Below are positions 1 through 64,000 of a DNA stretch of 64,000 nt, piece by piece. The DNA comes from Anaerolineales bacterium (GTDB lineage: Bacteria; Chloroflexota; Anaerolineae; Anaerolineales; Villigracilaceae): NCBI GenBank assembly GCA_017985935.1, contig JAGNWT010000002.1, forward strand, positions 1-64,000. The letters run 5' to 3'. A program made the translations under genes and the position numbers. Within the stretch, counting starts at the first letter, position 1; each line of letters opens with the position of its first letter. The notes under the pieces were generated by a model. It was not told the origin of the DNA. It saw nothing but the letters and a program-made list of their open reading frames with translations, and did not search any database.

Positions 1-424
1 TGCGTTTTTGGGTGCGCATGACAACATCCGCGCCGACGATGCAGATCAATGCCTGAACCATCGAACCGAACTGATCATTGTTCGGACCGATGAACTTCAA
101 CAGCAGACCCGGGAACGCCATGGCAGATGCGGCGATGAGCCCGGCGTAGACCGGCTTGAAGCGGTCTTCGGTGGTGAACTTCTGCAAGCCCACCAGGAAG
201 ATCGTCACCAGCACAGCCTGCACCGCCAGACCGATCGACCCGGCGGATTCGAGATTCTTCAAACTCAGGGACGCGATCGCGCTTTGCTCTGTTGACCAGA
301 GAATGAAATGATAGACCAGCAGGCACAACGGCATGGGAAGCACAAAGATCAGGAATACTGCCAAGGCTCCCATCGACCGATTCTGCGGTTCATTTTTTGA
401 CTCAACAGGAATGGATTGTGTCAT
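1..424 (-). CDS. Partial polytopic membrane protein of unknown function
   Basis: The reading frame starts at an ATG whose complement ends at 424, behind a purine-rich GGAGAGAG ribosome site, and stays open for 141 codons to the window edge, so the C-terminus is missing. After a short polar N-terminus of about 18 residues come about four hydrophobic stretches (roughly residues 19-43, 62-82, 91-107 and 119-135), so this is an inner-membrane protein. I do not recognise a family. The YczE-like membrane gene lies upstream in the same direction, separated by about 68 nt that contain a low-complexity TTACT repeat, so co-transcription is possible. Confidence 0.6.
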   Translation of the reverse strand, partial: MTQSIPVESKNEPQNRSMGALAVFLIFVLPMPLCLLVYHFILWSTEQSAIASLSLKNLESAGSIGLAVQAVLVTIFLVGLQKFTTEDRFKPVYAGLIAASAMAFPGLLLKFIGPNNDQFGSMVQALICIVGADVVMRTQKR

Positions 425-436
425 GTTCTCTCTCCT

Positions 437-480
437 CTCTAACTTTTTACTCGTTACTTTTTACTCATTACTTCGCACTC
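437..480. repeat. Low-complexity pyrimidine-rich tract (TTACT-type degenerate repeat)
   Basis: The gap between two minus-strand membrane genes contains a degenerate tandem pattern of about 12 bp built on 'actttttact cgttactttt'. Similar short degenerate tracts of different composition recur elsewhere in the window, near 1911-1947, 17735-17772 and 47959-47993. No function is evident. Confidence 0.5.
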
Positions 481-492
481 TTTCACTTCTTC

Positions 493-1149
493 CTACTCCG
501 CCCCACCCTCGATCCCTGCTTCCACTTCAGGCTCGATCGGCTTATGCGGCTGGACTTTGAATATCTTGAAACCCAACTGCACCGATGGACCGACCAACAC
601 CGCAAAGACCGCCGTGCCGATCCCCGCGGGACCGCCCAGCAGCCAGCCAATGATCACCACGGTCACTTCGATGATGGCACGCGACATGCGAATGCTGATG
701 CCCGTTGTACGTTTGACCGCCAGCATCAAACTGTCACGCGGACCTGCGCCCGCATCCACGCCAATGTAGATCGCGCTTGCCAGCCCCATTAAAAAGATCG
801 CCAGCAACAACATTCCGACTTGCAGCCAGAGATTATCATTTACCGACGGGATGATCTTCAGCCAGAAATCCTCCCACGGACCGATCGACAGGATATTCGC
901 CAGCGTCCCCCAGCCCAATCTTTCACGCATGGCCAGCGCGCCCGTCAACACCACGAACCCCATCACCACGGTCACCGTGCCAATGGAAAGATTCAACTTT
1001 GGAGCCAGCGCCACATCCAACACCGCCCAGGCGGTCGTGCCCAAATTAGAGCCGATCATCAACACGATCGCCAGCGCGAACATCGTAAACCCGATCTCGA
1101 TCACCAGAAAGTCACGCGGAAAAGTCTTCCATCTGATTGGTTTGAACAT
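493..1149 (-). CDS. YczE/YitT-type integral membrane protein
   Basis: This 218-residue protein has about five or six hydrophobic segments. It shows the pattern seen in the YczE/YyaS/YitT membrane family: an N-terminal 'GSNLGTTAWAVLDVALA' segment, a central 'GVDAGAGPRDSLMLAV' and a later 'GWLLGGPAGIGTAVFA'. The family is widespread but its biochemical role is not established; some members have been proposed as transporters or regulators. The start is supported by AAAGGAGAG just upstream. The gene is divergent from the GNAT gene at 1214, and the 64-bp gap between them holds a perfect 19-bp palindrome (1182-1200). The C-terminal tail after the last membrane span is acidic and glycine-rich. Confidence 0.7.
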   Translation of the reverse strand: MFKPIRWKTFPRDFLVIEIGFTMFALAIVLMIGSNLGTTAWAVLDVALAPKLNLSIGTVTVVMGFVVLTGALAMRERLGWGTLANILSIGPWEDFWLKIIPSVNDNLWLQVGMLLLAIFLMGLASAIYIGVDAGAGPRDSLMLAVKRTTGISIRMSRAIIEVTVVIIGWLLGGPAGIGTAVFAVLVGPSVQLGFKIFKVQPHKPIEPEVEAGIEGGAE

Positions 1150-1181
1150 ATCTCTCCTTTAGAAAACACGATGATACCATG

Positions 1182-1200
1182 CACAGCATATTATGCTGTG
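1182..1200. promoter_or_regulatory. Perfect 19-bp palindrome in a divergent promoter region
   Basis: The arms CACAGCATA and TATGCTGTG flank a single T. The site sits in the 64-bp gap between the divergent YczE-like and GNAT genes and ends one base before the TACACT box of the GNAT gene. Position and symmetry suit a dimeric repressor site. The regulator is unknown. Confidence 0.5.
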
Positions 1201-1207
1201 ATACACT
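1199..1207 (+). promoter_or_regulatory. Extended -10 promoter of a probably leaderless GNAT gene
   Basis: TG-A-TACACT (TG at 1199-1200, hexamer 1202-1207) is followed by only six bases before the ATG at 1214. No Shine-Dalgarno sequence is present. Transcription starting at the usual distance would begin at or next to the start codon. Confidence 0.5.
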
Positions 1208-1213
1208 CGCCGC

Positions 1214-1657
1214 ATGGCACAAATTATCGAAGCCCATCGCGATGCGTACACCATCAGCACCGACCCCGCCCGCATTGACATGAACGCCGTGTACGATTTC
1301 CTCTCCCGTGCCTATTGGGCGAACACCCGTCCGCGCGAGATGACCGACAAAGCCTTCGCCAACTCGCTGGTATTCGGCATCTACGAAGGACAAAAGCAGA
1401 TCGGCATTGCGCGCGTCGTCTCGGATTTTTCGGTTTTCGCCTATCTCTGCGATGTCTTCATCCATGAAGATCATCGCGGTCACGGGCTCGGCAAATGGCT
1501 GATGCACACCGTCACCGAGCACCCCGACCTCAAGCATGTCCGCCGCTTCCTGCTGGTCACCAATGACGCGCACGGCTTATATCAACAATTTGGTTTTTCG
1601 CAGATCGAAGAACCTCATAAATGGATGCACCTCGTGCGTCCATTCCCCGGTGAATAA
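1214..1657 (+). CDS. GNAT-family N-acetyltransferase
   Basis: This 147-residue protein has the GNAT fold. The acetyl-CoA pyrophosphate loop is visible as 'RGHGLGKWL' at about residues 88-96, preceded by the beta-4 strand 'YLCDVFIHEDHRG', and it ends in the usual 'GLYQQFGF' motif. The family transfers acetyl groups to an amine, but the acceptor cannot be told from sequence. The ATG lacks a ribosome-binding site and lies six bases behind a -10-like box, suggesting a leaderless mRNA. The stop codon is one base before the rlmI start, so the two genes are probably translationally coupled. Confidence 0.85.
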   Translation: MAQIIEAHRDAYTISTDPARIDMNAVYDFLSRAYWANTRPREMTDKAFANSLVFGIYEGQKQIGIARVVSDFSVFAYLCDVFIHEDHRGHGLGKWLMHTVTEHPDLKHVRRFLLVTNDAHGLYQQFGFSQIEEPHKWMHLVRPFPGE

Positions 1658-1658
1658 C

Positions 1659-2840
1659 ATGATTCTCAAACTCAATGCTGGACGTGAAAAAAGCCTGCTG
1701 CGCCGCCACCCGTGGATATTTTCCAGCGCGCTGCAGAAACTGGATGGAGAACCCGCATCAGGCTCGACCGTTGACCTGCTCTCGTCCGATGGAAAGTTTC
1801 TCGCCCGGGCATCCTACTCGCCCCACTCACAGATCCGCGCCCGTGTGTGGACCTTCACCGACGAACCCGTTGACGCAGACTTCTTCCGCAAGCGGATTCG
1901 CGCGGCAATCGCTCAACGTTCAACTTTAAACCTTCAACATTTCTCAAATGCCTGCCGCCTCATCCACGCCGAATCAGACGGACTCCCCGGGCTGATCGTT
2001 GACCGCTACGACAATGTCCTCGTGCTGCAATCCCTCACCGCTGGCTCTGAATTTTGGAAGCAGACGATCGCGGATATTCTCGTCGAAGAGACGGGCATCC
2101 CCAACATCTACGAACGCTCCGATGCCGATGTGCGCGAGCTGGAAGGTTTGCAACCCATCACTGGCATTTTACGCGGCACACTCCCCGATTCACGGATCAC
2201 CATTCACGAATACAATTTGAAATTTAATGTGGATATTCAACACGGTCACAAGACAGGTTTTTACCTTGACCAACGCGAGAACCGTCACCGTGTGGGCGAG
2301 TTTGCCAAGGGCCGCGATGTGCTCAACTGCTTTTGCTACACCGGCGGATTTTCGATCCACGCTTTGGCGAACGGCGCAAAATCTGTGCTCTCGGTTGACT
2401 CTTCTGCTGATGCGCTTGCCCTGCTTGAAGAAAACATCACGCTCAATCAACTCCCCGCTGACCGCCACACCTCGCTCGAAGGTGACGTCTTTCAACTGCT
2501 GAGAAAATTCCGCGACGAGAACCGCTCCTTCGATATGATCATCCTCGACCCGCCGAAGTTCGCTCCCACCGCCGCCCACGCCGAGAAAGCCTCCCGCGCC
2601 TACAAAGACATCAACCTGCTGGCATTCAAACTTTTACGCCACGGCGGGATGCTCTTCACCTACTCCTGCTCCGGCGGCATCGACGCCGCCCTCTTTCAAA
2701 AGATCGTCGCCTCCGCCGCATTGGATGCAGGCACGGACGCGACGATCATCGAGCATTTGTCACAGGGCAGTGACCACCCCGTCAGTTTACATTTTCCCGA
2801 AGGCGCATACCTGAAGGGGCTGGTCTGCGTGAAGGGCTGA
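1659..2840 (+). CDS. rlmI: 23S rRNA (cytosine-C5)-methyltransferase, RlmI family
   Basis: The 393-residue length is close to that of E. coli RlmI. The N-terminus (about 1-70) is a PUA-type RNA-binding domain beginning with 'REKSLLRRHPWIFSSAL'. The C-terminal Rossmann methyltransferase has the SAM motif 'NCFCYTGGFS' (223-232), 'LDPPK' (296-300) and the catalytic-cysteine motif 'YSCSGG' (Cys337). The reading frame is open further upstream, but the ATG at 1659, one base after the GNAT stop, gives the family N-terminus. At about residues 85-97 the coding DNA (1911-1947) contains a low-complexity CAAC-rich stretch resembling intergenic tracts elsewhere in the window. The gene runs convergently into the nucleoside phosphorylase, 2 nt away. 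Confidence 0.88.
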   Translation: MILKLNAGREKSLLRRHPWIFSSALQKLDGEPASGSTVDLLSSDGKFLARASYSPHSQIRARVWTFTDEPVDADFFRKRIRAAIAQRSTLNLQHFSNACRLIHAESDGLPGLIVDRYDNVLVLQSLTAGSEFWKQTIADILVEETGIPNIYERSDADVRELEGLQPITGILRGTLPDSRITIHEYNLKFNVDIQHGHKTGFYLDQRENRHRVGEFAKGRDVLNCFCYTGGFSIHALANGAKSVLSVDSSADALALLEENITLNQLPADRHTSLEGDVFQLLRKFRDENRSFDMIILDPPKFAPTAAHAEKASRAYKDINLLAFKLLRHGGMLFTYSCSGGIDAALFQKIVASAALDAGTDATIIEHLSQGSDHPVSLHFPEGAYLKGLVCVKG

Positions 2841-2842
2841 CC

Positions 2843-3601
2843 TTATAAACCAAGGCAAGCCTGCGCGCTCAACCAGAACAGGCTCTCCCGAATTTCACTC
2901 CGAGACTGCCAGCCGCGGTTATCCCACTCTTCGCCGCTTAGATCATCGCCGCCATACAAAACCTGACCAAAGGAAACATTTCGAAACTGGGAAACCGCCA
3001 TCATCGCGGCGGCTTCCATCTCCACCGTGAGGCAGCCCTCCTGCTTCCTCGCGGCGATCTTGTTCGGTGTTTCGCGATAGGGGGCGTCAGTCGTCCATGT
3101 TTTTCCCACCAAATATGGTAAGTTGCGCTGGTCCAAGGTCGAGACCAACGCCTGCACACCAGCCGGGTCTGCGTTCACTTCTCTTGCAGGCGGCAGATAA
3201 TGATATGAAGCGCCTTCATCGCGGACAGCCGCAGAAACCACGATCAAATGTCCCACGGCAACATCCCTCACAAGAACGCCCGCGCCGCCGCAAGCGATGA
3301 ACTTCCTGCAGCCATAGGCGATCGCCTCTTCCAAAAGCGAAGAACTCAAAGCAGACCCAATCCCCGGGTGAAAGAAAGCCAGCCGCTTCCCCTCAAATTC
3401 AATTTCATAAATGGGATGAGGACCATCCTCCCAATATCGATCCACAATGACCCGGGCCTTGTGCTCGCTCACGATCTTTTCGATCACATCGTAAAAAAAG
3501 CAGATCACACAATGTTCCGGCACATCGCGCGGACGGATCACTTTGGAAGGTTCGATCTTTGCTTCACGAGTTGAGTCAAATTCAAGAATGGGATATGTCA
3601 T
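2843..3601 (-). CDS. Nucleoside phosphorylase (uridine phosphorylase-like)
   Basis: This 252-residue protein belongs to the PNP/UDP hexameric phosphorylase family. 'CGGAGVL' (about 104-110) and 'VEMEAAAM' (193-200, carrying the ribose-contacting Met/Glu pair) are diagnostic. The later 'GGDDLSGEEW' segment supplies the acidic residue near the base. The reaction is reversible phosphorolysis of a nucleoside to base and ribose-1-phosphate; whether pyrimidine or purine cannot be settled here. The start is supported by AAGGAAG six bases upstream. A BMP-type nucleoside importer is encoded about 48 kb away, a plausible but unproven partner in nucleoside salvage. Confidence 0.8.
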   Translation of the reverse strand: MTYPILEFDSTREAKIEPSKVIRPRDVPEHCVICFFYDVIEKIVSEHKARVIVDRYWEDGPHPIYEIEFEGKRLAFFHPGIGSALSSSLLEEAIAYGCRKFIACGGAGVLVRDVAVGHLIVVSAAVRDEGASYHYLPPAREVNADPAGVQALVSTLDQRNLPYLVGKTWTTDAPYRETPNKIAARKQEGCLTVEMEAAAMMAVSQFRNVSFGQVLYGGDDLSGEEWDNRGWQSRSEIRESLFWLSAQACLGL

Positions 3602-3622
3602 GCGAATCTTTCCTTCTCTGGG

Positions 3623-4615
3623 TTAGCCGCCCAGCCCCGGCAGCCCGCCCGCAGACTTTGCCAACTTCACCGCGCGGAGGATCGCTTCTGCCATCGCTTC
3701 AGCGGCAAATGAGCCAACCGTTGTCACATCCGCTTTCTTGGTGCCGGTGGACAAGGCAAAGATCGTATCACCGTCGAGCATGGTGTGCGCCGGCCGGATG
3801 CTGCGAGCCAATCCATCATGCGCCATTTGCGCCACCTTGCCTGCCTGAGCCTTGGTTAACCTGGCATTCGTGGCCACAGCCCCAATGACCGTGTTACCGC
3901 GATTTGCCAGCCCAAGCACTCCGCGCCCAAGCGGTCGCTTCATCATTGCCAGCGTATCTGCGAATCTTTCACTGCCGCCGATCTTCAACGGACCGATCTT
4001 CCCTGAGCGCAGACCTGCAACGATCTCACCACTTGCCGGGTCGATCACATCGCCCCAGGCATTGACCGCCACAATGGCGCCAACGATCACTCCTCCGCCA
4101 ATGTCGATGCTGGCCGTGCCCAGCCCGGACTTCATGGACAGCCCCGGGCCGAACATCTTCCCCACCGATGCGCCCATGCCGGCGCCAACATTTCCTTCGG
4201 CGGGCGCGTCAGACCGTGCCGAGGCGGCGGCTAATGCGCCCATCGCAGAGTCAGGTCGAACGTCAGCGCGACCGATTCCCAGATCATATAGAATGGCGGA
4301 TGGGACGATCGGCACCCGCGCAACGCCAGTGTTGAATCCGATCTTTTTCTCTTCGAGATACCGCATCACCCCTCCGGCTGCATCCAACCCATAGGCAGAT
4401 CCACCCGCGAGCACAATGGCATGGACCTTTTCAACAAGGTTGACGGGATCCAGCAGGTCGGTCTCACGCGTGCCAGGCGCGCCGCCGCGCACATCCACGC
4501 CAGCCACGGCACCTTTGCGGCAAAGGATGACCGTGCAGCCGGTGAGGGCTTCTTCGTTCTGCGCGTGCCCAACTTCAATTCCGCGCACATCGGTAATGGA
4601 ATGATTAAGTTTCAT
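3623..4615 (-). CDS. P1-family (S58/DmpA-like) peptidase
   Basis: I start the protein (330 residues) at the ATG at 4615 because it has an AGGA element eight bases upstream and gives the family N-terminus 'MKLNHSITDVRGIEVGHAQ'. The open frame reaches 4690 but would overlap the neighbouring GNAT gene. Family signatures are 'VLAGGSAYGLDAAGGV' and 'GNVGAGMGASVGKMFG', followed by 'SGLGTAS', where DmpA-type enzymes autoprocess to expose a nucleophile. Members are aminopeptidases or amidases made as self-cleaving precursors in the cytoplasm. The substrate is unknown. The gene follows the GNAT gene by 4 nt, so they likely share a transcript. Confidence 0.82.
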   Translation of the reverse strand: MKLNHSITDVRGIEVGHAQNEEALTGCTVILCRKGAVAGVDVRGGAPGTRETDLLDPVNLVEKVHAIVLAGGSAYGLDAAGGVMRYLEEKKIGFNTGVARVPIVPSAILYDLGIGRADVRPDSAMGALAAASARSDAPAEGNVGAGMGASVGKMFGPGLSMKSGLGTASIDIGGGVIVGAIVAVNAWGDVIDPASGEIVAGLRSGKIGPLKIGGSERFADTLAMMKRPLGRGVLGLANRGNTVIGAVATNARLTKAQAGKVAQMAHDGLARSIRPAHTMLDGDTIFALSTGTKKADVTTVGSFAAEAMAEAILRAVKLAKSAGGLPGLGG

Positions 4616-4619
4616 GGCT

Positions 4620-5078
4620 TTATCCTGATAATCCTTTTCGCATGTAGACCCGCGCAAGACCAGCTTCCAGCCGGCGGTCATATTCAGCATAGCCTATTTT
4701 TTTATACAATGCCTGATTCTCTGTCATCAGTTCGTGGGTGTAAAGATAAATACTATCGAAGCCCTGTCTTTGCGCTTCCGCTTCCGAGTGCGCAAGCATG
4801 AGCCGCCCCACCCCAACGCCCTGATGAGTTGGTTCAACGGCAATGACATCGAGTAAAAATCCTTCATCTTTAATGCACAGCACAAGCGCGCCAACGATGG
4901 CGGCTTCCTGCACTGCAACCCAGACCTGATGTTCACGGATCTCATGAGCGTAGTCCATGAGCATGGGACCGGGCATTCTGCCCATGCGTTCAACGTAATG
5001 ACCGAAAGCATGGTGAACGCAGGCGGTCACGGATGATGCATCTGCATCGACGGCGCGGCGCAAAAAGAAGGCGGACAT
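4620..5078 (-). CDS. GNAT-family N-acetyltransferase
   Basis: This 152-residue protein is a single GNAT domain. Motif A 'HQGVGVGRLML' (about 85-95) binds acetyl-CoA, preceded by the strand 'FLLDVIAVEPT' and followed by 'ALYKKIGYAEYDRR'. The acceptor is unknown. It lies between the YcaQ-like gene (2 nt upstream) and the P1 peptidase (4 nt downstream) on the same strand. No clear Shine-Dalgarno sequence precedes the ATG, which suits coupling to the preceding stop codon. Confidence 0.8.
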   Translation of the reverse strand: MSAFFLRRAVDADASSVTACVHHAFGHYVERMGRMPGPMLMDYAHEIREHQVWVAVQEAAIVGALVLCIKDEGFLLDVIAVEPTHQGVGVGRLMLAHSEAEAQRQGFDSIYLYTHELMTENQALYKKIGYAEYDRRLEAGLARVYMRKGLSG

Positions 5079-5080
5079 TT

Positions 5081-6334
5081 TTATTTAAGTTTCTGTTTTA
5101 TATGCGAGCGGAGTTTCGCCGGTTTGATGCCGTCCAGGTTGTATTTGTCCGCGCCGATCATCTGGGCGAAGCGGCGCAGTCCATTGGCGAGTGCATCGGC
5201 AAAAGCATCATCTTTGGGGGCATCGTCTTCGAGCCAAAAACCAAGGACGTGCAGAGTATTGGTCTGACGGTCCAACTTGGGGTCAAGACGAGCCACAAGG
5301 TCATCACCATACAGAATGGGCAAGGTGTAATACCCCCAGCGGCGTTGATGAGCAGGCTTGTACACTTCCCAAATATATTCAAAATCAAAGACCTGTCTGG
5401 CGCGCCCGCGGGCGCTGACGATCTCCAGCGGCGCGAGGAAGGTGACCTCGTCCTGTGTGCCGGGCTTTCTAGTCTTCCAAGCCTTGGGAATCCTCCCAGC
5501 TTCGATCTCTTCGAGCAGCGGAATATTCTCTGCGAGCGTGATCCACTTATCTTTGAAGCCATCCACTTTCAACGGAGCAATGACACGACTCGCGTACATC
5601 TCATCCAGTTTTTGTTTTTCCTCTTTGGGAGAGACCTTTCTTTCGATCCAATCGGACCAGCTGATCCGCCAGCGTGCTTCGCGCATCAGTCCCAGAAAAG
5701 AGATGGTCTTGCGAGCAAAGAAATCTTCGGCTGTTCTTTCTTCAGCCATGTAATCATACTCTTTGGGAGCCACACGCTCGCGCAGGTCGTAGACACGGTC
5801 GAATCCTTTACGGTTGGTGATCATCACATCGCCCAGCAGCCATGAATAAAAAAGCGCCACGGCGGTATCCTTGCGACCACGGTAACTCCAATATTTAAGT
5901 CCCTCCCCTTGAAAGTCGCGATTGCTCATGGGTCCATTGTCCCGAAGGATCTTTTGAACCTGTTCCATCGCTTGCGGGTGCGATCTTTTGAATTGCACCA
6001 TGCGCGGATAAACATTCGTGCGGCTCATGGACACACGCCAGTATGGCAGTTCGTCCATGGGATACATGAACAAAGTCCCGCCGTAATCGAAGGCTTTGCG
6101 TTCTTCGTACGCCATTTTATAAAGCAGGTTGGGCTTGTAATTGAACACGCGGCCGTACATGGCAATATCCTGGCTGCGCGCGACCATGACCAGCGGGTCG
6201 AGTTGCAGGGCTTGCATCTGGCGCAAAGCGGATTCGGTGCCGGCAAGTCCTTCGAAACGGCGACCGGGCCAAAGTCCCTGTTGACCGAGCAGGAAACGGC
6301 GAAAGGTCATCTTTGAGATCGATTCAACTGTCAT
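5081..6334 (-). CDS. YcaQ/AlkX-like winged-helix DNA glycosylase
   Basis: This 417-residue protein belongs to the HTH_42 (tandem winged-helix) family. The N-terminal helix has 'QALQLDPLVMVARSQD'; the Gln44-Leu-Asp46 triad fits the Q-hydrophobic-D motif described for the YcaQ/AlkX branch, whereas the AlkZ branch carries Q-x-Q. The characterised E. coli enzyme excises bulky N-alkyl adducts and unhooks interstrand crosslinks. The length and the Trp/Arg-rich middle ('RRWGYYTLPILYGDDLVARLDPK') match the family. It starts 3 nt behind the HD-GYP gene and precedes the GNAT gene, so a sensor-repair-acetyltransferase-peptidase operon is likely. A repair role is inferred from family only. Confidence 0.78.
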   Translation of the reverse strand: MTVESISKMTFRRFLLGQQGLWPGRRFEGLAGTESALRQMQALQLDPLVMVARSQDIAMYGRVFNYKPNLLYKMAYEERKAFDYGGTLFMYPMDELPYWRVSMSRTNVYPRMVQFKRSHPQAMEQVQKILRDNGPMSNRDFQGEGLKYWSYRGRKDTAVALFYSWLLGDVMITNRKGFDRVYDLRERVAPKEYDYMAEERTAEDFFARKTISFLGLMREARWRISWSDWIERKVSPKEEKQKLDEMYASRVIAPLKVDGFKDKWITLAENIPLLEEIEAGRIPKAWKTRKPGTQDEVTFLAPLEIVSARGRARQVFDFEYIWEVYKPAHQRRWGYYTLPILYGDDLVARLDPKLDRQTNTLHVLGFWLEDDAPKDDAFADALANGLRRFAQMIGADKYNLDGIKPAKLRSHIKQKLK

Positions 6335-6337
6335 GGG

Positions 6338-9300
6338 TTATTTGATCACCTTTAAAAATTCCTCCACAACTTGTGGGTCGAAGTGTATGCCGCTTTGTTC
6401 CTTGATATAGGTCAGCGCTTTTTTCTTGGTCCAGCCTTTTCGGTAAGGACGCTCGCTTGTCAGCGCATCCCAAACATCGACAACCGCAAAGATACGCGCC
6501 ACAAGCGGGATCTGTTCGCCTTTCAATCCGCGCGGGTAACCGGAGCCGTCCCATTTTTCGTGATGGGCATAGGGGATATCCAGTGACTGATTCAAGTAGC
6601 GGATGGGTTGAAGCATTTCATAGGCAAGCTGCGGGTGCTTGCGCATGATGACCCATTCCTTTGTGGTAAGCGGCCCGGCTTTGAGGAGGATATGATCGGG
6701 GATGCCCATCTTGCCGATATCATGCAGGAGAGCGCCGCGGCGGATGTTGAGAATATCGCGGTCGTGAACGCCCATGGCTTTGGCCAGCAGCACGGTCAGT
6801 TCCGTGACCCGTTGAGTGTGACCTTCCGTTTCGCGATCACGCAGGTCCATTGCGCGAGACCAGCCTTCGATGGTGGCATCGTACGCGATGGCAAGTTCCA
6901 TGTTGGCGCGCTGAAGATTGTCGAACATGTGGGCGTTATCAATGGTGATCGCGGCCTGCCCGGCAAGGGTCTCAAGAAATTCCAGCCATTCCGAATCGGG
7001 GGTGAAATCGGACCGGCGATATACCTCCAGCACTCCTTTTACCTCACCTTTTGCGATCAAGGGAACACAAATATAGTTTCTGAATTTTTCGTCCATCCAC
7101 AAGCGGGCGAAGGAATGATTCTCGCGGATCTGTGTCTGGTCGAACACTTTGACGATCTTGCGCTCCATGACGCTTCTTCCCGCGAAGCGGTCATTGAGCT
7201 GCACATCGGCGCCCTCGATGAAACGGGTGCGGAATCCCTGCCCGGCGGCATATTGCAAAACCTGCAAGTGCGGATGCAGCAGCAAAATATCGGCTGCGTC
7301 CACACCCAATTGAGTGATGGTGTGATTAAGCAGGATGTTAAGCGTGATGCGCAGGTCCAGGCTTGAGGCAATGACCTGATCCATGGCGCGCAAGGTCTGC
7401 AAGTGATCCAGCCGGCGCATGGTCTCTGAATACAACCGCACACGATTGATGGCATTCCCAAGCATCTCGCTCGCGGTGATGAGCATGCGTGTGGCTTCAG
7501 GCGCGAACTGATTAACGTGCCTGCCCTTTTTTCGGGCAGTGAGCAGAACGCCGATCAAATGATCGCCGGATAATACAGGCGTGAGAATGGCGGGACCAAG
7601 GTTCTCCAATCCGCCCAGGTTCTTAAGCCGCGTGGGGTCGTTCGACAGGTCGTCGGTTTGATACAGTTGGCGTGATTTCAAAATGGAACCGCTGATACCT
7701 TCGGTTACATCAAATTTGAAACCAATGCTGGGGATGAGGTCACCCGTGGCATTGACGATGTTCAAAGCGGACTCACCCGGCTCAAGCAGGATCACCGCCA
7801 TCGTATCCGCCTGCACGGCGCGCTCCAATTCCTTGAGGATCTGCGGCAGGATCTCTGTTTCAGTCTGCACGAAGCTGATGTGATTGGAAATGGCAAAGAG
7901 GGTCTCCAACTCACGGGTGCGAGCCAGCAGAGATTCTTCTGCGCGTTTGCGGTCGCGGTTCTCGAACTGCAGCCGCTGGAACAGGTCCGAGTTGATCAGC
8001 GCCACTGCAACTTGCGAGCCAAATGCGTTGAGAAGATTCAAGTCATTTTCTGCGTAGGCATTCAACCGCTGATTGAACACTTGAATTGCGCCCACCACCT
8101 GATTCTCCACGATCATTGGCACGATCATCGCCGAGAGCGGGGTATCGGCGTATTCGGGGAATTGTCCCGCCCGGTCATCCTGATCGTTCGCGCTCACTGA
8201 TCGTTGTTGATAGCCGCTGAACAGAATCGGTTTTCCGCTGCGGATCACTTCACTCTGCGGACCATGCTTATCCTGCTCGATCGAGATCGGCGGGTAAGCC
8301 TTCGGGTCCACCTGAACATTTCCATCCCAGCCACAGACCAGAGAGATCAACCCCGTTCGCTTCTCAAATGAAGTGATGAATATCTTGTCGCAGGAGATCA
8401 ATTGCGCAATGCTATTGCAGGCGACTTCGTGAATGTGCTGCGGCGCAAAGGAAGCGTTCAACTGGCGGGACGCTTCGTAGATCAATTGCAGCTTTTCGGC
8501 CTGCGCATTCCACGCATCCTGGGCGTGCTTCCGTTCGGTGACATCGCGCAGCATGCCGGCGTGATAAATGACTTCACCCTGATCATTGTGAATATAGTAC
8601 CCGTGATCTTCCACCCAGATCTCTGACCCATCCTTGCGGCGCATTCGGTACACTTCCGTCTCTTCCCGCCCGGTATCCAGAATGTGGCTGCCGCGTTCTT
8701 CGGGAGCAAAGTACAACTCCTTCTTGATGTCCACCTCAAGCATTTCTTCCCTGCTGTCATAGCCGAACATATTGACCATGGCAGGGTTCACGTCCACGAA
8801 CTTTCCACCGGGCGTGCTGCGATAAATACCGTCCATCATCCGGTCGAACAAAGTCCGATAGCGTGCTTCAGACTCGCGCAGCGCTTTTTCGGTGGTCCTG
8901 CGTTCGGCTAGCTCATTCTGCACATCGGTGAACAGGCGCGCATTTTGAATACTGGCTGCCGCCTGCCCCGCAAGCGACTCCGCAAGGATCTGATATTCCT
9001 GGGTGAAGAAATTGGCTTCGGTCTTGTCGATCGAATACAGACCCAGAACCCTGCCGCCAGCGACCAGCGGAACACCCATCCAACTGACGACATGTTCCGT
9101 TCCGGGTACACGCTCCCAGCCGGGGTAGACGCGGGTATCTTGAATGACAAAACTTCTTTTTTCAGAGAGGATCGTCTCGAAGGCAGAGTGACTGTGCACG
9201 CTGAAAGAGAGGCTGCGGGTCTTTGATGCGTCTGTAAATCCCTCATAACCGCGAATGGCAGTGATCACCAGCCTTTCATCGGCCTGAAGCAGCATCACAT

Positions 9301-9829
9301 TGGCGCTGTCGTAGGGGATGAGTCGCCGCAGAGATTCCAAAAAGACCTCAAACACGGCATCCAGATTCAGATCGCGGGCAAGAGCCAGATTTGCCGAGTG
9401 CAGGGTCTCAGTGACCTGACGTGCCAACCGCTCTGACTCAAGCAAGCTTGCATATTCCTCTTCTGTGCGTTTATGCCCGGTGATATCGTGCACCACGCAA
9501 AATTCAAATTTCCTGCCGTCCAGCGTCACCGCAGACAGATGAACTTCCACATCACGAATTCCGCCATTCGCAAGGCGATGCCGGCAAATAAAATAGTCTG
9601 TGCCGTCATTTGCCTCCCGAACAGATTCCTGAATGCGGATTTTCAAAAGCGGGAGACCTTTAATCTCTTCCAGCGAATATCCATAAAATTGCAAAGCGGA
9701 CCGGTTGGCATCCACGACCATCTGCGACTCAGAGTCGATGAACAACATGATCGCAGCGTGATTCCTGAACATGCCGTCAAGCAGGTCTTTATGAATATTT
9801 GGCAAAGGTATGAAAGGCTTTTGTTCCAT
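6338..9829 (-). CDS. Multi-PAS/GAF sensor with C-terminal HD-GYP phosphodiesterase
   Basis: This 1163-residue protein has no membrane span, so it is probably cytoplasmic. Domains in order: PAS (about 18-120), GAF (145-300), PAS (318-438), GAF (450-615), GAF (640-800), GAF (815-970) and HD-GYP (980-1160). The output domain has the metal-binding HD at 1036-1037 ('LLHDIGKMG'), a further His pair at about 1089-1090 and the signature GYP at 1097-1099 ('WDGSGYP'), so it looks catalytically intact. HD-GYP domains hydrolyse cyclic di-GMP. Four GAF modules suggest small-ligand or redox sensing; ligands are unknown. It lacks an obvious ribosome-binding site. No diguanylate cyclase is encoded in this window. 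Confidence 0.9.
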   Translation of the reverse strand: MEQKPFIPLPNIHKDLLDGMFRNHAAIMLFIDSESQMVVDANRSALQFYGYSLEEIKGLPLLKIRIQESVREANDGTDYFICRHRLANGGIRDVEVHLSAVTLDGRKFEFCVVHDITGHKRTEEEYASLLESERLARQVTETLHSANLALARDLNLDAVFEVFLESLRRLIPYDSANVMLLQADERLVITAIRGYEGFTDASKTRSLSFSVHSHSAFETILSEKRSFVIQDTRVYPGWERVPGTEHVVSWMGVPLVAGGRVLGLYSIDKTEANFFTQEYQILAESLAGQAAASIQNARLFTDVQNELAERRTTEKALRESEARYRTLFDRMMDGIYRSTPGGKFVDVNPAMVNMFGYDSREEMLEVDIKKELYFAPEERGSHILDTGREETEVYRMRRKDGSEIWVEDHGYYIHNDQGEVIYHAGMLRDVTERKHAQDAWNAQAEKLQLIYEASRQLNASFAPQHIHEVACNSIAQLISCDKIFITSFEKRTGLISLVCGWDGNVQVDPKAYPPISIEQDKHGPQSEVIRSGKPILFSGYQQRSVSANDQDDRAGQFPEYADTPLSAMIVPMIVENQVVGAIQVFNQRLNAYAENDLNLLNAFGSQVAVALINSDLFQRLQFENRDRKRAEESLLARTRELETLFAISNHISFVQTETEILPQILKELERAVQADTMAVILLEPGESALNIVNATGDLIPSIGFKFDVTEGISGSILKSRQLYQTDDLSNDPTRLKNLGGLENLGPAILTPVLSGDHLIGVLLTARKKGRHVNQFAPEATRMLITASEMLGNAINRVRLYSETMRRLDHLQTLRAMDQVIASSLDLRITLNILLNHTITQLGVDAADILLLHPHLQVLQYAAGQGFRTRFIEGADVQLNDRFAGRSVMERKIVKVFDQTQIRENHSFARLWMDEKFRNYICVPLIAKGEVKGVLEVYRRSDFTPDSEWLEFLETLAGQAAITIDNAHMFDNLQRANMELAIAYDATIEGWSRAMDLRDRETEGHTQRVTELTVLLAKAMGVHDRDILNIRRGALLHDIGKMGIPDHILLKAGPLTTKEWVIMRKHPQLAYEMLQPIRYLNQSLDIPYAHHEKWDGSGYPRGLKGEQIPLVARIFAVVDVWDALTSERPYRKGWTKKKALTYIKEQSGIHFDPQVVEEFLKVIK

Positions 9830-9940
9830 ATGGATGGGTGTGAACCGCGGCGGGCTTCCTTGCCGCTGGTCGAACTATTGTATTGCAATCCGCTGCCTGC
9901 CCCCAAAACTCAAATGGTATTGTCACTCACCATTAAATAG

Positions 9941-9991
9941 AAAACGGACGTCCTGATGCTCAAACAACAACACATCAACAATGGACGTCCG
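9941..9991 (-). terminator. Intrinsic terminator of the small membrane-protein pair
   Basis: Inverted repeat CGGACGTCC / GGACGTCCG (9945-9953 and 9983-9991), extended by an inner GATG/CATC pairing, is followed on the minus strand by TTTTCTATTT. It lies just after the 63-residue gene and upstream of the HD-GYP sensor. Confidence 0.75.
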
Positions 9992-10016
9992 CGATTGGAT
10001 GGATCATTCGTGAAGG

Positions 10017-10208
10017 TTAATCATCACCGAGAGAGGCAATGGCGCGCAATAACCCAATAACCAACACACCGAGCTTCAAGCCTTCGCCAGTGGTAATTGC
10101 GGTCTCGCGCTCATTTTTTTCCGCGCGGCGAGTCAACAGTACAGCGGCCACAACGCCAGTGACGGCGCCGATCAATGCGCCGAAGAAAACGACGTTTCGA
10201 TTGTTCAT
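10017..10208 (-). CDS. Small single-span membrane protein
   Basis: This 63-residue protein has one glycine/alanine-rich span (about residues 7-25, with small-residue spacing typical of helix-helix packing), then a charged 'RRAEKNERE' segment and a weakly hydrophobic C-terminal helix. It resembles the small YtxH-like proteins only in general layout. Its ATG overlaps the stop of the preceding membrane gene by 4 nt (ATGA), so the two are an operon. The function is unknown. Confidence 0.6.
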   Translation of the reverse strand: MNNRNVVFFGALIGAVTGVVAAVLLTRRAEKNERETAITTGEGLKLGVLVIGLLRAIASLGDD

Positions 10209-10633
10209 GGATGGGTGATCCTTTCAAAGAATGCCTTGATATTTTCGATAAAACCATCGACGGAAATGACCGGTTTGGCGATCATATCAGCGCCGCGGAC
10301 AATGTACGCCTTGGCTTTGAAAACATAATCCTGCGCGATACCGGTGTAATGCGGCAGCGCACTCAACGCCCTGGACATGAGATAAATCAAACCGATCAGG
10401 ATCGCAAGCGAGATCAGCCCCGCGATCAAAAGCGGAATGATGATCCAGATCGTGGAGATGGCCGCCCAGCGCCCCACATCGCCGCCAGACCCAAAAGTGG
10501 AAAGGCTGATCAGAACGATCAAACCGACCAGAAGCAGGGTGCTGACCACCATGGGCAGTATGATCTGCGTGGTACGCTGCTTGCGGTGACGCAAATAGGA
10601 ATAATGTTCAGGGTGAGGGAGTTCTGCTTTCAT
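10205..10633 (-). CDS. Two-span membrane protein of unknown function
   Basis: The start is set at 10633 (142 residues). The longer open frame to 10684 would read through the ftsZ terminator hairpin, and an AGGAG lies just before this ATG, although only two bases away; an in-frame GTG directly in front is an alternative. Two strong hydrophobic spans (about 25-45 and 61-86) are followed by a soluble tail of about 50 residues ending 'FIENIKAFFERITHP'. It is translationally coupled to the 63-residue gene. The pair sits between the dcw terminator and its own terminator. No family recognised. Confidence 0.6.
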   Translation of the reverse strand: MKAELPHPEHYSYLRHRKQRTTQIILPMVVSTLLLVGLIVLISLSTFGSGGDVGRWAAISTIWIIIPLLIAGLISLAILIGLIYLMSRALSALPHYTGIAQDYVFKAKAYIVRGADMIAKPVISVDGFIENIKAFFERITHP

Positions 10634-10651
10634 CACTCCTATTTTAGCATG

Positions 10652-10696
10652 AAACAAAAAAGTCCCTAAAGGCTCGCATTGCAAACCTTTAGGGAC
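10652..10696 (-). terminator. Intrinsic terminator closing the dcw cluster
   Basis: A perfect 11-bp inverted repeat (GTCCCTAAAGG / CCTTTAGGGAC, 10662-10672 and 10686-10696) with a 13-nt loop is followed on the minus strand by TTTTTTG. It begins 17 nt behind the ftsZ stop codon, so it ends the division/cell-wall transcript. Confidence 0.88.
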
Positions 10697-10712
10697 CCGG
10701 ATCTCGATCTAC

Positions 10713-11873
10713 TTATCTGCGGTTGCGCAGGAAGGTCGGAACGTCAAGATCGTCGCTGTTGATGCTGGGCTGCGAGGAGGAAGAACGTGTTTCAGCAGGT
10801 TTAATATCAGAGCCAACACTGACAGATTCGCTCGAGCGGGCAAAGAGCGAGCCAGCCGCAGAGACGGGCTTATCATTGCGGACGGGGCGTTCCAAACCGC
10901 GGCGGGTAACGCCGGCGCGTTCAAAACCGGTCGCAATGACCGTACAACGGATCTCGTCGCCCATATCGGGATCAATGACCGCACCGAAGATCATGTTGAC
11001 ATCGGGGTGCGCGGTCTCGCGGATGATCGCCGCAGCCTGATTGACCTCGAAGAGGGTCATGTTCGAGCCGCCGGTCACGTTGAAGAGCACGCCGCGCGCG
11101 CCGTCAATGGTGATATCCAACAACTGGCTGGAGATGGCCTGTTCCGCCGCAGTCTTGGCACGGTCATCGCCGGAGCCGCGACCAACAGCCATGAGAGCCG
11201 CTCCGCCTTCAGACATGATGGCGCGAACATCGGCGAAGTCGAGGTTGATCAAACCGGGGATGGTAATGAGTTCGGAGATGCCCTGAATACCTTGATGCAG
11301 AACTTCATCAGCCATGCGGAAGGCATCCTGCAGGGAGGATTTTTTATCCGCGAGCTGCAGCAGGCGGTCATTCGGGATGGAGATGAGGGTATGAGCGTGC
11401 TCCTTCATCTTGGTCACACCGATCTCAGCAGACTGGGTGCGCTTGCCACCTTCAAAGGTGAAGGGACGGGTGACCACACCAATGGTGAGGGCGCCGCATT
11501 CCTTGGCGACCTGAGCCACGACCGGAGCCGCGCCTGTGCCTGTACCGCCGCCCATACCAGCGGTGACGAACACCATGTCTGCGCCTTTGAGCACATTGTA
11601 AAGTTCGTCGGAAGATTCTTCGGCAGCTTTACGGCCGATCTCAGGATCGCCGCCTGCGCCAAGTCCACGGGTGAGTTTATCGCCAAGGCGGACACGGATG
11701 GGCGCGCGTGATAAAGTGAGCGCCTGCGCATCTGTGTTGCAGGAGATAAATTCAACGCCTTGAATGCCCTCTTCCATCATGCGGTTGACTGCATTCTGAC
11801 CTGCTCCACCTACGCCGACTACTTTAATACGGGCGAAGGCTTCGGAATTCGCATTTCTTTTGTTCGAGTCCAT
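10713..11873 (-). CDS. ftsZ: Cell division GTPase FtsZ
   Basis: This tubulin homologue (386 residues) polymerises into the Z-ring at midcell. The nucleotide-binding core shows '[12 protein letters not shown]' (21-32) and the tubulin signature GGGTGTG (108-114). The T7-loop region and '[17 protein letters not shown]' are present. After a variable Ser-rich linker (about 330-370) the conserved C-terminal peptide '[12 protein letters not shown]' should bind FtsA. The start has a good AGGAGG five bases upstream. It is the last dcw gene, 117 nt downstream of ftsA, and is followed by a strong terminator. The 117-nt gap could carry its own promoter, but I see no clear one. Confidence 0.98.
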
Positions 11874-11990
11874 GTGTTCCTCCTGGCAAGGTATGCCAAT
11901 CTTAAACGAGATTGATGATTTTTAAAAGGTTTTAAACGATTCTTGTGATTCTTTTCTCATAGGTTCTTCCATCCCGTAAGGGAAGAAGAA

Positions 11991-13235
11991 CTAGGGCAAC
12001 AAACGTTTCATCCAATTTTTCAGCGAATCAAAATTCATATTTAACTCTCCTCTTGTTCTGCGGCGGCCTCGGGTGCCGCCCGCGGCGATCACCTCGTGAT
12101 CTCTCATGGCTGTCGCCCAGCGCAATAAACCGACACTCGTGGAATATGCGGGCGAGCCAAGTTTGTCAACCAATCCAGTCAAGTTCTCGGGCTGCGCGGT
12201 GCGCACGGGCATTCCCAATTTTTCACTGGCAATGCGCTTGATGCCGGGCAGGGCAGATGTGCCGCCCGTCAGCACCATGCCCGCGGGAAGCAGTCCATCA
12301 TAACCAGAGCGCTTGATCTCTTGCAGGATCAGCCCGAAGGTCTCTTCGATGCGGGCTTCGATGATGTGAGACAGGTCAAGCCTGCTGATCTGCACATCGC
12401 GGTCTTCACCGAACGGGCGGATGGTGAAATATTCATCGCTGCCGATCTCAGACCGGATGGCATGTCCCTGCTGCTTCTTCACTTCTTCAGCCTGCGACAT
12501 GGGCAGGCGCAAACCGTGTGCAATATCCTGAGTGACATGATTGCCGCCCACGGCGAGAACCATCGTGTGCCAGACATCCCCGTTGACATAGATCGCGAGG
12601 TCGGTCGTGCCGCCGCCGATATCGCACACGGCAACACCCATCTGGCGTTCCTGCTCGGTCAGCACCACTTCGGCAGACGCGAGCGGGTTCAAAACGAACT
12701 GTTGAATTTCAACCCCGGCCGCGCCAACGCACTGGCGGAGGTTATCCACGGTGGCGGCGGCGGCTGTGATGATGTGCGTTTCCACTTCGATCTTGTAGCC
12801 GTGCATGCCAATGGGCGTGCGAACACCTTCCTGCCCATCCACCGTCATGCCGCGCTGAATGACATGCACGATCTCGCGGTCATGCGGAATGGCAACGGCC
12901 TGAGCCTGGTCAAGCGCGCGGGCAATATCCATTGCGTCGATAATGCCGCTGGGTACACCGCATGCTCCGCGGCTGTTGACCGACGAAACATGCGCGCCGG
13001 CAATGCTAACCAATCCGGTGGTGATCTCAAGCCCGGAAGTGCTTTCGGCTTTTTCAACCGAGCGCTTGATGGCTTTGGATGCCGCCGCAAGGTCTACGAT
13101 AATGCCCTTGCGGATTCCATCCGAAGGCTCGATGCCCACGCCAAGAATGCGGATGGACGACTCATCCTCCACCCGGCCGACGAGGGTGCAAATCTTGGTA
13201 GTTCCTACATCTATGCCAACAACGATTTCATCCAT
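11991..13235 (-). CDS. ftsA: Cell division actin-like ATPase FtsA
   Basis: This 414-residue protein tethers FtsZ filaments to the membrane. Actin-fold ATP motifs are visible: 'GIDVGTTKICTLVG' near the N-terminus, 'VCDIGGGTTDLAIY' (phosphate 2) and 'VLTGGTSALPGI' (adenosine loop). The FtsA-specific 1C subdomain occupies about residues 85-165. The last residues 'FDSLKNWMKRLLP' form a short amphipathic helix, the expected membrane-targeting sequence. It starts 2 nt behind ftsQ. Confidence 0.96.
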   Translation of the reverse strand: MDEIVVGIDVGTTKICTLVGRVEDESSIRILGVGIEPSDGIRKGIIVDLAAASKAIKRSVEKAESTSGLEITTGLVSIAGAHVSSVNSRGACGVPSGIIDAMDIARALDQAQAVAIPHDREIVHVIQRGMTVDGQEGVRTPIGMHGYKIEVETHIITAAAATVDNLRQCVGAAGVEIQQFVLNPLASAEVVLTEQERQMGVAVCDIGGGTTDLAIYVNGDVWHTMVLAVGGNHVTQDIAHGLRLPMSQAEEVKKQQGHAIRSEIGSDEYFTIRPFGEDRDVQISRLDLSHIIEARIEETFGLILQEIKRSGYDGLLPAGMVLTGGTSALPGIKRIASEKLGMPVRTAQPENLTGLVDKLGSPAYSTSVGLLRWATAMRDHEVIAAGGTRGRRRTRGELNMNFDSLKNWMKRLLP

Positions 13236-13237
13236 CT

Positions 13238-14236
13238 TTACTGTCCACTGTCTACTGATACTGTTTCTTCTTCGGTTTCAACTGCACGATAAAAAGGCGC
13301 TTCGGGATACGCCACGTTGATAATGGATGGGACCTTGCCCTGGCTCATCAACGACTCAACCAGAGATTCGTACACACGCACCTTCAAGGGCATGTCTTTC
13401 ACACTCGTTCCAAAGTAGGCATTCCAACCTCGGGTATCTTCCCAGCCAAGCCCGTTCTTTGGGTCATAGAACATTGTCGCATCGGCAGGAACGCTCGGCG
13501 CAAGGGCGAGGACCGCAGCCACCAGATCTTCCTGCATGAAAGGCGCGGGCAGGGAGGGATCTTCAGAAGTACCCGCCGGGGGATTTCCCAACCCGTTCAC
13601 AAGGATGAGCCCTGAGGTTACGCCCCGTGGACGAAATGCAACGCCACCGGCATCGATCCATGTGTACCCTTCATCCTGCTGCCAAAAAATAACCGGCTCG
13701 CGCTCCTGGATCGTAACGTACACATGATTCGGCAAATAGGTCTTCACCTCCACCAGAGACAACTCAGGGTAGTTCAAGCGCAGGCGTGCTTCCGCTTCCT
13801 GGGGTTGAACGGTAAAGATGGATTGCCCAATGAGCCCGGTCACTGCTCCGATCTCTTCACGGGTCAGGCGCTCGTTCCCCATCACCGTCACGTTCGGGAT
13901 GCGGAAGTAAGGCAGGGACAAAACAAGATAAATGACAATGCCAAGAATGAGCACCGTGAGCAGGGAGGTCATCCGCCAGCCGGTGCGCAGGTATTCCATT
14001 GAGAAGATCGGCGCGCGCAGATTCATGCCCGGCGTGCCCAATGCCACATTGAAGCGGCGCAGGTTTTCAACCCGCCGCATGTTCACTTCGGGGCTGGTCT
14101 TGCGGGGCACACGTGACACGACCGTTGTGACCGGTCTGGTTGCACGCTGCTTGGTCTGCTCCAGCTCGCGTACGGTGCGGTTGGCGCGGCGCTGACGAGC
14201 CGCTTCGGAACGGGAGAGTTCTCGCTTATCGCTCAT
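13238..14236 (-). CDS. ftsQ: Division protein FtsQ/DivIB (POTRA)
   Basis: This 332-residue single-pass membrane protein has an unusually long, Arg-rich cytoplasmic tail (about 1-88), one span (89-110, 'SLLTVLILGIVIYLVLSLPY') and then the extracytoplasmic POTRA domain ('FRIPNVTVMGNERLTREEI', about 111-180) and a beta domain. FtsQ/DivIB links early and late division proteins and contacts FtsL and FtsB/DivIC. It overlaps ddl by 4 nt (ATGA) and precedes ftsA by 2 nt. The basic tail of nearly 90 residues is longer than in E. coli FtsQ. Confidence 0.9.
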   Translation of the reverse strand: MSDKRELSRSEAARQRRANRTVRELEQTKQRATRPVTTVVSRVPRKTSPEVNMRRVENLRRFNVALGTPGMNLRAPIFSMEYLRTGWRMTSLLTVLILGIVIYLVLSLPYFRIPNVTVMGNERLTREEIGAVTGLIGQSIFTVQPQEAEARLRLNYPELSLVEVKTYLPNHVYVTIQEREPVIFWQQDEGYTWIDAGGVAFRPRGVTSGLILVNGLGNPPAGTSEDPSLPAPFMQEDLVAAVLALAPSVPADATMFYDPKNGLGWEDTRGWNAYFGTSVKDMPLKVRVYESLVESLMSQGKVPSIINVAYPEAPFYRAVETEEETVSVDSGQ

Positions 14237-15345
14237 GCGTTCCTCCGATGTTCAGTGCGATCGCGCTGCGCTTTCCGCTCAAGGGCAAGTTCGATCAAAC
14301 GGTCGACCAGCCCGGGGTAGGTCAACCCGCTCGCCTGCCATAATTTTGGATACATGCTGATCGAAGTGAATCCCGGCAGGGTGTTCAATTCGTTCAAATA
14401 GACCTGGTTCGTTTCGCCATCGACAAAGAAATCAGCGCGAGCCATGCCGGCACAATCGATCGCCTTGTAAGCACGGACCGCGTACTCACAGATCTTCTCG
14501 GTCACTTCACTGGGCAGTTGGGCAGGGATGAGCAAACCGGATGTGCCGTCAATATATTTCGACTCATACGAGTAGAACTCACGGCTCGGCAGCACTTCGC
14601 CGCACACGGATGTCTGCGGGTCTTCATTGCCCAACACGCTGACTTCCACTTCTCGCACATTGCCCACTCCGCGTTCGATCAACACACGGCGGTCGAAACG
14701 CGCGGCTTCCATCAAACCTTCACCCAGGTCAGAGCGTGAATTGCATTTGCTGATGCCAACCGATGAACCAAGGTTCGCGGGTTTTGCGAACAGCGGATAC
14801 GCGCCCAACTTCTCAGCTTTCGCGATGACCGCGTTCATATCCTGCTCGATCTCACCGCGCAGAACGAGGATCGAATCCACGATCGGGATCCCATTCGCGC
14901 GCATCACATCCTTGAAGATGCCCTTATCCATGCCGACAGAAGAACCCGCAACTCCCGCGCCCACATAGGCCACATCTGCCAGTTCAAGCAATCCCTGCAT
15001 GGTGCCGTCTTCTCCAAACGGTCCATGAAGGACCGGGAAGAAGACATCGACATCGGCCAACTTTTCAAGCATCTCGCCGCTGCCCGTGTTTCGCAGAATG
15101 TACAAAGCCGAGTGAGACGGCTCGCTCGGGAGGACAACGCGATTCAGATCCTGCATATCGTTTTGAGCAAAAGACTCGAGGGTATTCTCGCCATTAAACC
15201 ACTCGCCATCGAGCGTTATGCCAACCTGTGTCACTTCGTATTTCGCCGGATCAAGCGCCGCAAGCACGGAGCGCGCGGACATCAGTGAAACATCATGTTC
15301 ACCTGAACGACCGCCGAATAGTACTGCAACGCGTAGTTTCTTCAT
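14233..15345 (-). CDS. ddl: D-alanine--D-alanine ligase
   Basis: The start is placed at the ATG at 15345 (370 residues), giving the family N-terminus 'MKKLRVAVLFGGRSGEHDVS'; the frame is open to 15390 but would intrude into murB. The ATP-grasp enzyme joins two D-alanines for the peptidoglycan stem. Visible motifs are 'GGRSGEHDVS', 'LHGPFGEDGTMQGLLE', 'FAKPANLGSSVGISK' and 'YLNELNTLPGFTSISMYP'. The last carries the metal ligands, so the enzyme looks intact. It sits 19 nt behind murB; an 8-bp inverted repeat (GTTGAACG / CGTTCAAC, 15356-15376) spans that junction. A second Ddl-like protein lies at 32774. Confidence 0.94.
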   Translation of the reverse strand: MKKLRVAVLFGGRSGEHDVSLMSARSVLAALDPAKYEVTQVGITLDGEWFNGENTLESFAQNDMQDLNRVVLPSEPSHSALYILRNTGSGEMLEKLADVDVFFPVLHGPFGEDGTMQGLLELADVAYVGAGVAGSSVGMDKGIFKDVMRANGIPIVDSILVLRGEIEQDMNAVIAKAEKLGAYPLFAKPANLGSSVGISKCNSRSDLGEGLMEAARFDRRVLIERGVGNVREVEVSVLGNEDPQTSVCGEVLPSREFYSYESKYIDGTSGLLIPAQLPSEVTEKICEYAVRAYKAIDCAGMARADFFVDGETNQVYLNELNTLPGFTSISMYPKLWQASGLTYPGLVDRLIELALERKAQRDRTEHRRNA

Positions 15346-15364
15346 AATCTTCTTTGTTGAACGA

Positions 15365-16333
15365 TCACCGTTCAACGCTCCAATCTCCAACCAACTCTAC
15401 TTCCAACTCAAGGTTCACACCAAACTTCTCGAACACTGTCTTCTGCGTCAAGCGGACCAATGCGCGGACATCCTCCGCCAGAGTTTCGCCATGATTGATG
15501 AAAAAGTTTGCGTGACGTGTGCTGATCTCAGCGTTGCCGATGCGCGTTCCCTTTAGTCCCGCGGCTTCGATCAAACGTCCGGCATGATCGCCTTCCGGAT
15601 TCTTGAACATTGAACCCATGCTCGCGCCAGGCGGCTGCGTGGACTTGCGGCGTTCACTGAATTCATCGATTTTAGCAGACACTACTTCCCTTGTAGAATT
15701 CTTTAATCTCAACATAGCCGAAAGTACTATTGCCTTTATTTCACCGCGTTTCAAAGAGCTGGTGCGATATCCATAACCGAACTGTTCAACCGTCATTCTT
15801 TCAACGCCGTTCTTTGTCAACACTTCAGCCCAGATCAAGTTTGCAGACATATCGCCGCCGAACGCGCCGGCGTTTCCGTACACAGCGCCGCCGATCGTAC
15901 CGGGGACGGTGGCTGCCCACTCCAACCCGGCCAGCCCCTTGGATGCGCATCGGTTCGCGAGGTTACTGAAGACAACGCCAGCTTCACACCAGACCGTTGG
16001 CTGGTCGCCGCTTTCGAAGATCACTTCCTTCGCCCGATTCAGAACCACCACGCCGCGCACTCCTTTATCACTGATCAATACGTTCGAACCACCGCCGAGA
16101 ATATAATAAGGCATTCCGTAATCCCAGAGTACCGTCATTACATCCGTTAATTCCTTCGCAGATTTGACCATGACAAAAATATCCGCATGACCGCCGATTC
16201 TCGCGGATGTGTAAGGTGCAAGAGAGACATTCTCTTGCACTGCCGCACCGAACTTTAGGTGCAAAACATCAACGAGGCGCGCAGGTGTGGTCATCAGGTT
16301 CACAGGCGGTATCAGGTCCGCACTCCAATTCAT
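15365..16333 (-). CDS. murB: UDP-N-acetylenolpyruvoylglucosamine reductase
   Basis: This FAD- and NADPH-dependent enzyme (322 residues) reduces UDP-GlcNAc-enolpyruvate to UDP-MurNAc. The FAD motifs 'YTSARIGGHADI' and 'YYILGGGSNVLI' are clear, as are 'GLEWAATVPGTIGGAVYGNA' and 'GASMGSMFKNPEGDHAGRLI'. The Gly-Ser-Met-Phe-Lys-Asn-Pro arrangement matches shorter, type II-like MurB proteins. It ends with 'GNAEISTRHANFFINHG'. It overlaps murC by 4 nt and precedes ddl by 19 nt. Confidence 0.95.
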   Translation of the reverse strand: MNWSADLIPPVNLMTTPARLVDVLHLKFGAAVQENVSLAPYTSARIGGHADIFVMVKSAKELTDVMTVLWDYGMPYYILGGGSNVLISDKGVRGVVVLNRAKEVIFESGDQPTVWCEAGVVFSNLANRCASKGLAGLEWAATVPGTIGGAVYGNAGAFGGDMSANLIWAEVLTKNGVERMTVEQFGYGYRTSSLKRGEIKAIVLSAMLRLKNSTREVVSAKIDEFSERRKSTQPPGASMGSMFKNPEGDHAGRLIEAAGLKGTRIGNAEISTRHANFFINHGETLAEDVRALVRLTQKTVFEKFGVNLELEVELVGDWSVER

Positions 16334-17715
16334 AACTTCTTCAACACTTCCGTACTGATCTGGTCGGCATCGCCAGCCGAAAGAATGATCAGAATGTCTC
16401 CCAATCGCAGATGCTCAAGCAGATAATTCGTCGTCGCTTCGAGCGAGCCGCTGTAGCGAGCGGACGAGTGCGGCATGGCACTGACCACTTCGGCTGAGGA
16501 AAATTCCTGCTTCGCTTCACGCGAGGCGTAGATCTCGGTCACGAGCACTTCATCCGCATCGCCAAAGGCGCGCGAGAATTCATAAAACAAGGTTCGAGTC
16601 CGCGAGTACGTGTGCGGCTGCCACACAGCCCAAATGCGATGATTGGGATAGCGGGCTTTCGCACCTGCCAGTGTAGCGCGGATCTCTGTTGGGTGATGAG
16701 CGTAGTCATCGATCACAGTGACACCCTTGACCTCGCCGCGGATCTCAAAGCGCCGCCCTGTGCCAGCGAACTGAGCCAAGGCATCGGCCGCCTCTTGCAG
16801 CGGAAGCCCCAGGGTGGCGATCACTGCCAGAACCGCGAGCGCGTTGCGGACGTTATGTTCGCCCGGCACCTGCAAGGAGACGCTCACAACAGATGCAGAG
16901 TCCGCGCCCATATTGGTCAGAGCTGAAAAATCAAATCCGCCGCGCTCATTCGGTTTAACATTGCGCGCCTGGATCCACTGCGGGCTGTTGATGGTCATCT
17001 CGCTTTGCAAGCCGTACGAGATCACATTCACACCATTGCGACGCGCATGAGGCAAAAGCGAAACTGCACCTTCGTCCTCGGCGCACACGATCAAAGTACC
17101 ATCTGCAGGGAGCAGGTTCACAAACTCTTGAAAGGCCGAGTACATATCCTCAAAGGTCGGGTAGCAATCGGGGTGATCATGCTCAAGGTTGGTCACGATC
17201 GCAATACGAGGCTTTAACCCCAGGAACATGCGGTCGTACTCATCCGCTTCGATCACAAAGGGACTGCCCTGCCCCGCATGTGCATTGATGCCCAGATTAT
17301 TAAGTGTGCCGCCAACAATAAAGGATGGATCGCGCTTTAACGCGGTCAAGGTCCATGCGATCATGGCCGTGGTGGTGGTCTTGCCGTGCGTGCCTGCCAC
17401 CGCAATACCGGTCTTTTCAGCCATCAGGCTGCCGAGAAAGTCAGACCGCTTATAAACAGGGATGCCCGCATGCTTTGCCGCTTCCACTTCAGGGTTGTCT
17501 TCTGCGATGGCAGAAGAGCGGATCACCATATCGGCTCCGGCAATGTTGCGCGGATGATGCCCGATGAAAATAGACACTCCTTCACCCTGCAGGGCGCTCG
17601 CAAAAGAGGAGAGCGCGCGGTCAGAGCCTGTCACTTTGTACCCGCTGTCATTGAGCAGGCGCGCGATGGCAGAAAGCCCTGAACCTCCGATGCCGATGAA
17701 GTGAACGTGTGTCAT
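16330..17715 (-). CDS. murC: UDP-N-acetylmuramate--L-alanine ligase
   Basis: The ATG at 17715 (461 residues) is chosen because AAAGGATG precedes it and the product begins with the family motif 'MTHVHFIGIGGSGLSAIARL'. MurC adds L-alanine to UDP-MurNAc. The P-loop 'GTHGKTTT' is at 108-115, 'EADEYDRMFL' gives the central-domain acids, and 'VIDDYAHHPTEI' opens the C-terminal domain. The upstream gap to the CvpA-like gene (65 nt) contains a low-complexity AACTGCTAAC-type stretch. Confidence 0.96.
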   Translation of the reverse strand: MTHVHFIGIGGSGLSAIARLLNDSGYKVTGSDRALSSFASALQGEGVSIFIGHHPRNIAGADMVIRSSAIAEDNPEVEAAKHAGIPVYKRSDFLGSLMAEKTGIAVAGTHGKTTTTAMIAWTLTALKRDPSFIVGGTLNNLGINAHAGQGSPFVIEADEYDRMFLGLKPRIAIVTNLEHDHPDCYPTFEDMYSAFQEFVNLLPADGTLIVCAEDEGAVSLLPHARRNGVNVISYGLQSEMTINSPQWIQARNVKPNERGGFDFSALTNMGADSASVVSVSLQVPGEHNVRNALAVLAVIATLGLPLQEAADALAQFAGTGRRFEIRGEVKGVTVIDDYAHHPTEIRATLAGAKARYPNHRIWAVWQPHTYSRTRTLFYEFSRAFGDADEVLVTEIYASREAKQEFSSAEVVSAMPHSSARYSGSLEATTNYLLEHLRLGDILIILSAGDADQISTEVLKKL

Positions 17716-17780
17716 GGTCTCATCCTTTTGGCGGCTGACAGTTGGCATTTCGCTAACGACCAACTGCTAACAGCGAAAAG

Positions 17781-18308
17781 CTAAATGTACACCACAATAA
17801 TAAAGATCAATACGATAATGACCGCAAAGTATATACTTGGTTCGCCCAAAAAACGCGGGGGCATATATTTCATCATCGTATCAATTGCCTGAATGACCGC
17901 CGCATCTGTCGCGGGGCTGATGACGTTCTTGTAGGGGTAGTTCGCCATGTGGTTATAAAACAGCACACTACCCGCCACCAGATAACCATTGAAGCCGCCC
18001 AAGACCGCGCCGAACATGGAGTCTTGCAAGCGCTCGCGCGCCGCCTTGCCGGCAAAGCGGGAGATGTTCACGGTCTGATAACCAAAGAAGACCAGCGCCA
18101 CCAAAATAATGGTGCGGATCCAAAAAACGGAACTGGTGGTCTTGTCGAGGTCACGGACCAGAGGAATGTACTTCTCCAGCAGCAGGTTGACCGCCAACGC
18201 CGTGATCACGCTGAAGACGACCATCAATTCCTTTGCCCAGCCGCGCATGGCGCCAACAATGCCAAAGAGCAGGACATACATCCAGAAGATATAAACAACG
18301 CTCATCAT
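17781..18308 (-). CDS. CvpA-like integral membrane protein
   Basis: This 175-residue protein has about five hydrophobic segments. The pattern 'GAMRGWAKELMVVFSVITALAV' followed by 'RLQDSMFGAVLGGFNGYLVAG' resembles CvpA-family proteins, which typically have an 'RGF.kE' motif and a glycine-rich 'G...G..kG' third segment. Family members are linked to colicin V export and envelope stress, but the molecular role is unclear. A start one codon later is possible, since two Met codons are adjacent. It overlaps murG by 4 nt and sits inside the cell-wall operon between murG and murC, an unusual place for this family, which suggests an envelope role here. Confidence 0.6.
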   Translation of the reverse strand: MMSVVYIFWMYVLLFGIVGAMRGWAKELMVVFSVITALAVNLLLEKYIPLVRDLDKTTSSVFWIRTIILVALVFFGYQTVNISRFAGKAARERLQDSMFGAVLGGFNGYLVAGSVLFYNHMANYPYKNVISPATDAAVIQAIDTMMKYMPPRFLGEPSIYFAVIIVLIFIIVVYI

Positions 18309-19408
18309 AGGGGTTGTGCTCCTGCCAGTTTAACCAACTGGCTGGCGATGGCGCCTGCAGCATCAGGAGTTGATAATGCCTGCATTGCGGCGCGCATCGA
18401 TTCAAGTTTGTTCTTGTTCAATAAAATTTCCTTCACGGTCTGCAGGAGTTTCTCCTCCAGAAATTCATCGGGCAGAAGGACTGCCGCGTTCTTCCCGACA
18501 AGATAATCGGCATTGACCTTTTGGTAGCGCCATGCGTACGGGTAAGGCACCAAAATGGCGGGAAGCCCAAACATGGGGTACTCGCCCAGTGTGGAAGCAC
18601 CCGCGCGCGACACCACGAGGTCTGCTGCGGCAAGGGCTACACCCATTTCATGCGAGTATGGCATGGCATGATAACGAGACTGGAGCTGGGCGGGAAGCGA
18701 CTGCGCCGCTTTTTCGATCACCGGCCAATCCAACGAGCCGGTCAAGTGAATGACCTGCGCCACTTCGAGCAAGCCGGGGAGATGCTTCAGCACCGACATA
18801 TTGATCGAGCGCGCGCCCTTACTTCCACCGGTCACAAGCAGGGTGGGAAGTGAACGCGAAGCGTCAAGCCCAAAGTGAGACAATGCTTTTTCGCGAGACC
18901 AGGCTGAAAGGTCCGCCCGGACCGGATAGCCCGTGAGGATGACTCTTTCAGGGCGTGAGAAATATTTCTTTGAGTCCGGCGCTGTTACAGTGACAGCATC
19001 CGAAAAACGAGAGAGGAAATTCAACGCGAGACCCGGTTCGATATCGGGGACATACAGTACGGTCGGGACGTTGGCGCCGGCCACAGCCATGGGAGCGGCC
19101 ACAAAGCCGCCGGTGAAGAAGAGCACGTTGGGTTTGAACTCGCGCAAAATGCGGCGCGAAGCCAGCACGCCGCGCGTGAGCTTGACGATGTTTCCCGGCA
19201 GGGCGCGGGCGCCCACACCGTGCACACCTGCCGCAGGAATCGAACGATAAGGAATACCCGCGCGTTTCACGAGTTCCTCTTCCATTCCGCCTTCACCACC
19301 GACCCAAAGTATTTCAACTTTGGGATGTTGGCTGAGTAGTGCGCCGTGCACGGCGAGCGCGGGATACACTCCGCCTCCCGTCCCACCAGCGCAAATTAGC
19401 AACCGCAC
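18305..19408 (-). CDS. murG: Lipid II synthase MurG
   Basis: I assign the start to a GTG at 19408, which has a strong GGAGG seven bases upstream and yields the family N-terminus 'MRLLICAGGTGGGVYPAL' (367 residues). The longer frame to 19480 adds a non-homologous hydrophobic leader. MurG transfers GlcNAc to lipid I on the cytoplasmic membrane face. The N-terminal glycine-rich loop 'AGGTGGGVYPA' and the C-terminal UDP-binding segments 'VTGGSKGARSIN' and 'VVSRAGASTLGEYPMFG' are visible. The gene overlaps the 3' end of ftsW by 95 nt, which is long for this cluster. Confidence 0.93.
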   Translation of the reverse strand: MRLLICAGGTGGGVYPALAVHGALLSQHPKVEILWVGGEGGMEEELVKRAGIPYRSIPAAGVHGVGARALPGNIVKLTRGVLASRRILREFKPNVLFFTGGFVAAPMAVAGANVPTVLYVPDIEPGLALNFLSRFSDAVTVTAPDSKKYFSRPERVILTGYPVRADLSAWSREKALSHFGLDASRSLPTLLVTGGSKGARSINMSVLKHLPGLLEVAQVIHLTGSLDWPVIEKAAQSLPAQLQSRYHAMPYSHEMGVALAAADLVVSRAGASTLGEYPMFGLPAILVPYPYAWRYQKVNADYLVGKNAAVLLPDEFLEEKLLQTVKEILLNKNKLESMRAAMQALSTPDAAGAIASQLVKLAGAQPL

Positions 19409-20582
19409 TATAAGACCTCCATTCTTCGTCTGAGATGGTACCTTCGCCGGTCTGGCGAGAAATATTAAAAAGAATGCCAAGCGCAGCCAGTGTGGCTACG
19501 AGATTCGAACCGCCCGCGCTGACAAAGGGTAAGGCATTGCCTGCGAACGGAATGAGGTTGACCATCACGGCCATGTTCATCAATGCTTCAAGACCGATCC
19601 ACGCCACAAGCCCCGAAGCGAGCAGGGTGCCGAGCATGTCTGGCGCGCGGCGGGCAATGACCAATCCGCGCCAAACCAGGAAGCTATACAACGAGATCAA
19701 AATGACCGCACCAAACCAGCCGATCTCTTCCACGACCACGGCAAAGACGCTGTCGGTCGGGGGAACGGGCAGACCGGTCAACTTGGCGCGAGACTGTCCC
19801 AGCCCGACGCCGAACCATCCGCCATTGACAATGGCTTCAAAAGACCGGCGCACATGGTAAGAAGCTTGAAACGGATCGCGCATACCGGCGAGGAAGTCAT
19901 CCACACGCTGCTGACCGGTGGGGCTGATCTGCACCACGATCCAGGCGGCCACAACCGCAACGACGAGCAGGACACCGATCTGTTTTGAATCTCCGCCCGC
20001 GAGGAAGAAGAGCAAACCACCAAGCATGAAGACGGTCGCAGCGGCGCTCAGGTCAGGTTGAAGATAGATCAAGCCGCCCACGATACCGAGGATCATACCC
20101 AGCGGAACCAATCCCAACGAAAGGTCGTGCAAGTATTGCTTCTTGGCATACAACCATACGCTGAGATAAAGGATCGAGACCAGTTTCGCCAGCTCAGAAG
20201 GCTGCGCCGAGCCTTCGAAGAAAGCGCGCTTCGCGCCCAGGCGTATTTCGTTCATCAACAAGATCCCGAACAATAGACCGATGGTCAGGACCATGATCGG
20301 CACCACAAAGCTGCGCCAGTGGTGATAGTCTATAAAGGCAAAGATCAACGCAACCACGATCCCCGCGCACAGCCACATCACCTGGCGGTTGAACATATAC
20401 ATCGCATCGCCATAAATGCCGAGCGAAAAATCCCATGAGGAGGAATACAGCATGGCAAGACCAAAGACGATCAGAGATACCACCACCACCAGCAAAGGCA
20501 GATCGAACCCGCGGGGAATGATCCGCACGGGGGATTCGTTGGATGAATAAGGGCGTTCGTTTAAGTAAGATCCAGTACCCAT
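19314..20582 (-). CDS. ftsW: SEDS peptidoglycan glycosyltransferase FtsW
   Basis: This 422-residue polytopic protein of about ten spans is the septal glycan polymerase acting with FtsI. SEDS hallmarks include 'GAKRAFFEGSAQPSELAKL', 'YLQPDLSAAATVF', 'GWFGVGLGQSRAKLTGLPVP' followed by 'TDSVFAVVVEEIGW', and 'FVSAGGSNLVATLAALGIL'. A soluble, very basic C-terminal tail ('RRSVSRARRARRTTQPTSQS') follows the last span; its coding DNA overlaps the start of murG by 95 nt. The 5' end overlaps murD by 22 nt. Confidence 0.92.
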   Translation of the reverse strand: MGTGSYLNERPYSSNESPVRIIPRGFDLPLLVVVVSLIVFGLAMLYSSSWDFSLGIYGDAMYMFNRQVMWLCAGIVVALIFAFIDYHHWRSFVVPIMVLTIGLLFGILLMNEIRLGAKRAFFEGSAQPSELAKLVSILYLSVWLYAKKQYLHDLSLGLVPLGMILGIVGGLIYLQPDLSAAATVFMLGGLLFFLAGGDSKQIGVLLVVAVVAAWIVVQISPTGQQRVDDFLAGMRDPFQASYHVRRSFEAIVNGGWFGVGLGQSRAKLTGLPVPPTDSVFAVVVEEIGWFGAVILISLYSFLVWRGLVIARRAPDMLGTLLASGLVAWIGLEALMNMAVMVNLIPFAGNALPFVSAGGSNLVATLAALGILFNISRQTGEGTISDEEWRSYSAVANLRWWDGRRSVSRARRARRTTQPTSQS

Positions 20583-21934
20583 TTTCTAAACCTTTCTCCT
20601 CTCTCTGCAAAATCCTTAAACTCGTCATAGCTCGTGCCACCCGGTGAAAACAGGACAATGTCTCCTGCTGTGGCAGCTTCTGCGGCGAGAGCAACCGCTT
20701 CTTGTAGAGTCTTCGCGCGGCGGACGTCCACCGGTCTTTCACCGCCGACAGCGGATATGGCGTTCTGAATCAGTTCTGCCGCTTCGCCAAAAAGCACCAC
20801 ATGGTCCACGCGTTCGTGGATCAGTTTTGCGATCCCATCCCAGGGCAGGTCCTTGTCCCGTCCACCAAGCATCAACACGATCGGCTCAGTGAACGAGTGA
20901 ATGTCTGCCATGCTGCGTTCGGGCGCGGTCGCGATCGATCCGTTGTACCAGCGCACGCCGCGCAGCTCGCGGACAAGTTCCAATCTGTGCGGCACACCAC
21001 GAAATTCTTCCACGGCTTCGAGCATGTCATCCAACCTGAAACCGGCGGCGTGACCAATGCTGAATGCCGCGAGGACATTCGCCACATTATGATTGCCGGG
21101 CAGTTGGATCTTTTCGCGCAGCAACAGGGGCAGGTAGGCATTGCCATCGCGCAGGTTCAGCAAACCGTCGTGAAGGTACGCGCCGTCAAATCCTTCATCC
21201 AGATCGTGCAAACTAAAAGTGAGAAGTTTGCCTTTGACCTTGTTCCGCAAATTCCACGCGCCCAGATCGTCATGCCCAAGAACGGCAATATCTTTTGAGG
21301 ATTGGAAATCCAAAATGCGGGCCTTTGCATTGGTATACGCTTCCATCGTGCCGTGACGGTCAAGATGATTGGGCGTGATGTTCAAAATGGCAGAGATATT
21401 GGGCGAGATGGTCATCTGTTCCAATTGGAAGGATGAGATCTCCAGAATAGCCAGATCATCCGTGGTCATATCGTCCACGTAATTGATGAGCGGATCGCCG
21501 ATGTTGCCGCCCACAAAAACCGATCTCTGGCTGGATAACTTCGCCATTTCGCCGACCAGAGTAGTGGTGGTGGTCTTGCCAGCCGAACCGGTAATGCCAA
21601 TGGTCTTGCATGGAACAACTTCCATGAAGACCTGCGTATCGTTCGAGAGCGGAATGCCGCGCTTGATCGCTTCCTGCACGATGGGCAGGGTCAATGGGAC
21701 GCCGCCCGAAAGACAAAGCACATCCACATTGTTCAAAAGTTCCAAGGGATGCCCACCCACTGCCCACTGCACGTTCGTATCCGCAAGGGATGCGCGGGCA
21801 GCAGCCAACTGATCTGCGGTGCGTGAGTCGCTCAAGGTCACGTTTGAGCCGTGACGGGAGAGCCAGCGGGCAAGGGCGATGCCTTGCCGCGCCGCGCCGA
21901 GGATAAGGGTGCGGGTTCCATTCCAGTTGGTCAT
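20561..21934 (-). CDS. murD: UDP-N-acetylmuramoyl-L-alanine--D-glutamate ligase
   Basis: MurD (457 residues) adds D-glutamate to UDP-MurNAc-L-Ala. An N-terminal Rossmann domain ('RTLILGAARQGIALARWLS') is followed by the P-loop 'GSAGKTTT' (115-122), 'LEISSFQLEQM' and 'ILNITPNHLDRH' in the ATPase domain, and 'GVPHRLELV' plus 'LMLGGRDKDLPW' in the C-terminal ligase domain. All are as expected for an active enzyme. It is separated from mraY by 2 nt and overlaps ftsW by 22 nt. Confidence 0.96.
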   Translation of the reverse strand: MTNWNGTRTLILGAARQGIALARWLSRHGSNVTLSDSRTADQLAAARASLADTNVQWAVGGHPLELLNNVDVLCLSGGVPLTLPIVQEAIKRGIPLSNDTQVFMEVVPCKTIGITGSAGKTTTTTLVGEMAKLSSQRSVFVGGNIGDPLINYVDDMTTDDLAILEISSFQLEQMTISPNISAILNITPNHLDRHGTMEAYTNAKARILDFQSSKDIAVLGHDDLGAWNLRNKVKGKLLTFSLHDLDEGFDGAYLHDGLLNLRDGNAYLPLLLREKIQLPGNHNVANVLAAFSIGHAAGFRLDDMLEAVEEFRGVPHRLELVRELRGVRWYNGSIATAPERSMADIHSFTEPIVLMLGGRDKDLPWDGIAKLIHERVDHVVLFGEAAELIQNAISAVGGERPVDVRRAKTLQEAVALAAEAATAGDIVLFSPGGTSYDEFKDFAERGERFRKWVLDLT

Positions 21935-21936
21935 TG

Positions 21937-22935
21937 TTAAACCTGAGACAATCCTATTCCAACCAAGGCGGCCATCAAACCGATGAGCCAGAAGCGCTGG
22001 ACGATCTGTGTTTCGCTCCAGCCGAGCAATTCAAAATGCAAGTGGATGGGAGTCATCTTGAAGAAGCGCTTGCCCTTTGTCCACTTGAAATAACTGATCT
22101 GTATCACCACGCTAAGCATCTCGCTGAGCGGGATGATACCGATGATCAACAGCATAGGCCACTGTCCGGTCAATAAAGCGAGGACGGCCATCACCGAGCC
22201 AAGAGAGAGCGAGCCTGTGTCGCCCATGAACAACTCGGCGGGGTGCACGTTGAACCATAAAAATCCAAAGAGCGCGCCGACTAAAATAAAACAAAAACGA
22301 GCGATGTAAACCTGCTCCTGGATCAATGCAATTCCGCCAAATGCCGCGATCGCTGTCGCAGCGATCAAACCTGCCAGACCGTCCAGACCGTCTGTAAAGT
22401 TCACAGCATTTGATTCAGCCACAATGATGAACGCCGCGATCGGCACATACCACCAGCCCAGTTCGATCTCAAAGAAGAAGCCGGGAAAATACAGGTCGGG
22501 GACATCCATCATGTATTTCAAAACATAAGCCGTGCCCAGCGCAAGAATGACCTGAAAGAGGAACTTCGTGCGCGCGCGCATGCCATCGCCTTTGCGTTTG
22601 CCGTAGATCCCTTCCCAATCATCCACCGCGCCAAGAATGGCGTAACCGCCCATGACCGCCATCGGCACCAGCACAGAACGTCCCACGCCGCTCTCGGTCA
22701 CACCGAACAGAGCCACAGCATTGAGCAAGCCATTCAACAATAACACGGGCAAAATGAACATTACACCACCCATCGTGGGAGTGCCCATCTTCACGCCATG
22801 ATGACCGGGTTCTTCCACGCGGATGATCTTGCCGATCTTGTAATGCCGCAAAATGCGGAGCAAAGGTCCGCCCCAGATCACGGTCATGATGAATGCCAGT
22901 CCGGCCAGGCTGAGCGAAAGCGCGATATTCCTCAC
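21937..22935 (-). CDS. mraY: Phospho-MurNAc-pentapeptide transferase MraY
   Basis: This 332-residue integral membrane protein of about ten spans makes lipid I from UDP-MurNAc-pentapeptide and undecaprenyl phosphate. Signatures are 'HHGVKMGTPTMGGVMF', 'SNAVNFTDGLDGLAGL' (the Asp residues bind Mg2+) and 'HPAELFMGDTGSLSLGSV'. The C-terminal 'HLHFELLGWSETQIVQRFW' is also typical. It overlaps murF by 4 nt (ATGA). Confidence 0.96.
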   Translation of the reverse strand: MRNIALSLSLAGLAFIMTVIWGGPLLRILRHYKIGKIIRVEEPGHHGVKMGTPTMGGVMFILPVLLLNGLLNAVALFGVTESGVGRSVLVPMAVMGGYAILGAVDDWEGIYGKRKGDGMRARTKFLFQVILALGTAYVLKYMMDVPDLYFPGFFFEIELGWWYVPIAAFIIVAESNAVNFTDGLDGLAGLIAATAIAAFGGIALIQEQVYIARFCFILVGALFGFLWFNVHPAELFMGDTGSLSLGSVMAVLALLTGQWPMLLIIGIIPLSEMLSVVIQISYFKWTKGKRFFKMTPIHLHFELLGWSETQIVQRFWLIGLMAALVGIGLSQV

Positions 22936-24353
22936 GACTTAACCTCCAGCGCGGCTGTGATGCGGTCCATGCGCAGCCCGTGTGAGCCTTTGATCAATAC
23001 GGCATCTTTATCGGTCAGGTTCTTGCTCAACCATTCGAGAATGGGTTCGCTCTCTTCAAATTCAAGGATGTGCGAAGACCGCATACCGGCGCGGCGCGCG
23101 GCATCAGCAATGACGCGGGCGCGCGGACCGAGCGTGAGCAGGGTCTTTGCGACCTGGGCGGCTCGCAGCCCAACCATTTCATGTCCCTGTCTTTCGTATG
23201 GACCGAGCTCCAGCATGTCACCCAACACAGCGATCTTGCGTCCATCCATTTCATCCAGCAAATTCAGCGCAGCCAGCATGGACTCGGGCGAAGCGTTGTA
23301 GGTATCATCGAGGATCAAAGCGCCGGTCTTGCTGCGGACCGCGACAAGACGCAACTGGGTGTGTCCCTGCGCCAGACCTTCAAAGATCTCCTGCCAGGTC
23401 AGCCCGTCGTTGAGTCCCACCGAAGCGGCGCGCAATGCCGTATGCACAGAGTGACGCCCGATCATGGGGATGTGCGAGTAAAGCGTCTCGCCTTTGTAAT
23501 GCAGGCGGAAGCGAATACCGTTCAAGCCAAGACCTTCAATATGGTCGGCCCACAGATCAGCTTCGGGAGAAAGCCCGTAAAAGAAAACCCGCGCCTTCGC
23601 CTTTTCTTCCATCTTGCGAACCCAGGGATCATCAAAGTTCAAAATGGCAACGCCATCCGCGGGCAGAGCCTGAACCAACTCGCTCTTGCCGCGGGCAATA
23701 GCTTCCTGCGAGCCGGCGCGTTCCGCATGGACGGTGCCGATATTGGTCACCACCCCGATCTGCGGCTGGGCAATATCACACAGGAATTGGATCTCGCCGG
23801 GGACATAAAATCCCATTTCAAGCACGGCGCGTTCGTAGCCCATACCAAGTTTCAAAATCGTAAGAGGCAGCCCGATCTCGTTGTTCAGGTTGCCGGGGCT
23901 GCGCAATGTGCGATATCGTGTGCCAAGCACTTCAGCAACGGTCTCTTTGGTCGTGGATTTCCCAACGCTGCCAGTGATGCCCACAACGCGGAGGTTTAAT
24001 TTCCGACGCCAGAAACGCGCGATCTGCTGCAGAGCCGAGACGGTATTGTCCACCCGCAGGCAGAGGGGCGGGGTGAGGTCGAGGGGAGAATCTGCCTGAA
24101 AGCCTTGCGCGCTGCGCAGGTCGAGGGTCCGGAAAGATGCGGGCATCTCTTTTTGAATTAAAGCAAAAGATGCCCCCCTCTTGAAGGCTTGCTCCACAAA
24201 GTCATGTCCATCCACTTTTTCGCCCGGGATCGCCACAAACAGCGAGGCGGGAATCACCTGACGCGAGTCGATCACCGCTTCGGTGATGACGGCGTTCGCG
24301 CTGGGGATCGCGCTGCGGGTGATTGCCTCAAGGGCGTCGGCGAGTGTGAGCAT
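22932..24353 (-). CDS. murF: UDP-MurNAc-tripeptide--D-Ala-D-Ala ligase
   Basis: MurF (473 residues) adds the D-Ala-D-Ala dipeptide made by Ddl. The N-terminal domain contains 'DSRQVIPASLFVAIPGEKVDGHDF', and the central P-loop 'TGSVGKST' lies at about 127-134. 'NIGTVHAERAGSQE' and 'ILDDTYNASPESMLAAL' are family hallmarks. It directly follows ftsI, sharing one base. murE normally lies between these two genes but is absent here, so the third-residue ligase must be encoded elsewhere. Confidence 0.95.
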   Translation of the reverse strand: MLTLADALEAITRSAIPSANAVITEAVIDSRQVIPASLFVAIPGEKVDGHDFVEQAFKRGASFALIQKEMPASFRTLDLRSAQGFQADSPLDLTPPLCLRVDNTVSALQQIARFWRRKLNLRVVGITGSVGKSTTKETVAEVLGTRYRTLRSPGNLNNEIGLPLTILKLGMGYERAVLEMGFYVPGEIQFLCDIAQPQIGVVTNIGTVHAERAGSQEAIARGKSELVQALPADGVAILNFDDPWVRKMEEKAKARVFFYGLSPEADLWADHIEGLGLNGIRFRLHYKGETLYSHIPMIGRHSVHTALRAASVGLNDGLTWQEIFEGLAQGHTQLRLVAVRSKTGALILDDTYNASPESMLAALNLLDEMDGRKIAVLGDMLELGPYERQGHEMVGLRAAQVAKTLLTLGPRARVIADAARRAGMRSSHILEFEESEPILEWLSKNLTDKDAVLIKGSHGLRMDRITAALEVKS

Positions 24354-26101
24354 TATCTTGCAACGAGTTGTTGTCTGATCACGTCAGGAGGAATATCCAA
24401 AAGGATGGTGGTCTTTTGAGCCATCTCAGAGAATACCGGGGCGGCTGTTTCAGAGCCCCAGATGGAGGCCGAGGGTTTCTCAAGCCAGACATAGATCATG
24501 AACTGCGGGTCATCAACGGGACCCCAGCCAATAAAGGAAGCGTTGGTCTTGGTGCTGTCGTAATATCCATCCACTGGGATCTGCGCGGTACCTGTCTTGC
24601 CGGCAACACGATAGCCGGGGACAAGCGCAAGCGATCCTTCGTATTCGAGCGAAGCGGCGAGCATACCCGTCAGGGTGTCGGCTGTTTGCGGTGTGATGGG
24701 CGAGCCGGCGAATTGCGCGGGAACATTATATTGACGTCCCTCACGCACCATCGCGTATAGGGCATGCGGTGTCACCGTGCGTCCGTGATTGGCGATGGAG
24801 GAAGCGGCCATCATGATCTGGATCGGCGTGGCGGTCATACCCTGACCGAAGGCATTGGTGCCCAAATCAACAGGGTACCAATCTTCATCGCCGGGGATCT
24901 TGAGACGGCCGGCTGCTTCGCCGGAGAGGTCCACCCCGGTGAGATGCCCCAGCCCAAAATTATCCATATAACTATAGAAAGTGCCTGCACCCATCTGCGT
25001 GGAGAGGGTAGCCATACACACATTGAGCGAGTGCTGTAAACAACCCGTCATATCCTGCACGCCCCACGGCTGCTGATCCCAGTTTTGAATGGTCGCCCCT
25101 CCAACAAGGATGTAGCCCGTATCGAGATAGGTTGTGCCGGGGGTGACCGTGCCGCTATCCAAAGCGGCAGCCATGGTCAAGATCTTGATCACAGAACCGG
25201 GTTCATACGGCATGGAAATGGGCGGATTGAATTCATTCGCTTTGTCGTAGATCGCGCCGTAGTTCCAGAATTGATTCAGGTCCATGCGGGGTGTAACCGC
25301 CATCGCCAACAACTCACCATTGCGGGGGTCCATGATGACGATCGTTCCGCCTTCCGCGCCGTACTTGTCAATCGATTCATCAAGCACTTCTTCGGCGGCG
25401 GATTGCAGGTCACGGTTGATGGTCAAGACGAGCGTGGTGCCATCGGGCACTTTCGCGATCTCGGATGCCTTGTTCGGGTCGGTGGGAACGAGCACCTGCA
25501 CCGGATTCCCTGCCAGCAAGGTGTTGTATTTTTCTTCGATGCCAAAATAACCGCGACCTTCGCGGTTAACAAAACCAATGATATTGGAAGCCAGAGACTT
25601 CTCAGGATAGCTTCGTTCGGGGTGCGATTTGAATTCAAGCCCGGTCAACGGTCCGCGCACACCTTCGGCAGCCTGCTCAGACAGGGTCTTCTTAAGTTCT
25701 TGCAGGCGCAGGGCGTGTTCCGATTCCACGAAATCAGCCAGAACCACATAGGTCAGGTCTTCAGAGGGATTGGTGATCGCATCCAAGAGTTTGGCATAAT
25801 CAATGCCAAGTTCCACGCTGACCGCAGAGGCAATGGACTGCGGGTCTTTCACAATGTTGAGATCAACACCCACCTCGTACACCGATTTGTTGCCGGCAAG
25901 CAGATGCCCATTGCGGTCGTAGATCTCGCCGCGGTCGGGGTAGAAGGTTCGCAATTCGTAGGCGTAATTATCACCCTGCTCACGAAAAAGGATCGCCTCG
26001 GGGCTGTTTTGAATGAAAGTCAACTGCACGATGATGGCAAGGGCGATCACGCCCATCACAGCCATAAGGAATTGTGTACGGCGGGCGTATTGCTGTCTCA
26101 T
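24353..26101 (-). CDS. ftsI: Septal class B penicillin-binding protein (FtsI/PBP2-like)
   Basis: This 582-residue peptidoglycan transpeptidase has one N-terminal membrane anchor (about 11-31), a pedestal domain beginning 'DRGEIYDRNGHLLAGN' and a penicillin-binding domain. Active-site motifs are S303-V-I-K ('PYEPGSVIKI'), S358-L-N ('CLQHSLNVC') and K502-T-G ('AGKTGTAQIP'). No PASTA domain is present at the C-terminus. It pairs with FtsW for septal synthesis and overlaps the FtsL-like gene by 4 nt. Confidence 0.94.
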   Translation of the reverse strand: MRQQYARRTQFLMAVMGVIALAIIVQLTFIQNSPEAILFREQGDNYAYELRTFYPDRGEIYDRNGHLLAGNKSVYEVGVDLNIVKDPQSIASAVSVELGIDYAKLLDAITNPSEDLTYVVLADFVESEHALRLQELKKTLSEQAAEGVRGPLTGLEFKSHPERSYPEKSLASNIIGFVNREGRGYFGIEEKYNTLLAGNPVQVLVPTDPNKASEIAKVPDGTTLVLTINRDLQSAAEEVLDESIDKYGAEGGTIVIMDPRNGELLAMAVTPRMDLNQFWNYGAIYDKANEFNPPISMPYEPGSVIKILTMAAALDSGTVTPGTTYLDTGYILVGGATIQNWDQQPWGVQDMTGCLQHSLNVCMATLSTQMGAGTFYSYMDNFGLGHLTGVDLSGEAAGRLKIPGDEDWYPVDLGTNAFGQGMTATPIQIMMAASSIANHGRTVTPHALYAMVREGRQYNVPAQFAGSPITPQTADTLTGMLAASLEYEGSLALVPGYRVAGKTGTAQIPVDGYYDSTKTNASFIGWGPVDDPQFMIYVWLEKPSASIWGSETAAPVFSEMAQKTTILLDIPPDVIRQQLVAR

Positions 26102-26568
26102 CTCATGCCTCTCGAAGATAACGCGATCTTCTCATCCATCCAATCCAACAGCGATTCGTTGTACTCGGGCAGAATGCTCAAGGCGCTCAACTGCGGCAAA
26201 GGCGCAGAAGAAAGAATCTCAGGTTTGGGGTCGGTGTAGCCAGCTACGATCAAATATTCCATTTCCTGCGGCTTCATCGGGCGGAAGCCAAGGTCAACGG
26301 CGCGCTGCCTCATCACGGCGGTGGAGGTCAAAGCGGCGTATTCTGTCTGCAGGTCCGCGCTGGTCTGGCGGCTGGAGTTGATCGCCACGGTCAGATCCTG
26401 GATCTCGCGCCCGGCGATCGCCGCCTTGGATGTCACATCAAGGTAAAGAGTGGCAACCATGGCCAGCACAACCACCAACACAAACGCGCTGCCGATCCAT
26501 TGACGCTGAATGCGCCAGGGTGCAACTTTATAAGCATGGACGAGGTGGTTGACATTTTGCAGGTTCAT
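26098..26568 (-). CDS. ftsL: FtsL-like bitopic division protein
   Basis: This 156-residue protein has a short basic cytoplasmic tail, one span (about 26-45, 'SAFVLVVVLAMVATLYLDV') and a predicted coiled coil (about 50-80, 'AGREIQDLTVAINSSRQTSA'). It is followed by 'RQRAVDLGFRPMKPQEMEYL', which resembles the FtsL/DivIC C-terminal segment. Assignment rests on this topology and on its place between rsmH and ftsI, the usual ftsL slot; the sequence itself is poorly conserved. It ends with an extra tail of about 45 residues. It overlaps both neighbours by 4 nt. Confidence 0.75.
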   Translation of the reverse strand: MNLQNVNHLVHAYKVAPWRIQRQWIGSAFVLVVVLAMVATLYLDVTSKAAIAGREIQDLTVAINSSRQTSADLQTEYAALTSTAVMRQRAVDLGFRPMKPQEMEYLIVAGYTDPKPEILSSAPLPQLSALSILPEYNESLLDWMDEKIALSSRGMR

Positions 26569-27482
26569 ATCTTCTCTACTATTCTTAACTTGGCGCTGCG
26601 CGCTCTCGGGTTGTCTTTTATTTCCATTTCAGAGGCCGTGATCGGCTTCTTATTGATCAGGGTTACGACCGCCGCCCGTTCCACTTCATAAATTCTTTCG
26701 TAAGGCGGGTTGACGATCTCTTTGCTCAGCTCTCGAAAATAATCCTTGACGATACGGTCTTCCAAAGAGTGGAAGGAGATCACTGCGAGCCTTCCACCGG
26801 ACCTGAGGCTGGCTACTGCCTGCGGAAGGGTTTTCTCCACTGCGGCCAGTTCATCGTTGACGGCGATCCTCAGCGCCTGGAAGGTCTGTGTCGCCGGGTG
26901 GACACGGTCACCCCTTCGGGGCGATGCCTTCTCGATCACAGCAACCAGTTCCCGGGTCGTGTGGATCGGTCGGCTTTCAACGACCGCCCGCGCGATCCTG
27001 CGGGCATCGCGGTCCTCGCCGTAGCGAAAGATCAAGTCGGCGAGATCCTCCTGGCTCAAAGTGTTCACCAGGTCTGCCGCGCTTTGCAATGCGCCCGGAC
27101 CGAAGCGCATATCGAGCGGACCATCCTGCATGAATGAAAATCCGCGTTCGGCATTGTCAAACTGCATGGACGATGCCCCGAGGTCGAGCACCATACCGTC
27201 GATCGCATCCCAACGCAGGGAGGTCAACTGGCTTTTGAGAGTGATGTGGGAGGCTTGCGCGAGATGTATGCGCCCCTCGTAAGGAGCCAAGGTCTCGCGA
27301 GCAAGCGCCAAAGCCTTCGGGTCAACATCGAGACCCAGCAAAAGCCCATCCGGCGCGCAAGCCTCCAGTATCCCGCGAGCGTGTCCGCCCGCGCCCAATG
27401 TACCATCCACATAATGACCACCGCTTTTGGGTTGCAGTGCGTGTATAATCTCTTGATAAAGTACAGGTGTATGCGCGTTCAT
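26565..27482 (-). CDS. rsmH: 16S rRNA (cytosine1402-N4)-methyltransferase RsmH
   Basis: The ATG at 27482 (305 residues) gives the family start 'MNAHTPVLYQEIIHALQP'; the open frame continues to 27638 but would overlap mraZ. RsmH (MraW) methylates N4 of C1402 in the 16S rRNA decoding centre. The SAM-binding loop 'YVDGTLGAGGHARGILE' (24-40), 'GMVLDLGASSMQFDNAERGF' and 'AVISFHSLEDRIVKDYFREL' are diagnostic. It is 46 nt behind mraZ and overlaps ftsL by 4 nt. Confidence 0.95.
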   Translation of the reverse strand: MNAHTPVLYQEIIHALQPKSGGHYVDGTLGAGGHARGILEACAPDGLLLGLDVDPKALALARETLAPYEGRIHLAQASHITLKSQLTSLRWDAIDGMVLDLGASSMQFDNAERGFSFMQDGPLDMRFGPGALQSAADLVNTLSQEDLADLIFRYGEDRDARRIARAVVESRPIHTTRELVAVIEKASPRRGDRVHPATQTFQALRIAVNDELAAVEKTLPQAVASLRSGGRLAVISFHSLEDRIVKDYFRELSKEIVNPPYERIYEVERAAVVTLINKKPITASEMEIKDNPRARSAKLRIVEKI

Positions 27483-27528
27483 GTCTGTTCTCGGCAGTGA
27501 CAGGTCTACACCTGCCCGCTGGCAGCCG

Positions 27529-27975
27529 CTACGCCTTGGATGATGAAAGGTCCAACGCAGAGAAACGCGCGTTATTGGCTTCGATATTTTGAACCTGAGC
27601 CATTTGCTCGGTCCATGAGGCAGGAGTCCACACTTCAAAGTACTCGCCCTGCCCCGCCACGATCAACTCGCCGCTCTCGATACCAAGGAAGGCACGCAGG
27701 CTCTGCGGAACGAGGATACGCCCCACCTTGTCCACTTCCACCGGGCAGGCATTCGAAAGGATCAGGCGGCGCAAAAGGCGGGCGGTGGGGTCAGCCAGGT
27801 TCATGGCTTCGATCCGCTCATAAACCTGCTTGAAGTACGTTTCGGTCATTACCATGAGGCATTTATCAAAGCCCTGGGTAATGAAGGCGCCTTCCACCAA
27901 CAACTCACGATAACGCACTGGGATCATCAGGCGTCCTTTTTCATCGAGGGTGTGTTGGTAGTGCCAAACGAACAT
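27529..27975 (-). CDS. mraZ: Transcriptional regulator MraZ
   Basis: This 148-residue protein has two SpoVT/AbrB-like repeats: 'HQYTLDEKGRLMIPVRYRELL'-like (actual 'HTLDEKGRLMIPVRYREL', about 9-26) and 'EVDKVGRILVPQSLRAFLGI' (about 79-98). MraZ oligomerises and represses its own dcw promoter in characterised bacteria. It is the first gene of the cluster, and the three 10-bp-spaced GTGGTA repeats 61-90 nt upstream (28036-28064) are its expected binding site, so autoregulation is likely. Confidence 0.95.
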   Translation of the reverse strand: MFVWHYQHTLDEKGRLMIPVRYRELLVEGAFITQGFDKCLMVMTETYFKQVYERIEAMNLADPTARLLRRLILSNACPVEVDKVGRILVPQSLRAFLGIESGELIVAGQGEYFEVWTPASWTEQMAQVQNIEANNARFSALDLSSSKA

Positions 27976-28035
27976 TTGTGCTAATTTTCCTTTTAATGAG
28001 ACGAACGCCAGGGAAACCCGGCGCTCCTAAAACCT

Positions 28036-28064
28036 TCCTACCACTTCCTACCACTTTCTACCAC
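28036..28064 (-). promoter_or_regulatory. MraZ box: three direct repeats with 10-bp period
   Basis: On the minus strand the sequence reads GTGGTAGAAA, GTGGTAGGAA, GTGGTAGG. The TGGTA core recurs every 10 bp, which matches the TGGGN-N5 layout of known MraZ boxes apart from TGGTA replacing TGGGN. The array starts one base after the -10 hexamer, so it overlies the transcription start site. Confidence 0.8.
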
Positions 28065-28092
28065 ATTATACTGGTTTGTGGTTTAAAATCAA
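28065..28092 (-). promoter_or_regulatory. Promoter of the dcw (mraZ) cluster
   Basis: On the minus strand a TTGATT -35 element (28087-28092), a 16-bp spacer and a perfect TATAAT -10 (28065-28070) precede mraZ by 89 nt. The MraZ box follows directly. Confidence 0.8.
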
Positions 28093-28143
28093 GAGAGAAA
28101 AGGTGGTCATTTCGTTGGCAATTAAGTACCATAGGAAATAGAC

Positions 28144-29034
28144 ATGCAAACCTCCCCCCCATACACCCTGCTGGAAGCCGCCAACTGGCAAGATTACGAA
28201 CTGCTAGACTCAGGTGACGGACTCAAACTTGAAAGATTCGGAAAATATATTTTCTCCCGCCCTGAATCGCAAGCCATGTGGAGCCGCGCCCTGCCCATCT
28301 CAGAATGGAATAATGCCCACGCCGTATTCCAACCCACCGGCGAAGAAAGCGGCGGTCACTGGGATTTCAAAAAGAAGGTCGAAGAAAAATGGGAGATGAA
28401 ATACGGACAGCTCAAATTTTGGGCGATGACCACCCCGGGGCGGCATCTTGGAGTTTTTCCTGAAGTTGCCGCTCATTGGGACTTCATGGCTGATTCCGTC
28501 CGAAAGACGAATCGCAGCCCAAAGGTCCTCAACCTATTTGGCTATACAGGTTTGGCATCGCTAGCCGCCGCAGCCGCCGGGGCGCAGGTGACCCATGTGG
28601 ACGCCTCTAAAAAATCGGTCGGATGGGCCCGGGAGAATCAGACCCTCTCCAACCTGGGCGACAAGCCCATCCGCTGGATCGTTGAAGACGCAGTTAAATA
28701 TGTAGAAAGAGAAGCACGACGCGGAGTCAAATACGATGGCATCATCCTTGACCCGCCCAAGTTTGGGCGCGGTCCCAAGGGAGAGATCTGGGAAGTGTAC
28801 AAATCCCTGCCCAATCTTTTGGAAGCCTGTCGCCTGTGCCTGAGCGACTCTCCCCTGTTCGTGATCGTTACCGTTTACGCCGTGCGGGCATCCGCCATCC
28901 ATGTGGCACAGGCACTGGATGAAATGATGAAAAAGCACAAAGGAAGTATAGACAGCGGAGAACTGGTCACCCGCGAGTCGAGCGCGAACCGCCTGCTCTC
29001 ACAAGCAGTCTACGCCAGATGGTCATCTAAATAA
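28144..29034 (+). CDS. SAM-dependent methyltransferase, RlmI/RlmK-like
   Basis: This 296-residue Rossmann methyltransferase has 'VLNLFGYTGLASLAAAAAGA' as the SAM motif, 'VTHVDASKKSVGWARENQ' as motif II and 'YDGIILDPPKFGRGPKGEIW' as the NPPY-like catalytic segment. It is similar to the catalytic half of RlmI/RlmK but lacks the N-terminal PUA domain. The RlmI catalytic Cys is not evident at the expected place ('FVIVTVYAVRAS'), so C5-cytosine methylation is doubtful. The substrate, probably RNA, is unknown. The gene is divergent from mraZ and is followed by a bidirectional terminator. Confidence 0.75.
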   Translation: MQTSPPYTLLEAANWQDYELLDSGDGLKLERFGKYIFSRPESQAMWSRALPISEWNNAHAVFQPTGEESGGHWDFKKKVEEKWEMKYGQLKFWAMTTPGRHLGVFPEVAAHWDFMADSVRKTNRSPKVLNLFGYTGLASLAAAAAGAQVTHVDASKKSVGWARENQTLSNLGDKPIRWIVEDAVKYVEREARRGVKYDGIILDPPKFGRGPKGEIWEVYKSLPNLLEACRLCLSDSPLFVIVTVYAVRASAIHVAQALDEMMKKHKGSIDSGELVTRESSANRLLSQAVYARWSSK

Positions 29035-29067
29035 AAAAATCCGAGGCTTACCGCCTCGGATTTTTTT
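29033..29067. terminator. Bidirectional intrinsic terminator
   Basis: The hairpin CCGAGGC-TTACC-GCCTCGG with A-tract before and T-tract after serves the methyltransferase on the plus strand and the convergent 302-residue membrane gene on the minus strand. Confidence 0.85.
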
Positions 29068-29069
29068 GT

Positions 29070-29978
29070 CTATCCTTTTGGATCTTGCGATCCGCTTGAA
29101 CTGCTCTTACTTGGAGAAGCTACTTTCTTCAAAAGGTCATACCAGAAAGAAGATCCCTGCGAGACCGCGGCGGCCGTGAGACCCAAACCAAGCATCTTAA
29201 GAAACACAAAAGAAGCCCATCCGTTGTAATCTCCCGCATCCGGAAGTTTCTCGGTCTGCCACCAGCCAAGGCGGATGGAGTACGCGCTGAGATCATCGAG
29301 GATCTCACCAATATCCGCATCGGGTCCTTCTCGTGCCACGACCGCATCGGCCTGGGCTACCGCGATAGCCCGCAACTCGGCGCTTGACCATAATGCTTTC
29401 GCAAGTTGAATGGAATCCGTCCCAAACAAGACGGTCATTCCCACAGAGAGAATAATGACAAAACTGCGAGCCCGGGCGCGGAAAGTTGCCGCAGCCTGGT
29501 CGAGCATGCCGGTGAAGTAGGCTGTGGTGCGTACACGCAGTTCAGAAATACTGGTCACACCTTTATTGATCCAATCGATGAACGCCTGCTTACCTTCCGA
29601 TTCAGGGAGTTTATCCACGGCGTCTGCCAACTCGAGCAGATTCATCTCGCCCCGGGCGGTCAGCCCTGAAAGGTCGAAGAAGGCATCTACCAGAGTGGCG
29701 ACCGGAATCTTCTCAACCCGTTTGGGCTCGGTCACAGATCCAAAAACGCTCAGGAAGCCTTTGTAACGGATGGGGCGCAAGGCTTTCAATTGGGGCATAT
29801 CCAAAAGATCTTTGATCCGTTTATCGCCAACGATCTTGATCAGGTACTGCTCCAACGCCTTTCCACGCGACTCAAGCATCTCATTGATCCATTGGGTGAT
29901 CATCGAAACCACCGACCCCAAAAGATAATATACAACGATAAGACCTACGGCAACATCTAACGTTTGCGAAATGGACAT
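29070..29978 (-). CDS. Uncharacterised three-span membrane protein
   Basis: This 302-residue protein has spans at about 8-28, 172-190 and 254-272. The N-terminal pattern 'LDVAVGLIVVYYLLGSVVSM' followed by 'WINEMLESRGKALEQYLIKI' resembles, from memory, a widely distributed family of unnamed bacterial membrane proteins. The loop between spans 1 and 2 (about 30-170) should be a sizable soluble domain, and the tail is Ser/Lys-rich. It starts 19 nt behind the Vps62-like gene and is probably in its operon. The function is unknown. Confidence 0.65.
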   Translation of the reverse strand: MSISQTLDVAVGLIVVYYLLGSVVSMITQWINEMLESRGKALEQYLIKIVGDKRIKDLLDMPQLKALRPIRYKGFLSVFGSVTEPKRVEKIPVATLVDAFFDLSGLTARGEMNLLELADAVDKLPESEGKQAFIDWINKGVTSISELRVRTTAYFTGMLDQAAATFRARARSFVIILSVGMTVLFGTDSIQLAKALWSSAELRAIAVAQADAVVAREGPDADIGEILDDLSAYSIRLGWWQTEKLPDAGDYNGWASFVFLKMLGLGLTAAAVSQGSSFWYDLLKKVASPSKSSSSGSQDPKG

Positions 29979-29997
29979 ACGCTTCTCCTTGTTAAGT

Positions 29998-31554
29998 TTA
30001 GTACGATCTTTTATCCAGCTCTGCGAGCCAATCCAACGGCTTACTCCAACGTATTCTTTCCTTCACTGCAGCCGCGCCTTTTTCGGGTCTGTCCCATTGA
30101 GGTCCAGGCGGCCCCGATTCGTCCTTTAGAAAACTCTTAACACCCCACAATCCCTTATATTGTAACCAATCAACTTCGGAATTCAATAGTATTTGTGACC
30201 ATCTACTTTCACGGGGGCGGGTCGTCGCACGCTCAGACATGACGTGTTTCAAATAATCGGACGAGTCCATTCTCTCTTCACACGGATCGTCTCCTGTGTG
30301 ACCGATCCGAAAACCGTCGCCGGTCGCCAACTCCATCGGCAGGCTAACAATGAAATGATCGGTCTCATCACGCAATGCGTCAAACCCATCCTGCGCCAGA
30401 AGATTTCCCCGCATGATGGATAGGTCTTTCAACGCCAGCCGCCTCGCCTTTTGACTTGGATTAAGCAGCAAAAAAAGATAATGGATCAAGCCATCGACCC
30501 AGAACAACAAGCGCTGAAGTCTTCCCGGTTTATACATGCTCGGCGAGCGGATCACCTCGGGCTTGCTGTAATTTGCATGAGACCCAAGAGCAACATACAC
30601 AATGGGATGTGTGGTCGGCTGACCCTGATCGTCGAGCGCGAGGCAAACATTCTCCCATCTTTCAAAATTCCCCGCACCGTGCTGTGAGAACAAGACCGAA
30701 TACGGATCTCCGTTCTTGAGGTAAACCGCCACCATCTCCCAATCTCCTTCGTGATGGTTCATGCCGTTTGCCGCAAGCCGCCAGTCATTGAACGCGTAGA
30801 AAAAATGATATTGCAGAATCGTCCAGTGGTTCGACTGGGAGTCAGCTTCATAAAGCACGCGCCCGTAATACACCGGTCGGGGATCGTCCTCCAGGATCCG
30901 GGCATACTGCCGATAAGCCTCCTGAGCGATCTTCTCAGTGGCTTGAGAAAGAATATCCATGATCACACCCGGACCTTCCGGAACGACTCGTTCCAAAACA
31001 AATTTCATGGTCCGAACGGACAGATAGAACAAGGCAAGCAAATAGATCGGGAGCAGGATCAAATACTCAACAGCAATGCTGATGTACTGACTGGGACGAA
31101 GGAAGAACCAAATCGGCGCAGCCTCCAGCACAAGAAAGAACGACGCCGCGATCGCTGCAGGGATGATCCGCAGCCGAATGGGCGACGCCAGCATAAAAAC
31201 GATCAACGCTGCAAGGAGAGACAAAGAAACTGCAACCTCGATCCCCGCTAAATGCCCAATGAACCACCCGCTTACGATCCCGGCCACCGATAAAGCCGCC
31301 CACCAAACCCAGATATCTGAGTCATACAATGGCTTGTTCACAAAGCGCAAATAGAATTGCTCGCTTTCAAACTTACCGATCCGATCGATCAACGGCTCAT
31401 TCAGATGCGAAAGTAACTCCAGAACGCCCTGAGGTCCGCTGGCAAAAATGGAACACTTCTCAACATAGCGATCCACCGCCATGGGGAAAAATCTTTCACT
31501 CTTTGCAAAGCGAAGCACAGGCTCAAATTTTACGAGCAATTCAAGTTCATTCAT
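29998..31554 (-). CDS. Membrane protein with Vps62-like domain
   Basis: This 518-residue protein has an N-terminal soluble part (1-80), about four spans (roughly 80-103, 107-126, 131-151 and 158-180) and a large C-terminal domain. That domain carries 'HHEGDWEMVAVYL' (267-279), 'SQHGAGNFERWENV' (290-303) and 'HPIVYVALGSHANY' (316-329), which is the pattern of Vps62-like proteins. The His, Glu, Asp and Trp residues could form a metal or catalytic site, but no activity is established for the family. It is divergent from galK with only 26 bp between start codons, and precedes the three-span membrane gene by 19 nt. Confidence 0.65.
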   Translation of the reverse strand: MNELELLVKFEPVLRFAKSERFFPMAVDRYVEKCSIFASGPQGVLELLSHLNEPLIDRIGKFESEQFYLRFVNKPLYDSDIWVWWAALSVAGIVSGWFIGHLAGIEVAVSLSLLAALIVFMLASPIRLRIIPAAIAASFFLVLEAAPIWFFLRPSQYISIAVEYLILLPIYLLALFYLSVRTMKFVLERVVPEGPGVIMDILSQATEKIAQEAYRQYARILEDDPRPVYYGRVLYEADSQSNHWTILQYHFFYAFNDWRLAANGMNHHEGDWEMVAVYLKNGDPYSVLFSQHGAGNFERWENVCLALDDQGQPTTHPIVYVALGSHANYSKPEVIRSPSMYKPGRLQRLLFWVDGLIHYLFLLLNPSQKARRLALKDLSIMRGNLLAQDGFDALRDETDHFIVSLPMELATGDGFRIGHTGDDPCEERMDSSDYLKHVMSERATTRPRESRWSQILLNSEVDWLQYKGLWGVKSFLKDESGPPGPQWDRPEKGAAAVKERIRWSKPLDWLAELDKRSY

Positions 31555-31573
31555 GCGGTCTCTATGGTATAAA
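31546..31573 (+). promoter_or_regulatory. galK promoter, probably leaderless
   Basis: TATAAA (31568-31573) lies seven bases before the galK ATG at 31581, with a weak TTCATT 16 bp upstream. No Shine-Dalgarno sequence is seen. The element sits in the 26-bp gap shared with the divergent Vps62-like gene, for which a TATACC box is present on the other strand. Confidence 0.45.
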
Positions 31574-31580
31574 AGCGATT

Positions 31581-32720
31581 ATGGAAACTCAAACCCTTGA
31601 ACAATCCTTCTTCACCCATTTTAACTCCAAACCTGAGCTGATCGTCTGCGCACCGGGCCGGGTCAACCTGATTGGAGAGCACACCGACTACAACGATGGA
31701 TTCGTCCTGCCAATGGCGATCGACCGGGCTGTTTGGATGGCGCTCACCCCCCGGGCGGATTCGCAGGTTCGGGTCCGCTCTCTGGACCTTGGAGTTGATT
31801 CTGTTTTCGATCTGCATTCTCTCATCAAAGAAGAAGGCTGGGCGGAATACATCAAGGGTATTGCCAATGAACTTATCAAGGCTGGGTATCCGGTCAGAGG
31901 ATTTGACGCGGTAATGACAGGCAACGTTCCGCGCGGCGCAGGGCTATCATCATCCGCCGCTGTGGAGCTCGCGACCGCCCGCGCCTTCTCAGCCGTTTCA
32001 GGTATTGAATGGAACGCGGCAAAGATGGCACAGATCGCGCAAAAAGCAGAGAATGAATGGGTGGGAGTCAACTGCGGCATTATGGATCAAATGGCAAGCG
32101 CTGCATCAAAGGAAGGCTTCGCATTATTTCTTGATTGCCGCACCCTTGAATTTCAGCACGCACCTCTACCGCTGAAGACAGCGGTCGTTGTATTAGACAC
32201 CTCCACAAGGCGCGGGCTGGTCACTTCTGCTTATAACGAGCGAAGAAATCAATGCGAAGAAGCGGCCCGCTGGTTCGGAGTAAAGGCACTGCGCGATGTA
32301 AGCGTAGAAGAGTTCGAGAGCAAAACAAAATCAGGCAACCTGAACGAGATCGCACGCAAGCGGGCGAGGCATATCATCACTGAAAACGAGAGAGTGCTGG
32401 AAGCCGTCCGTGTAATGAAAGATGGAAATGTAAAACGGCTAGGGGAACTTTTCAATGCCAGTCATGCCAGCCTGCGCGATGATTTCGAAGTAACCAATGA
32501 AGCGTTGAATCAGATCGTTGAATGCGCGCAGGAACAACCCAGCTGCCATGGCGCAAGAATGACAGGCGCGGGATTCGGCGGATGCGCCGTGGCTTTGGTT
32601 GCGGAAGAGAAAGCCGCGGAGTTCGTTGATGCCACTTCAGCGGCATACAAGCAAAGGTCCGGGCTGACCGCGAACGTCTATGTCTGCAAGGCAAGCGCGG
32701 GAGCGAGCATCCTAAAATAA
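31581..32720 (+). CDS. galK: Galactokinase
   Basis: The ATG at 31581 gives 379 residues, close to E. coli GalK (382); the frame is open far upstream but overlaps the divergent gene. It phosphorylates galactose at C1 with ATP (Leloir pathway). GHMP motifs are clear: the galactokinase signature 'GRVNLIGEHTDYNDGFVLPM' (26-45), the ATP loop 'GAGLSSSAAVELA' and the C-terminal 'GARMTGAGFGGCAVAL'. No galT, galE or galM is in the window. A GH4 glycosidase lies 1.4 kb downstream on the other strand and could supply galactose. Confidence 0.93.
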   Translation: METQTLEQSFFTHFNSKPELIVCAPGRVNLIGEHTDYNDGFVLPMAIDRAVWMALTPRADSQVRVRSLDLGVDSVFDLHSLIKEEGWAEYIKGIANELIKAGYPVRGFDAVMTGNVPRGAGLSSSAAVELATARAFSAVSGIEWNAAKMAQIAQKAENEWVGVNCGIMDQMASAASKEGFALFLDCRTLEFQHAPLPLKTAVVVLDTSTRRGLVTSAYNERRNQCEEAARWFGVKALRDVSVEEFESKTKSGNLNEIARKRARHIITENERVLEAVRVMKDGNVKRLGELFNASHASLRDDFEVTNEALNQIVECAQEQPSCHGARMTGAGFGGCAVALVAEEKAAEFVDATSAAYKQRSGLTANVYVCKASAGASILK

Positions 32721-32734
32721 ATTGTCAATTAAAT

Positions 32735-32767
32735 AAAAAGAGGACCCGGGCTGCCGGGTCCTCTTTT
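32735..32767. terminator. Bidirectional intrinsic terminator between galK and the ATP-grasp gene
   Basis: AGAGGACCCGG / CCGGGTCCTCT forms an 11-bp stem with a short loop, with A- and T-tracts on both sides, between convergent genes. Confidence 0.88.
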
Positions 32768-32773
32768 TATTTT

Positions 32774-33793
32774 TTAGCTGTAAGCCATCTGCTCGATCTC
32801 AATGGCGCGCTTGCGAGGCTGGCGCTTGACGATCTTTTCAGCAGCAATTCGAGACTGTCTCATCAGGGCATTGCGAATGATCAACTTCATGAACTTGGTG
32901 TGATCGGTGGGGTCGTTGAGCAATGAGAAATCTGCCGAGCCCGGCTCATGCGGCGGATAGAATATGCCGCAGTTGGGATTGATCTCAAGCATGTAGATCA
33001 CGCCATCTGCATCCATGCGATAGTCACAACGAGCGTATCCATTGCCGCCCAACTCCTTGAATACACGCATGGTCTGTTCACGCAGAACTTTCTGGATCTT
33101 GGGGTCATCCACTACCGCCACAGACATTTTCTCGTATTCAACCCATTTCATTTCATAATGTTTGAAAGACTCGCCCTTCGGGAAGATGAATTCCACGGGG
33201 ATGAAGGTGTGAGGCTTCTTGGGGTCGTCGGGGTTTTCTGCGATGAGGCATGTAAACTCGCGTCCTTCGACAAACTCTTCAACGAGGGCGCGCCCAAATT
33301 CTTCGATCTCGATCTGTAATTGCTCGCGCAATTGTTCAAGATTTACGACCCGGGAATTTCGGCGGATGCCAACGCTGGCGTATCCATGCGGGGGCTTGAT
33401 CAGCATGGGGAATTTCAGGCGCTTGGCAACCTTCTCTGCATCTTCCACGCGGTTCACGAAGACCCAGCTCGGAGTAGGAACTGATACCCGGCGCGCTGCG
33501 TTCTTCATCTCATCGCGGGTGGGGTCAAAGAATTTTGAATTCGCCCCGGTGAAGGCGGCATTGTATTTTTCAAGAGCGTTCACGAGCGCAATACCGGAGA
33601 GCGCATCATCCGGTGTTCCATCACACAAGTTAACAAACACATCAACACCCTCATCCATAAGATCGCGAATTTGCTTTTCAACATTCTTCGGTCCCACAAG
33701 ATGCTGCTTCCAACGATACCCATCCATGTACGGCGACGGATCGTAAGGGATATCGTTTTCTTCGGGAGTGCTTGTCAATACACAGATATACAT
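32774..33793 (-). CDS. Ddl-like ATP-grasp ligase (orphan)
   Basis: This 339-residue protein has the ATP-grasp fold of the D-Ala-D-Ala ligase group: 'KFPMLIKPPHGYASVGI' (ATP-binding Lys and glycine-rich loop), 'ALVEEFVEGREFTCLI', 'GYARCDYRMDADGVIYMLEI' followed by 'NPNCGIFYPP' (metal-binding Glu/Asn). It lacks the Ddl N-terminal 'GG.S.EH..S' motif; the segment 'DVFVNLCDGTPDDALSGIAL' stands where Ddl has its 'hP..hG..GEDG' segment. It is therefore unlikely to be a second housekeeping Ddl and probably ligates another carboxylate with an amine. AAGGA precedes the start. The 319-bp AT-rich gap upstream sets it apart as a single-gene unit. Confidence 0.75.
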   Translation of the reverse strand: MYICVLTSTPEENDIPYDPSPYMDGYRWKQHLVGPKNVEKQIRDLMDEGVDVFVNLCDGTPDDALSGIALVNALEKYNAAFTGANSKFFDPTRDEMKNAARRVSVPTPSWVFVNRVEDAEKVAKRLKFPMLIKPPHGYASVGIRRNSRVVNLEQLREQLQIEIEEFGRALVEEFVEGREFTCLIAENPDDPKKPHTFIPVEFIFPKGESFKHYEMKWVEYEKMSVAVVDDPKIQKVLREQTMRVFKELGGNGYARCDYRMDADGVIYMLEINPNCGIFYPPHEPGSADFSLLNDPTDHTKFMKLIIRNALMRQSRIAAEKIVKRQPRKRAIEIEQMAYS

Positions 33794-34112
33794 AATCTAT
33801 CCTTTGTAATCATCCTTCTCTATTACTGTCATCATTTATCAACTCGTTCAACATTGAAAAATTTTGGCGATCACATTACACAACATGATCAACAACATTG
33901 AACATATAAAATTATTATCTATGCATCCATTGTATCTATATATTGATTAATGTAAAGGGTTTTGAATATGTTTTTATCTTAAAATATCAATGTGTGTTTG
34001 CATATTCGTAAATAATTTTTCATTAAGGTTTTTAAGGTCTTTAACGTTATTAAGAATAAAAGGCGCAGGACATGAACACATCCCGCGCCTTAAACACTGC
34101 ACATTAACAAAT
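33794..34112. other. AT-rich intergenic region
   Basis: This 319-bp gap is clearly more AT-rich than its surroundings. It contains no convincing gene. It holds the upstream region of the ATP-grasp gene, including a TTCAA-CA-TTGAA palindrome (33847-33858) and a second CAACATTGAA copy at 33893-33902, and at its far end the terminator of the GH4 gene (34058-34093). Confidence 0.6.
34058..34093 (-). terminator. Intrinsic terminator of the GH4 gene
   Basis: On the minus strand AAGGCGCGGGATGTG pairs with the downstream TCCTGCGCCTT around a short loop, followed by TTTATTC, about 20 nt behind the stop codon. Confidence 0.75.
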
Positions 34113-35498
34113 CTATTTCCAGAATTGAGGAAGATGCTCCTTGTAGGTTTTTAGATAATTATCCAGAATAAGCCGGGCGGTATCAAGCTCATGGGTGACA
34201 GGGTCAAGCAACAAACACTGTAATGCCTTTTCATAATTTCCTTCAACAGCAGCATCCACGCCCAGTTGCGCAGACATCAACTCACGACGGCACAGCTCAG
34301 CAACAGGCTCAGGCAGCGCGCCCACATGGACCGGATGAATCCCTGAGCCGCTGACCATGACCGGCGTTTCCACAATCGCACCAAGCGGCAGGTTACTGAT
34401 CTGCCCGGTATTCGGCAGGTTAGCCGCGAGGTGATAGTGACTTCCCGCGCACGAAATATTCTCGATCATTTCCAGAGCGCCTTCAGAGTCTGAATCCACC
34501 AAACCCTCGATCGTCAAGCTGTTATTCGCCATATCATTCAGCCGGTCGAGACTGAAATCTCGCAGCCCCGCCATCACATCCCAATCATACAGGCGGATAT
34601 TGAACTTCTCCCACGGCTTGGTGACCGGGTCACTCATCCAGGGCAGGTACTCACAGAGATGGGTATCTCCAGGAACCGGGAACAAGCCAAAGTCACGGAA
34701 GATGCGGCGCGTAAGCGGCTCAAACTTTTCATCCAACTCGAAGAAACGCTGCTTCAGGAGCGGATACAAATCCTCCCCTGTGCGCCGGTCGTGAACAGAC
34801 AATACCCACGTAAAATGATTGGTGCCGGCCGCGCGGATATCGACCAGAGGGACTGTTTGATGAACGACCGCCTGCTGGAGCGGATGCTGAAACACATCGG
34901 CATGCATGCCTTCAAGCCCATCAGGGACCTGGATACCAAGATCCCTGGCAAGCGCAACCCCCACCATGCCATAACCAGCGTATATCTGGTGGCACAGCCC
35001 GACAACTTTTATTTTGCTATATCGATTGACCAGATCACAAATACGCACCATTGGATTGGTAAAGTTGATGAACCAGGCATTGGGACAGGCTTGCTCCATA
35101 TCCCTAAGGATCCCCAATAACGGCATGACGTTGCGTGCCGCGTGGATGAATCCGCCGGGACCGCCGTTTTCAGCATATGGTTGATGCACTCCATATTTCA
35201 AAGTGATCTCGTAATCAGACCTCCACAACTCCTCCCGCGGACCTACTTCAATGGCCGAGACAACAAAGTCTGAGCCACCAAGCGCATCTTTATGACTTGC
35301 GTGAGCAGAAATGGTGAACCCCGCATCCCACTCCCGATTCAATCTATTCGAAAGCCGATGGACAATATCAAGGCTTTGGGCGTTCCTATCCACGAGCGCG
35401 AGATGTGAGCCTCGAAGTTTTTTTGAGCGCATGAGCGCGGACAAGGTGTTCTCTCCAAATGAGGCGCTGCCTGCGCCGATCACTGTGATCTTTGGCAT
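34113..35498 (-). CDS. GH4-family NAD-dependent glycosidase (alpha-galactosidase/alpha-glucosidase type)
   Basis: The second of two nearby ATGs (35498, 461 residues) is preferred because AGGAG lies seven bases upstream of it. GH4 enzymes use NAD+ and a divalent metal to cleave glycosides by an oxidation-elimination route. The N-terminal Rossmann motif 'ITVIGAGSASFG', 'FTNPMVRICDLVNRY', the metal-binding Cys/His in 'VVGLCHQIYAGYG' and 'GTNHFTWVLSV' are visible. The anomer and sugar cannot be fixed from sequence, although nearby galK favours galactosides. It follows the export operon terminator by 44 nt and has its own terminator. Confidence 0.88.
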   Translation of the reverse strand: MPKITVIGAGSASFGENTLSALMRSKKLRGSHLALVDRNAQSLDIVHRLSNRLNREWDAGFTISAHASHKDALGGSDFVVSAIEVGPREELWRSDYEITLKYGVHQPYAENGGPGGFIHAARNVMPLLGILRDMEQACPNAWFINFTNPMVRICDLVNRYSKIKVVGLCHQIYAGYGMVGVALARDLGIQVPDGLEGMHADVFQHPLQQAVVHQTVPLVDIRAAGTNHFTWVLSVHDRRTGEDLYPLLKQRFFELDEKFEPLTRRIFRDFGLFPVPGDTHLCEYLPWMSDPVTKPWEKFNIRLYDWDVMAGLRDFSLDRLNDMANNSLTIEGLVDSDSEGALEMIENISCAGSHYHLAANLPNTGQISNLPLGAIVETPVMVSGSGIHPVHVGALPEPVAELCRRELMSAQLGVDAAVEGNYEKALQCLLLDPVTHELDTARLILDNYLKTYKEHLPQFWK

Positions 35499-35537
35499 GG
35501 TCATTCTCCTTTTATCGACAAGGGATTCGGGGGATTA

Positions 35538-35575
35538 AAAAAATTAGCGTGCTGGATCTCTCCAACACGCTAATT
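35538..35575 (-). terminator. Intrinsic terminator of the export operon
   Basis: ATTAGCGTG / CACGCTAAT (35543-35573) with an inner TGGA/TCCA pairing is followed on the minus strand by TTTTTTTAAT, about 20 nt after the second adaptor gene. Confidence 0.88.
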
Positions 35576-35590
35576 GTAATGCTCGACGTT

Positions 35591-36385
35591 CTATTTCGTT
35601 TGAATTTCCACTTCTGCGCTCATACCCCAGCGCAGTCCTTCGGGCTGCTCTTCCAATTCCACAGTGACAGGGTACACCACATCACCGCCGACAATTCTGG
35701 AAACCGGTGAGATATTGACCACTTTCCCAGAGACCGTGACATCGAGCGATTCGATGTACACGTTCGCACTCTGACCTACTTGCACAGCCGCCACGTCTCT
35801 TTCGCTTAGATCAGAAGTTTCGATCTGCATATGAGCCAGGTCGCCCAGCACAATGACCACCTCCCCCGTTCGCGTGTACTCACCAGGCTGCACTCGAACT
35901 TCGATCACAGTTGCATCGAAAGGAGCTGCAAGAGAGGTTTGGGCAAAGGCGGCTTTGGCGGTTTCCAATTTTGCGAGCACGCCATCCAACTCTGCCTTTG
36001 CCTGATCACGCCGCTCCGGCGGACGATCCTTGCGGGGGATCCAGTATTTATATTCATATTGCGCAGACTCAACAGCAAGCTCAGCAGCAGTGACGGAAAG
36101 CTCAAGGTCGGGAGAGAACAAAGTGACCAGAGTTTGCCCGGCTGTCACCACGTCCCCTTCCTTGACCAGAACTTCCTTCACCGCGCCAGAAATTACAAAG
36201 CTCATGTGCGATTCATGCGAAGGTACAGCCTCGGCGGAAGCCACCACTCCCCCAGAGGAAACCAGGCCGCTTGGAACAGGAGCAGCTGTCGGTGCGGAAG
36301 GAGGCGGAGTTGCGGTTGGCGCGCTGCCGCATGCCGCGATAGTCACGGTCAATGCAAGGAGCACAGTCCAAAAAATTTTCTTCAT
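35591..36385 (-). CDS. Membrane-fusion (HlyD/MacA-like) adaptor lipoprotein
   Basis: The start at 36385 gives 264 residues and a lipoprotein signal peptide 'MKKIFWTVLLALTVTIAAC' with Cys19 as lipidation site. The mature part begins with a Pro/Thr/Ala-rich linker. The adaptor core has a biotinyl-lipoyl half motif ('VKEVLVKEGDVVTAGQTLVTL'), a helical hairpin region (about 110-155) and the second lipoyl half ('APFDATVIEVRVQPGEYTRTGE'), then beta-barrel domains. It follows its paralogue by 10 nt, and the two end almost identically ('QPEGLRWGMSAEVEIQTK' versus 'QPEGLRWGMSADVKIETK'). It probably couples the FtsX-type permeases to an extracytoplasmic partner. Confidence 0.85.
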   Translation of the reverse strand: MKKIFWTVLLALTVTIAACGSAPTATPPPSAPTAAPVPSGLVSSGGVVASAEAVPSHESHMSFVISGAVKEVLVKEGDVVTAGQTLVTLFSPDLELSVTAAELAVESAQYEYKYWIPRKDRPPERRDQAKAELDGVLAKLETAKAAFAQTSLAAPFDATVIEVRVQPGEYTRTGEVVIVLGDLAHMQIETSDLSERDVAAVQVGQSANVYIESLDVTVSGKVVNISPVSRIVGGDVVYPVTVELEEQPEGLRWGMSAEVEIQTK

Positions 36386-36395
36386 GGGAATCTCG

Positions 36396-37184
36396 CTACT
36401 TTGTTTCGATCTTGACATCCGCACTCATGCCCCAGCGTAAACCTTCAGGCTGCGAATCAAATTGGATGGTCACTTTATAAACCACGTCGCCGCCGACGGT
36501 CTCAGATATGCGGGCAATGTCGCTCACTTTGCCGGTGAATTCCTCGTCAAGCGCGTCGATGAAAATTGTGGCGCTCTGACCGACCTGCACCGAGGTAATA
36601 TCCTTTTCGCTGAGATCGGTGGTTTCGATCTGGAAGTTCACAAGGTCGCCCATCACGATCACGATCTGACCGGGGTTGACGACTTCAGCGGGGGAAATAT
36701 CCACGGTCGCGATCATGCCGTCGGTCGGGGCGAGGAGCGTGGCTTGCGCCAGCTGCGCCTTTGCGATCTCCACCGCCGCCATGGCGCGCTCCACATCTGC
36801 ATTGGCCGCGTCGAGTCTTTCCACGGTTGCACCTGAACGCTTGAGATAGGTAACCGTAGTCTGGGCGATGATCACATTCGCTTCGGCTTCCTTCACACGC
36901 GACTCAAGGATCGCGCTGTCTAACGTGACCAGGGTCTGATTCGCGGTTACTGAATCACCTTCGGCAACCTCAACAGTTTTCACCATGCCAAGAGTCGGGA
37001 ATGCCAACTCCACTTTTTGCATGGGGACGACCACCGCAGAAGCGGATGCGCTGCCAGAAGAAGCGGAGGTCTGCGCGGCTTGATCCAGCGAAACGGTGGG
37101 GATGGCCGTGGGGGTGGCAGATGAGCCACAGGCGGTGAGCGCCAAAACCAGGGCGCTGGTCAATATCCAAAATACTTTCTTCAT
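36396..37184 (-). CDS. Membrane-fusion adaptor lipoprotein (paralogue)
   Basis: This 262-residue lipoprotein has the signal peptide 'MKKVFWILTSALVLALTAC' (Cys19) and a Ser/Thr/Ala linker. It has the same core as the following gene: 'VKTVEVAEGDSVTANQTLVTL', a helical hairpin ('ESRVKEAEANVIIAQTTVTY') and 'APTDGMIATVDISPAEVVNPGQ'. It clearly arose by tandem duplication with its neighbour. It follows the ATPase by 98 nt, where a TATACT box and two TTGCACAG direct repeats suggest a second internal promoter. GGAG lies 10 nt before the ATG. Confidence 0.85.
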   Translation of the reverse strand: MKKVFWILTSALVLALTACGSSATPTAIPTVSLDQAAQTSASSGSASASAVVVPMQKVELAFPTLGMVKTVEVAEGDSVTANQTLVTLDSAILESRVKEAEANVIIAQTTVTYLKRSGATVERLDAANADVERAMAAVEIAKAQLAQATLLAPTDGMIATVDISPAEVVNPGQIVIVMGDLVNFQIETTDLSEKDITSVQVGQSATIFIDALDEEFTGKVSDIARISETVGGDVVYKVTIQFDSQPEGLRWGMSADVKIETK

Positions 37185-37234
37185 TATCTACTTATCTCCA
37201 ATACGCCTTGCGAGCGTGTTTTTTATTTATTGAC

Positions 37235-37264
37235 AGTATAACATATTGCACAGGTTTTGCACAG
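37235..37264 (-). promoter_or_regulatory. Possible internal promoter with direct repeats ahead of the adaptor genes
   Basis: On the minus strand TATACT (37235-37240) is preceded by two CTGTGCAA copies with an 11-bp period (TTGCACAG on the plus strand at 37246-37253 and 37257-37264). The gap is 98 nt, much larger than others in the operon. No good -35 element is seen. Confidence 0.3.
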
Positions 37265-37282
37265 ATTTATTCTAGAAACACT

Positions 37283-37963
37283 TTATTTCGAATCCTTGAC
37301 GATCACACCATCTTCAAGAGTGACCACACGTGAAGCGTAATTTATGACACGCGGATCGTGTGTAGCGAAGACAAAGGTCTCCCCTGTTTCTTGATTAAGC
37401 TTCTTCATGATCTCCATCACCTGTTTCCCATTCTCGGTATCGAGATTGGCGGTCGGCTCATCGGCGAGGATGAGTGCAGGTTTGGGTGCCAAAGCACGGG
37501 CAATGGCGATGCGTTGCTGTTGACCGCCAGAGAGTTGATCGGGGCGGTTATTGGCGCGATCGGTTAAATCCACGGCGTTGAGCAGTTCCATCACACGGTC
37601 GCGGCGTTCTTTGGGGGAATGTCCATTCAACAGCAGGGGCATTTCCACATTTTCATAAGCGGTGAGCGTGGGGATCAACGCAAAGAATTGGAAGATAAAC
37701 CCAATATGACCTTTGCGCATGTCGGCGCGTTGATTGCGGTTAAGGGATGTGACTTCCTTGCCATCCACAGTGACCCGTCCGCTGGTAGGCTGGTCGAGGC
37801 AACCGATCATTTGCAAGAGCGTGGTCTTGCCAGAACCAGAAGGCCCCACCAAAGCTGTGAATTCTCCGCTATTAATTGAAAGGCTGACCCCGCGCAACGC
37901 ATGGGTTTCCAACTTCCCAATTTGATATGTACGAGTTACGTTTTCGATCTTTACAACTTCCAT
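37283..37963 (-). CDS. ABC transporter ATPase (LolD/MacB type)
   Basis: This 226-residue ATPase belongs to the MacB/LolD/FtsE group that partners FtsX-type permeases. Walker A is 'GPSGSGKT' (40-47), the Q-loop is at '[18 protein letters not shown]', the signature '[15 protein letters not shown]', Walker B '[13 protein letters not shown]' and the H-loop 'FATHDP'. All are intact. It lies between permease genes (30 nt upstream) and adaptor genes (98 nt downstream). Confidence 0.92.
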
Positions 37964-37993
37964 GATATTTCTCCTTGCGGACTCTCTCCGCTT

Positions 37994-39214
37994 TTATTTT
38001 TCTGCACGCAATGCCTGAACAGGCTCTAATCGAGATGCCATCACCGCCGGGTATAAGCCGGAAAGGATGGTGGCAATGAAGGTCATGACGGTGACATTGA
38101 CTGTGTTATCCACTGTCAATTGGGCGCGGATGGTATCTGAGACCAACATGCCGCTCAGCCCCATGTTGCCGACGAAAAAGCCATTGATATTGAAGAGATA
38201 GACGGCAAACACGCCCAATGCCAATCCCATCACGATGCCGCCAATTGCCAGCATGAACGACTCCGCCAGGAATAATGCCAAAATGCGCCCGCCGCGCATG
38301 CCAATGGCAGAGAGGATGCCGATCTCGCGTGTTCGTTCGTAGACGGACATGATGAGGGTATTGACAATCACCGAAGCCGTGATGGCAAGAATGATGAGAT
38401 AGAAGAACGAGATATAGCTTTGTGCCATAGTCTCGAACTCCACGAACAGCTTGTTCAGGTCACGCCATGTGAGCACTTCCAAGCTCGATGAAGATTTCAA
38501 TGCCGCCACAACCTGATCGGTATCAGCAGTGTCATTGAGAAGCACGAAGATCGTGCTGGCATGACCTTCTGTTTGTGTGATCGCCTGTGCCTTCGCCAAA
38601 GGCAGGAAGACCGTGCCACTATCAAAGCCATAGGTATCGGTAGTGTAAATACCACGGATGGTAAAGACCTGTTCCTGAACATTGCCATCGGCTGTGTTGA
38701 CCGAGAGGCTGACCTTATCGCCCACTTTCAGGTGTAACTTCTCTGCCGCCGGTCGACCGATCAATAAACCTTCACGGTCATCAGCATTGAGAAATTCTCC
38801 GCTGATGATCCCATTGCGATACGGGTCATTCGCCACAGACTGTGGGTCGATGCCGTAGATCTGCACGCCCGTCGATTCATCCCCCGTGGAGAGGAATCCG
38901 CTCGCGAACAAACGCGGGGTGGCGGCTTTTACCTGCTCCAATGCGCTGATCTGGCTGGCAATCTCATCCGGGTTCGCTACGAGGTCTTCCCACTTAAGAC
39001 TCGATTTGTTCGCATCGTAGGATGCGGCTCGAATTTGAATATGTCCGCTCTGCAGGTTAATGGCAGACTCAACGGCACTGCCCATTTCACCTTGAATGAC
39101 AGATGACATTAACATCAACAACGCAAGCCCGATCGCGACAGCCAATGCAGAGAAGAAATTCCTGCGGCGATTGCGACCCAGGTCACGAAAAGCCATTTTA
39201 AAAATCTGTATCAT
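37994..39214 (-). CDS. FtsX/MacB-type ABC permease
   Basis: This 406-residue protein has the MacB/LolC topology: an N-terminal span ('RNFFSALAVAIGLALLMLMS'), a large extracytoplasmic domain (about 45-270) and three C-terminal spans with the FtsX motif 'YERTREIGILSAIGMRGGRI'. It ends with 'ASRLEPVQALRAEK', as usual for this family. It is a paralogue of the preceding gene, 8 nt apart, so the functional transporter is probably a heterodimer. Confidence 0.88.
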   Translation of the reverse strand: MIQIFKMAFRDLGRNRRRNFFSALAVAIGLALLMLMSSVIQGEMGSAVESAINLQSGHIQIRAASYDANKSSLKWEDLVANPDEIASQISALEQVKAATPRLFASGFLSTGDESTGVQIYGIDPQSVANDPYRNGIISGEFLNADDREGLLIGRPAAEKLHLKVGDKVSLSVNTADGNVQEQVFTIRGIYTTDTYGFDSGTVFLPLAKAQAITQTEGHASTIFVLLNDTADTDQVVAALKSSSSLEVLTWRDLNKLFVEFETMAQSYISFFYLIILAITASVIVNTLIMSVYERTREIGILSAIGMRGGRILALFLAESFMLAIGGIVMGLALGVFAVYLFNINGFFVGNMGLSGMLVSDTIRAQLTVDNTVNVTVMTFIATILSGLYPAVMASRLEPVQALRAEK

Positions 39215-39222
39215 GATGCACC

Positions 39223-40449
39223 TTATACAAAATGCAGAGCTTCAGCCGGTTCGCGTCGTCCGGCCTCGATGGCAGGGATAACCGATGCCAGCGCCGAGAT
39301 GACCGCGACCATGGATGCCCGCATGAGCAACTTTTCAACACCCCAGGTGGGGTAAACCTTGTCTTTGATCAGTGCCATATAACTGGCAGCTTGTGTCAGG
39401 GAACCAAAGTCCATGCCAACTTTCATCAGGTATCCGTTGAGCGCCAATCCCAGAGCAATGCCTACTGCAACCCCGACCAGACCGATCATGGTGCCCTCAA
39501 GGATGAATAACAGCGCGATCTGATTGGCTTTGAGTCCCATTGCGCCCAGCACGCCGATCTCGCGCGTCCGTTCGTAGACTGCCATCAGCAATAGGTTGAG
39601 AATGCCCACGCCCGCAATCGCAATGATGATGACGCTAAAGACATTCATCACACCGCCTTTGGAGTCGATCGCATTCGCAAGGTCGGGGTAATTTGCCTGG
39701 AATGATTCGATCTCATAGCCCGGCAGGCTGGCTTGCAAACTCTTGATGACTTCATCTTCCTGCCCCAAATGCTCGAGGAAGATCGCCACTTCTGTAGGAG
39801 CGGTCAGATCGTAGAGAGTTTGTGCTTCGGCTAATGAGATATACACCGTCTGCTTTTCAATGTCTGCCATGCCAAGGTCGTAGATGCCGACAATGGTCAT
39901 TGTGCGTTGACGCATTTCTTTGTTTTGGGAACGTCCAACCATGGTGATGCGATCCCCCACCGTAACATCCATGGCATCGGCGAGTCCCTTGCCGATCAAG
40001 ACATTGTCAACATCGTCACTCACAAGGTTACGTCCCGCAGTGACATATTGACCGATGAGATTAACCTGCACTTCTTTCTCTGGCTCAATGCCTGTAATGA
40101 CAACCGCAAAGGCACCTTCACGATTCGTCACCAAACCGCCGGTATTGATGCGTTGAGTCGCAGCAAGGACATTTGGGTTCGCTTCGGCGGCGTTGACCAC
40201 TGCCTGCGCATCGGTCAACGGTAGCAGCGGAGTGGAACCCACTTCAGCCCGATACCCTTCCGCATGGACTTGGATGTTGCCTCCCAAGACCTTCACCGCA
40301 TTGCCATAGATCGCATCGGTGAAACCGTTCATCAACCCGTCGTAGAACATCATTAAGGACAGGCTCATCGACATGGCAAGCACAATGATCACCGTACGGC
40401 GTTTGTGCCTCCAAATGTTACGCCATGCCAGGCGTAGATATAGATTCAT
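39223..40449 (-). CDS. FtsX/MacB-type ABC permease (paralogue)
   Basis: This 408-residue permease has the same plan: first span 'RRTVIIVLAMSMSLSLMMF', a large periplasm-type domain and three C-terminal spans containing 'YERTREIGVLGAMGLKANQI', ending 'EAGRREPAEALHFV'. It is the first structural gene after the TetR regulator (40 nt gap). In these systems, permease movement is coupled mechanically to the adaptor outside the membrane; the cargo is unknown. Confidence 0.88.
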   Translation of the reverse strand: MNLYLRLAWRNIWRHKRRTVIIVLAMSMSLSLMMFYDGLMNGFTDAIYGNAVKVLGGNIQVHAEGYRAEVGSTPLLPLTDAQAVVNAAEANPNVLAATQRINTGGLVTNREGAFAVVITGIEPEKEVQVNLIGQYVTAGRNLVSDDVDNVLIGKGLADAMDVTVGDRITMVGRSQNKEMRQRTMTIVGIYDLGMADIEKQTVYISLAEAQTLYDLTAPTEVAIFLEHLGQEDEVIKSLQASLPGYEIESFQANYPDLANAIDSKGGVMNVFSVIIIAIAGVGILNLLLMAVYERTREIGVLGAMGLKANQIALLFILEGTMIGLVGVAVGIALGLALNGYLMKVGMDFGSLTQAASYMALIKDKVYPTWGVEKLLMRASMVAVISALASVIPAIEAGRREPAEALHFV

Positions 40450-40489
40450 TTGAAATTCCTTTCCATATACAAACTAAAAAGACATCAAC

Positions 40490-41182
40490 CTAAGAAGAAG
40501 GAGATATCCATTCTCTCAAGATATCCATTGTTCCTGTCCAAAGAGAACCGGCGGGCGCGCCGAGAATACGCTCCAAGCTCTCGTAGTAGGAACCTACCAC
40601 CAATTCAAGTTTCTCCAAAGCATCAGGCGGCGGGTGATCTGCCAGCAGCAGTCCAACAATATTGCCTTCCAATCCGCGGGAAAGACCCAGCATCGTATCT
40701 GCGAACTGCTCGGGGTAACGCGTCGAAAACGTCCCTTCTTCAATTCCCTGATGGATAATCCCCGCAAGTTTTGGGGAAAAATGCTTCATAAAAGCCGCTT
40801 CTTGCTTATGACGAATTAAAGCATTTGAATCGTCATACCAGATGCGCATGAGGTTAAGTATGAAAGGTTTTTGATCTATTTTCCAACGGCTCCCAGCATC
40901 GAAATACTGCTTCATTTTTTCAACCGCCGACAGGTCCGCCGCCTCAAGGATCGGAGACATCACCTGATCCGCTTCTTCCAACATCTGCTCCACCAGCCCA
41001 TCCAACAGGGATTGCTTCGAATCGAAATAGTGATAGAACGCGCCTTTTGAGATCTTCAACGAATCCAGAATATCCTGAATGGACATGGCTTCGTACCCTT
41101 TGGTGTAAACCAGTTTACGAACCACATCCAAAATCTCTTTGCGCTTGGCAGCGTAATCTTCTTCTTTGACAATTCTAGGCAT
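40490..41182 (-). CDS. TetR-family transcriptional regulator
   Basis: The start at 41182 (230 residues) has GAGGTG upstream; the longer frame would cross the operator. The N-terminal helix-turn-helix ('YEAMSIQDILDSLKISKGAF' then 'YHYFDSKQSLLDGLVEQM', about 29-66) is a clear TetR DNA-binding domain; the rest (about 70-230) is a ligand-binding helical domain. It is the first gene of the efflux operon. A perfect 21-bp palindrome lies 13 bp upstream of its start codon, so autorepression lifted by a transported or sensed ligand is the likely mode. Confidence 0.92.
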   Translation of the reverse strand: MPRIVKEEDYAAKRKEILDVVRKLVYTKGYEAMSIQDILDSLKISKGAFYHYFDSKQSLLDGLVEQMLEEADQVMSPILEAADLSAVEKMKQYFDAGSRWKIDQKPFILNLMRIWYDDSNALIRHKQEAAFMKHFSPKLAGIIHQGIEEGTFSTRYPEQFADTMLGLSRGLEGNIVGLLLADHPPPDALEKLELVVGSYYESLERILGAPAGSLWTGTMDILREWISPSS

Positions 41183-41194
41183 AACACCTCTTTT

Positions 41195-41215
41195 ATAAAC
41201 CGACCGTCGGTTTAT
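41195..41215. promoter_or_regulatory. Perfect 21-bp palindrome, probable TetR operator
   Basis: The arms ATAAACCGAC and GTCGGTTTAT are separated by one C. The site is 11 bp downstream of the -10 box and 13 bp upstream of the TetR start codon, so a bound dimer would block transcription initiation or early elongation. Confidence 0.85.
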
Positions 41216-41226
41216 TTTCAATTCAG

Positions 41227-41255
41227 ATTATATGTCCGACAAAGTTCTCTGTCAA
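41227..41255 (-). promoter_or_regulatory. Consensus promoter of the TetR/ABC export operon
   Basis: TTGACA (41250-41255 on the minus strand), a 17-bp spacer and TATAAT (41227-41232) match the sigma-70-type consensus perfectly. Such a strong promoter makes sense only if it is repressed, here presumably by the operator just downstream. Confidence 0.88.
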
Positions 41256-41375
41256 TAGGTTGTGGCAAATTAAACGTTCTCCCCCAGCCGAAGCCTGATT
41301 CATTTTCAACCGGCATTTCATCACCTTCAAAAAGACCGGTTTATTAACAAGTCTGCTATCAGATTGCAAACAAGA

Positions 41376-41381
41376 TATAAT
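41376..41381 (+). promoter_or_regulatory. -10 box of the DUF3597 gene
   Basis: TATAAT lies 38 nt before the ATG at 41419; no convincing -35 element is present at the expected spacing. Confidence 0.35.
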
Positions 41382-41418
41382 GCGCCTCTCAAACATAAAC
41401 CAACAAGGAGTAAACATC

Positions 41419-41943
41419 ATGGGATTCTTTAGCAAAATACTTGAAAAACTTGGACTCAAAAAAGATGAGGCCGCCAAGCCAGTCGCAGCTTCCGCTGCCA
41501 CAACCGCCGCCCCCACCAAACCCGCCGCAACCGCAGCAGCCAAACCGGCCGGCATTGCATCCGCTGGCGCAAGCACAGCGAAGCCTGCCATCAAGCGCGA
41601 GAAGGATGAAGTGGAAGCGGTCAACGACAACGCCAAGGGTTCTCCCCGTGTTGCCGAAGCGGCCGCTCCCGCGGTGCAAGCCATCTCTGAAGTGGATGTG
41701 GTCAAGCAGTTGGAAAAACTTGCCGAAGGCTCAGGGCTCAACTGGAAGGTCTCCATTGTTGACTTGCTCAAGATCCTTGGCATCGACAGCAGCCGCGAGG
41801 CTCGCAACGAACTGGCCACCGAGCTTGGCTGCCCCGAAGATCTGATGAAAGACTCGGCCAAGATGAACGTTTGGCTGCACAAGGAAGTCCTCAGGCAGAT
41901 CGCAGCGAACGGCGGAAATATTCCGCAAGCATTGCTCGACTAA
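41419..41943 (+). CDS. DUF3597-domain protein
   Basis: The start at 41419 (174 residues) has AAGGAG eight bases upstream. The N-terminal 'MGFFSKILEKLGLKK' amphipathic helix is followed by an Ala/Pro/Lys-rich disordered linker (about 16-75). The C-terminal globular part (about 95-174, 'VVKQLEKLAEGSGLNWKVSI', 'LLKILGIDSSREARNELATE') is the DUF3597 domain. The fold is small and helical and its role is unknown. The linker resembles those of proteins tethered near the membrane or in large assemblies. It ends at a perfect hairpin terminator. Confidence 0.8.
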   Translation: MGFFSKILEKLGLKKDEAAKPVAASAATTAAPTKPAATAAAKPAGIASAGASTAKPAIKREKDEVEAVNDNAKGSPRVAEAAAPAVQAISEVDVVKQLEKLAEGSGLNWKVSIVDLLKILGIDSSREARNELATELGCPEDLMKDSAKMNVWLHKEVLRQIAANGGNIPQALLD

Positions 41944-41960
41944 AAAAAGATTTTTACAAA

Positions 41961-42000
41961 ACAAAATCGGCGGACTGTAACAGTCCGCCGATTAATTATT
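41961..42000. terminator. Bidirectional intrinsic terminator
   Basis: A perfect 13-bp stem (AATCGGCGGACTG / CAGTCCGCCGATT) closes on a TAA loop, with AATTATT on one side and, on the other strand, TTTTGTTTTG. Confidence 0.85.
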
Positions 42001-42021
42001 TAAGCCCACTCGAGCACTGGA

Positions 42022-42831
42022 TCAAGAAAGATCCTGCCGGATCAGAGAAGGGGGATTGTTCATCCCCAGCCTCGCAAGTACCAGCGCAACAAGCAGCCCC
42101 GCACGCCAAAAAGCCACCGCAGCCATGCCATGCGCCAGAACCGCAAACAATGGCGGGGTCTCATTCGTGTAATAGACCCAGCATTCACGGGTGGTTCCCC
42201 ACAGCTCAAGGAAGTATCCCAACCCCGCCCCCGCAAGGAAAGTCAACAAGGTAAAGCGATGATCGGTGGGAGTGAATATCAACAGCACACAAAGCAGAGT
42301 GGCGAGCCATGTGTAGGATTTGTTAAATGTCGGAGAAACAAAGATCAACATAAGGGTTAAGAAAGACCCGAAGAGGATCCAGTACAAAACCTTTGTCATG
42401 GACGAAAGCAGGGGCGACCGCCTCTTTCCCATCAACCAGTTGAGTGACCGGGCAATTCGATCGATCGAAAGGGATGCGATCGGCCAGGCAGGTATGATCC
42501 ACAAGGGCGGGCGTTCGGCGGTGTAGTAATGCCAGAGATTGGTCTGCGTCCCCCAACTTTCGATAGCCAGCCCGCCGCAGATCCCGACAAAAACGATCAA
42601 CAGATCGGTCTTGAGATTGGCACGCGCCACGATGGTAACGGACATGAAAAGAAACACGCCCAGCAGCAGCCAATCCATATACAGCCACCACGGACCGTTC
42701 CAATCTACAAAGGCAAGATACTCTTCGGCAAGCGGCCACCAGATGTAAACAATGAGAAAGATGGTGACAAAGAAGCCGCCAAGCAAAATGGAAGAGTCAC
42801 GGGTCCAAAATCTATTTTCTTTATTTTCCAT
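42022..42831 (-). CDS. Polytopic membrane protein with an internal duplication
   Basis: This 269-residue protein has about seven hydrophobic segments. Two copies of one motif with identical spacing are visible: E91-x-W-G-T-x4-W-x-Y-Y-T-x-E-x-P-P-L110 and E209-x-W-G-T-x4-W-x-Y-Y-T-x-E-x-P-P-L228, each followed by a hydrophobic segment. The protein therefore seems built of two tandem halves. I do not recognise the family. Charged and aromatic residues at membrane edges could form a symmetrical active or transport site. Confidence 0.6.
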   Translation of the reverse strand: MENKENRFWTRDSSILLGGFFVTIFLIVYIWWPLAEEYLAFVDWNGPWWLYMDWLLLGVFLFMSVTIVARANLKTDLLIVFVGICGGLAIESWGTQTNLWHYYTAERPPLWIIPAWPIASLSIDRIARSLNWLMGKRRSPLLSSMTKVLYWILFGSFLTLMLIFVSPTFNKSYTWLATLLCVLLIFTPTDHRFTLLTFLAGAGLGYFLELWGTTRECWVYYTNETPPLFAVLAHGMAAVAFWRAGLLVALVLARLGMNNPPSLIRQDLS

Positions 42832-42889
42832 GACGGGAATTATAGCAATTTTCCCCGCTTATTTTCTTTTTGCCTCGAGTTTGCAGAAA

Positions 42890-43085
42890 CGATAATCGTT
42901 GCTCAATCATGGGATAAGCGTAGGGTTCGCGTCAAGTAGTATTGACTGGTCGGTGATAAAGTTACAAGCGTAAGGTGATTTCTCTTCTCCTCCTTTGTGA
43001 AAGAGAGCCGGGCAAGGCGAGCCCGGCTCTCTCAATTTAATGGCATGGAGTAAAATCACTGCCGTGCTGCAGTGATCGTTTTTTT
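42890..43085 (+). ncRNA. Candidate small RNA or transcribed leader
   Basis: The 320-bp gap between the membrane gene and the MBOAT gene has no ORF of note. It contains short hairpins (GTCAA/TTGAC at 42931-42946), a long GC-rich hairpin (43003-43031, GAGAGCCGGGC / GCCCGGCTCTC) and then a classic plus-strand terminator at 43055-43085, still 66 nt before the MBOAT start. Something transcribed on the plus strand therefore ends there: either a free-standing RNA or an attenuated leader. Boundaries are estimates and no known RNA family was recognised. Confidence 0.35.
43055..43085 (+). terminator. Intrinsic terminator upstream of the MBOAT gene
   Basis: ATCACTGC / GCAGTGAT (43055-43062, 43069-43076) with a six-base loop is followed by CGTTTTTTT. 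No annotated plus-strand gene ends here. Confidence 0.75.
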
Positions 43086-43151
43086 CTTACATGGGACGGT
43101 CGCGTACCAACTGAAGGCGGAAAGTAAAATCGTTCCCCACAGGAAAAGACC

Positions 43152-44534
43152 TTGAGCTTCACCAGTTCCCAATACCTGATCTTCTTTGCCATTGTGTTTT
43201 CGGCTTATTGGCTGTTCAACGGCAGGCGCGGACAAAATCTGATCCTGCTGACAGCCAGTTATTTTTTCTATGGATGGCACGCTCCCTGGCACACCCTCGT
43301 TCTGGGAACATCGACAACGATCGATCATTTTCTCGCTCTGGCTATTGAACGCGAACCGGCAAGAAAAAAGCTCTATTCGGGAGCAGCCATTTTTCTAAAC
43401 CTGGGGGTTCTGGCTTTCTTTAAGTATTTCCCTGTTTTCAAAGATCAGCTTGCAGATGTTACGGGATGGTCATTTCTGATCAGGATATTGCTGCCCATCG
43501 GCCTGTCGTTCTACACGCTCAAGAAGATCGGCTACATTCTGGACGTTGCACGGAATACGCTCAAGCCGACACACAACTTCATTGATTTCGCTCTTTATGT
43601 TTCTTTTTTTCCGCAGGTGGTTTCCGGTCCCATTGACCGCCCGCAGAAGCTCCTTCCGCAGATCGAAACTCCGCGCACATGGAAAGCAGACAACCTGATC
43701 TCGGCGTGGCCGCTTTTGATCATGGGGCTCTTCAAAAAGATCGTAGTGGCAGACAGCATCAAGGTCATTGTAGATCAGGTCTTCACCCTGCAAGAGCCCA
43801 CCAAATTTCTTTTATTGGCAGGCGGGGCGGCATTCACCTTGCAGATCCTGGCGGATTTTTCCGCCTACACCGATCTTTCACGCGGATTTTCTTTTTTGCT
43901 TGGGTTCAATACAACAGAAAACTTCAACAGGCCCTATCTGGCATTAAACCCTTCAGACTTTTGGAATCGCTGGCACATCTCCCTCTCCACATGGCTGCGT
44001 GACTATATCTTTTTCCCGACGCGCCGCGAAATGCTCAAACAAAGATCGCCAGCCTGGATGACGGAAATGATCCCACCCATATTGACCATGCTCATCAGCG
44101 GGATCTGGCATGGGGTTGGCTGGGTCTTCATTGTTTGGGGACTCTACCACGGGGTCATGACCGTGCTCTATCAGCGATTCGCTCCGCGGCTGGACCTGAA
44201 GACGGCCGGCAGGTTTCGCATCTTCCTGACCTGGGCAGTCATGTTCGCCGTCACGATCATCGGCTGGATCATCTTCCGCGCGCCGTCACTTCCCTGGTTA
44301 TGGCAAGCCGTTCTTCTTGAGCCGATCGCAGGGACAAGGGAACAGGTCATCTTCGCGCTCATGGGACTTTCGATGACCCTGTTCTACGCCGCCCCGCTTT
44401 TGATAAAGCTGTGGCTAGACGTCAAAGCAGACAACGCCTCATGGATGAACGCGTTTTATTACGCAGCCGCATCCCTGTCCATCATCATATACATGAACTC
44501 CGCGACCCCGGATTTCATCTACTTCCTCTTCTAG
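43152..44534 (+). CDS. MBOAT-family O-acyltransferase (AlgI/DltB-like)
   Basis: The product is a 460-residue polytopic membrane protein. The frame starts at a TTG with AGGAAAA upstream, giving 'MSFTSSQYLIFFAIVFSAYW', the standard AlgI/DltB N-terminus. The signature 'WNRWHISLSTWLRDYIFFP' (271-289) and the catalytic His320 in 'GIWHGVGWVFIVWG' are present. MBOAT enzymes of this group move acyl groups across the membrane to extracellular polysaccharides or teichoic acids. The SGNH-like partner starts 7 nt downstream, as in other exopolysaccharide acetylation systems. The acceptor here is unknown. Confidence 0.88.
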   Translation: MSFTSSQYLIFFAIVFSAYWLFNGRRGQNLILLTASYFFYGWHAPWHTLVLGTSTTIDHFLALAIEREPARKKLYSGAAIFLNLGVLAFFKYFPVFKDQLADVTGWSFLIRILLPIGLSFYTLKKIGYILDVARNTLKPTHNFIDFALYVSFFPQVVSGPIDRPQKLLPQIETPRTWKADNLISAWPLLIMGLFKKIVVADSIKVIVDQVFTLQEPTKFLLLAGGAAFTLQILADFSAYTDLSRGFSFLLGFNTTENFNRPYLALNPSDFWNRWHISLSTWLRDYIFFPTRREMLKQRSPAWMTEMIPPILTMLISGIWHGVGWVFIVWGLYHGVMTVLYQRFAPRLDLKTAGRFRIFLTWAVMFAVTIIGWIIFRAPSLPWLWQAVLLEPIAGTREQVIFALMGLSMTLFYAAPLLIKLWLDVKADNASWMNAFYYAAASLSIIIYMNSATPDFIYFLF

Positions 44535-44541
44535 AGACCAA

Positions 44542-45573
44542 ATGCGATTATTCACCCGCTATTTACTTTGGCTGCTGATACTCACGATCCTCGTATCGTT
44601 CGTCATTCCCATCTATTTCAACATGCCGTACCCCAAACCATTGGGACCAGACTTTGACCCAGCCGCCCGAATGGATTACCGCAAGGATATTAATGAAGGT
44701 CAGCCCGGCGTGGTATTGCTCGGCGATTCCATTCTGCACTATGGCATCGATCCGCAGGATCTGGAGAAACGAACGAACACCCCCACGTACAGCATCAGCA
44801 TTCAGGGCTCAGGGTCAGCGGTTTTGTACCTTGTGACAAAGAACGAAATAGCTGCTGCAAAATCAAAACCCAAATATCTCGTAGTCTTTTTCCGCGACAC
44901 CCTGCTGACCACGCCCGACTTCCGCGTGCTGGGAAGTTACATGACTCAGATCGATGAACTGGCCGGCTCGGAAGAGACACTGCTGCTTCAGTTGGCATAC
45001 ATCAATCAGATGAGTTTTATTGAAAAAGCAGCGGACCAGTATTTTCCGCTGTACAGCGCGCGGCGGGTGATCTGGCAAAGCATCAACAAGCACAACCGCA
45101 CCCTCCTCCCTCGGTCCTTCCTGAACTGCGGGCTGGAATGCACCAACACAGCCCTGACATCGGTCATCAACAAGGATGATTTTGAGAACAGCCTGCAGGG
45201 AAATGCGGTCCAGATCGCGGACGAGCAGTTATACAAGCCTGAGAACATGAACTTCGAAGAACGGCTTCCGCTCTCCTTCCTGCCGGAGATCGTTCGGCTA
45301 TGCAATGAAAACGGCATTCAACTGATTCTGGTGAGGACGAAGAACACTTTTATCCCCGATGCTGAGCATGAACGACCGGAGATTCAAAGATACATTCAAG
45401 ACCTGAATCACTACGCCGGAGAAAATAACGTGATCCTGCTGGACTTCGCATACGACGACCGGCTTACCCCCGATCTTTTTCGAGATGCCTTTCACCTCAA
45501 GGAAGAAGGCAAGAAAAAGTTCACTGAAATTCTCAGCGAGTCTCTCTCCAAACTTATAAATGAACAGCGCTGA
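44542..45573 (+). CDS. Membrane-anchored SGNH-like acyl-transfer partner
   Basis: This 343-residue protein has an N-terminal anchor (about 6-25) and an extracytoplasmic SGNH/GDSL-like domain. The nucleophile motif 'VVLLGDSILHYGID' has Ser63; the C-terminal dyad 'RDAFHLKEEG' has Asp315 and His318, as in DltD/AlgJ-type proteins. It lies 7 nt behind the MBOAT gene. The likely division of labour is that the MBOAT protein exports the acyl group and this protein transfers it to the surface glycan. It could also be an esterase. Confidence 0.8.
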   Translation: MRLFTRYLLWLLILTILVSFVIPIYFNMPYPKPLGPDFDPAARMDYRKDINEGQPGVVLLGDSILHYGIDPQDLEKRTNTPTYSISIQGSGSAVLYLVTKNEIAAAKSKPKYLVVFFRDTLLTTPDFRVLGSYMTQIDELAGSEETLLLQLAYINQMSFIEKAADQYFPLYSARRVIWQSINKHNRTLLPRSFLNCGLECTNTALTSVINKDDFENSLQGNAVQIADEQLYKPENMNFEERLPLSFLPEIVRLCNENGIQLILVRTKNTFIPDAEHERPEIQRYIQDLNHYAGENNVILLDFAYDDRLTPDLFRDAFHLKEEGKKKFTEILSESLSKLINEQR

Positions 45574-45589
45574 GAAGCATCCCATCAGG

Positions 45590-45595
45590 TACAAT
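45590..45595 (+). promoter_or_regulatory. -10 box of the PIG-L gene, probably leaderless
   Basis: TACAAT ends seven bases before the ATG at 45603; no Shine-Dalgarno sequence lies between. Confidence 0.45.
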
Positions 45596-45602
45596 TCGGC
45601 GC

Positions 45603-46349
45603 ATGACCAGTGAAAAAGAATATCTTCCCAAAATCGCAATGTCCATTCAAGCCCATCCTGATGATCAGGACTTTACCGTTGCAGGCACTTTAGCAAAATG
45701 GGCAAAGGCAGGATGCAGGATCATTTCGGTGCTCATCACCAGCGGAGACTCAGGCTCAAACGACGTCACCAAAGGCGCGGAATACAAGCCCGTGCTGGCA
45801 AAGATCCGCGAGGCAGAGCAGCAAGCCGCAAATGCCGTGCTTGGAATTTCTGAAACCGTCTTCCTGCATTATCCCGATGGAGAACTCACCCCAAGCCTTG
45901 CCTTGCGCAAAGACCTGACCCGCCTGATCCGCATCTACAAACCTGACGTGGTCGTAACAGGCGACCCTTCGGGCTGGTTCTACGGGAACGGATACATCAA
46001 CCACCCCGATCATCGCGCCGCAGCCGAAGCCGCTGCGTACGCGGTCTTCCCGTCAGCGGGGACCCGGCTCATTTTCACCGATCTGCTCGAAGCGGGGCAT
46101 GAACCGCATAACGTCAAGCGGCTGTACATCCACGGGTCGGAAAAGCCCGATACCTGGGTCGACATCAGCGAGACCATCGACACAAAGATCGAAGCGCTGA
46201 AGAAGCACATAAGCCAGTCAGACACACACGAAGTGGACAAGTGGATCCGTGAATGGGCTCAGGATGAAGGCAAAGAAAAAGGATTGGATTTTGCTGAAGC
46301 CTACAAAGTGATGATCTTGAAGAACGAAGAAGACATCCCTGGTGAATAA
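45603..46349 (+). CDS. PIG-L (LmbE-like) deacetylase
   Basis: This 248-residue zinc hydrolase has the metal-binding 'AHPDD' (17-21) with the third ligand in 'INHPDHRAAA' (His/Asp/His, 132-141). Family members remove N-acetyl groups from GlcNAc-type substrates (GlcNAc-PI, mycothiol and bacillithiol precursors, glycopeptides). Proximity to the MBOAT/SGNH pair suggests glycan modification, but it is probably transcribed separately, since a -10 box lies seven bases before its ATG. A bidirectional terminator follows. Confidence 0.87.
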   Translation: MTSEKEYLPKIAMSIQAHPDDQDFTVAGTLAKWAKAGCRIISVLITSGDSGSNDVTKGAEYKPVLAKIREAEQQAANAVLGISETVFLHYPDGELTPSLALRKDLTRLIRIYKPDVVVTGDPSGWFYGNGYINHPDHRAAAEAAAYAVFPSAGTRLIFTDLLEAGHEPHNVKRLYIHGSEKPDTWVDISETIDTKIEALKKHISQSDTHEVDKWIREWAQDEGKEKGLDFAEAYKVMILKNEEDIPGE

Positions 46350-46350
46350 A

Positions 46351-46380
46351 AAAAGACGGCGGAGCGCTCCGCCGTCTTTT
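46351..46380. terminator. Bidirectional intrinsic terminator
   Basis: The 30-bp inverted repeat, 15 bp per arm with no unpaired centre in the DNA (AAAAGACGGCGGAGC and its complement), overlaps the convergent 3' ends of the PIG-L and kinase-like genes. Confidence 0.9.
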
Positions 46381-46393
46381 TGCTCATGGAATG

Positions 46394-47095
46394 CTAGAAG
46401 AATAAACTTCCGACCAACGCCGAAGCGAGGGTCATCGTGACGTTGTCGATATCCTTGTAATGCAGCGACTCAACCACCGCGCCCGCAAGTGAGATCATGG
46501 TGATGGGGAAAAGATAAGCCGTGATCGGCGCCGAAAACACGCCCGCTTGAATGTAAATGTAAATGATCCCCACAGACATCAACCAGCCGCCGACAAAAAC
46601 GCCCAAGGTCCCTGCGATGGATTTTTCACTGCTCCATGGCAGCTTGGGAGATTTGATCTGTCTGCCGACAATGTCGGCAATGCCGTCACCGCCGCACATC
46701 ATCATCAACGCGATGATGCCAATCGGGGAATCCTTCCAATAGACCAGGGTCAGCACAACGAACATCACTCCATAATAAAGCGGACCGCGCAAGATCTCCT
46801 TCGGGTCGCCCGTGCGCGACATGGCTTTGACCGACGACTCGTCCTTCATCAACCCGAGCCCGATCATGGCGAACTGAACGGTGATGGCAAAAGGCACAAG
46901 AGCGGCCAGCCAACGAGCCTCGGGCGAATCTCGAAAGATCAGCCAGCACAAAACGAACAGCGGTCCCGTGCCAATGTGGATGACCTTACGGCTGAGTTTG
47001 CTATCCATCCAGCCGCGATGGGCAATGAAATCCATAGAACGCAAAAAGACCAGTGAAAGAACAAAAGTGACGGCGAGTGCAATATAGTTATTCAC
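46394..47095 (-). CDS. Dolichol/phytol kinase-like membrane protein
   Basis: This 233-residue protein has about seven spans and starts at GTG with GGAG five bases upstream. The motif 'RKVIHIGTGPLF' near the N-terminus and 'GDGIADIVGRQIKSPKLPWS' with 'EKSIAGTLGVFVGGW' mark the CTP-dependent polyprenol/phytol/dolichol kinase group, related to phosphatidate cytidylyltransferases. It would phosphorylate an isoprenoid alcohol, which could feed lipid-carrier recycling or membrane-lipid salvage. It is convergent with the PIG-L gene. Confidence 0.78.
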   Translation of the reverse strand: MNNYIALAVTFVLSLVFLRSMDFIAHRGWMDSKLSRKVIHIGTGPLFVLCWLIFRDSPEARWLAALVPFAITVQFAMIGLGLMKDESSVKAMSRTGDPKEILRGPLYYGVMFVVLTLVYWKDSPIGIIALMMMCGGDGIADIVGRQIKSPKLPWSSEKSIAGTLGVFVGGWLMSVGIIYIYIQAGVFSAPITAYLFPITMISLAGAVVESLHYKDIDNVTMTLASALVGSLFF

Positions 47096-47170
47096 AAAAA
47101 CTCCATTTTTATTTCATTGATTTGGCGATCTGATGCTAAAACCCGCGCAGGAAGAAAAAGATATTTTATA

Positions 47171-47179
47171 TGCTAAAAT
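47171..47179 (+). promoter_or_regulatory. Extended -10 promoter of trmD, probably leaderless
   Basis: TG-C-TAAAAT (47171-47179) ends six bases before the trmD ATG at 47186, with no Shine-Dalgarno sequence and no clear -35 element. Confidence 0.5.
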
Positions 47180-47185
47180 CCGCTC

Positions 47186-47935
47186 ATGCAATTTGAGGTT
47201 TTCACACTCCTACCCGAAGTCTTCCCCTCCTATCTTGAAACCAGCATCATCAAACGCGCCCGCGAACGCAACCTGATCAACGTCCGCGTTCACAACATCC
47301 GCGATTATACCCACGACAAACACCACACCACCGACGATGCTCCTTACGGCGGCGGCGGCGGGATGGTGATGAAGCCCGAGCCGGTCTTTGAAGCGATCGA
47401 AACTGTTCTGGGATTGAACCCGTCTCAGACTCCGCCCGAGCCTGCTTCGAACATCCCGATCATTTTGCTCACCCCGCAGGGACGGGTCTTCAACCAGAGC
47501 ATCGCGCAGGAACTTTCACAGCATCAACATATCGCCCTGCTCTGTGGAAGATACGAAGGCATCGACGAGCGCATCCGCGAGCATTTGGTGACGGATGAAA
47601 TTTCCATTGGCGATTACGTGCTGACAGGCGGCGAACTCCCCGCCCTGATCGTGATCGATGCCATCTCGCGCCTGCTTCCCGACGTTCTGGGCGACCCCAC
47701 CGGCGCGCAGGACGACTCGCACGCGATGGGTCTGCTCGAATATCCGCACTACACCCGTCCGCCGGAATTTCGCGGCTGGAAGATTCCCGATGTCCTGCTG
47801 ACCGGCGCTCACGTAAAGATCGACAAGTGGCGGCGCGAGCAGGCTCTGCTGCGAACTTTGAAAAAAAGACCCGACATGCTTGAAAAGGCGGAATTAAGTA
47901 AAGCGGACAAAAAATTTTTAGATGGTCTAAAGTAA
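47186..47935 (+). CDS. trmD: tRNA (guanine37-N1)-methyltransferase
   Basis: TrmD (249 residues) methylates G37 next to the anticodon and prevents +1 frameshifting. It is a SPOUT enzyme with a trefoil knot: '[20 protein letters not shown]', '[13 protein letters not shown]' and the knot '[20 protein letters not shown]' are all present. The usual neighbours (rpsP, rimM, rplS) are absent. A -10 box six bases before the ATG suggests a leaderless message, notable for an essential translation gene. Confidence 0.96.
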
Positions 47936-47958
47936 AAAAATCGAACGACCTTCACCCT

Positions 47959-47993
47959 GCAACTCTCAACTTGCAACCCGCAACTCTTCAACG
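47959..47993. repeat. Low-complexity CAACTC-type tract
   Basis: The trmD-MFS gap contains a degenerate tandem of short units such as 'caactctcaac', 'ttgcaacccg' and 'caactcttcaac'. It resembles the stretch inside rlmI at 1911-1947. No function is evident. Confidence 0.5.
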
Positions 47994-48002
47994 GAGGAAC
48001 AC

Positions 48003-49286
48003 ATGGCATCGAGATTGAATTACGGCAAGACCTTCCTGCTTGGCTTTGGCTTTTTTGGATTAAGTGTGGTCTGGGGTGTGTATAACGCCTTCGTCCCCAT
48101 CTTCCTTTCTGAAAAATTTAATCTCTCCCCTGTCCTCGTCGGTTTCTTTATGACGCTGGATAATATCGCCGCGTTGTTCATCCAACCGCCCGTGGGCGCA
48201 TGGTCCGACAGATTACGAACGCCGCTCGGAAGGCGCATCCCGTTCATGCTGATCGGCGCCCCCATCACCGCCTTCGCCTTCGGATTGATTCCCCTCCCTT
48301 CTGTGCTTCCGCTTTTCGTTGCCTGCACAAGCACCCTGTTACTGAGCGCCGCCATCTGGCGCACGCCTGTCATCGCGCTCATGCCCGATATCACCCCCTC
48401 TGAATTCCGCTCGCAAGCAAATGGCATCATCAACTTCATGGGCGGAATTGGAACCATCGTCGCATTACAGACCGGCGGTATCCTCTATAAGATGAGCCCC
48501 AACTTCCCGTTCTGGCTCGGCTCGGGTCTTGTCTTGATCTCTGCTTTGATCGTTTATCTGTTCATCGAGGAACCCAGGGAATATGGACAAACCGAAAATC
48601 AGCCGGGCATGTTCGAAAGCCTGCGTGAAGTATTCAGCCACGAAGACAAAAGCGGATTACGCATCCTGTTCGCCATCTTCTTTTGGTTCATTGGCTTTTC
48701 CGCAGTGGAAACATTCTTCACCCTTTACGCAAAAAATCATCTTGGGTTGAACGAAGGTGACGGAGCCACCCTGCTTTCGGTCCTTCCGCTGTTCTTTGTG
48801 CTTTTCGCCATCCCATCGGGATTCGTAGCCGGCAAACTCGGACGCCGAACCACCATCTCGATCGGGTTGATCACCATTACCCTCATGTTGATCCTGCTCT
48901 ACGTAACGCCCGCCACCGCATTGCTGACGGGCATCGCCCCTCTGCCCCTGGTGGGCATTCCGCTTGAAGAAGGCGGCGCGCGCATGCTCACCCTCGCCGG
49001 CGTACTGCTCATCCTCGGCGGCATCGGCTGGGCATTCATCAACATCAACTCCCTGCCCATGATCGTGGACCTGACCAGCGCGGCGCGCATCGGCACCTTC
49101 ACCGGGCTGTATTATCTCTTCTCCACTTTTTCCGCCATCGTCGGACCGAATCTTAACGGCTGGGCGATCCAGCTCACCGGGAACAACTACAACACCATCA
49201 TGCTCATCGCCCCGGGCTTTATGATGATCGCATTCTGGTTGATGCTCGGCGTGAAGCGCGGAGAAGCAACAACAAGCCAGCCATAA
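48003..49286 (+). CDS. MFS transporter (SLC45/GPH-like)
   Basis: This 427-residue carrier has about 12 spans. The loop 2-3 motif 'GAWSDRLRTPLGRRIPFMLI' is typical of SLC45-like and GPH-type sugar-cation symporters. CGGAGGAAC precedes the ATG. It lies 67 nt behind trmD and 10 nt ahead of a BMP-type lipoprotein gene, so it probably shares a transcript with the latter. The substrate is unknown; a sugar or nucleoside is plausible from context. Confidence 0.82.
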   Translation: MASRLNYGKTFLLGFGFFGLSVVWGVYNAFVPIFLSEKFNLSPVLVGFFMTLDNIAALFIQPPVGAWSDRLRTPLGRRIPFMLIGAPITAFAFGLIPLPSVLPLFVACTSTLLLSAAIWRTPVIALMPDITPSEFRSQANGIINFMGGIGTIVALQTGGILYKMSPNFPFWLGSGLVLISALIVYLFIEEPREYGQTENQPGMFESLREVFSHEDKSGLRILFAIFFWFIGFSAVETFFTLYAKNHLGLNEGDGATLLSVLPLFFVLFAIPSGFVAGKLGRRTTISIGLITITLMLILLYVTPATALLTGIAPLPLVGIPLEEGGARMLTLAGVLLILGGIGWAFININSLPMIVDLTSAARIGTFTGLYYLFSTFSAIVGPNLNGWAIQLTGNNYNTIMLIAPGFMMIAFWLMLGVKRGEATTSQP

Positions 49287-49296
49287 GGAAGCAGCG

Positions 49297-50310
49297 TTGC
49301 GAGTTACAAGGTACGCGCTTTTTATCATCATCCTCGCGCTCGGTCTCTCTGCCTGCCAGCCCGAAGATTGCGCCAGCAGTAAAGTTTTCTGCGCCGGGCT
49401 GGTAACCGACACCCTCGGTCTTGATGATCATGGGATCAACCGCGATGTCTGGGCGGGCCTGGAGGCTGCAAAATCCAACGGCGATGTAGATCAAGCGTCC
49501 GTCATTGAATCCATTGACCCGCGTGACTACGAAAAGAACATAGCCTATTTTGCCGGACAGGGCTACGATGTGATCATCACCACCGGCAGCGGGCTGGGTG
49601 ACGAAACGCTTCGATCATCCGACCTGTACCCTGCTTCTATTTTCATTGGCATTAACCAACCTCAGGCAGAGTCGCGCGGCAACCTCATCCCCGTCACCTT
49701 TGCCGAAGACCAAATGGGATTCGCCGCCGGAATGCTGGCAGCCCGTCTTTCAAAAACAAAAGTGATCGGCGCCGTGTGCGAGACCTCGGGCATTGACTCG
49801 ATGTGGCGCTACTGTGAGGGGTTCCGCGCTGGCGCCAAACAAACCGACGAGACCGTCAAAGTGGAGGTCGTGTACCGCGAAGGCGGGAGCAGTGAAAGCC
49901 TCTTCCTTGATGAAGCCTGGGGATACGAAACCGGAAAGATCCTGATTAGGCGCGGAGCCGATGTGATCTTCGCCGCCGGCGGGCTGACAGGTCAGGGGGC
50001 TTTGCGGGCGGCTTCAGAAGCTGACGCGCAAGTCCATGCCATTGGAACAGAACGTAACCAGTCGGCGGCATTGGGAGATGCGGGCTCGAGCGTGGTAACT
50101 TCCTTTTATGGGCGTGCCAGTTCCGAGGTCCAGGATATGATGCGCCTGCTTGGAAGCAGCATCAGTTCCTATGAGCAGGTACCAAGTCAGGTGGGGTATT
50201 TGCCGCTTAACGGGAATTTCCCAGAAAGTTTGAGCCGTGATCTGGACGCATTGATCCTGAAACTCTGGATCGGGGAGATCAAGACCGGGGTACTTCCTGA
50301 AAAACCCTAA
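49297..50310 (+). CDS. BMP-family substrate-binding lipoprotein (1)
   Basis: This 337-residue protein starts at TTG with AAGGAAG upstream. The lipobox 'LGLSAC' puts lipidation at Cys20. The body has the basic-membrane-protein (BMP/PnrA-like) fold: 'CAGLVTDTLGLDDHGINRDV' near the N-terminus, 'FAEDQMGFAAGMLAARLSKT' and 'ADVIFAAGGLTGQGALRAA'. BMP proteins are ABC-importer receptors, often for purine nucleosides. It lacks the Ala/Thr/Pro linker of its neighbour and is more diverged, so it may bind a different ligand while using the same permease. Confidence 0.85.
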   Translation: MRVTRYALFIIILALGLSACQPEDCASSKVFCAGLVTDTLGLDDHGINRDVWAGLEAAKSNGDVDQASVIESIDPRDYEKNIAYFAGQGYDVIITTGSGLGDETLRSSDLYPASIFIGINQPQAESRGNLIPVTFAEDQMGFAAGMLAARLSKTKVIGAVCETSGIDSMWRYCEGFRAGAKQTDETVKVEVVYREGGSSESLFLDEAWGYETGKILIRRGADVIFAAGGLTGQGALRAASEADAQVHAIGTERNQSAALGDAGSSVVTSFYGRASSEVQDMMRLLGSSISSYEQVPSQVGYLPLNGNFPESLSRDLDALILKLWIGEIKTGVLPEKP

Positions 50311-50322
50311 GTTTGTTCAGGC

Positions 50323-50351
50323 TTGCACAATAAAATATATGGATTTATACT
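50323..50351 (+). promoter_or_regulatory. Promoter of the second BMP lipoprotein gene
   Basis: TTGCAC (50323-50328), a 17-bp spacer and TATACT (50346-50351) lie 71 nt before the ATG, between the two BMP genes. Confidence 0.65.
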
Positions 50352-50360
50352 TATCAGGTC

Positions 50361-50402
50361 GTAAGGCTTTGCTTTAAAGGGCAAGCCGTTTAAACCCCTT
50401 AC
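50361..50402 (+). promoter_or_regulatory. Structured 5' leader of the second BMP gene
   Basis: GTAAGG (50361-50366) pairs with CCTTAC (50397-50402) around an inner GGCTT...AAGCC hairpin. The hairpin loop holds TTTAAA, repeated at 50389-50394 and self-complementary, so an H-type pseudoknot is possible. It matches no riboswitch consensus I know. Confidence 0.35.
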
Positions 50403-50421
50403 TCTTATAGGAGAAGAAAGA

Positions 50422-51564
50422 ATGAAAAAGCTGTACTTTGTTATGGCGCTTCTGATCGTCGCTTCGATGATCCTCAGCGCCTGTGGTGGCACCGCCGCTA
50501 CGGAAGCACCCGCTGCTACCGAGGCCCCTGCCGCTACTGAAGCTCCCGCTGCCACCGAGGCTCCCGCCGCTACTGAAGCCCCCGCAGTTGAAGCTACTGT
50601 TGAAAACTGCCCCACCGAAGAAGTGTTCTGCGTTGGTCTCGTGACCGATGTGGGCAAGATCAATGACAAATCCTTCAACCAGTCTGCCTGGGAAGGCGTT
50701 CAGAAGTCTGAAGCTGATGGCGTTGCTGATATCGTTCAATTCATCGAAACCGCCGATGCCAAAGACTACGCCAAGAACATCGCCCAGTTCGGCGATGCCG
50801 GCTTCGACGTCATCGTGACCGTTGGTTTCGGTCTCGGTGAAGCCACCGCCGCCGCGGCTGCCACCTATCCTAATGTCCGCTTCATCGGCGTGGATCAATT
50901 CCAGGCTGCTACCGTTGCGGGCGTTTCCGGTTTGAACTTCCCCGAAGACAACGCCGGCTTCCTCGTTGGCGCTCTCGCTGCTGCCATGTCGAAGACCAAC
51001 AAGATCGGCGCCGTTTGCGGTACCGATGTTGTTCCTCCCGTTTGGCGCTTTGGTGAAGGCTACAAAGCCGGCGCCGCCTATGCCGACGGCCTGAACGGCA
51101 CCACCACCGAAGTGTTCGTTGTGTACCACAGCGATGTGGGCTTCGACAAGACCTTCACCGATCCCGAGTGGGGCGCTCAGACTGCCAAGTCCATGATGGA
51201 CCAGGGCGCTGACTCCATCTTCGGCTGCGGTGGTCTCACCGGTAACGGCGCTGTCACAGCCGCCGCCCAGGCTGGTGCTTATGGCATCGGCGTGGATACC
51301 GACCAGTACCTCACCCTGCCCGAAGCTGCTCCTCGCATGCTCTCCTCCGCGATGAAGCTCATCACCCCCGGAGTTGCCGACCTGATCGCCGCCACCAAAG
51401 ATGGCACCATCGCTGATGGTAACGTCTTCGGCGCCGCTGGTTATGCTCCGTTCCACGATCTTGATGGCGAAGTTCCCGCCGAAGTCAAAGCCATGATGGA
51501 AACCATCAACGCCGGCTTGCTCGACGGCTCCATCAAGACCAATGTTCCTCCGGTCAAGCCGTAA
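50422..51564 (+). CDS. BMP-family substrate-binding lipoprotein (2)
   Basis: This 380-residue lipoprotein has lipobox 'LSAC' (Cys21) and ribosome site AGGAGAAG. A linker of five Ala-Pro-Ala-Ala-Thr-Glu repeats (about 25-55) lifts the binding domain off the membrane. The receptor domain shows 'CVGLVTDVGKINDKSFNQSA', 'NFPEDNAGFLVGALAAAMSK', 'ADSIFGCGGLTGNGAVTAAA' and 'GIGVDTDQYLTLP', typical of PnrA/Med/TmpC-like nucleoside receptors. It has its own promoter and terminator and strongly C-biased codon use, suggesting high expression, as expected for a receptor made in excess over permease. Confidence 0.92.
   Translation: MKKLYFVMALLIVASMILSACGGTAATEAPAATEAPAATEAPAATEAPAATEAPAVEATVENCPTEEVFCVGLVTDVGKINDKSFNQSAWEGVQKSEADGVADIVQFIETADAKDYAKNIAQFGDAGFDVIVTVGFGLGEATAAAAATYPNVRFIGVDQFQAATVAGVSGLNFPEDNAGFLVGALAAAMSKTNKIGAVCGTDVVPPVWRFGEGYKAGAAYADGLNGTTTEVFVVYHSDVGFDKTFTDPEWGAQTAKSMMDQGADSIFGCGGLTGNGAVTAAAQAGAYGIGVDTDQYLTLPEAAPRMLSSAMKLITPGVADLIAATKDGTIADGNVFGAAGYAPFHDLDGEVPAEVKAMMETINAGLLDGSIKTNVPPVKP
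50497..50590 (+). repeat. Tandem 18-bp coding repeat (APAATE linker)
   Basis: About five imperfect 18-bp units encode Ala-Pro-Ala-Ala-Thr-Glu just after the lipidation site of the second BMP protein. Third-position differences between units show the repeat is not very recent. Confidence 0.8.
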
Positions 51565-51581
51565 GCTTTTGAAGTCGTAAT

Positions 51582-51619
51582 AAAAAAGGGAAAGAGGCGC
51601 GAGTCTCTTTCCCTTTTTC
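51582..51619 (+). terminator. Intrinsic terminator after the second BMP gene
   Basis: AAGGGAAAGAG / CTCTTTCCCTT around GCGCGAGT, then TTTCT. It separates the receptor gene from the permease operon. Confidence 0.85.
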
Positions 51620-51655
51620 TTTTAACCCGCCTACCTCCATTACAGTCCCTCCGTT

Positions 51656-51664
51656 TGATATAAT
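51656..51664 (+). promoter_or_regulatory. Extended -10 promoter of the permease operon
   Basis: TG-A-TATAAT (51656-51664) lies 35 nt before the permease ATG; the Shine-Dalgarno region GGAGCGAAGG follows. No good -35 element. Confidence 0.6.
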
Positions 51665-51698
51665 CGACTTATAAATCATAGTTCCACTGGAGCGAAGG

Positions 51699-52826
51699 AT
51701 GCAATCAGAAAAGCAATCGAATTCGCTGACAAAACAACTTTTGCAGTCCGCTACGGAAGCCAGCCTGGTTCCCTTCCTGGCGATTCTGACAGCGGTGGTT
51801 GTTGGCGGCCTCATCATCAAGTTCGTAGGCGGAGATCCATTCCTGGCTTATAAGGGATTGATCCAGGGTTCACTTGGGTCCAAGAAAGCCCTGAGCGAAA
51901 CAGCCGTTTGGGCAACTCCATACATCTTTGCAGGTTTGGCAGTTGCGATCGGATTCAAGGGCGGTCTGTTCAATATCGGCGCAGAAGGACAGTTGGCAGT
52001 TGGCGCTGTGTTCTCGGCACTGATCGGTTACGCTCTGCCCGAATGGCTTGGCACCGACCTCCCAACCATCATCCATCTTCCGCTGGCGATCTTGTGCGGA
52101 GTACTCATGGGCGGGCTGTGGGCCGGGATCGTGGGCGCGTTGAAAGCCTATACAGGCGGGCACGAAGTGATCAACACGATCATGATGAATTACATTGCGT
52201 TGAACACAACCTCGTTCCTGTTGAACGGCGTGATGAAAGATAAAAGCCCCACCAATGTGATCGCTCGCACCCCGTTGATCGAAGACAGCGCGCGCATCTC
52301 CCCGATCTTTGAAGGGCTTCGCGTGCATTGGGGTTTTGTACTTGCCCTATTGGTGGCATTTCTGATCTGGTGGCTGCTTAATAAGACCACACTTGGTTTC
52401 GAGATCCGCACGGTGGGATTGAACCCCGATGCAGCACAATACGCTGGTGTAAACGTAAAGCGGACCATCATTCTCACCATGGCGCTTTCGGGTATGCTGG
52501 CAGGCATGGCCGGGGCCATTGAAGTGACCGGCTTGAACTATCGCCACGAACTGGGATTCTCGATCGGCTATGGGTATGACGCCATCGCCATCGCCCTGCT
52601 TGGCAAGTCGCATCCGCTTGGGATCGTGCTATCAGCCTTCCTGTTCGCGGCCATGCGTAACGGTGCCTCGCGCATGCAATTCCTCACCCAACTTCCTGTG
52701 GATCTGATCTCCATGATCCAGGCATTGATTCTGCTCTTCGTGGCAGCGGATGCAATCATCCGGTTTATCTATCGCATCAAATCCAAGGGCGAGCGTGTTG
52801 TGCTTACCCGCGGCTGGGGAGGATAG
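51699..52826 (+). CDS. BMP-type ABC importer permease 1
   Basis: This 375-residue permease has about eight to ten spans and belongs to the branched-chain/ribose-type permease superfamily (YufP/NupP group). 'GLAVAIGFKGGLFNIGAEGQ' is the diagnostic motif, followed by 'GGHEVINTIMMNYIAL' and 'GMAGAIEVTGLNYRHELGFS'. It forms the membrane channel with the next permease, 8 nt downstream, and imports what the BMP receptors bind, most likely nucleosides. Confidence 0.9.
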   Translation: MQSEKQSNSLTKQLLQSATEASLVPFLAILTAVVVGGLIIKFVGGDPFLAYKGLIQGSLGSKKALSETAVWATPYIFAGLAVAIGFKGGLFNIGAEGQLAVGAVFSALIGYALPEWLGTDLPTIIHLPLAILCGVLMGGLWAGIVGALKAYTGGHEVINTIMMNYIALNTTSFLLNGVMKDKSPTNVIARTPLIEDSARISPIFEGLRVHWGFVLALLVAFLIWWLLNKTTLGFEIRTVGLNPDAAQYAGVNVKRTIILTMALSGMLAGMAGAIEVTGLNYRHELGFSIGYGYDAIAIALLGKSHPLGIVLSAFLFAAMRNGASRMQFLTQLPVDLISMIQALILLFVAADAIIRFIYRIKSKGERVVLTRGWGG

Positions 52827-52834
52827 GAGAAACT

Positions 52835-53959
52835 ATGGACTGGAAACGATTCGGGTTTATCGCTCTCATTATTATTGTGCTCTTCAGCGTGGTGGTCATG
52901 GTGGGGCAGGTGAAACAGCCGCCGTTGCTGATCATCACCAGTATGCTCGCCACCACCATCGCTGTGGCCACTCCGCTGACTTTAGGCGCGCTCTCCGGTG
53001 TGTTCTGCGAACGCTCCGGGGTGGTGAATATCGGCATCGAAGGCATGATGCTGACCTCCGCCTTCTTTGGCTGGCTGGGCGGCATCTACATGTATCACGT
53101 TTACAACTTCAAGCTCATGGAAGCAGGCGCGGGCTGGAGCATCGCCATCGGCGTACTTGTAGCCATCCTGACCGGGGCTGTCATGTCGCTTTTACACGCG
53201 GTGCTCTCGATCACCTTCAAAGTGGATCAGATCATCGGCGGGACGGTCATTAACATTCTTGCGGTCGGGCTGACCGGCTTCCTGAACCGCCAACTGTTCT
53301 TCGGCGCGACCAGTGTGTTTGAGGGAAGCGTTCCAAGTTCACCCGGCGTGCTCCCCACCATCCACATTCCCATTACTGAAATATTTTCATCGCTTTGCCG
53401 CACAGAAGTGTGTCTGACGAACATCACAGCCATCAACCGCGTATTCGACCAGAAGCCCATCGCCTTGAGCGCTGTTATCCTGGTCTTCCTCTCTCACTAT
53501 ATTTTGTTCAACACCCGCTGGGGCTTGCGCACCCGCGCCGTGGGCGAACATCCCAAAGCGGCAGACACGGTCGGCATCAACGTGGCCTTCATGCGTTACG
53601 CCAACGTGATCATCGGCGGAATGTTCGCCGGGCTGGCAGGGGCGTACTTCACCATTGAGTCTGTGCCGTCCTTCGAGCCTTTGCTCACCAACGGGCGCGG
53701 CTTCATCTCCCTTGCCGCCATGATCTTCGGCAACTGGACTCCCATCGGAGCTTGGGCGGCGTCGCTGGTGTTTGGCGCGTCGCAAGCCTTGTTGATCAAC
53801 ATGCAGATCTTCCGCGATGTCATTCCTGAGCAATGGTCATTCCTGCAGGAATCCTACATCGTGGGGCTGACACCCTACATCCTCACCATGTTCATCCTGA
53901 CGGGCGTCATCGGCAAGACCACACCGCCCGCCGCCGATGGCGTTGCATACGAGAAATAA
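52835..53959 (+). CDS. BMP-type ABC importer permease 2
   Basis: This 374-residue permease is the YufQ/NupQ-like partner. 'LGALSGVFCERSGVVNIGIE' followed by 'GMMLTSAFFGWLGG', 'TFKVDQIIGGTVINILAVGL' and 'RTRAVGEHPKAADTVGI' are family hallmarks. GAGGATAGGAGAA supplies the ribosome site. It is 9 nt ahead of the ATPase gene. An extra segment at about residues 165-195 contains two Cys ('SLCRTEVCLTNI'). Confidence 0.9.
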   Translation: MDWKRFGFIALIIIVLFSVVVMVGQVKQPPLLIITSMLATTIAVATPLTLGALSGVFCERSGVVNIGIEGMMLTSAFFGWLGGIYMYHVYNFKLMEAGAGWSIAIGVLVAILTGAVMSLLHAVLSITFKVDQIIGGTVINILAVGLTGFLNRQLFFGATSVFEGSVPSSPGVLPTIHIPITEIFSSLCRTEVCLTNITAINRVFDQKPIALSAVILVFLSHYILFNTRWGLRTRAVGEHPKAADTVGINVAFMRYANVIIGGMFAGLAGAYFTIESVPSFEPLLTNGRGFISLAAMIFGNWTPIGAWAASLVFGASQALLINMQIFRDVIPEQWSFLQESYIVGLTPYILTMFILTGVIGKTTPPAADGVAYEK

Positions 53960-53968
53960 GAGGCTGCC

Positions 53969-55498
53969 ATGTCTGAACAACCAATTGTCCTCGAAGCAAA
54001 AGGCATTACCAAACAATTCCCCGGCGTGCTCGCCAGTGACAACGTCAACTTTGACCTGCGCAAAGGCGAGATCCACGCCCTGCTCGGAGAGAACGGCGCG
54101 GGCAAAAGCACATTGATGAATCTCATCTACGGACTGCACCGCCCCGACAAAGGCGAGATCATTGTCAACGGAAAGCCGGTCGCCATTCATTCCCCGAACG
54201 ATTCCATCGCGGTCGGCATCGGTATGGTGCACCAGCACTTCATGCTCATCCCCGTTTTCACTGTTGCAGAAAATGTCATGCTCGGTGACGAAGTCACCAG
54301 GAACGGGTCTCTGGACCGTGCCAACGTCGCATCGAAGATCAATGAGATCTCCAAACAATACGGTCTGGATGTGGATCCGAACGCGCTGGTCGGGCCGCTC
54401 CCCGTGGGCATTCAACAGCGCGTTGAGATCGTGAAGACCCTCTACCGCAACGCGGAGATCGTCATCCTTGACGAGCCCACCGCCGTGCTCACCCCGCAGG
54501 AGGCCGAAGACCTGTTCCGCATCATGCGCGACCTGACAGCGCGCGGCGTCTCCATCATCTTCATCACCCACAAACTCAAGGAAGTGCTCGCTGTTGCAGA
54601 CCGCATCACGGTCATGCGCGCCGGTCGTGTCATCAACACGGTCAAACCCTCAGAGACAGACTCCGCTCAACTGGCGAACATGATGGTCGGGCGTCAAGTC
54701 ATTCTGACCGTGGATAAGCAAGACAACAAGACGGGTGACGAGATCCTCAAAGTGGAAGGGTTGACCGTTCGCGATCAACGCGACCTCGAAACCGTTCACA
54801 ACGTATCGTTCTCTGTGCGCGGCGGCGAAGTACTCGGCATCGCGGGCGTGCAAGGCAACGGGCAAACCGAACTCTCCGAAGCGCTGACCGGGCTCCGGTC
54901 CCCCTCCGGCGGAAAAGTAACCATCGGCGGGAACGACCTGACCGGCAAATCTCCGCGGGTCATCACCGAAGCGGGACTGGCTCACATCCCCGAAGACCGC
55001 CAGCGTCACGGGCTTGTACTGTCCTACCCCATCGGCGACAACATGGCGCTCTGCGATTATTATCGCGCGCCGTTCAGCTCGCGTGGAGTGATACAGCCCA
55101 AGGCGCTCGACGAGAACGCCCGCAAACTCATCAAAGCGTTTGACGTTCGCACTCCTTCAGCCTTCGTCAGCGCGGGCAAGCTTTCGGGCGGCAATCAACA
55201 AAAAGTGATCGTGGCACGCGAACTCAGCCGCGACAATGTGAAGCTCGTCATTGCCAACCAGCCCACACGCGGCCTCGACGTGGGCTCCATCGAATACATC
55301 CACAGCGAGATCATCAAAATGCGCGACCGGGGTGTGGCTGTGCTGCTCATCTCTGCCGAGTTGGATGAGATCATGGCGCTCTCCGACCGCATCGCCGTCA
55401 TGTACCGCGGGCAGATCGTGGCGGTCGTGGATGCCAAAAAGACCACTCGCGAACAGCTCGGGTTATGGATGGCCGGCGCACAAGTGGAACACGCCTAA
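53969..55498 (+). CDS. BMP-type ABC importer double ATPase
   Basis: This 509-residue protein has two fused ABC domains (RbsA/YufO type). Domain 1 has an intact Walker A 'GENGAGKST' and Walker B 'EIVILDEPTAVLTP' with a degenerate signature 'LPVGIQQRVEI'. Domain 2 has a degenerate Walker A 'GVQGNGQTE' without Lys, signature 'LSGGNQQKVIVARELSR' and 'ANQPTRGLDVG'. This asymmetry is normal for the family. It powers the two permeases and ends the operon, followed by a terminator. Confidence 0.93.
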   Translation: MSEQPIVLEAKGITKQFPGVLASDNVNFDLRKGEIHALLGENGAGKSTLMNLIYGLHRPDKGEIIVNGKPVAIHSPNDSIAVGIGMVHQHFMLIPVFTVAENVMLGDEVTRNGSLDRANVASKINEISKQYGLDVDPNALVGPLPVGIQQRVEIVKTLYRNAEIVILDEPTAVLTPQEAEDLFRIMRDLTARGVSIIFITHKLKEVLAVADRITVMRAGRVINTVKPSETDSAQLANMMVGRQVILTVDKQDNKTGDEILKVEGLTVRDQRDLETVHNVSFSVRGGEVLGIAGVQGNGQTELSEALTGLRSPSGGKVTIGGNDLTGKSPRVITEAGLAHIPEDRQRHGLVLSYPIGDNMALCDYYRAPFSSRGVIQPKALDENARKLIKAFDVRTPSAFVSAGKLSGGNQQKVIVARELSRDNVKLVIANQPTRGLDVGSIEYIHSEIIKMRDRGVAVLLISAELDEIMALSDRIAVMYRGQIVAVVDAKKTTREQLGLWMAGAQVEHA

Positions 55499-55530
55499 GG
55501 CACGCCGATCAAATCGAACGAAATACACCA

Positions 55531-55560
55531 AACAGGAGCCTTACAGCTCCTGTTTTTTTA
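55531..55560 (+). terminator. Intrinsic terminator of the BMP importer operon
   Basis: AACAGGAGC / GCTCCTGTT with a six-base loop followed by a T-run, 33 nt behind the ATPase gene. Confidence 0.88.
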
Positions 55561-55634
55561 TTGGTATAGGAAATTGCGGGGATGGGACAAAACTACACAT
55601 GCGGTAAAATAATCTGGACAAGGAGAAGAGAATT

Positions 55635-56552
55635 ATGAACAAAAAAACACGCCTATACTATCTGCTGATCATTTTTACACTGATGCTCAGCGCATGTAAC
55701 CTGCCCGCCAATAACAATCAGGGCGCTTCCAGCACAGCGGCAGCGCAGACCATCACCGCCCTGCTCAGCTCCACACCGGCCATCGCCAGCCCGGTGAGCG
55801 CCCCCACCTTCACCCCGCTGCCCGCGGTCGCATCCGCAACTCCTGCTCCGGCTGCCACTAACACCCCGATCCCTTCGGCTACCTCCAACTGTAACGCCAT
55901 GGAATTCGTCACCGACGTGACTTATCCGGACGGTTCGATCGTCACCCCGGGACAGAGCTTCACCAAGACCTGGCGGGTCAAGAATATTGGCACCTGCGCG
56001 TGGACTCCCTCCTACGCGGTCGTGTTCTCCGATGGGACTTCCATGAACGGTCCCTCCACACAGGCGCTGGCGGGTAACGTCAACCCCGGACAAACCCTCG
56101 ATATCTCCGTCAACCTGACCGCCCCCGGCGGAACCGGCGACTACACCGGCAACTGGAAACTGCGAGATGCGTCAGGCGTGCTCTTTGGCAGATTTTATGT
56201 TCAGGTGAAGGTGCAAAACCCGGTTACAGCCACGTACACCCTGCCCCCCGCCATTGTTTTCTCGGTGACGAGTGTGACTTACAATGTTTCGGGAACCTGC
56301 GGTAACTTCCACGTTTCTGCGAACATCACCACCAACGGCGCGGGAACTGTGAAATACTTCTGGCAGGCCAACGGCAGCGATGATTTTGAAGGCACCTACA
56401 ACTCCACTTTGAACTTCGCTTCCGCCGGAACCCAAACCACCTCAACCATTGACTGGGCTATTTCCGCGCCAGGCAGCCACTACCTGAGAGTATTCATCAA
56501 TACTCCGAATAATCAATTCATCAGCCAGTCAAGTAACATGGTCTGTCCGTAA
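55635..56552 (+). CDS. NBR1-Ig lipoprotein 1 of 5
   Basis: This 305-residue lipoprotein has a signal peptide ending 'LMLSAC' (Cys21), an Ala/Pro/Thr-rich linker (about 30-83) and an NBR1-type Ig domain (about 88-195). Domain hallmarks are 'VTPGQSFTKTWRVKNIGTCA' with the following Trp, 'VNPGQTLDISVNLTAPGGTG' and 'GNWKLRDASGVLFGRFYVQV'. A second beta-rich domain (about 205-305, 'FSVTSVTYNVSGTCGNFHVS') is shared with lipoprotein 2. Such domains usually mediate binding rather than catalysis. It is surface-anchored; the ligand is unknown. It is the first of five tandem paralogues and has its own terminator. Confidence 0.88.
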   Translation: MNKKTRLYYLLIIFTLMLSACNLPANNNQGASSTAAAQTITALLSSTPAIASPVSAPTFTPLPAVASATPAPAATNTPIPSATSNCNAMEFVTDVTYPDGSIVTPGQSFTKTWRVKNIGTCAWTPSYAVVFSDGTSMNGPSTQALAGNVNPGQTLDISVNLTAPGGTGDYTGNWKLRDASGVLFGRFYVQVKVQNPVTATYTLPPAIVFSVTSVTYNVSGTCGNFHVSANITTNGAGTVKYFWQANGSDDFEGTYNSTLNFASAGTQTTSTIDWAISAPGSHYLRVFINTPNNQFISQSSNMVCP

Positions 56553-56571
56553 AAAATACCCCCAAAAAACA

Positions 56572-56610
56572 CAGAGCGCCCGGCGGGTATCCCCGACCGG
56601 GCGTTTCTGT
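56572..56610 (+). terminator. Intrinsic terminator between NBR1-Ig genes 1 and 2
   Basis: CGCCCGG / CCGGGCG (56577-56583, 56597-56603), extended by ACAGA/TCTGT with a bulge, followed by TTTCTGTTT. Confidence 0.7.
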
Positions 56611-56643
56611 TTACAGTATAATCATATTCCAAGAAAGGAAAAA

Positions 56644-57636
56644 ATGTTCAAAAATATCAAATACTCACTCTTTACGTCTCTTGTGATCGCCTCTTTTATC
56701 ATCACGGCCTGCGCGCCTGAAAGCACCCCCGCCCCAACCCAGGCACCAGACGCAGGTATTCAAACCGCCGTGGCGCTCACGGTTGCCGCACGCAACAATG
56801 CTCAACCGACTGCTGAAATCCCTGCGGCAAATGTCACACAGACTCCTCTGCAGTTTTCCCCCACGCTGACACCGCTTGCCCCCCTCGCCACCAACACTTC
56901 CCAGCCATCGAACACAGGATCCTCCTCGGGCTGCGCCAGCGCCAGCCTCGTCAGCGACTCGCCCCCAGACGGCACCATCTACAAGCCCGGGCAGCAGTTC
57001 ACCAAGACCTGGCAGATCATGAACACCAGCAACTGCACATGGGACCTGAACTATAAGATCGTCTTCTGGAACGGCGATGTGCTCGGCGGAGCCTACGTGT
57101 ATAACCTGCCGCAGATCACCCCGCCGCAAGGCGTCGTTCCCGTCTCACTGGTGCTCACTGCCCCCACCGCCGACGCGACCTACAAATCTGAGTGGATGCT
57201 GCAAACCCCCGACGGCACGAACTTCGGCGTTGGGCAATACAGCGTTCCGTTCTACACCGAGGTCGTGGTCTCCTCTTCGGCCAGCCCCAACTTCAACGTC
57301 ACATCCGTCACTTACAGCCTGGAGCGCATCCCCGCCACCGGCTGCCCGGCAAATGTCAAATACGTGGTGACCGCCAACATCACCACCAACGGACCGGTCC
57401 AATACAATTACATCTGGCTGCAACAGGATGGAAACAGCGGATCGAACAACGGCGGTCCCGGCAAAGGAACCATCAAGATGACCGAAGCCGGCACAAAGTC
57501 CATCACCCGTGAATGGCAGCTCCACTTGGGCAGCAATACCGGAAGTAAACGCTGGATCGCTCTCGGCGTGACCGTGGGCGAAGATTACAGGGAATTCCTC
57601 CCCGGACAATACTTCACCTACGACTGCGGATCATAA
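56644..57636 (+). CDS. NBR1-Ig lipoprotein 2 of 5
   Basis: This 330-residue lipoprotein has a lipobox ending 'IITAC' (Cys23) and AAAGGAAAAA before the ATG. A linker (about 28-95) leads into an NBR1-Ig domain (about 97-205; 'YKPGQQFTKTWQIMNTSNCT' then Trp, 'SEWMLQTPDGTNFGVGQYSV'). The C-terminal domain (about 212-330, 'FNVTSVTYSLERIPATGCPA', 'VTANITTNGPVQYNYIWLQQ') is homologous to that of lipoprotein 1. A TATAAT box (56617-56622) upstream supports separate transcription. Confidence 0.87.
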   Translation: MFKNIKYSLFTSLVIASFIITACAPESTPAPTQAPDAGIQTAVALTVAARNNAQPTAEIPAANVTQTPLQFSPTLTPLAPLATNTSQPSNTGSSSGCASASLVSDSPPDGTIYKPGQQFTKTWQIMNTSNCTWDLNYKIVFWNGDVLGGAYVYNLPQITPPQGVVPVSLVLTAPTADATYKSEWMLQTPDGTNFGVGQYSVPFYTEVVVSSSASPNFNVTSVTYSLERIPATGCPANVKYVVTANITTNGPVQYNYIWLQQDGNSGSNNGGPGKGTIKMTEAGTKSITREWQLHLGSNTGSKRWIALGVTVGEDYREFLPGQYFTYDCGS

Positions 57637-57663
57637 CCCCGCCCATACCTGATCGAACGACCA

Positions 57664-57697
57664 AAAAGAAGCCAGCTCTGTGAGTTGGCTTCTTTTC
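57664..57697 (+). terminator. Intrinsic terminator between NBR1-Ig genes 2 and 3
   Basis: AAGAAGCCAGCTC / GAGTTGGCTTCTT (one G-T pair) with a TGT loop, then TTTCG. Confidence 0.75.
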
Positions 57698-57765
57698 GAT
57701 TGGGAACCATTCGCGTCCATTATGCGTCTTTAATCTTTGGAACATCATTTTCCGGAGAAAAAATC

Positions 57766-59028
57766 ATGCTTATAAAAAGATCACCCCTCATCCTTTTCCT
57801 CGCCTTCATCGCCATCGTGCAATTGGCGTGCAATCTGCCGTCAAACTCAGCAACGCCAGACACATTTGCCACATTGAACGGACTGTACACCGCATCAGCC
57901 CAGACGCTCGAATCTGCCTCGACCCAACCGGCATTCAGCCCCACCCCGGGACTGCCCCTGCCAACCGTCGCCACGGGAAGCGGCTCCACCGCGGTTCCGC
58001 CGGTCACTATCCCCGCCACGAAAACACCCATTCCGCAGGTGCCGGCTCCCGTGTCCAGATGTGATGCGGCGCAATTTGTCGGCGATATCACCTACCCGGA
58101 TGGAAGCCTGCTCACACGCAACAGTACCTTCGTCAAGATCTGGAAGATCAAGAACATCGGCACCTGCTCATGGACGACATCCTACGCGCTGGTCTTCACC
58201 GGCGGGGATGCAATGAACGGTCCCGCCGCGGCTTCTCTCGCAAAGAACGTCAACCCTGGCGAAAGTATTGAAGTGCCTGTCACTCTCACAGCCCCGGGTG
58301 TGGACGGCAGCTATCGCGGCTATTGGAAACTCCGCAATGCATCGAACGTGCTGTTCGGCATCGGCACGCAGGCAGATACCGCCTTCTGGGTCGATATCAA
58401 AGTGGGCGGTCCGTCATTCGTGGCTTACGACTTCACAAGCAACCATTGCGCTGCCACCTGGGAAACCAATAACGGGAGCGTAGCATGCGGCGTGGATGGA
58501 GGCATTGCCGGATACGCCCTGAAGTTAACCGCCCCCGTAATGGAAGATGGCTCCACCGAGAATGAGCCCGGGCTGTTGACCGTTCCGCAAGACAAGGACA
58601 ACGGATTCATCAGCGGGCAATATCCTGCCATCACCGTCCAAAACGGTGACCGTTTCCGCACGATCGTGAACTGCCAGCACAACACGAAGAACTGTAACGT
58701 GTACTTCCGCCTGAATTACAAGGTCAACGGGCAGGTAAAAACCCTTGCCAGTTGGCATGAAGTGTACGAGGGAAAATACTATCCAGTCGATCTGGACCTG
58801 AGCAGCCTCACCGGGCAGAGCGTAAACTTCATTCTGGTGGTCGAAGCGAACGGTCCGCAGGATAACGACCAGGCGCTCTGGCTCAACCCGTACATCATTC
58901 GTCAGGGCACGCCGCCTACAGCCGCCCCGACAGCCACCTTTACCTCCACTCCGACCGCCACAGTGACCTTCACTCCCACGGCTACAGCCACCTTCACGCC
59001 GACACCCACCAATACGATTGCCCCGTAG
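57766..59028 (+). CDS. NBR1-Ig lipoprotein 3 of 5, with an extra C-terminal domain and Thr/Pro tail
   Basis: I start at 57766 (420 residues; CGGAGAAAA upstream) because this gives a lipoprotein signal ending 'VQLAC' (Cys22). The frame is open to 57685, through the terminator. The NBR1-Ig domain (about 99-215) shows 'LLTRNSTFVKIWKIKNIGTC' and 'GSYRGYWKLRNASNVLFGIG'. It is followed by a unique beta-rich domain (about 220-380) with four Cys in 'NHCAATW', 'VACG' and 'NCQHNTKNCNVYF', possibly ligand-binding. The last 40 residues are Thr/Pro-rich ('TFTPTATATFTPTPTNTIAP'). It is the largest and most divergent member of the array. Confidence 0.85.
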   Translation: MLIKRSPLILFLAFIAIVQLACNLPSNSATPDTFATLNGLYTASAQTLESASTQPAFSPTPGLPLPTVATGSGSTAVPPVTIPATKTPIPQVPAPVSRCDAAQFVGDITYPDGSLLTRNSTFVKIWKIKNIGTCSWTTSYALVFTGGDAMNGPAAASLAKNVNPGESIEVPVTLTAPGVDGSYRGYWKLRNASNVLFGIGTQADTAFWVDIKVGGPSFVAYDFTSNHCAATWETNNGSVACGVDGGIAGYALKLTAPVMEDGSTENEPGLLTVPQDKDNGFISGQYPAITVQNGDRFRTIVNCQHNTKNCNVYFRLNYKVNGQVKTLASWHEVYEGKYYPVDLDLSSLTGQSVNFILVVEANGPQDNDQALWLNPYIIRQGTPPTAAPTATFTSTPTATVTFTPTATATFTPTPTNTIAP

Positions 59029-59069
59029 GTGCGTTATAATAATGTCACTATTTTTGGAGGCTAACTACT

Positions 59070-59792
59070 ATGAAATTACGAAAAACACTCTGGCTGTTGA
59101 GCGTGTTGATCCCAGCCATTCTTTTGAGCGCGTGCAATTTGGGTGCCGCTGCAACACCCACGGCTGACCCCGGCGCAATTCAAACCGAGGCGTTCAATCT
59201 GGTGATGACTCAAGCTGCGATGCAGCAGACCCAAACGGCGCTGTCCATTCCGCCGACCGCTGCGCCGACCATCACCCCCCTGCCCACCGCCACGCTGGGA
59301 TTGATCCCCACAGCCGCGCTCTCGGGTGTTAACACGCCGATCCCCTTTAACACCCAGCTGCCCGGGCTGACCCCGCTCGCGTCGCCCATCCCCACTCTTG
59401 CCACCGGCGGGACCGTACCCACCAAGAACGGGTGCAATGACGGAACCCTCGTCGCAGAGTCCAAGCCGTATGACGGCGATAAATTGAAGAACTTTACCAA
59501 GTTCACGAAGACCTTTGAGCTTCAAAACACCGGCACATGCATTTGGGATACCGGCTACACATTCACCTTCCTGACCGATCTCTCCAGCCCCGAGTTGAAG
59601 GGATACGACATCGTTTACACCGACAGAGATACTCCCACCAAATCCGGTTTTAGCAACTCTTTCATCTTGAAACTGGAAGCTCCCGGCGGAAAGACCAAGG
59701 AAGTTGAGTACATTGGCTACTGGAAAATGAAAGATGATGGCGGCAATTTCTTTGGCCCGATGGTTTGGGTGAAGTTCACCTCCGTTCCCTAA
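59070..59792 (+). CDS. NBR1-Ig lipoprotein 4 of 5
   Basis: This 240-residue lipoprotein has a signal ending 'AILLSAC' (Cys22), a Pro/Thr linker (about 45-115) and one NBR1-Ig domain (about 118-240): 'KLKNFTKFTKTFELQNTGTC' then Ile-Trp, and 'IGYWKMKDDGGNFFGPMVWV' at the end. It has no additional domain. It follows gene 3 by 41 nt without a terminator; a TTATAAT sequence and GGAGG precede it. It may be co-transcribed with genes 3 and 5. Confidence 0.86.
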   Translation: MKLRKTLWLLSVLIPAILLSACNLGAAATPTADPGAIQTEAFNLVMTQAAMQQTQTALSIPPTAAPTITPLPTATLGLIPTAALSGVNTPIPFNTQLPGLTPLASPIPTLATGGTVPTKNGCNDGTLVAESKPYDGDKLKNFTKFTKTFELQNTGTCIWDTGYTFTFLTDLSSPELKGYDIVYTDRDTPTKSGFSNSFILKLEAPGGKTKEVEYIGYWKMKDDGGNFFGPMVWVKFTSVP

Positions 59793-59846
59793 CTGGCTCC
59801 TTAACCATCTTACCGAGACATTGCTTAGAAAGTTATCAGAGGAACA

Positions 59847-60467
59847 ATGAAAACCAAATCGTTCATTCTTGCAATCACAGTGATCCTGATCCTGGCTGCG
59901 TGCGCGCCGGCGACTCCTGTGGAGCCGACTCCCGATGTGAACGCCGTCCGCACTTCAGCGGCGAGCACGGTCATCGCGGAACTTACGCTGACGGCCGCCT
60001 CCTTCACTGCCACGCCCCTGCCCCCCACGCAGACCCCTGTGCCAACGCTCGCTCTTCCCACCGAAACCCCGACCGAGGTCTTCACCACCGACCCCACTCA
60101 GGCCGCTCTTGGAACTCCTGCCTCGTTGTGTGATGACTATGTTTACATTGCAGATGTCACCATTCCAGACGGCACATCCATGACCCCCGGGCAGGAATTC
60201 GTGAAGACCTGGAAGATCAAGAACAACGGCGACTGCACCTGGGGTGACGGCTACAGCCTGATCTATTCCTATGGAGAGCGCATGAGCGGTGACGCCGTGC
60301 CTTTGACCGTGGTGGTTGCGCCCGGACAAGAGACCGATGTCTCCGTCAATTTCAAAGCGCCCGCCAACATTGGCGAGTACGTCAGCGCATGGCAGATGGT
60401 CACTCCCAATGGCATCTCCTTCGGCTCGAAGGAGCACATCCTCTTCGTGAAGATCATCGTCAAATAA
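59847..60467 (+). CDS. NBR1-Ig lipoprotein 5 of 5
   Basis: This 206-residue lipoprotein is the smallest of the array, with a signal ending 'LILAAC' (Cys19), a short Thr/Pro linker and a single NBR1-Ig domain (about 92-206). Hallmarks are 'MTPGQEFVKTWKIKNNGDCT' then Trp, 'VVAPGQETDVSVNFKAPANI' and 'SAWQMVTPNGISFGSKEHIL'. AGAGGAA is the ribosome site. Its stop is one base before the queG TTG start, so the last lipoprotein and queG may be translationally linked. Confidence 0.87.
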   Translation: MKTKSFILAITVILILAACAPATPVEPTPDVNAVRTSAASTVIAELTLTAASFTATPLPPTQTPVPTLALPTETPTEVFTTDPTQAALGTPASLCDDYVYIADVTIPDGTSMTPGQEFVKTWKIKNNGDCTWGDGYSLIYSYGERMSGDAVPLTVVVAPGQETDVSVNFKAPANIGEYVSAWQMVTPNGISFGSKEHILFVKIIVK

Positions 60468-60468
60468 C

Positions 60469-61509
60469 TTGACCGAACTGAAACAGGCAATAAAAGAAAA
60501 AGCGCGCCAGCTGGGATTTATCCTGGCTGGCGTTACTTCTTGTGAGCCGCCTGCGCACTTCCATGTTTTTGAAGAATGGCTCGGCGAAGGAAAACACGGC
60601 ACCATGAACTATCTTGCCGAAGAACGCAGCCGCGTCCGCCGCGCCGACCCAAAACAGATCCTTCCTGAATGCAGATCGATTTTAATTCTCGCAATCCCCT
60701 ATTCACCAGTGAATTCACGCGAAGCGTTCCAAATTCAGAATTCTGAATTTAAGATCGCCTCCTACGCTCTCGGCAGCGACTATCACGACGTCATCCCGCC
60801 CCGCCTGCAAGAGATCGTCAGCTTCATCGAAGAACAACTCGGGCATCCCATCCCCAACCGTTATTACACCGACACGGGGCCCTTCCTTGAGCGTGAGCTC
60901 GCCCAGCGTGCCGGTCTTGGTTGGATCGGAAAAAATTCCATGCTCATCCACCCGAAGGCAGGCTCAACTTTTTTCCTTGCGGAAATTCTGCTTGGCATTG
61001 AGCTCGAACCAGACGATGCGCCCATCACCGATCACTGCGGCACATGCACGCGCTGCATTCAGGCCTGCCCCACCCAATGCATCCTCCCCAACCGCACCCT
61101 CGATGCGCGCCGCTGCATCTCCTACCTCACCATCGAACTCAAAGATAACATTCCCGAAGACCTGCGTCCGCTCATGCGAGATTGGATCTTTGGATGTGAC
61201 GCCTGTCAGCAGGTCTGCCCGTGGAATCGATTCTCCGTCCCGACCGATTCAGCCTTCGAGACAAAGATCCCGATCCCCGTCCCGACCGACGACCTGCTCC
61301 TGACATCCGTTGAGTTTAATCAACGCTTCAAGCACAGCCCCATAAAGCGAGCCAAGCGGCGAGGATACCTCCGCAGCCTCGCGGTCGCCGTTGGAAATCA
61401 AGGCGATAAAAATAATATCTCGATCCTGGAACAAGCCAGCCAGGACACCGAACCCATGGTCCGCGAACACGCGCAATGGGCAATCAAAAAACTACAAAGC
61501 AAAAAGTGA
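60469..61509 (+). CDS. queG: Epoxyqueuosine reductase QueG
   Basis: This 346-residue cobalamin-dependent iron-sulfur enzyme makes queuosine from epoxyqueuosine in tRNA. The catalytic Asp is in 'YYTDTGPFLERE' (Asp135). Two 4Fe-4S clusters are indicated by C190-x2-C193-x2-C196-x3-C200-P and C243-x2-C246-x3-C250-P; 'LGWIGKNSMLIHP' is also typical. It appears to start at TTG, one base after the lipoprotein 5 stop. The C-terminal part is a shortened HEAT-like repeat ('LEQASQDTEPMVREHAQWAI'). Confidence 0.93.
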   Translation: MTELKQAIKEKARQLGFILAGVTSCEPPAHFHVFEEWLGEGKHGTMNYLAEERSRVRRADPKQILPECRSILILAIPYSPVNSREAFQIQNSEFKIASYALGSDYHDVIPPRLQEIVSFIEEQLGHPIPNRYYTDTGPFLERELAQRAGLGWIGKNSMLIHPKAGSTFFLAEILLGIELEPDDAPITDHCGTCTRCIQACPTQCILPNRTLDARRCISYLTIELKDNIPEDLRPLMRDWIFGCDACQQVCPWNRFSVPTDSAFETKIPIPVPTDDLLLTSVEFNQRFKHSPIKRAKRRGYLRSLAVAVGNQGDKNNISILEQASQDTEPMVREHAQWAIKKLQSKK

Positions 61510-61511
61510 AC

Positions 61512-62111
61512 ATGAAAAAACTTCTGATCGCCACCAACAACAAAGGCAAAGTAAAAGAACTTCAGGAACTCCTGCAGGGGTTGGAAGCCGAGCTTGTCAC
61601 CCCCGCGGACATTCACCTGACTCTCGATGTGGAAGAGGACGGCAGGGATTACGCCGAGAACGCCGCCAAGAAAGCCATTGCCTTTGCCCGCGCCAGCGGA
61701 TTGATCTCACTGGCAGATGACTCTGGTCTCGAAGTGGATGCGCTCGATGGCGCGCCGGGTTTGTATTCCGCCAGATATCATCCCAAGCCGGGCGCCACCG
61801 ATGCAGACCGCCGCGCCTACATGCGCGAGAATTTACAAGGTAAGCCGCAGCCGTGGACGGCGCGCTTCCACGCCACGATCGCCATCGCCATCCCCGAAGG
61901 AGAGCTGCACGTGGTCGAGGGCAATTGTCACGGCGAGATCATCCCTGAAGAACGCGGTTCCAATGGCTTTGGCTATGACCCGATCTTCTACATTCCCGAA
62001 ACGGGAATGACCATGGCAGAACTGGGCATGGAAGAAAAAAACCGCCTCAGCCATCGGGCCAAGGCGGTGATGAATGCGCTGCCGATCTTACGGAGCATCT
62101 ATCGGGTTTGA
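61512..62111 (+). CDS. rdgB: XTP/dITP diphosphatase (RdgB/HAM1)
   Basis: The ATG at 61512, 2 nt behind queG, gives 199 residues with the family start 'MKKLLIATNNKGKVKELQEL'; the frame is open to 61476 inside queG. It hydrolyses non-canonical purine nucleotides to monophosphates, keeping them out of nucleic acid. Motifs are 'YAENAAKKAIAFARASG', 'LADDSGLEVDALDGAPGLYS' and 'GFGYDPIFYIPETGMTMAEL'. It runs convergently into the alpha/beta hydrolase with a 24-nt overlap, and its terminator lies inside that gene. Confidence 0.95.
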   Translation: MKKLLIATNNKGKVKELQELLQGLEAELVTPADIHLTLDVEEDGRDYAENAAKKAIAFARASGLISLADDSGLEVDALDGAPGLYSARYHPKPGATDADRRAYMRENLQGKPQPWTARFHATIAIAIPEGELHVVEGNCHGEIIPEERGSNGFGYDPIFYIPETGMTMAELGMEEKNRLSHRAKAVMNALPILRSIYRV

Positions 62112-62960
62112 TTCTGCGGTCGAAGCGGGATCAGGCATCTCTTTCGGAGCGACGCGTTTTTTCGTCGCTCTTTTTATTTTAACGGGAATGCCGTCGATGA
62201 AGTTTTTCAACACCTCAGCCGTTGCATCGGGCTGCTCGACCATCACCATGTGACCGGCATTTTCCACAACGTGCAATTGCGAGTTCGGGATCGTAAGCTG
62301 CAAAAGCTCTGAATATTTCAAAGGCGTCATCTTATCCTGCGAGCCGCAAACGATCAGCGTCGGCACTTTGATATTCTCCAACTGACTGGTGACATCGAAT
62401 TCGTTGCAGGCGAGAAAATCGCCAAGAAAAACAGGCGGACGAATTTGCATCATGTTCTTCTTTGACAAGGCAAGGATGGCCGGCGAAATTCCCTCGCTGA
62501 AGCAGTTCTCGTTGACCATGTCCACAGCGGACTCAAAGGAAGCAGGTCCACCAGCCGTTTCAAGAATTGCAGGCGCAACGCGCAGTTTTGATCCGGTGCC
62601 AAGCAGTGCCACGCCCAAAACCTGTTTGGGATGTTTCAAGGCAAGGGTAAGCGCGATTGCGCCGCCCATCGAGATCCCCACGAATACCGCGGCGGAGATC
62701 CTGGTCTCCTTCATAAACGCGATCACATCATCGGCATAATCATCAATGGATTGTCTGCCGTTGCCTTCGGATTTGCCATGCCCGGGCAGGTCGATGGCGT
62801 AGATGCTTTCCTCCGCCATGCGGCGGATCTGGGGCGGCCAGGAAATATGCGTGCCGCCTGCGCCGTGGATGAGGATGACAGGCGGGTGCTTGACTCCATC
62901 CGCTTCCACTTCTGCCTTATGGGCAAAGTAATACAATTTCGCTTTGGGTGTTGTGGGCAT
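62088..62960 (-). CDS. Alpha/beta hydrolase
   Basis: This 290-residue protein has the full catalytic apparatus: oxyanion 'HGAGG' (32-36), nucleophile elbow 'GISMGG' (Ser97), acid in 'CGSQDKMTP' and base in 'VENAGHMVMVEQP'. The substrate is unknown; the fold suits an esterase, lactonase or C-C hydrolase. The tail after about residue 255 ('IKRATKKRVAPKEMPDPAST') is basic then polar and is encoded opposite the rdgB terminator. Its ATG overlaps the stop of the histidine kinase by one base (TAATG), indicating coupling. Confidence 0.82.
   Translation of the reverse strand: MPTTPKAKLYYFAHKAEVEADGVKHPPVILIHGAGGTHISWPPQIRRMAEESIYAIDLPGHGKSEGNGRQSIDDYADDVIAFMKETRISAAVFVGISMGGAIALTLALKHPKQVLGVALLGTGSKLRVAPAILETAGGPASFESAVDMVNENCFSEGISPAILALSKKNMMQIRPPVFLGDFLACNEFDVTSQLENIKVPTLIVCGSQDKMTPLKYSELLQLTIPNSQLHVVENAGHMVMVEQPDATAEVLKNFIDGIPVKIKRATKKRVAPKEMPDPASTAESNPIDAP
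62147..62180 (+). terminator. rdgB terminator embedded in the opposing gene
   Basis: GAGCGACG / CGTCGCTC (62147-62154, 62163-62170) followed by TTTTTATTTT, 36 nt behind the rdgB stop, inside the coding region of the convergent hydrolase. Confidence 0.75.
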
Positions 62961-64000
62961 TATTTTCGGGTACGCATGTGATGCAGGCGGTCTGCGGCGT
63001 CTTCAGTGAGGGGAATGTACACATGCACTTTGGTTCCATGTCCCGGCGCAGAACTGATCTGGAACAAACCATTCACCAACTCGGCCCGCTCGCGCAGGTT
63101 CACCATGCCAAGGCTGCTGTTCTGGCGTTTATCATAGGTCTGGGTAATGGTCTGCACATCGAAACCCACACCATTATCCGCGATCTCCAGCAGACAGATC
63201 CCTGCCTCCAATTGACGGAGGTTGACAGCGATCACCGCGGCAGAAGCATGCTTGCGGGCATTATTCACCGCTTCTTCAATGATGTAAAAAATGACACCCT
63301 GTTTGCCCATCTCCAATTGGGATGTCACACGTTCCTCAAGATTTACGGTCACTTTTTGAGCGTAGGTTTCCATCATCTTATCAGACATGGATTGCACAGC
63401 CGCGGTCAGACCCTGCGACTCAAGGATGAGCGGGCGCAAAGTGAACAACATGTGGCGGATCTCTTTGGTCGTGCGGTGCGCCAATTCTTCAAGCTTGACG
63501 ATCTCTTCTGTGGCGCCCTTCACATCCTTTACCAGCATGCGGCGGGTGATGTTCAAGCGCATGGCCATGGCCGCAACAGACTGGGTGGGACCGTCGTGCA
63601 AGTCGCGTGCCAGTTTCTTGCGCGCTTCTTCATGGATCTCCACCATGCGTTCCTTTTCCTCAAGCAGGTCTTGATACAGGCGGGCGTTCTGAATGGCGAT
63701 GACGGCCTGTCGTCCGATGATGTCCAATAGGTTACGGCGCTCTCGCGTGAAATATAACGGGTCGGGATGAGCGAACAGGAGCACACCGTAGACATTGAAG
63801 CCCGTACGGAGCGGGAAGCAATATCCACTGGTGCAGCTTCGCAAGGCGATCACACGCCCAAGCTCCGGGTCGTAGCTGATGTCTTTGAAGTGAACGGGCT
63901 CGCCTTCTTCAAGGGTCTTTTTCAAAACACCATCCACCGCGTCAAAGGTCACGCGCATATCAGCCGTGGTAAAGCGCCGAGCCGAGCCGGTCTCAAGTCT
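62960..64000 (-). CDS. GAF-domain sensor histidine kinase (NarL type), partial
   Basis: The frame is open at the window edge, so the N-terminus is missing. The visible 346 residues hold a GAF domain ending 'YFTRERRNLLDIIGRQAVIA', a DHp/HisKA_3 segment with the phospho-accepting His in 'ARDLHDGPTQSVAAMAMRL', and an HATPase domain with N-box 'EEAVNNARKHA', G1 'DNGVGFDV' and G2 'PGHGTKVHVYIPL'. 'SLGMVNLRERAELVNG' is typical of NarX/DegS-like kinases. No response regulator is seen in the window; it is probably upstream or beyond the edge. One base is shared with the hydrolase gene. Confidence 0.9.
   Translation of the reverse strand, partial: RLETGSARRFTTADMRVTFDAVDGVLKKTLEEGEPVHFKDISYDPELGRVIALRSCTSGYCFPLRTGFNVYGVLLFAHPDPLYFTRERRNLLDIIGRQAVIAIQNARLYQDLLEEKERMVEIHEEARKKLARDLHDGPTQSVAAMAMRLNITRRMLVKDVKGATEEIVKLEELAHRTTKEIRHMLFTLRPLILESQGLTAAVQSMSDKMMETYAQKVTVNLEERVTSQLEMGKQGVIFYIIEEAVNNARKHASAAVIAVNLRQLEAGICLLEIADNGVGFDVQTITQTYDKRQNSSLGMVNLRERAELVNGLFQISSAPGHGTKVHVYIPLTEDAADRLHHMRTRK

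Follow-up and report, generated by a model that had tools for sequence, protein, structure and literature searches.

A candidate operator class for a TetR repressor lineage at the head of an FtsX/MacB-type exporter operon in an Anaerolineales bacterium

A perfect 21-bp palindrome at positions 41195-41215 of a 64,000-nucleotide stretch of Anaerolineales DNA (hereafter the window) is very likely the operator of the adjacent TetR-family regulator, through which that protein would silence its own gene along with the downstream exporter genes until a ligand releases it. The arrangement has the form of an ordinary TetR autorepression switch and, judging from sequence comparisons, is real and well supported. 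A consensus promoter with an operator at its start site had been proposed here in the original prediction, and this reading is supported by comparisons of relatives and genomes that tie the palindrome to the lineage of the repressor. The features of the locus are as follows, each with the evidence on which it is based.

41250-41255, minus strand: -35 hexamer TTGACA (sequence, promoter scan and shuffles)
41227-41232, minus strand: -10 hexamer TATAAT, spacer 17 (sequence and promoter scan)
41191-41219, no strand: extended conserved dyad of 29 bp, centre +/-14, from which the window deviates at the outermost left base (column information in relatives)
41195-41215, no strand: predicted operator, perfect 21-bp palindrome ATAAACCGACNGTCGGTTTAT (sequence, rarity, conservation upstream of 74 of 80 relatives)
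40490-41182, minus strand: tetR, 230 aa, P0001, with PF00440 and PF21303 (domain search, alignment, structure model)
39223-40449, minus strand: FtsX/MacB_PCD permease 1, 408 aa, P0002 (family searches)
37994-39214, minus strand: FtsX/MacB_PCD permease 2, 406 aa, P0003 (family searches)
37283-37963, minus strand: LolD/MacB-like ABC ATPase, 226 aa, P0004 (family searches)
36396-37184, minus strand: HlyD-type adaptor with lipobox, 262 aa, P0005 (family searches; lipobox by eye)
35591-36385, minus strand: second HlyD-type adaptor with lipobox, P0006, start ATG at 36385 (family searches; start and lipobox by eye)
35542-35575, minus strand: intrinsic terminator closing the operon, 15-pair stem and T run (terminator/hairpin scan)

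On the minus strand, TTGACA (41255-41250), a 17-nt spacer, TATAAT (41232-41227), 11 nt (41226-41216), the palindrome (41215-41195) and a further 12 nt containing a purine-rich AGAGG lead to the tetR ATG at 41182, so that the proposed TTGACA-N17-TATAAT promoter 11 nt ahead of the palindrome proved exact, coordinates included, by sequence, scan and shuffles. No other promoter on either strand of the 64 kb matches the consensus at 12 of 12 positions; 20 Markov shuffles produced none, and promoters with at least 11 of 12 matches arose 0.4 times per shuffle. From the usual promoter spacing, transcription would be expected to start near 41220, which would place the palindrome at about +6 to +26 and the longer conserved dyad at about +2 to +30. 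A repressor bound between +6 and +26 would block initiation or promoter escape, and such a placement is the one expected for repression.

The palindrome reads ATAAACCGAC-G-GTCGGTTTAT on the minus strand, with 10-bp arms around a 1-bp centre, and is followed by the tetR gene and the ABC operon just as had been claimed. For palindromes of this kind, with a 1-bp centre and arms no shorter than 10, the expectation is 0.06 per 64 kb, and the shuffles gave 0.1 each; when all centres from 0 to 8 are allowed, about 0.002 with such arms would be expected by chance in the intergenic stretch. The window holds two with a 1-bp centre, and the other is a terminator-like hairpin at 41965-41993. That hairpin is a perfect 14-bp inverted repeat that looks like a terminator on both strands, and it is likely a two-way terminator between the gene for a DUF3597 protein and a membrane-protein gene. 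The genome search that had been suggested for further copies of the palindrome found it in one place in the 3.82-Mb assembly, even with up to 3 mismatches, and a wider regulon of this operator in the genome was rejected on the same result. Also rejected was a second operator at 41337-41344, where the original prediction had noticed a half-site-like 8-mer. The 8-mer, CGGTTTAT, is indeed present there; its role as an operator fell away, given that it occurs 6 times in the window against 1.14 expected (two of these being the palindrome arms), that no second site, with 4 mismatches allowed, is seen at a similar position in the relatives' loci, and that the adjoining DUF3597 gene is absent from the 80 relatives' loci.

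Conservation was assessed with 80 relatives of the TetR protein (34-66% identity), mostly from Chloroflexota, with some from Dormibacterota and Actinomycetota by record title. Sites were scored against AATAAACCGACNGTCGGTTTATT, a consensus written after the upstream regions had been viewed, and were accepted if they lay no more than 250 bp upstream and differed at 6 or fewer of the 22 positions. An accepted site lies upstream of 74 of the 80 relatives (75 of 81 with the window included), compared with 0 of 81 for the reversed pattern and 0.05 of 81 for shuffled upstream DNA. Promoters matching at least 9 of 12 consensus positions are found near the site in 57 of 75 cases, against 4 of 75 in shuffled DNA at equal score, and 47 of these 57 end 4-14 nt ahead of the 23-mer site. 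Across the 75 aligned sites, columns outside the dyad mostly carry less than 0.2 bit and those inside carry up to 2 bits, which indicates that the site itself has been kept and not a shared ancestral stretch. Since nearly every related repressor has this site at its promoter, the TetR protein itself very probably binds there.

The six relatives that lack an accepted site were dropped from the column alignment and from the table of residue 46, which cover 75 of 81 rows, and in three of the six (L028, L057 and L062) a site lies further upstream. L028 has a perfect operator 1.5 kb upstream, and L057 and L062 each carry a site at 952 bp, which in L057 precedes a methyltransferase-like ORF (named by eye) that in turn precedes tetR. 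Elsewhere in 1.07 Mb of relatives' loci just four sites have 4 or fewer mismatches, and these three copies are among them. No accepted site was found anywhere in the loci of L026, L048 or L078; upstream sequence for L048 is limited to about 100 bp, and L078 carries a diverged version, ACCGACCGGCAGTCGGT. Three of the relatives' loci, L028, L026 and L045, show peculiarities of their own. A transposase-like ORF in L028 (5951-7522) separates operator and tetR, and the regulator may have been cut off from its promoter. The L026 contig is labelled Methanoregula and carries a TetR of the lineage with no operator; this contig is possibly misplaced. In L045 (Dictyobacter vulcani), the DNA upstream of 8001 has a further operator-like arm between the first one and tetR. 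Beyond the 80 relatives, three of 26 plasmid records were examined, from Phyllobacterium, Rhizobium etli and Bacillus safensis; their regulators, at about 30% identity, have a ACCGACCGTCGGT or ACCGACCGACGGT core upstream, and in Phyllobacterium the site lies between tetR and a divergent adaptor-permease-ATPase set.

Site and repressor also occur together across the class, in a set of 298 genomes that overlaps with those of the 80 relatives, so that the two counts are not independent. With up to 2 mismatches the site is present in 11 of the 298 genomes (reversed control, 3), and each of these also belongs to the 23 genomes that have a TetR match at 1e-20; the hypergeometric probability, uncorrected for relatedness, is 4e-14, or 5e-13 when the window's own genome is left out. 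The remaining 12 of the 23 genomes have a TetR match and no site at 2 mismatches. Around the 22 TetR loci other than that of the window, 16 have a copy with up to 6 mismatches and 6 do not, one of which is at a contig start and one a C-terminal fragment. In 10 of the 11 site-bearing genomes, about 40 bp at most separate the site from tetR. The exception (G143; L093 1490-1530, G143:C927) has it away from the TetR match, behind a promoter-like stretch and ahead of a gene for an HlyD-like lipoprotein; a gene for an FtsX-type permease lies upstream (both genes were named by eye), and no tetR of the lineage was seen in the 3-kb stretch. This site is likely a target of a TetR encoded elsewhere in that genome, and even here the operator goes with an exporter. 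The TetR is matched at 1e-15 in only 2 of 37 genomes of the genus, which marks the cassette as patchy.

The regulator itself belongs to the TetR/AcrR family on several grounds. Its N-terminal TetR_N helix-turn-helix matches PF00440 with 50 bits (cut-off 24) and its C-terminal ligand/dimer domain matches PF21303 with 33.3 bits (cut-off 27); NCBIfam gives it no name above cut-off. The structure model, which drew on 40 of the 81 regulators, is all-helical with a pLDDT of 90.4 and finds its best structural match in 3b81. Among the 75 aligned sites, column information drops sharply beyond centre +/-14, giving a dyad of 29 bp whose flanks have A at -14 in 67 sites and A at +12 in 62. Such a dyad is long for one dimer, and by analogy it might be occupied either by two dimers, as for QacR and CprB, or by a single dimer whose N-terminal tail could reach the flanking A/T minor groove through R3. 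The latter residue is invariant in all 79 rows that have a residue there, the tail is not helical in the model, and Tyr3 of EilR is described as reaching A/T flanks (PMC6127294).

In the recognition helix, position 46 comes just before an invariant Gly47 and is occupied by Lys in 57, Arg in 8 and Ser in 16 of the 81 proteins, with Lys in the window. An intact inner arm (CCGAC or GTCGG) accompanies 59 of 62 K/R proteins, compared with 0 of 13 S proteins that have a site. The S proteins L057 and L062 fit this pattern in their distant sites, the arms of which read CCGAG and CTCGG, and L031, a K protein beside the larger S branch, has a standard site. In a tree built without column 46, Ser46 falls on two separate branches. 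An independent-pairs test of the link between residue and operator has 2 pairs and cannot reach 0.05; with two branches only, the association of Ser46 with an altered inner operator is suggestive at the sequence level.

Downstream of tetR, the operon genes are separated by gaps of 8 to 98 bp, and the promoter scan found no other minus-strand promoter with at least 10 of 12 matches between 41190 and 35580; all six genes would be read as one transcript up to the terminator. The MacB_PCD, FtsX, ABC_tran and HlyD domains all exceed their Pfam cut-offs, which marks the operon as encoding a MacB/FtsX-type exporter, and the NCBIfam equivalog cut-offs for LolCDE are missed (LolC/E 157.9 and 164.4 against 362.45 bits; LolD 253.7 against 307.75). 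No match to OEP (TolC) or Omp85 was found in the genome, although each was matched in 7 of 14 control genomes, and for this reason the exporter probably acts across one membrane. A single-membrane exporter with membrane-anchored adaptors is the simplest reading of these genes. Several neighbours can be recorded as well. Directly after the operon (34113-35504, minus strand) is the gene for a 463-aa protein, which we take to be GH4-like and which is retained next to the operon in 6 of the relatives' 80 loci. Ahead of the operon is that of a 269-aa membrane protein (42022-42831, minus strand; 8 of 80 loci), and between it and the operator is the DUF3597 gene (PF12200; 41419-41943, plus strand), seen among the loci examined only in the window's genome, with no NCBIfam match for its product.

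The operator is constant while the cargo genes vary. By hand count, an FtsX permease match follows tetR in 35 of the 80 loci, and the other next genes were sampled by running 10 proteins of the 80 loci on Pfam. These include ABC ATPases (L012, L031, L036), PEMT/ICMT-type methyltransferases (L017, L080), an alpha/beta hydrolase (L061, Mycobacterium), an FAD-binding protein (L079), a second TetR (L063), a weak MarR match under cut-off (L019) and a protein without a family (L065). By eye, 21 of the 80 next ORFs start like the L031 ATPase (DrrA-like, ABC-2 exporters), for which Pfam was run on L031 alone. In L063 (8001-9449), two tetR genes stand in tandem ahead of the permeases, the second being of another subfamily (PF16859, below cut-off).

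Other explanations of the palindrome must be weighed against an operator of the adjacent TetR. From the window alone it could be taken for an inverted repeat that arose by chance or is decaying and has no function, since palindromes of this size turn up occasionally, but the site is retained by 74 of the 80 relatives and the control scored 0 of 81, which leaves this hardly credible. The palindrome might instead act as RNA, forming a hairpin in the 5' leader that is terminator-like or masks the ribosome site. It does lie in the leader just ahead of a purine-rich ribosome site, and it also scores as terminator-like on the plus strand. However, a 1-bp centre makes a poor loop, and the base changes in relatives do not resemble those of a hairpin under selection: at opposed positions of the 75 sites, G-U combinations number 33 and A-C combinations 30 in 825 cells, and the position with most of both, the outer ones aside, has 9 of each, whereas a hairpin would favour G-U. 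Furthermore, operator bases change together with residue 46 of the protein, and a role as RNA is on balance highly improbable.

Somewhat less probable again is that the palindrome is bound by a regulator other than the adjacent TetR. Regulators of the TetR fold share similar sites, and the genome gave 13 first-look candidates for TetR, so that other TetR-like proteins probably exist in the cell. Such a protein would need to account for the co-occurrence of site and TetR of this lineage in 11 of 11 site-bearing genomes, for the single copy of the site in the genome, and for the way in which the site stays with this TetR while the cargo changes. Recognition by the adjacent TetR is thus the preferred reading. 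Under autorepression, a TetR dimer, or a pair of dimers, would occupy the palindrome just downstream of the transcription start and keep RNA polymerase from starting transcription or escaping the promoter, which would silence tetR together with the five exporter genes that follow, in a negative autoregulatory loop. A ligand, probably the exporter substrate or a related compound, would then bind the C-terminal domain and release the repressor.

The operator class appears to be widespread, judging from the loci compared here. What began as one promoter becomes a defined operator class for a large Chloroflexota TetR lineage, and the consensus can be used to predict which exporters are controlled. 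We might go further and regard TetR and operator as a portable unit that ranges from Chloroflexota and Dormibacterota to Actinomycetota (as the core only, to Alphaproteobacteria and a Bacillus plasmid) before varied exporters and enzymes, with the change from K/R46 to S having rewritten inner operator base pairs twice independently to yield a nearly orthogonal natural pair. This wider proposal is tentative, and we give it a little less than even weight. The K46 and S46 lineages nevertheless offer a ready-made pair for testing how TetR specificity changes, on CCGACNGTCGG and CCGAGNCTCGG sites.

Comparisons with known systems place the switch among familiar parts. Four exact spellings of the operator core gave no match in the running text of the papers searched, which is no proof that the site is undescribed, and the titles and abstract openings retrieved for a comparable Chloroflexota TetR regulon or for the half-site strings held nothing relevant. 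The exporter resembles MacAB, LolCDE and DevBCA-type systems in its FtsX-MacB permeases, LolD-like ATPase and HlyD adaptors, and differs from them in having two separate permeases, two lipoprotein adaptors, no OEP (TolC)/Omp85 match in the genome, and scores below the LolCDE equivalog cut-offs. PfmR of Thermus thermophilus (3vpr, identified with TTHB023 because both bear the name PfmR) is the second-best sequence and Foldseek match. Its sites, given as TACCGACCGNTNGGTN and (a/c)Y(g/t)A(A/C)YGryCR(g/t)T(c/a)R(g/t) (PMC7022988), are shorter at 16 bp, have an even spacing and serve fatty-acid metabolism genes, unlike those described here. The layout of the mycobacterial RaaS (Rv1219c) locus is similar, as its autorepressed tetR is described as leading an operon with ATP-dependent efflux genes (PMC3993263), and its ligand is reported to be acyl-CoA (PMC4155686). 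A site of the RaaS type was rejected, however, as it consists of two imperfect 12-nt direct repeats (PMC3993263) and not of a single palindrome.

CprB, of the gamma-butyrolactone receptors of Streptomyces, is described as binding a 22-bp site as a pair of dimers, with K43-G44 of the recognition helix touching bases (PMC4150764), and by eye these residues are the counterparts of K46-G47 here; its ligand class and genes are different. Alanine at K43 alone hardly altered CprB binding (PMC4150764), so the link between Ser46 and the altered operator would not be explained by a lost contact alone. QacR of Staphylococcus aureus is likewise a repressor of TetR fold that controls an exporter, although one of another class. 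It was absent among the best 60 of 65 phmmer matches and among the 50 Foldseek matches listed; the TetR model aligns with QacR 1jtx_A at Z 14.8 and rmsd 3.5 over 185 residues with 15% identity. Its operator IR1, CTTATAGACCGATCGATCGGTCTATAAG, is reported to lie at -6 to +21 over the start with the half-site TATAGACCG (PMC9210681), which nearly equals the WATARACCG of the present site and is similarly placed, with half-sites spaced by 6 bp compared with 5 bp here and a total of 28 bp compared with the 29-bp dyad. Among the published descriptions found, QacR IR1 thus appears to be the nearest counterpart in both half-site and placement.
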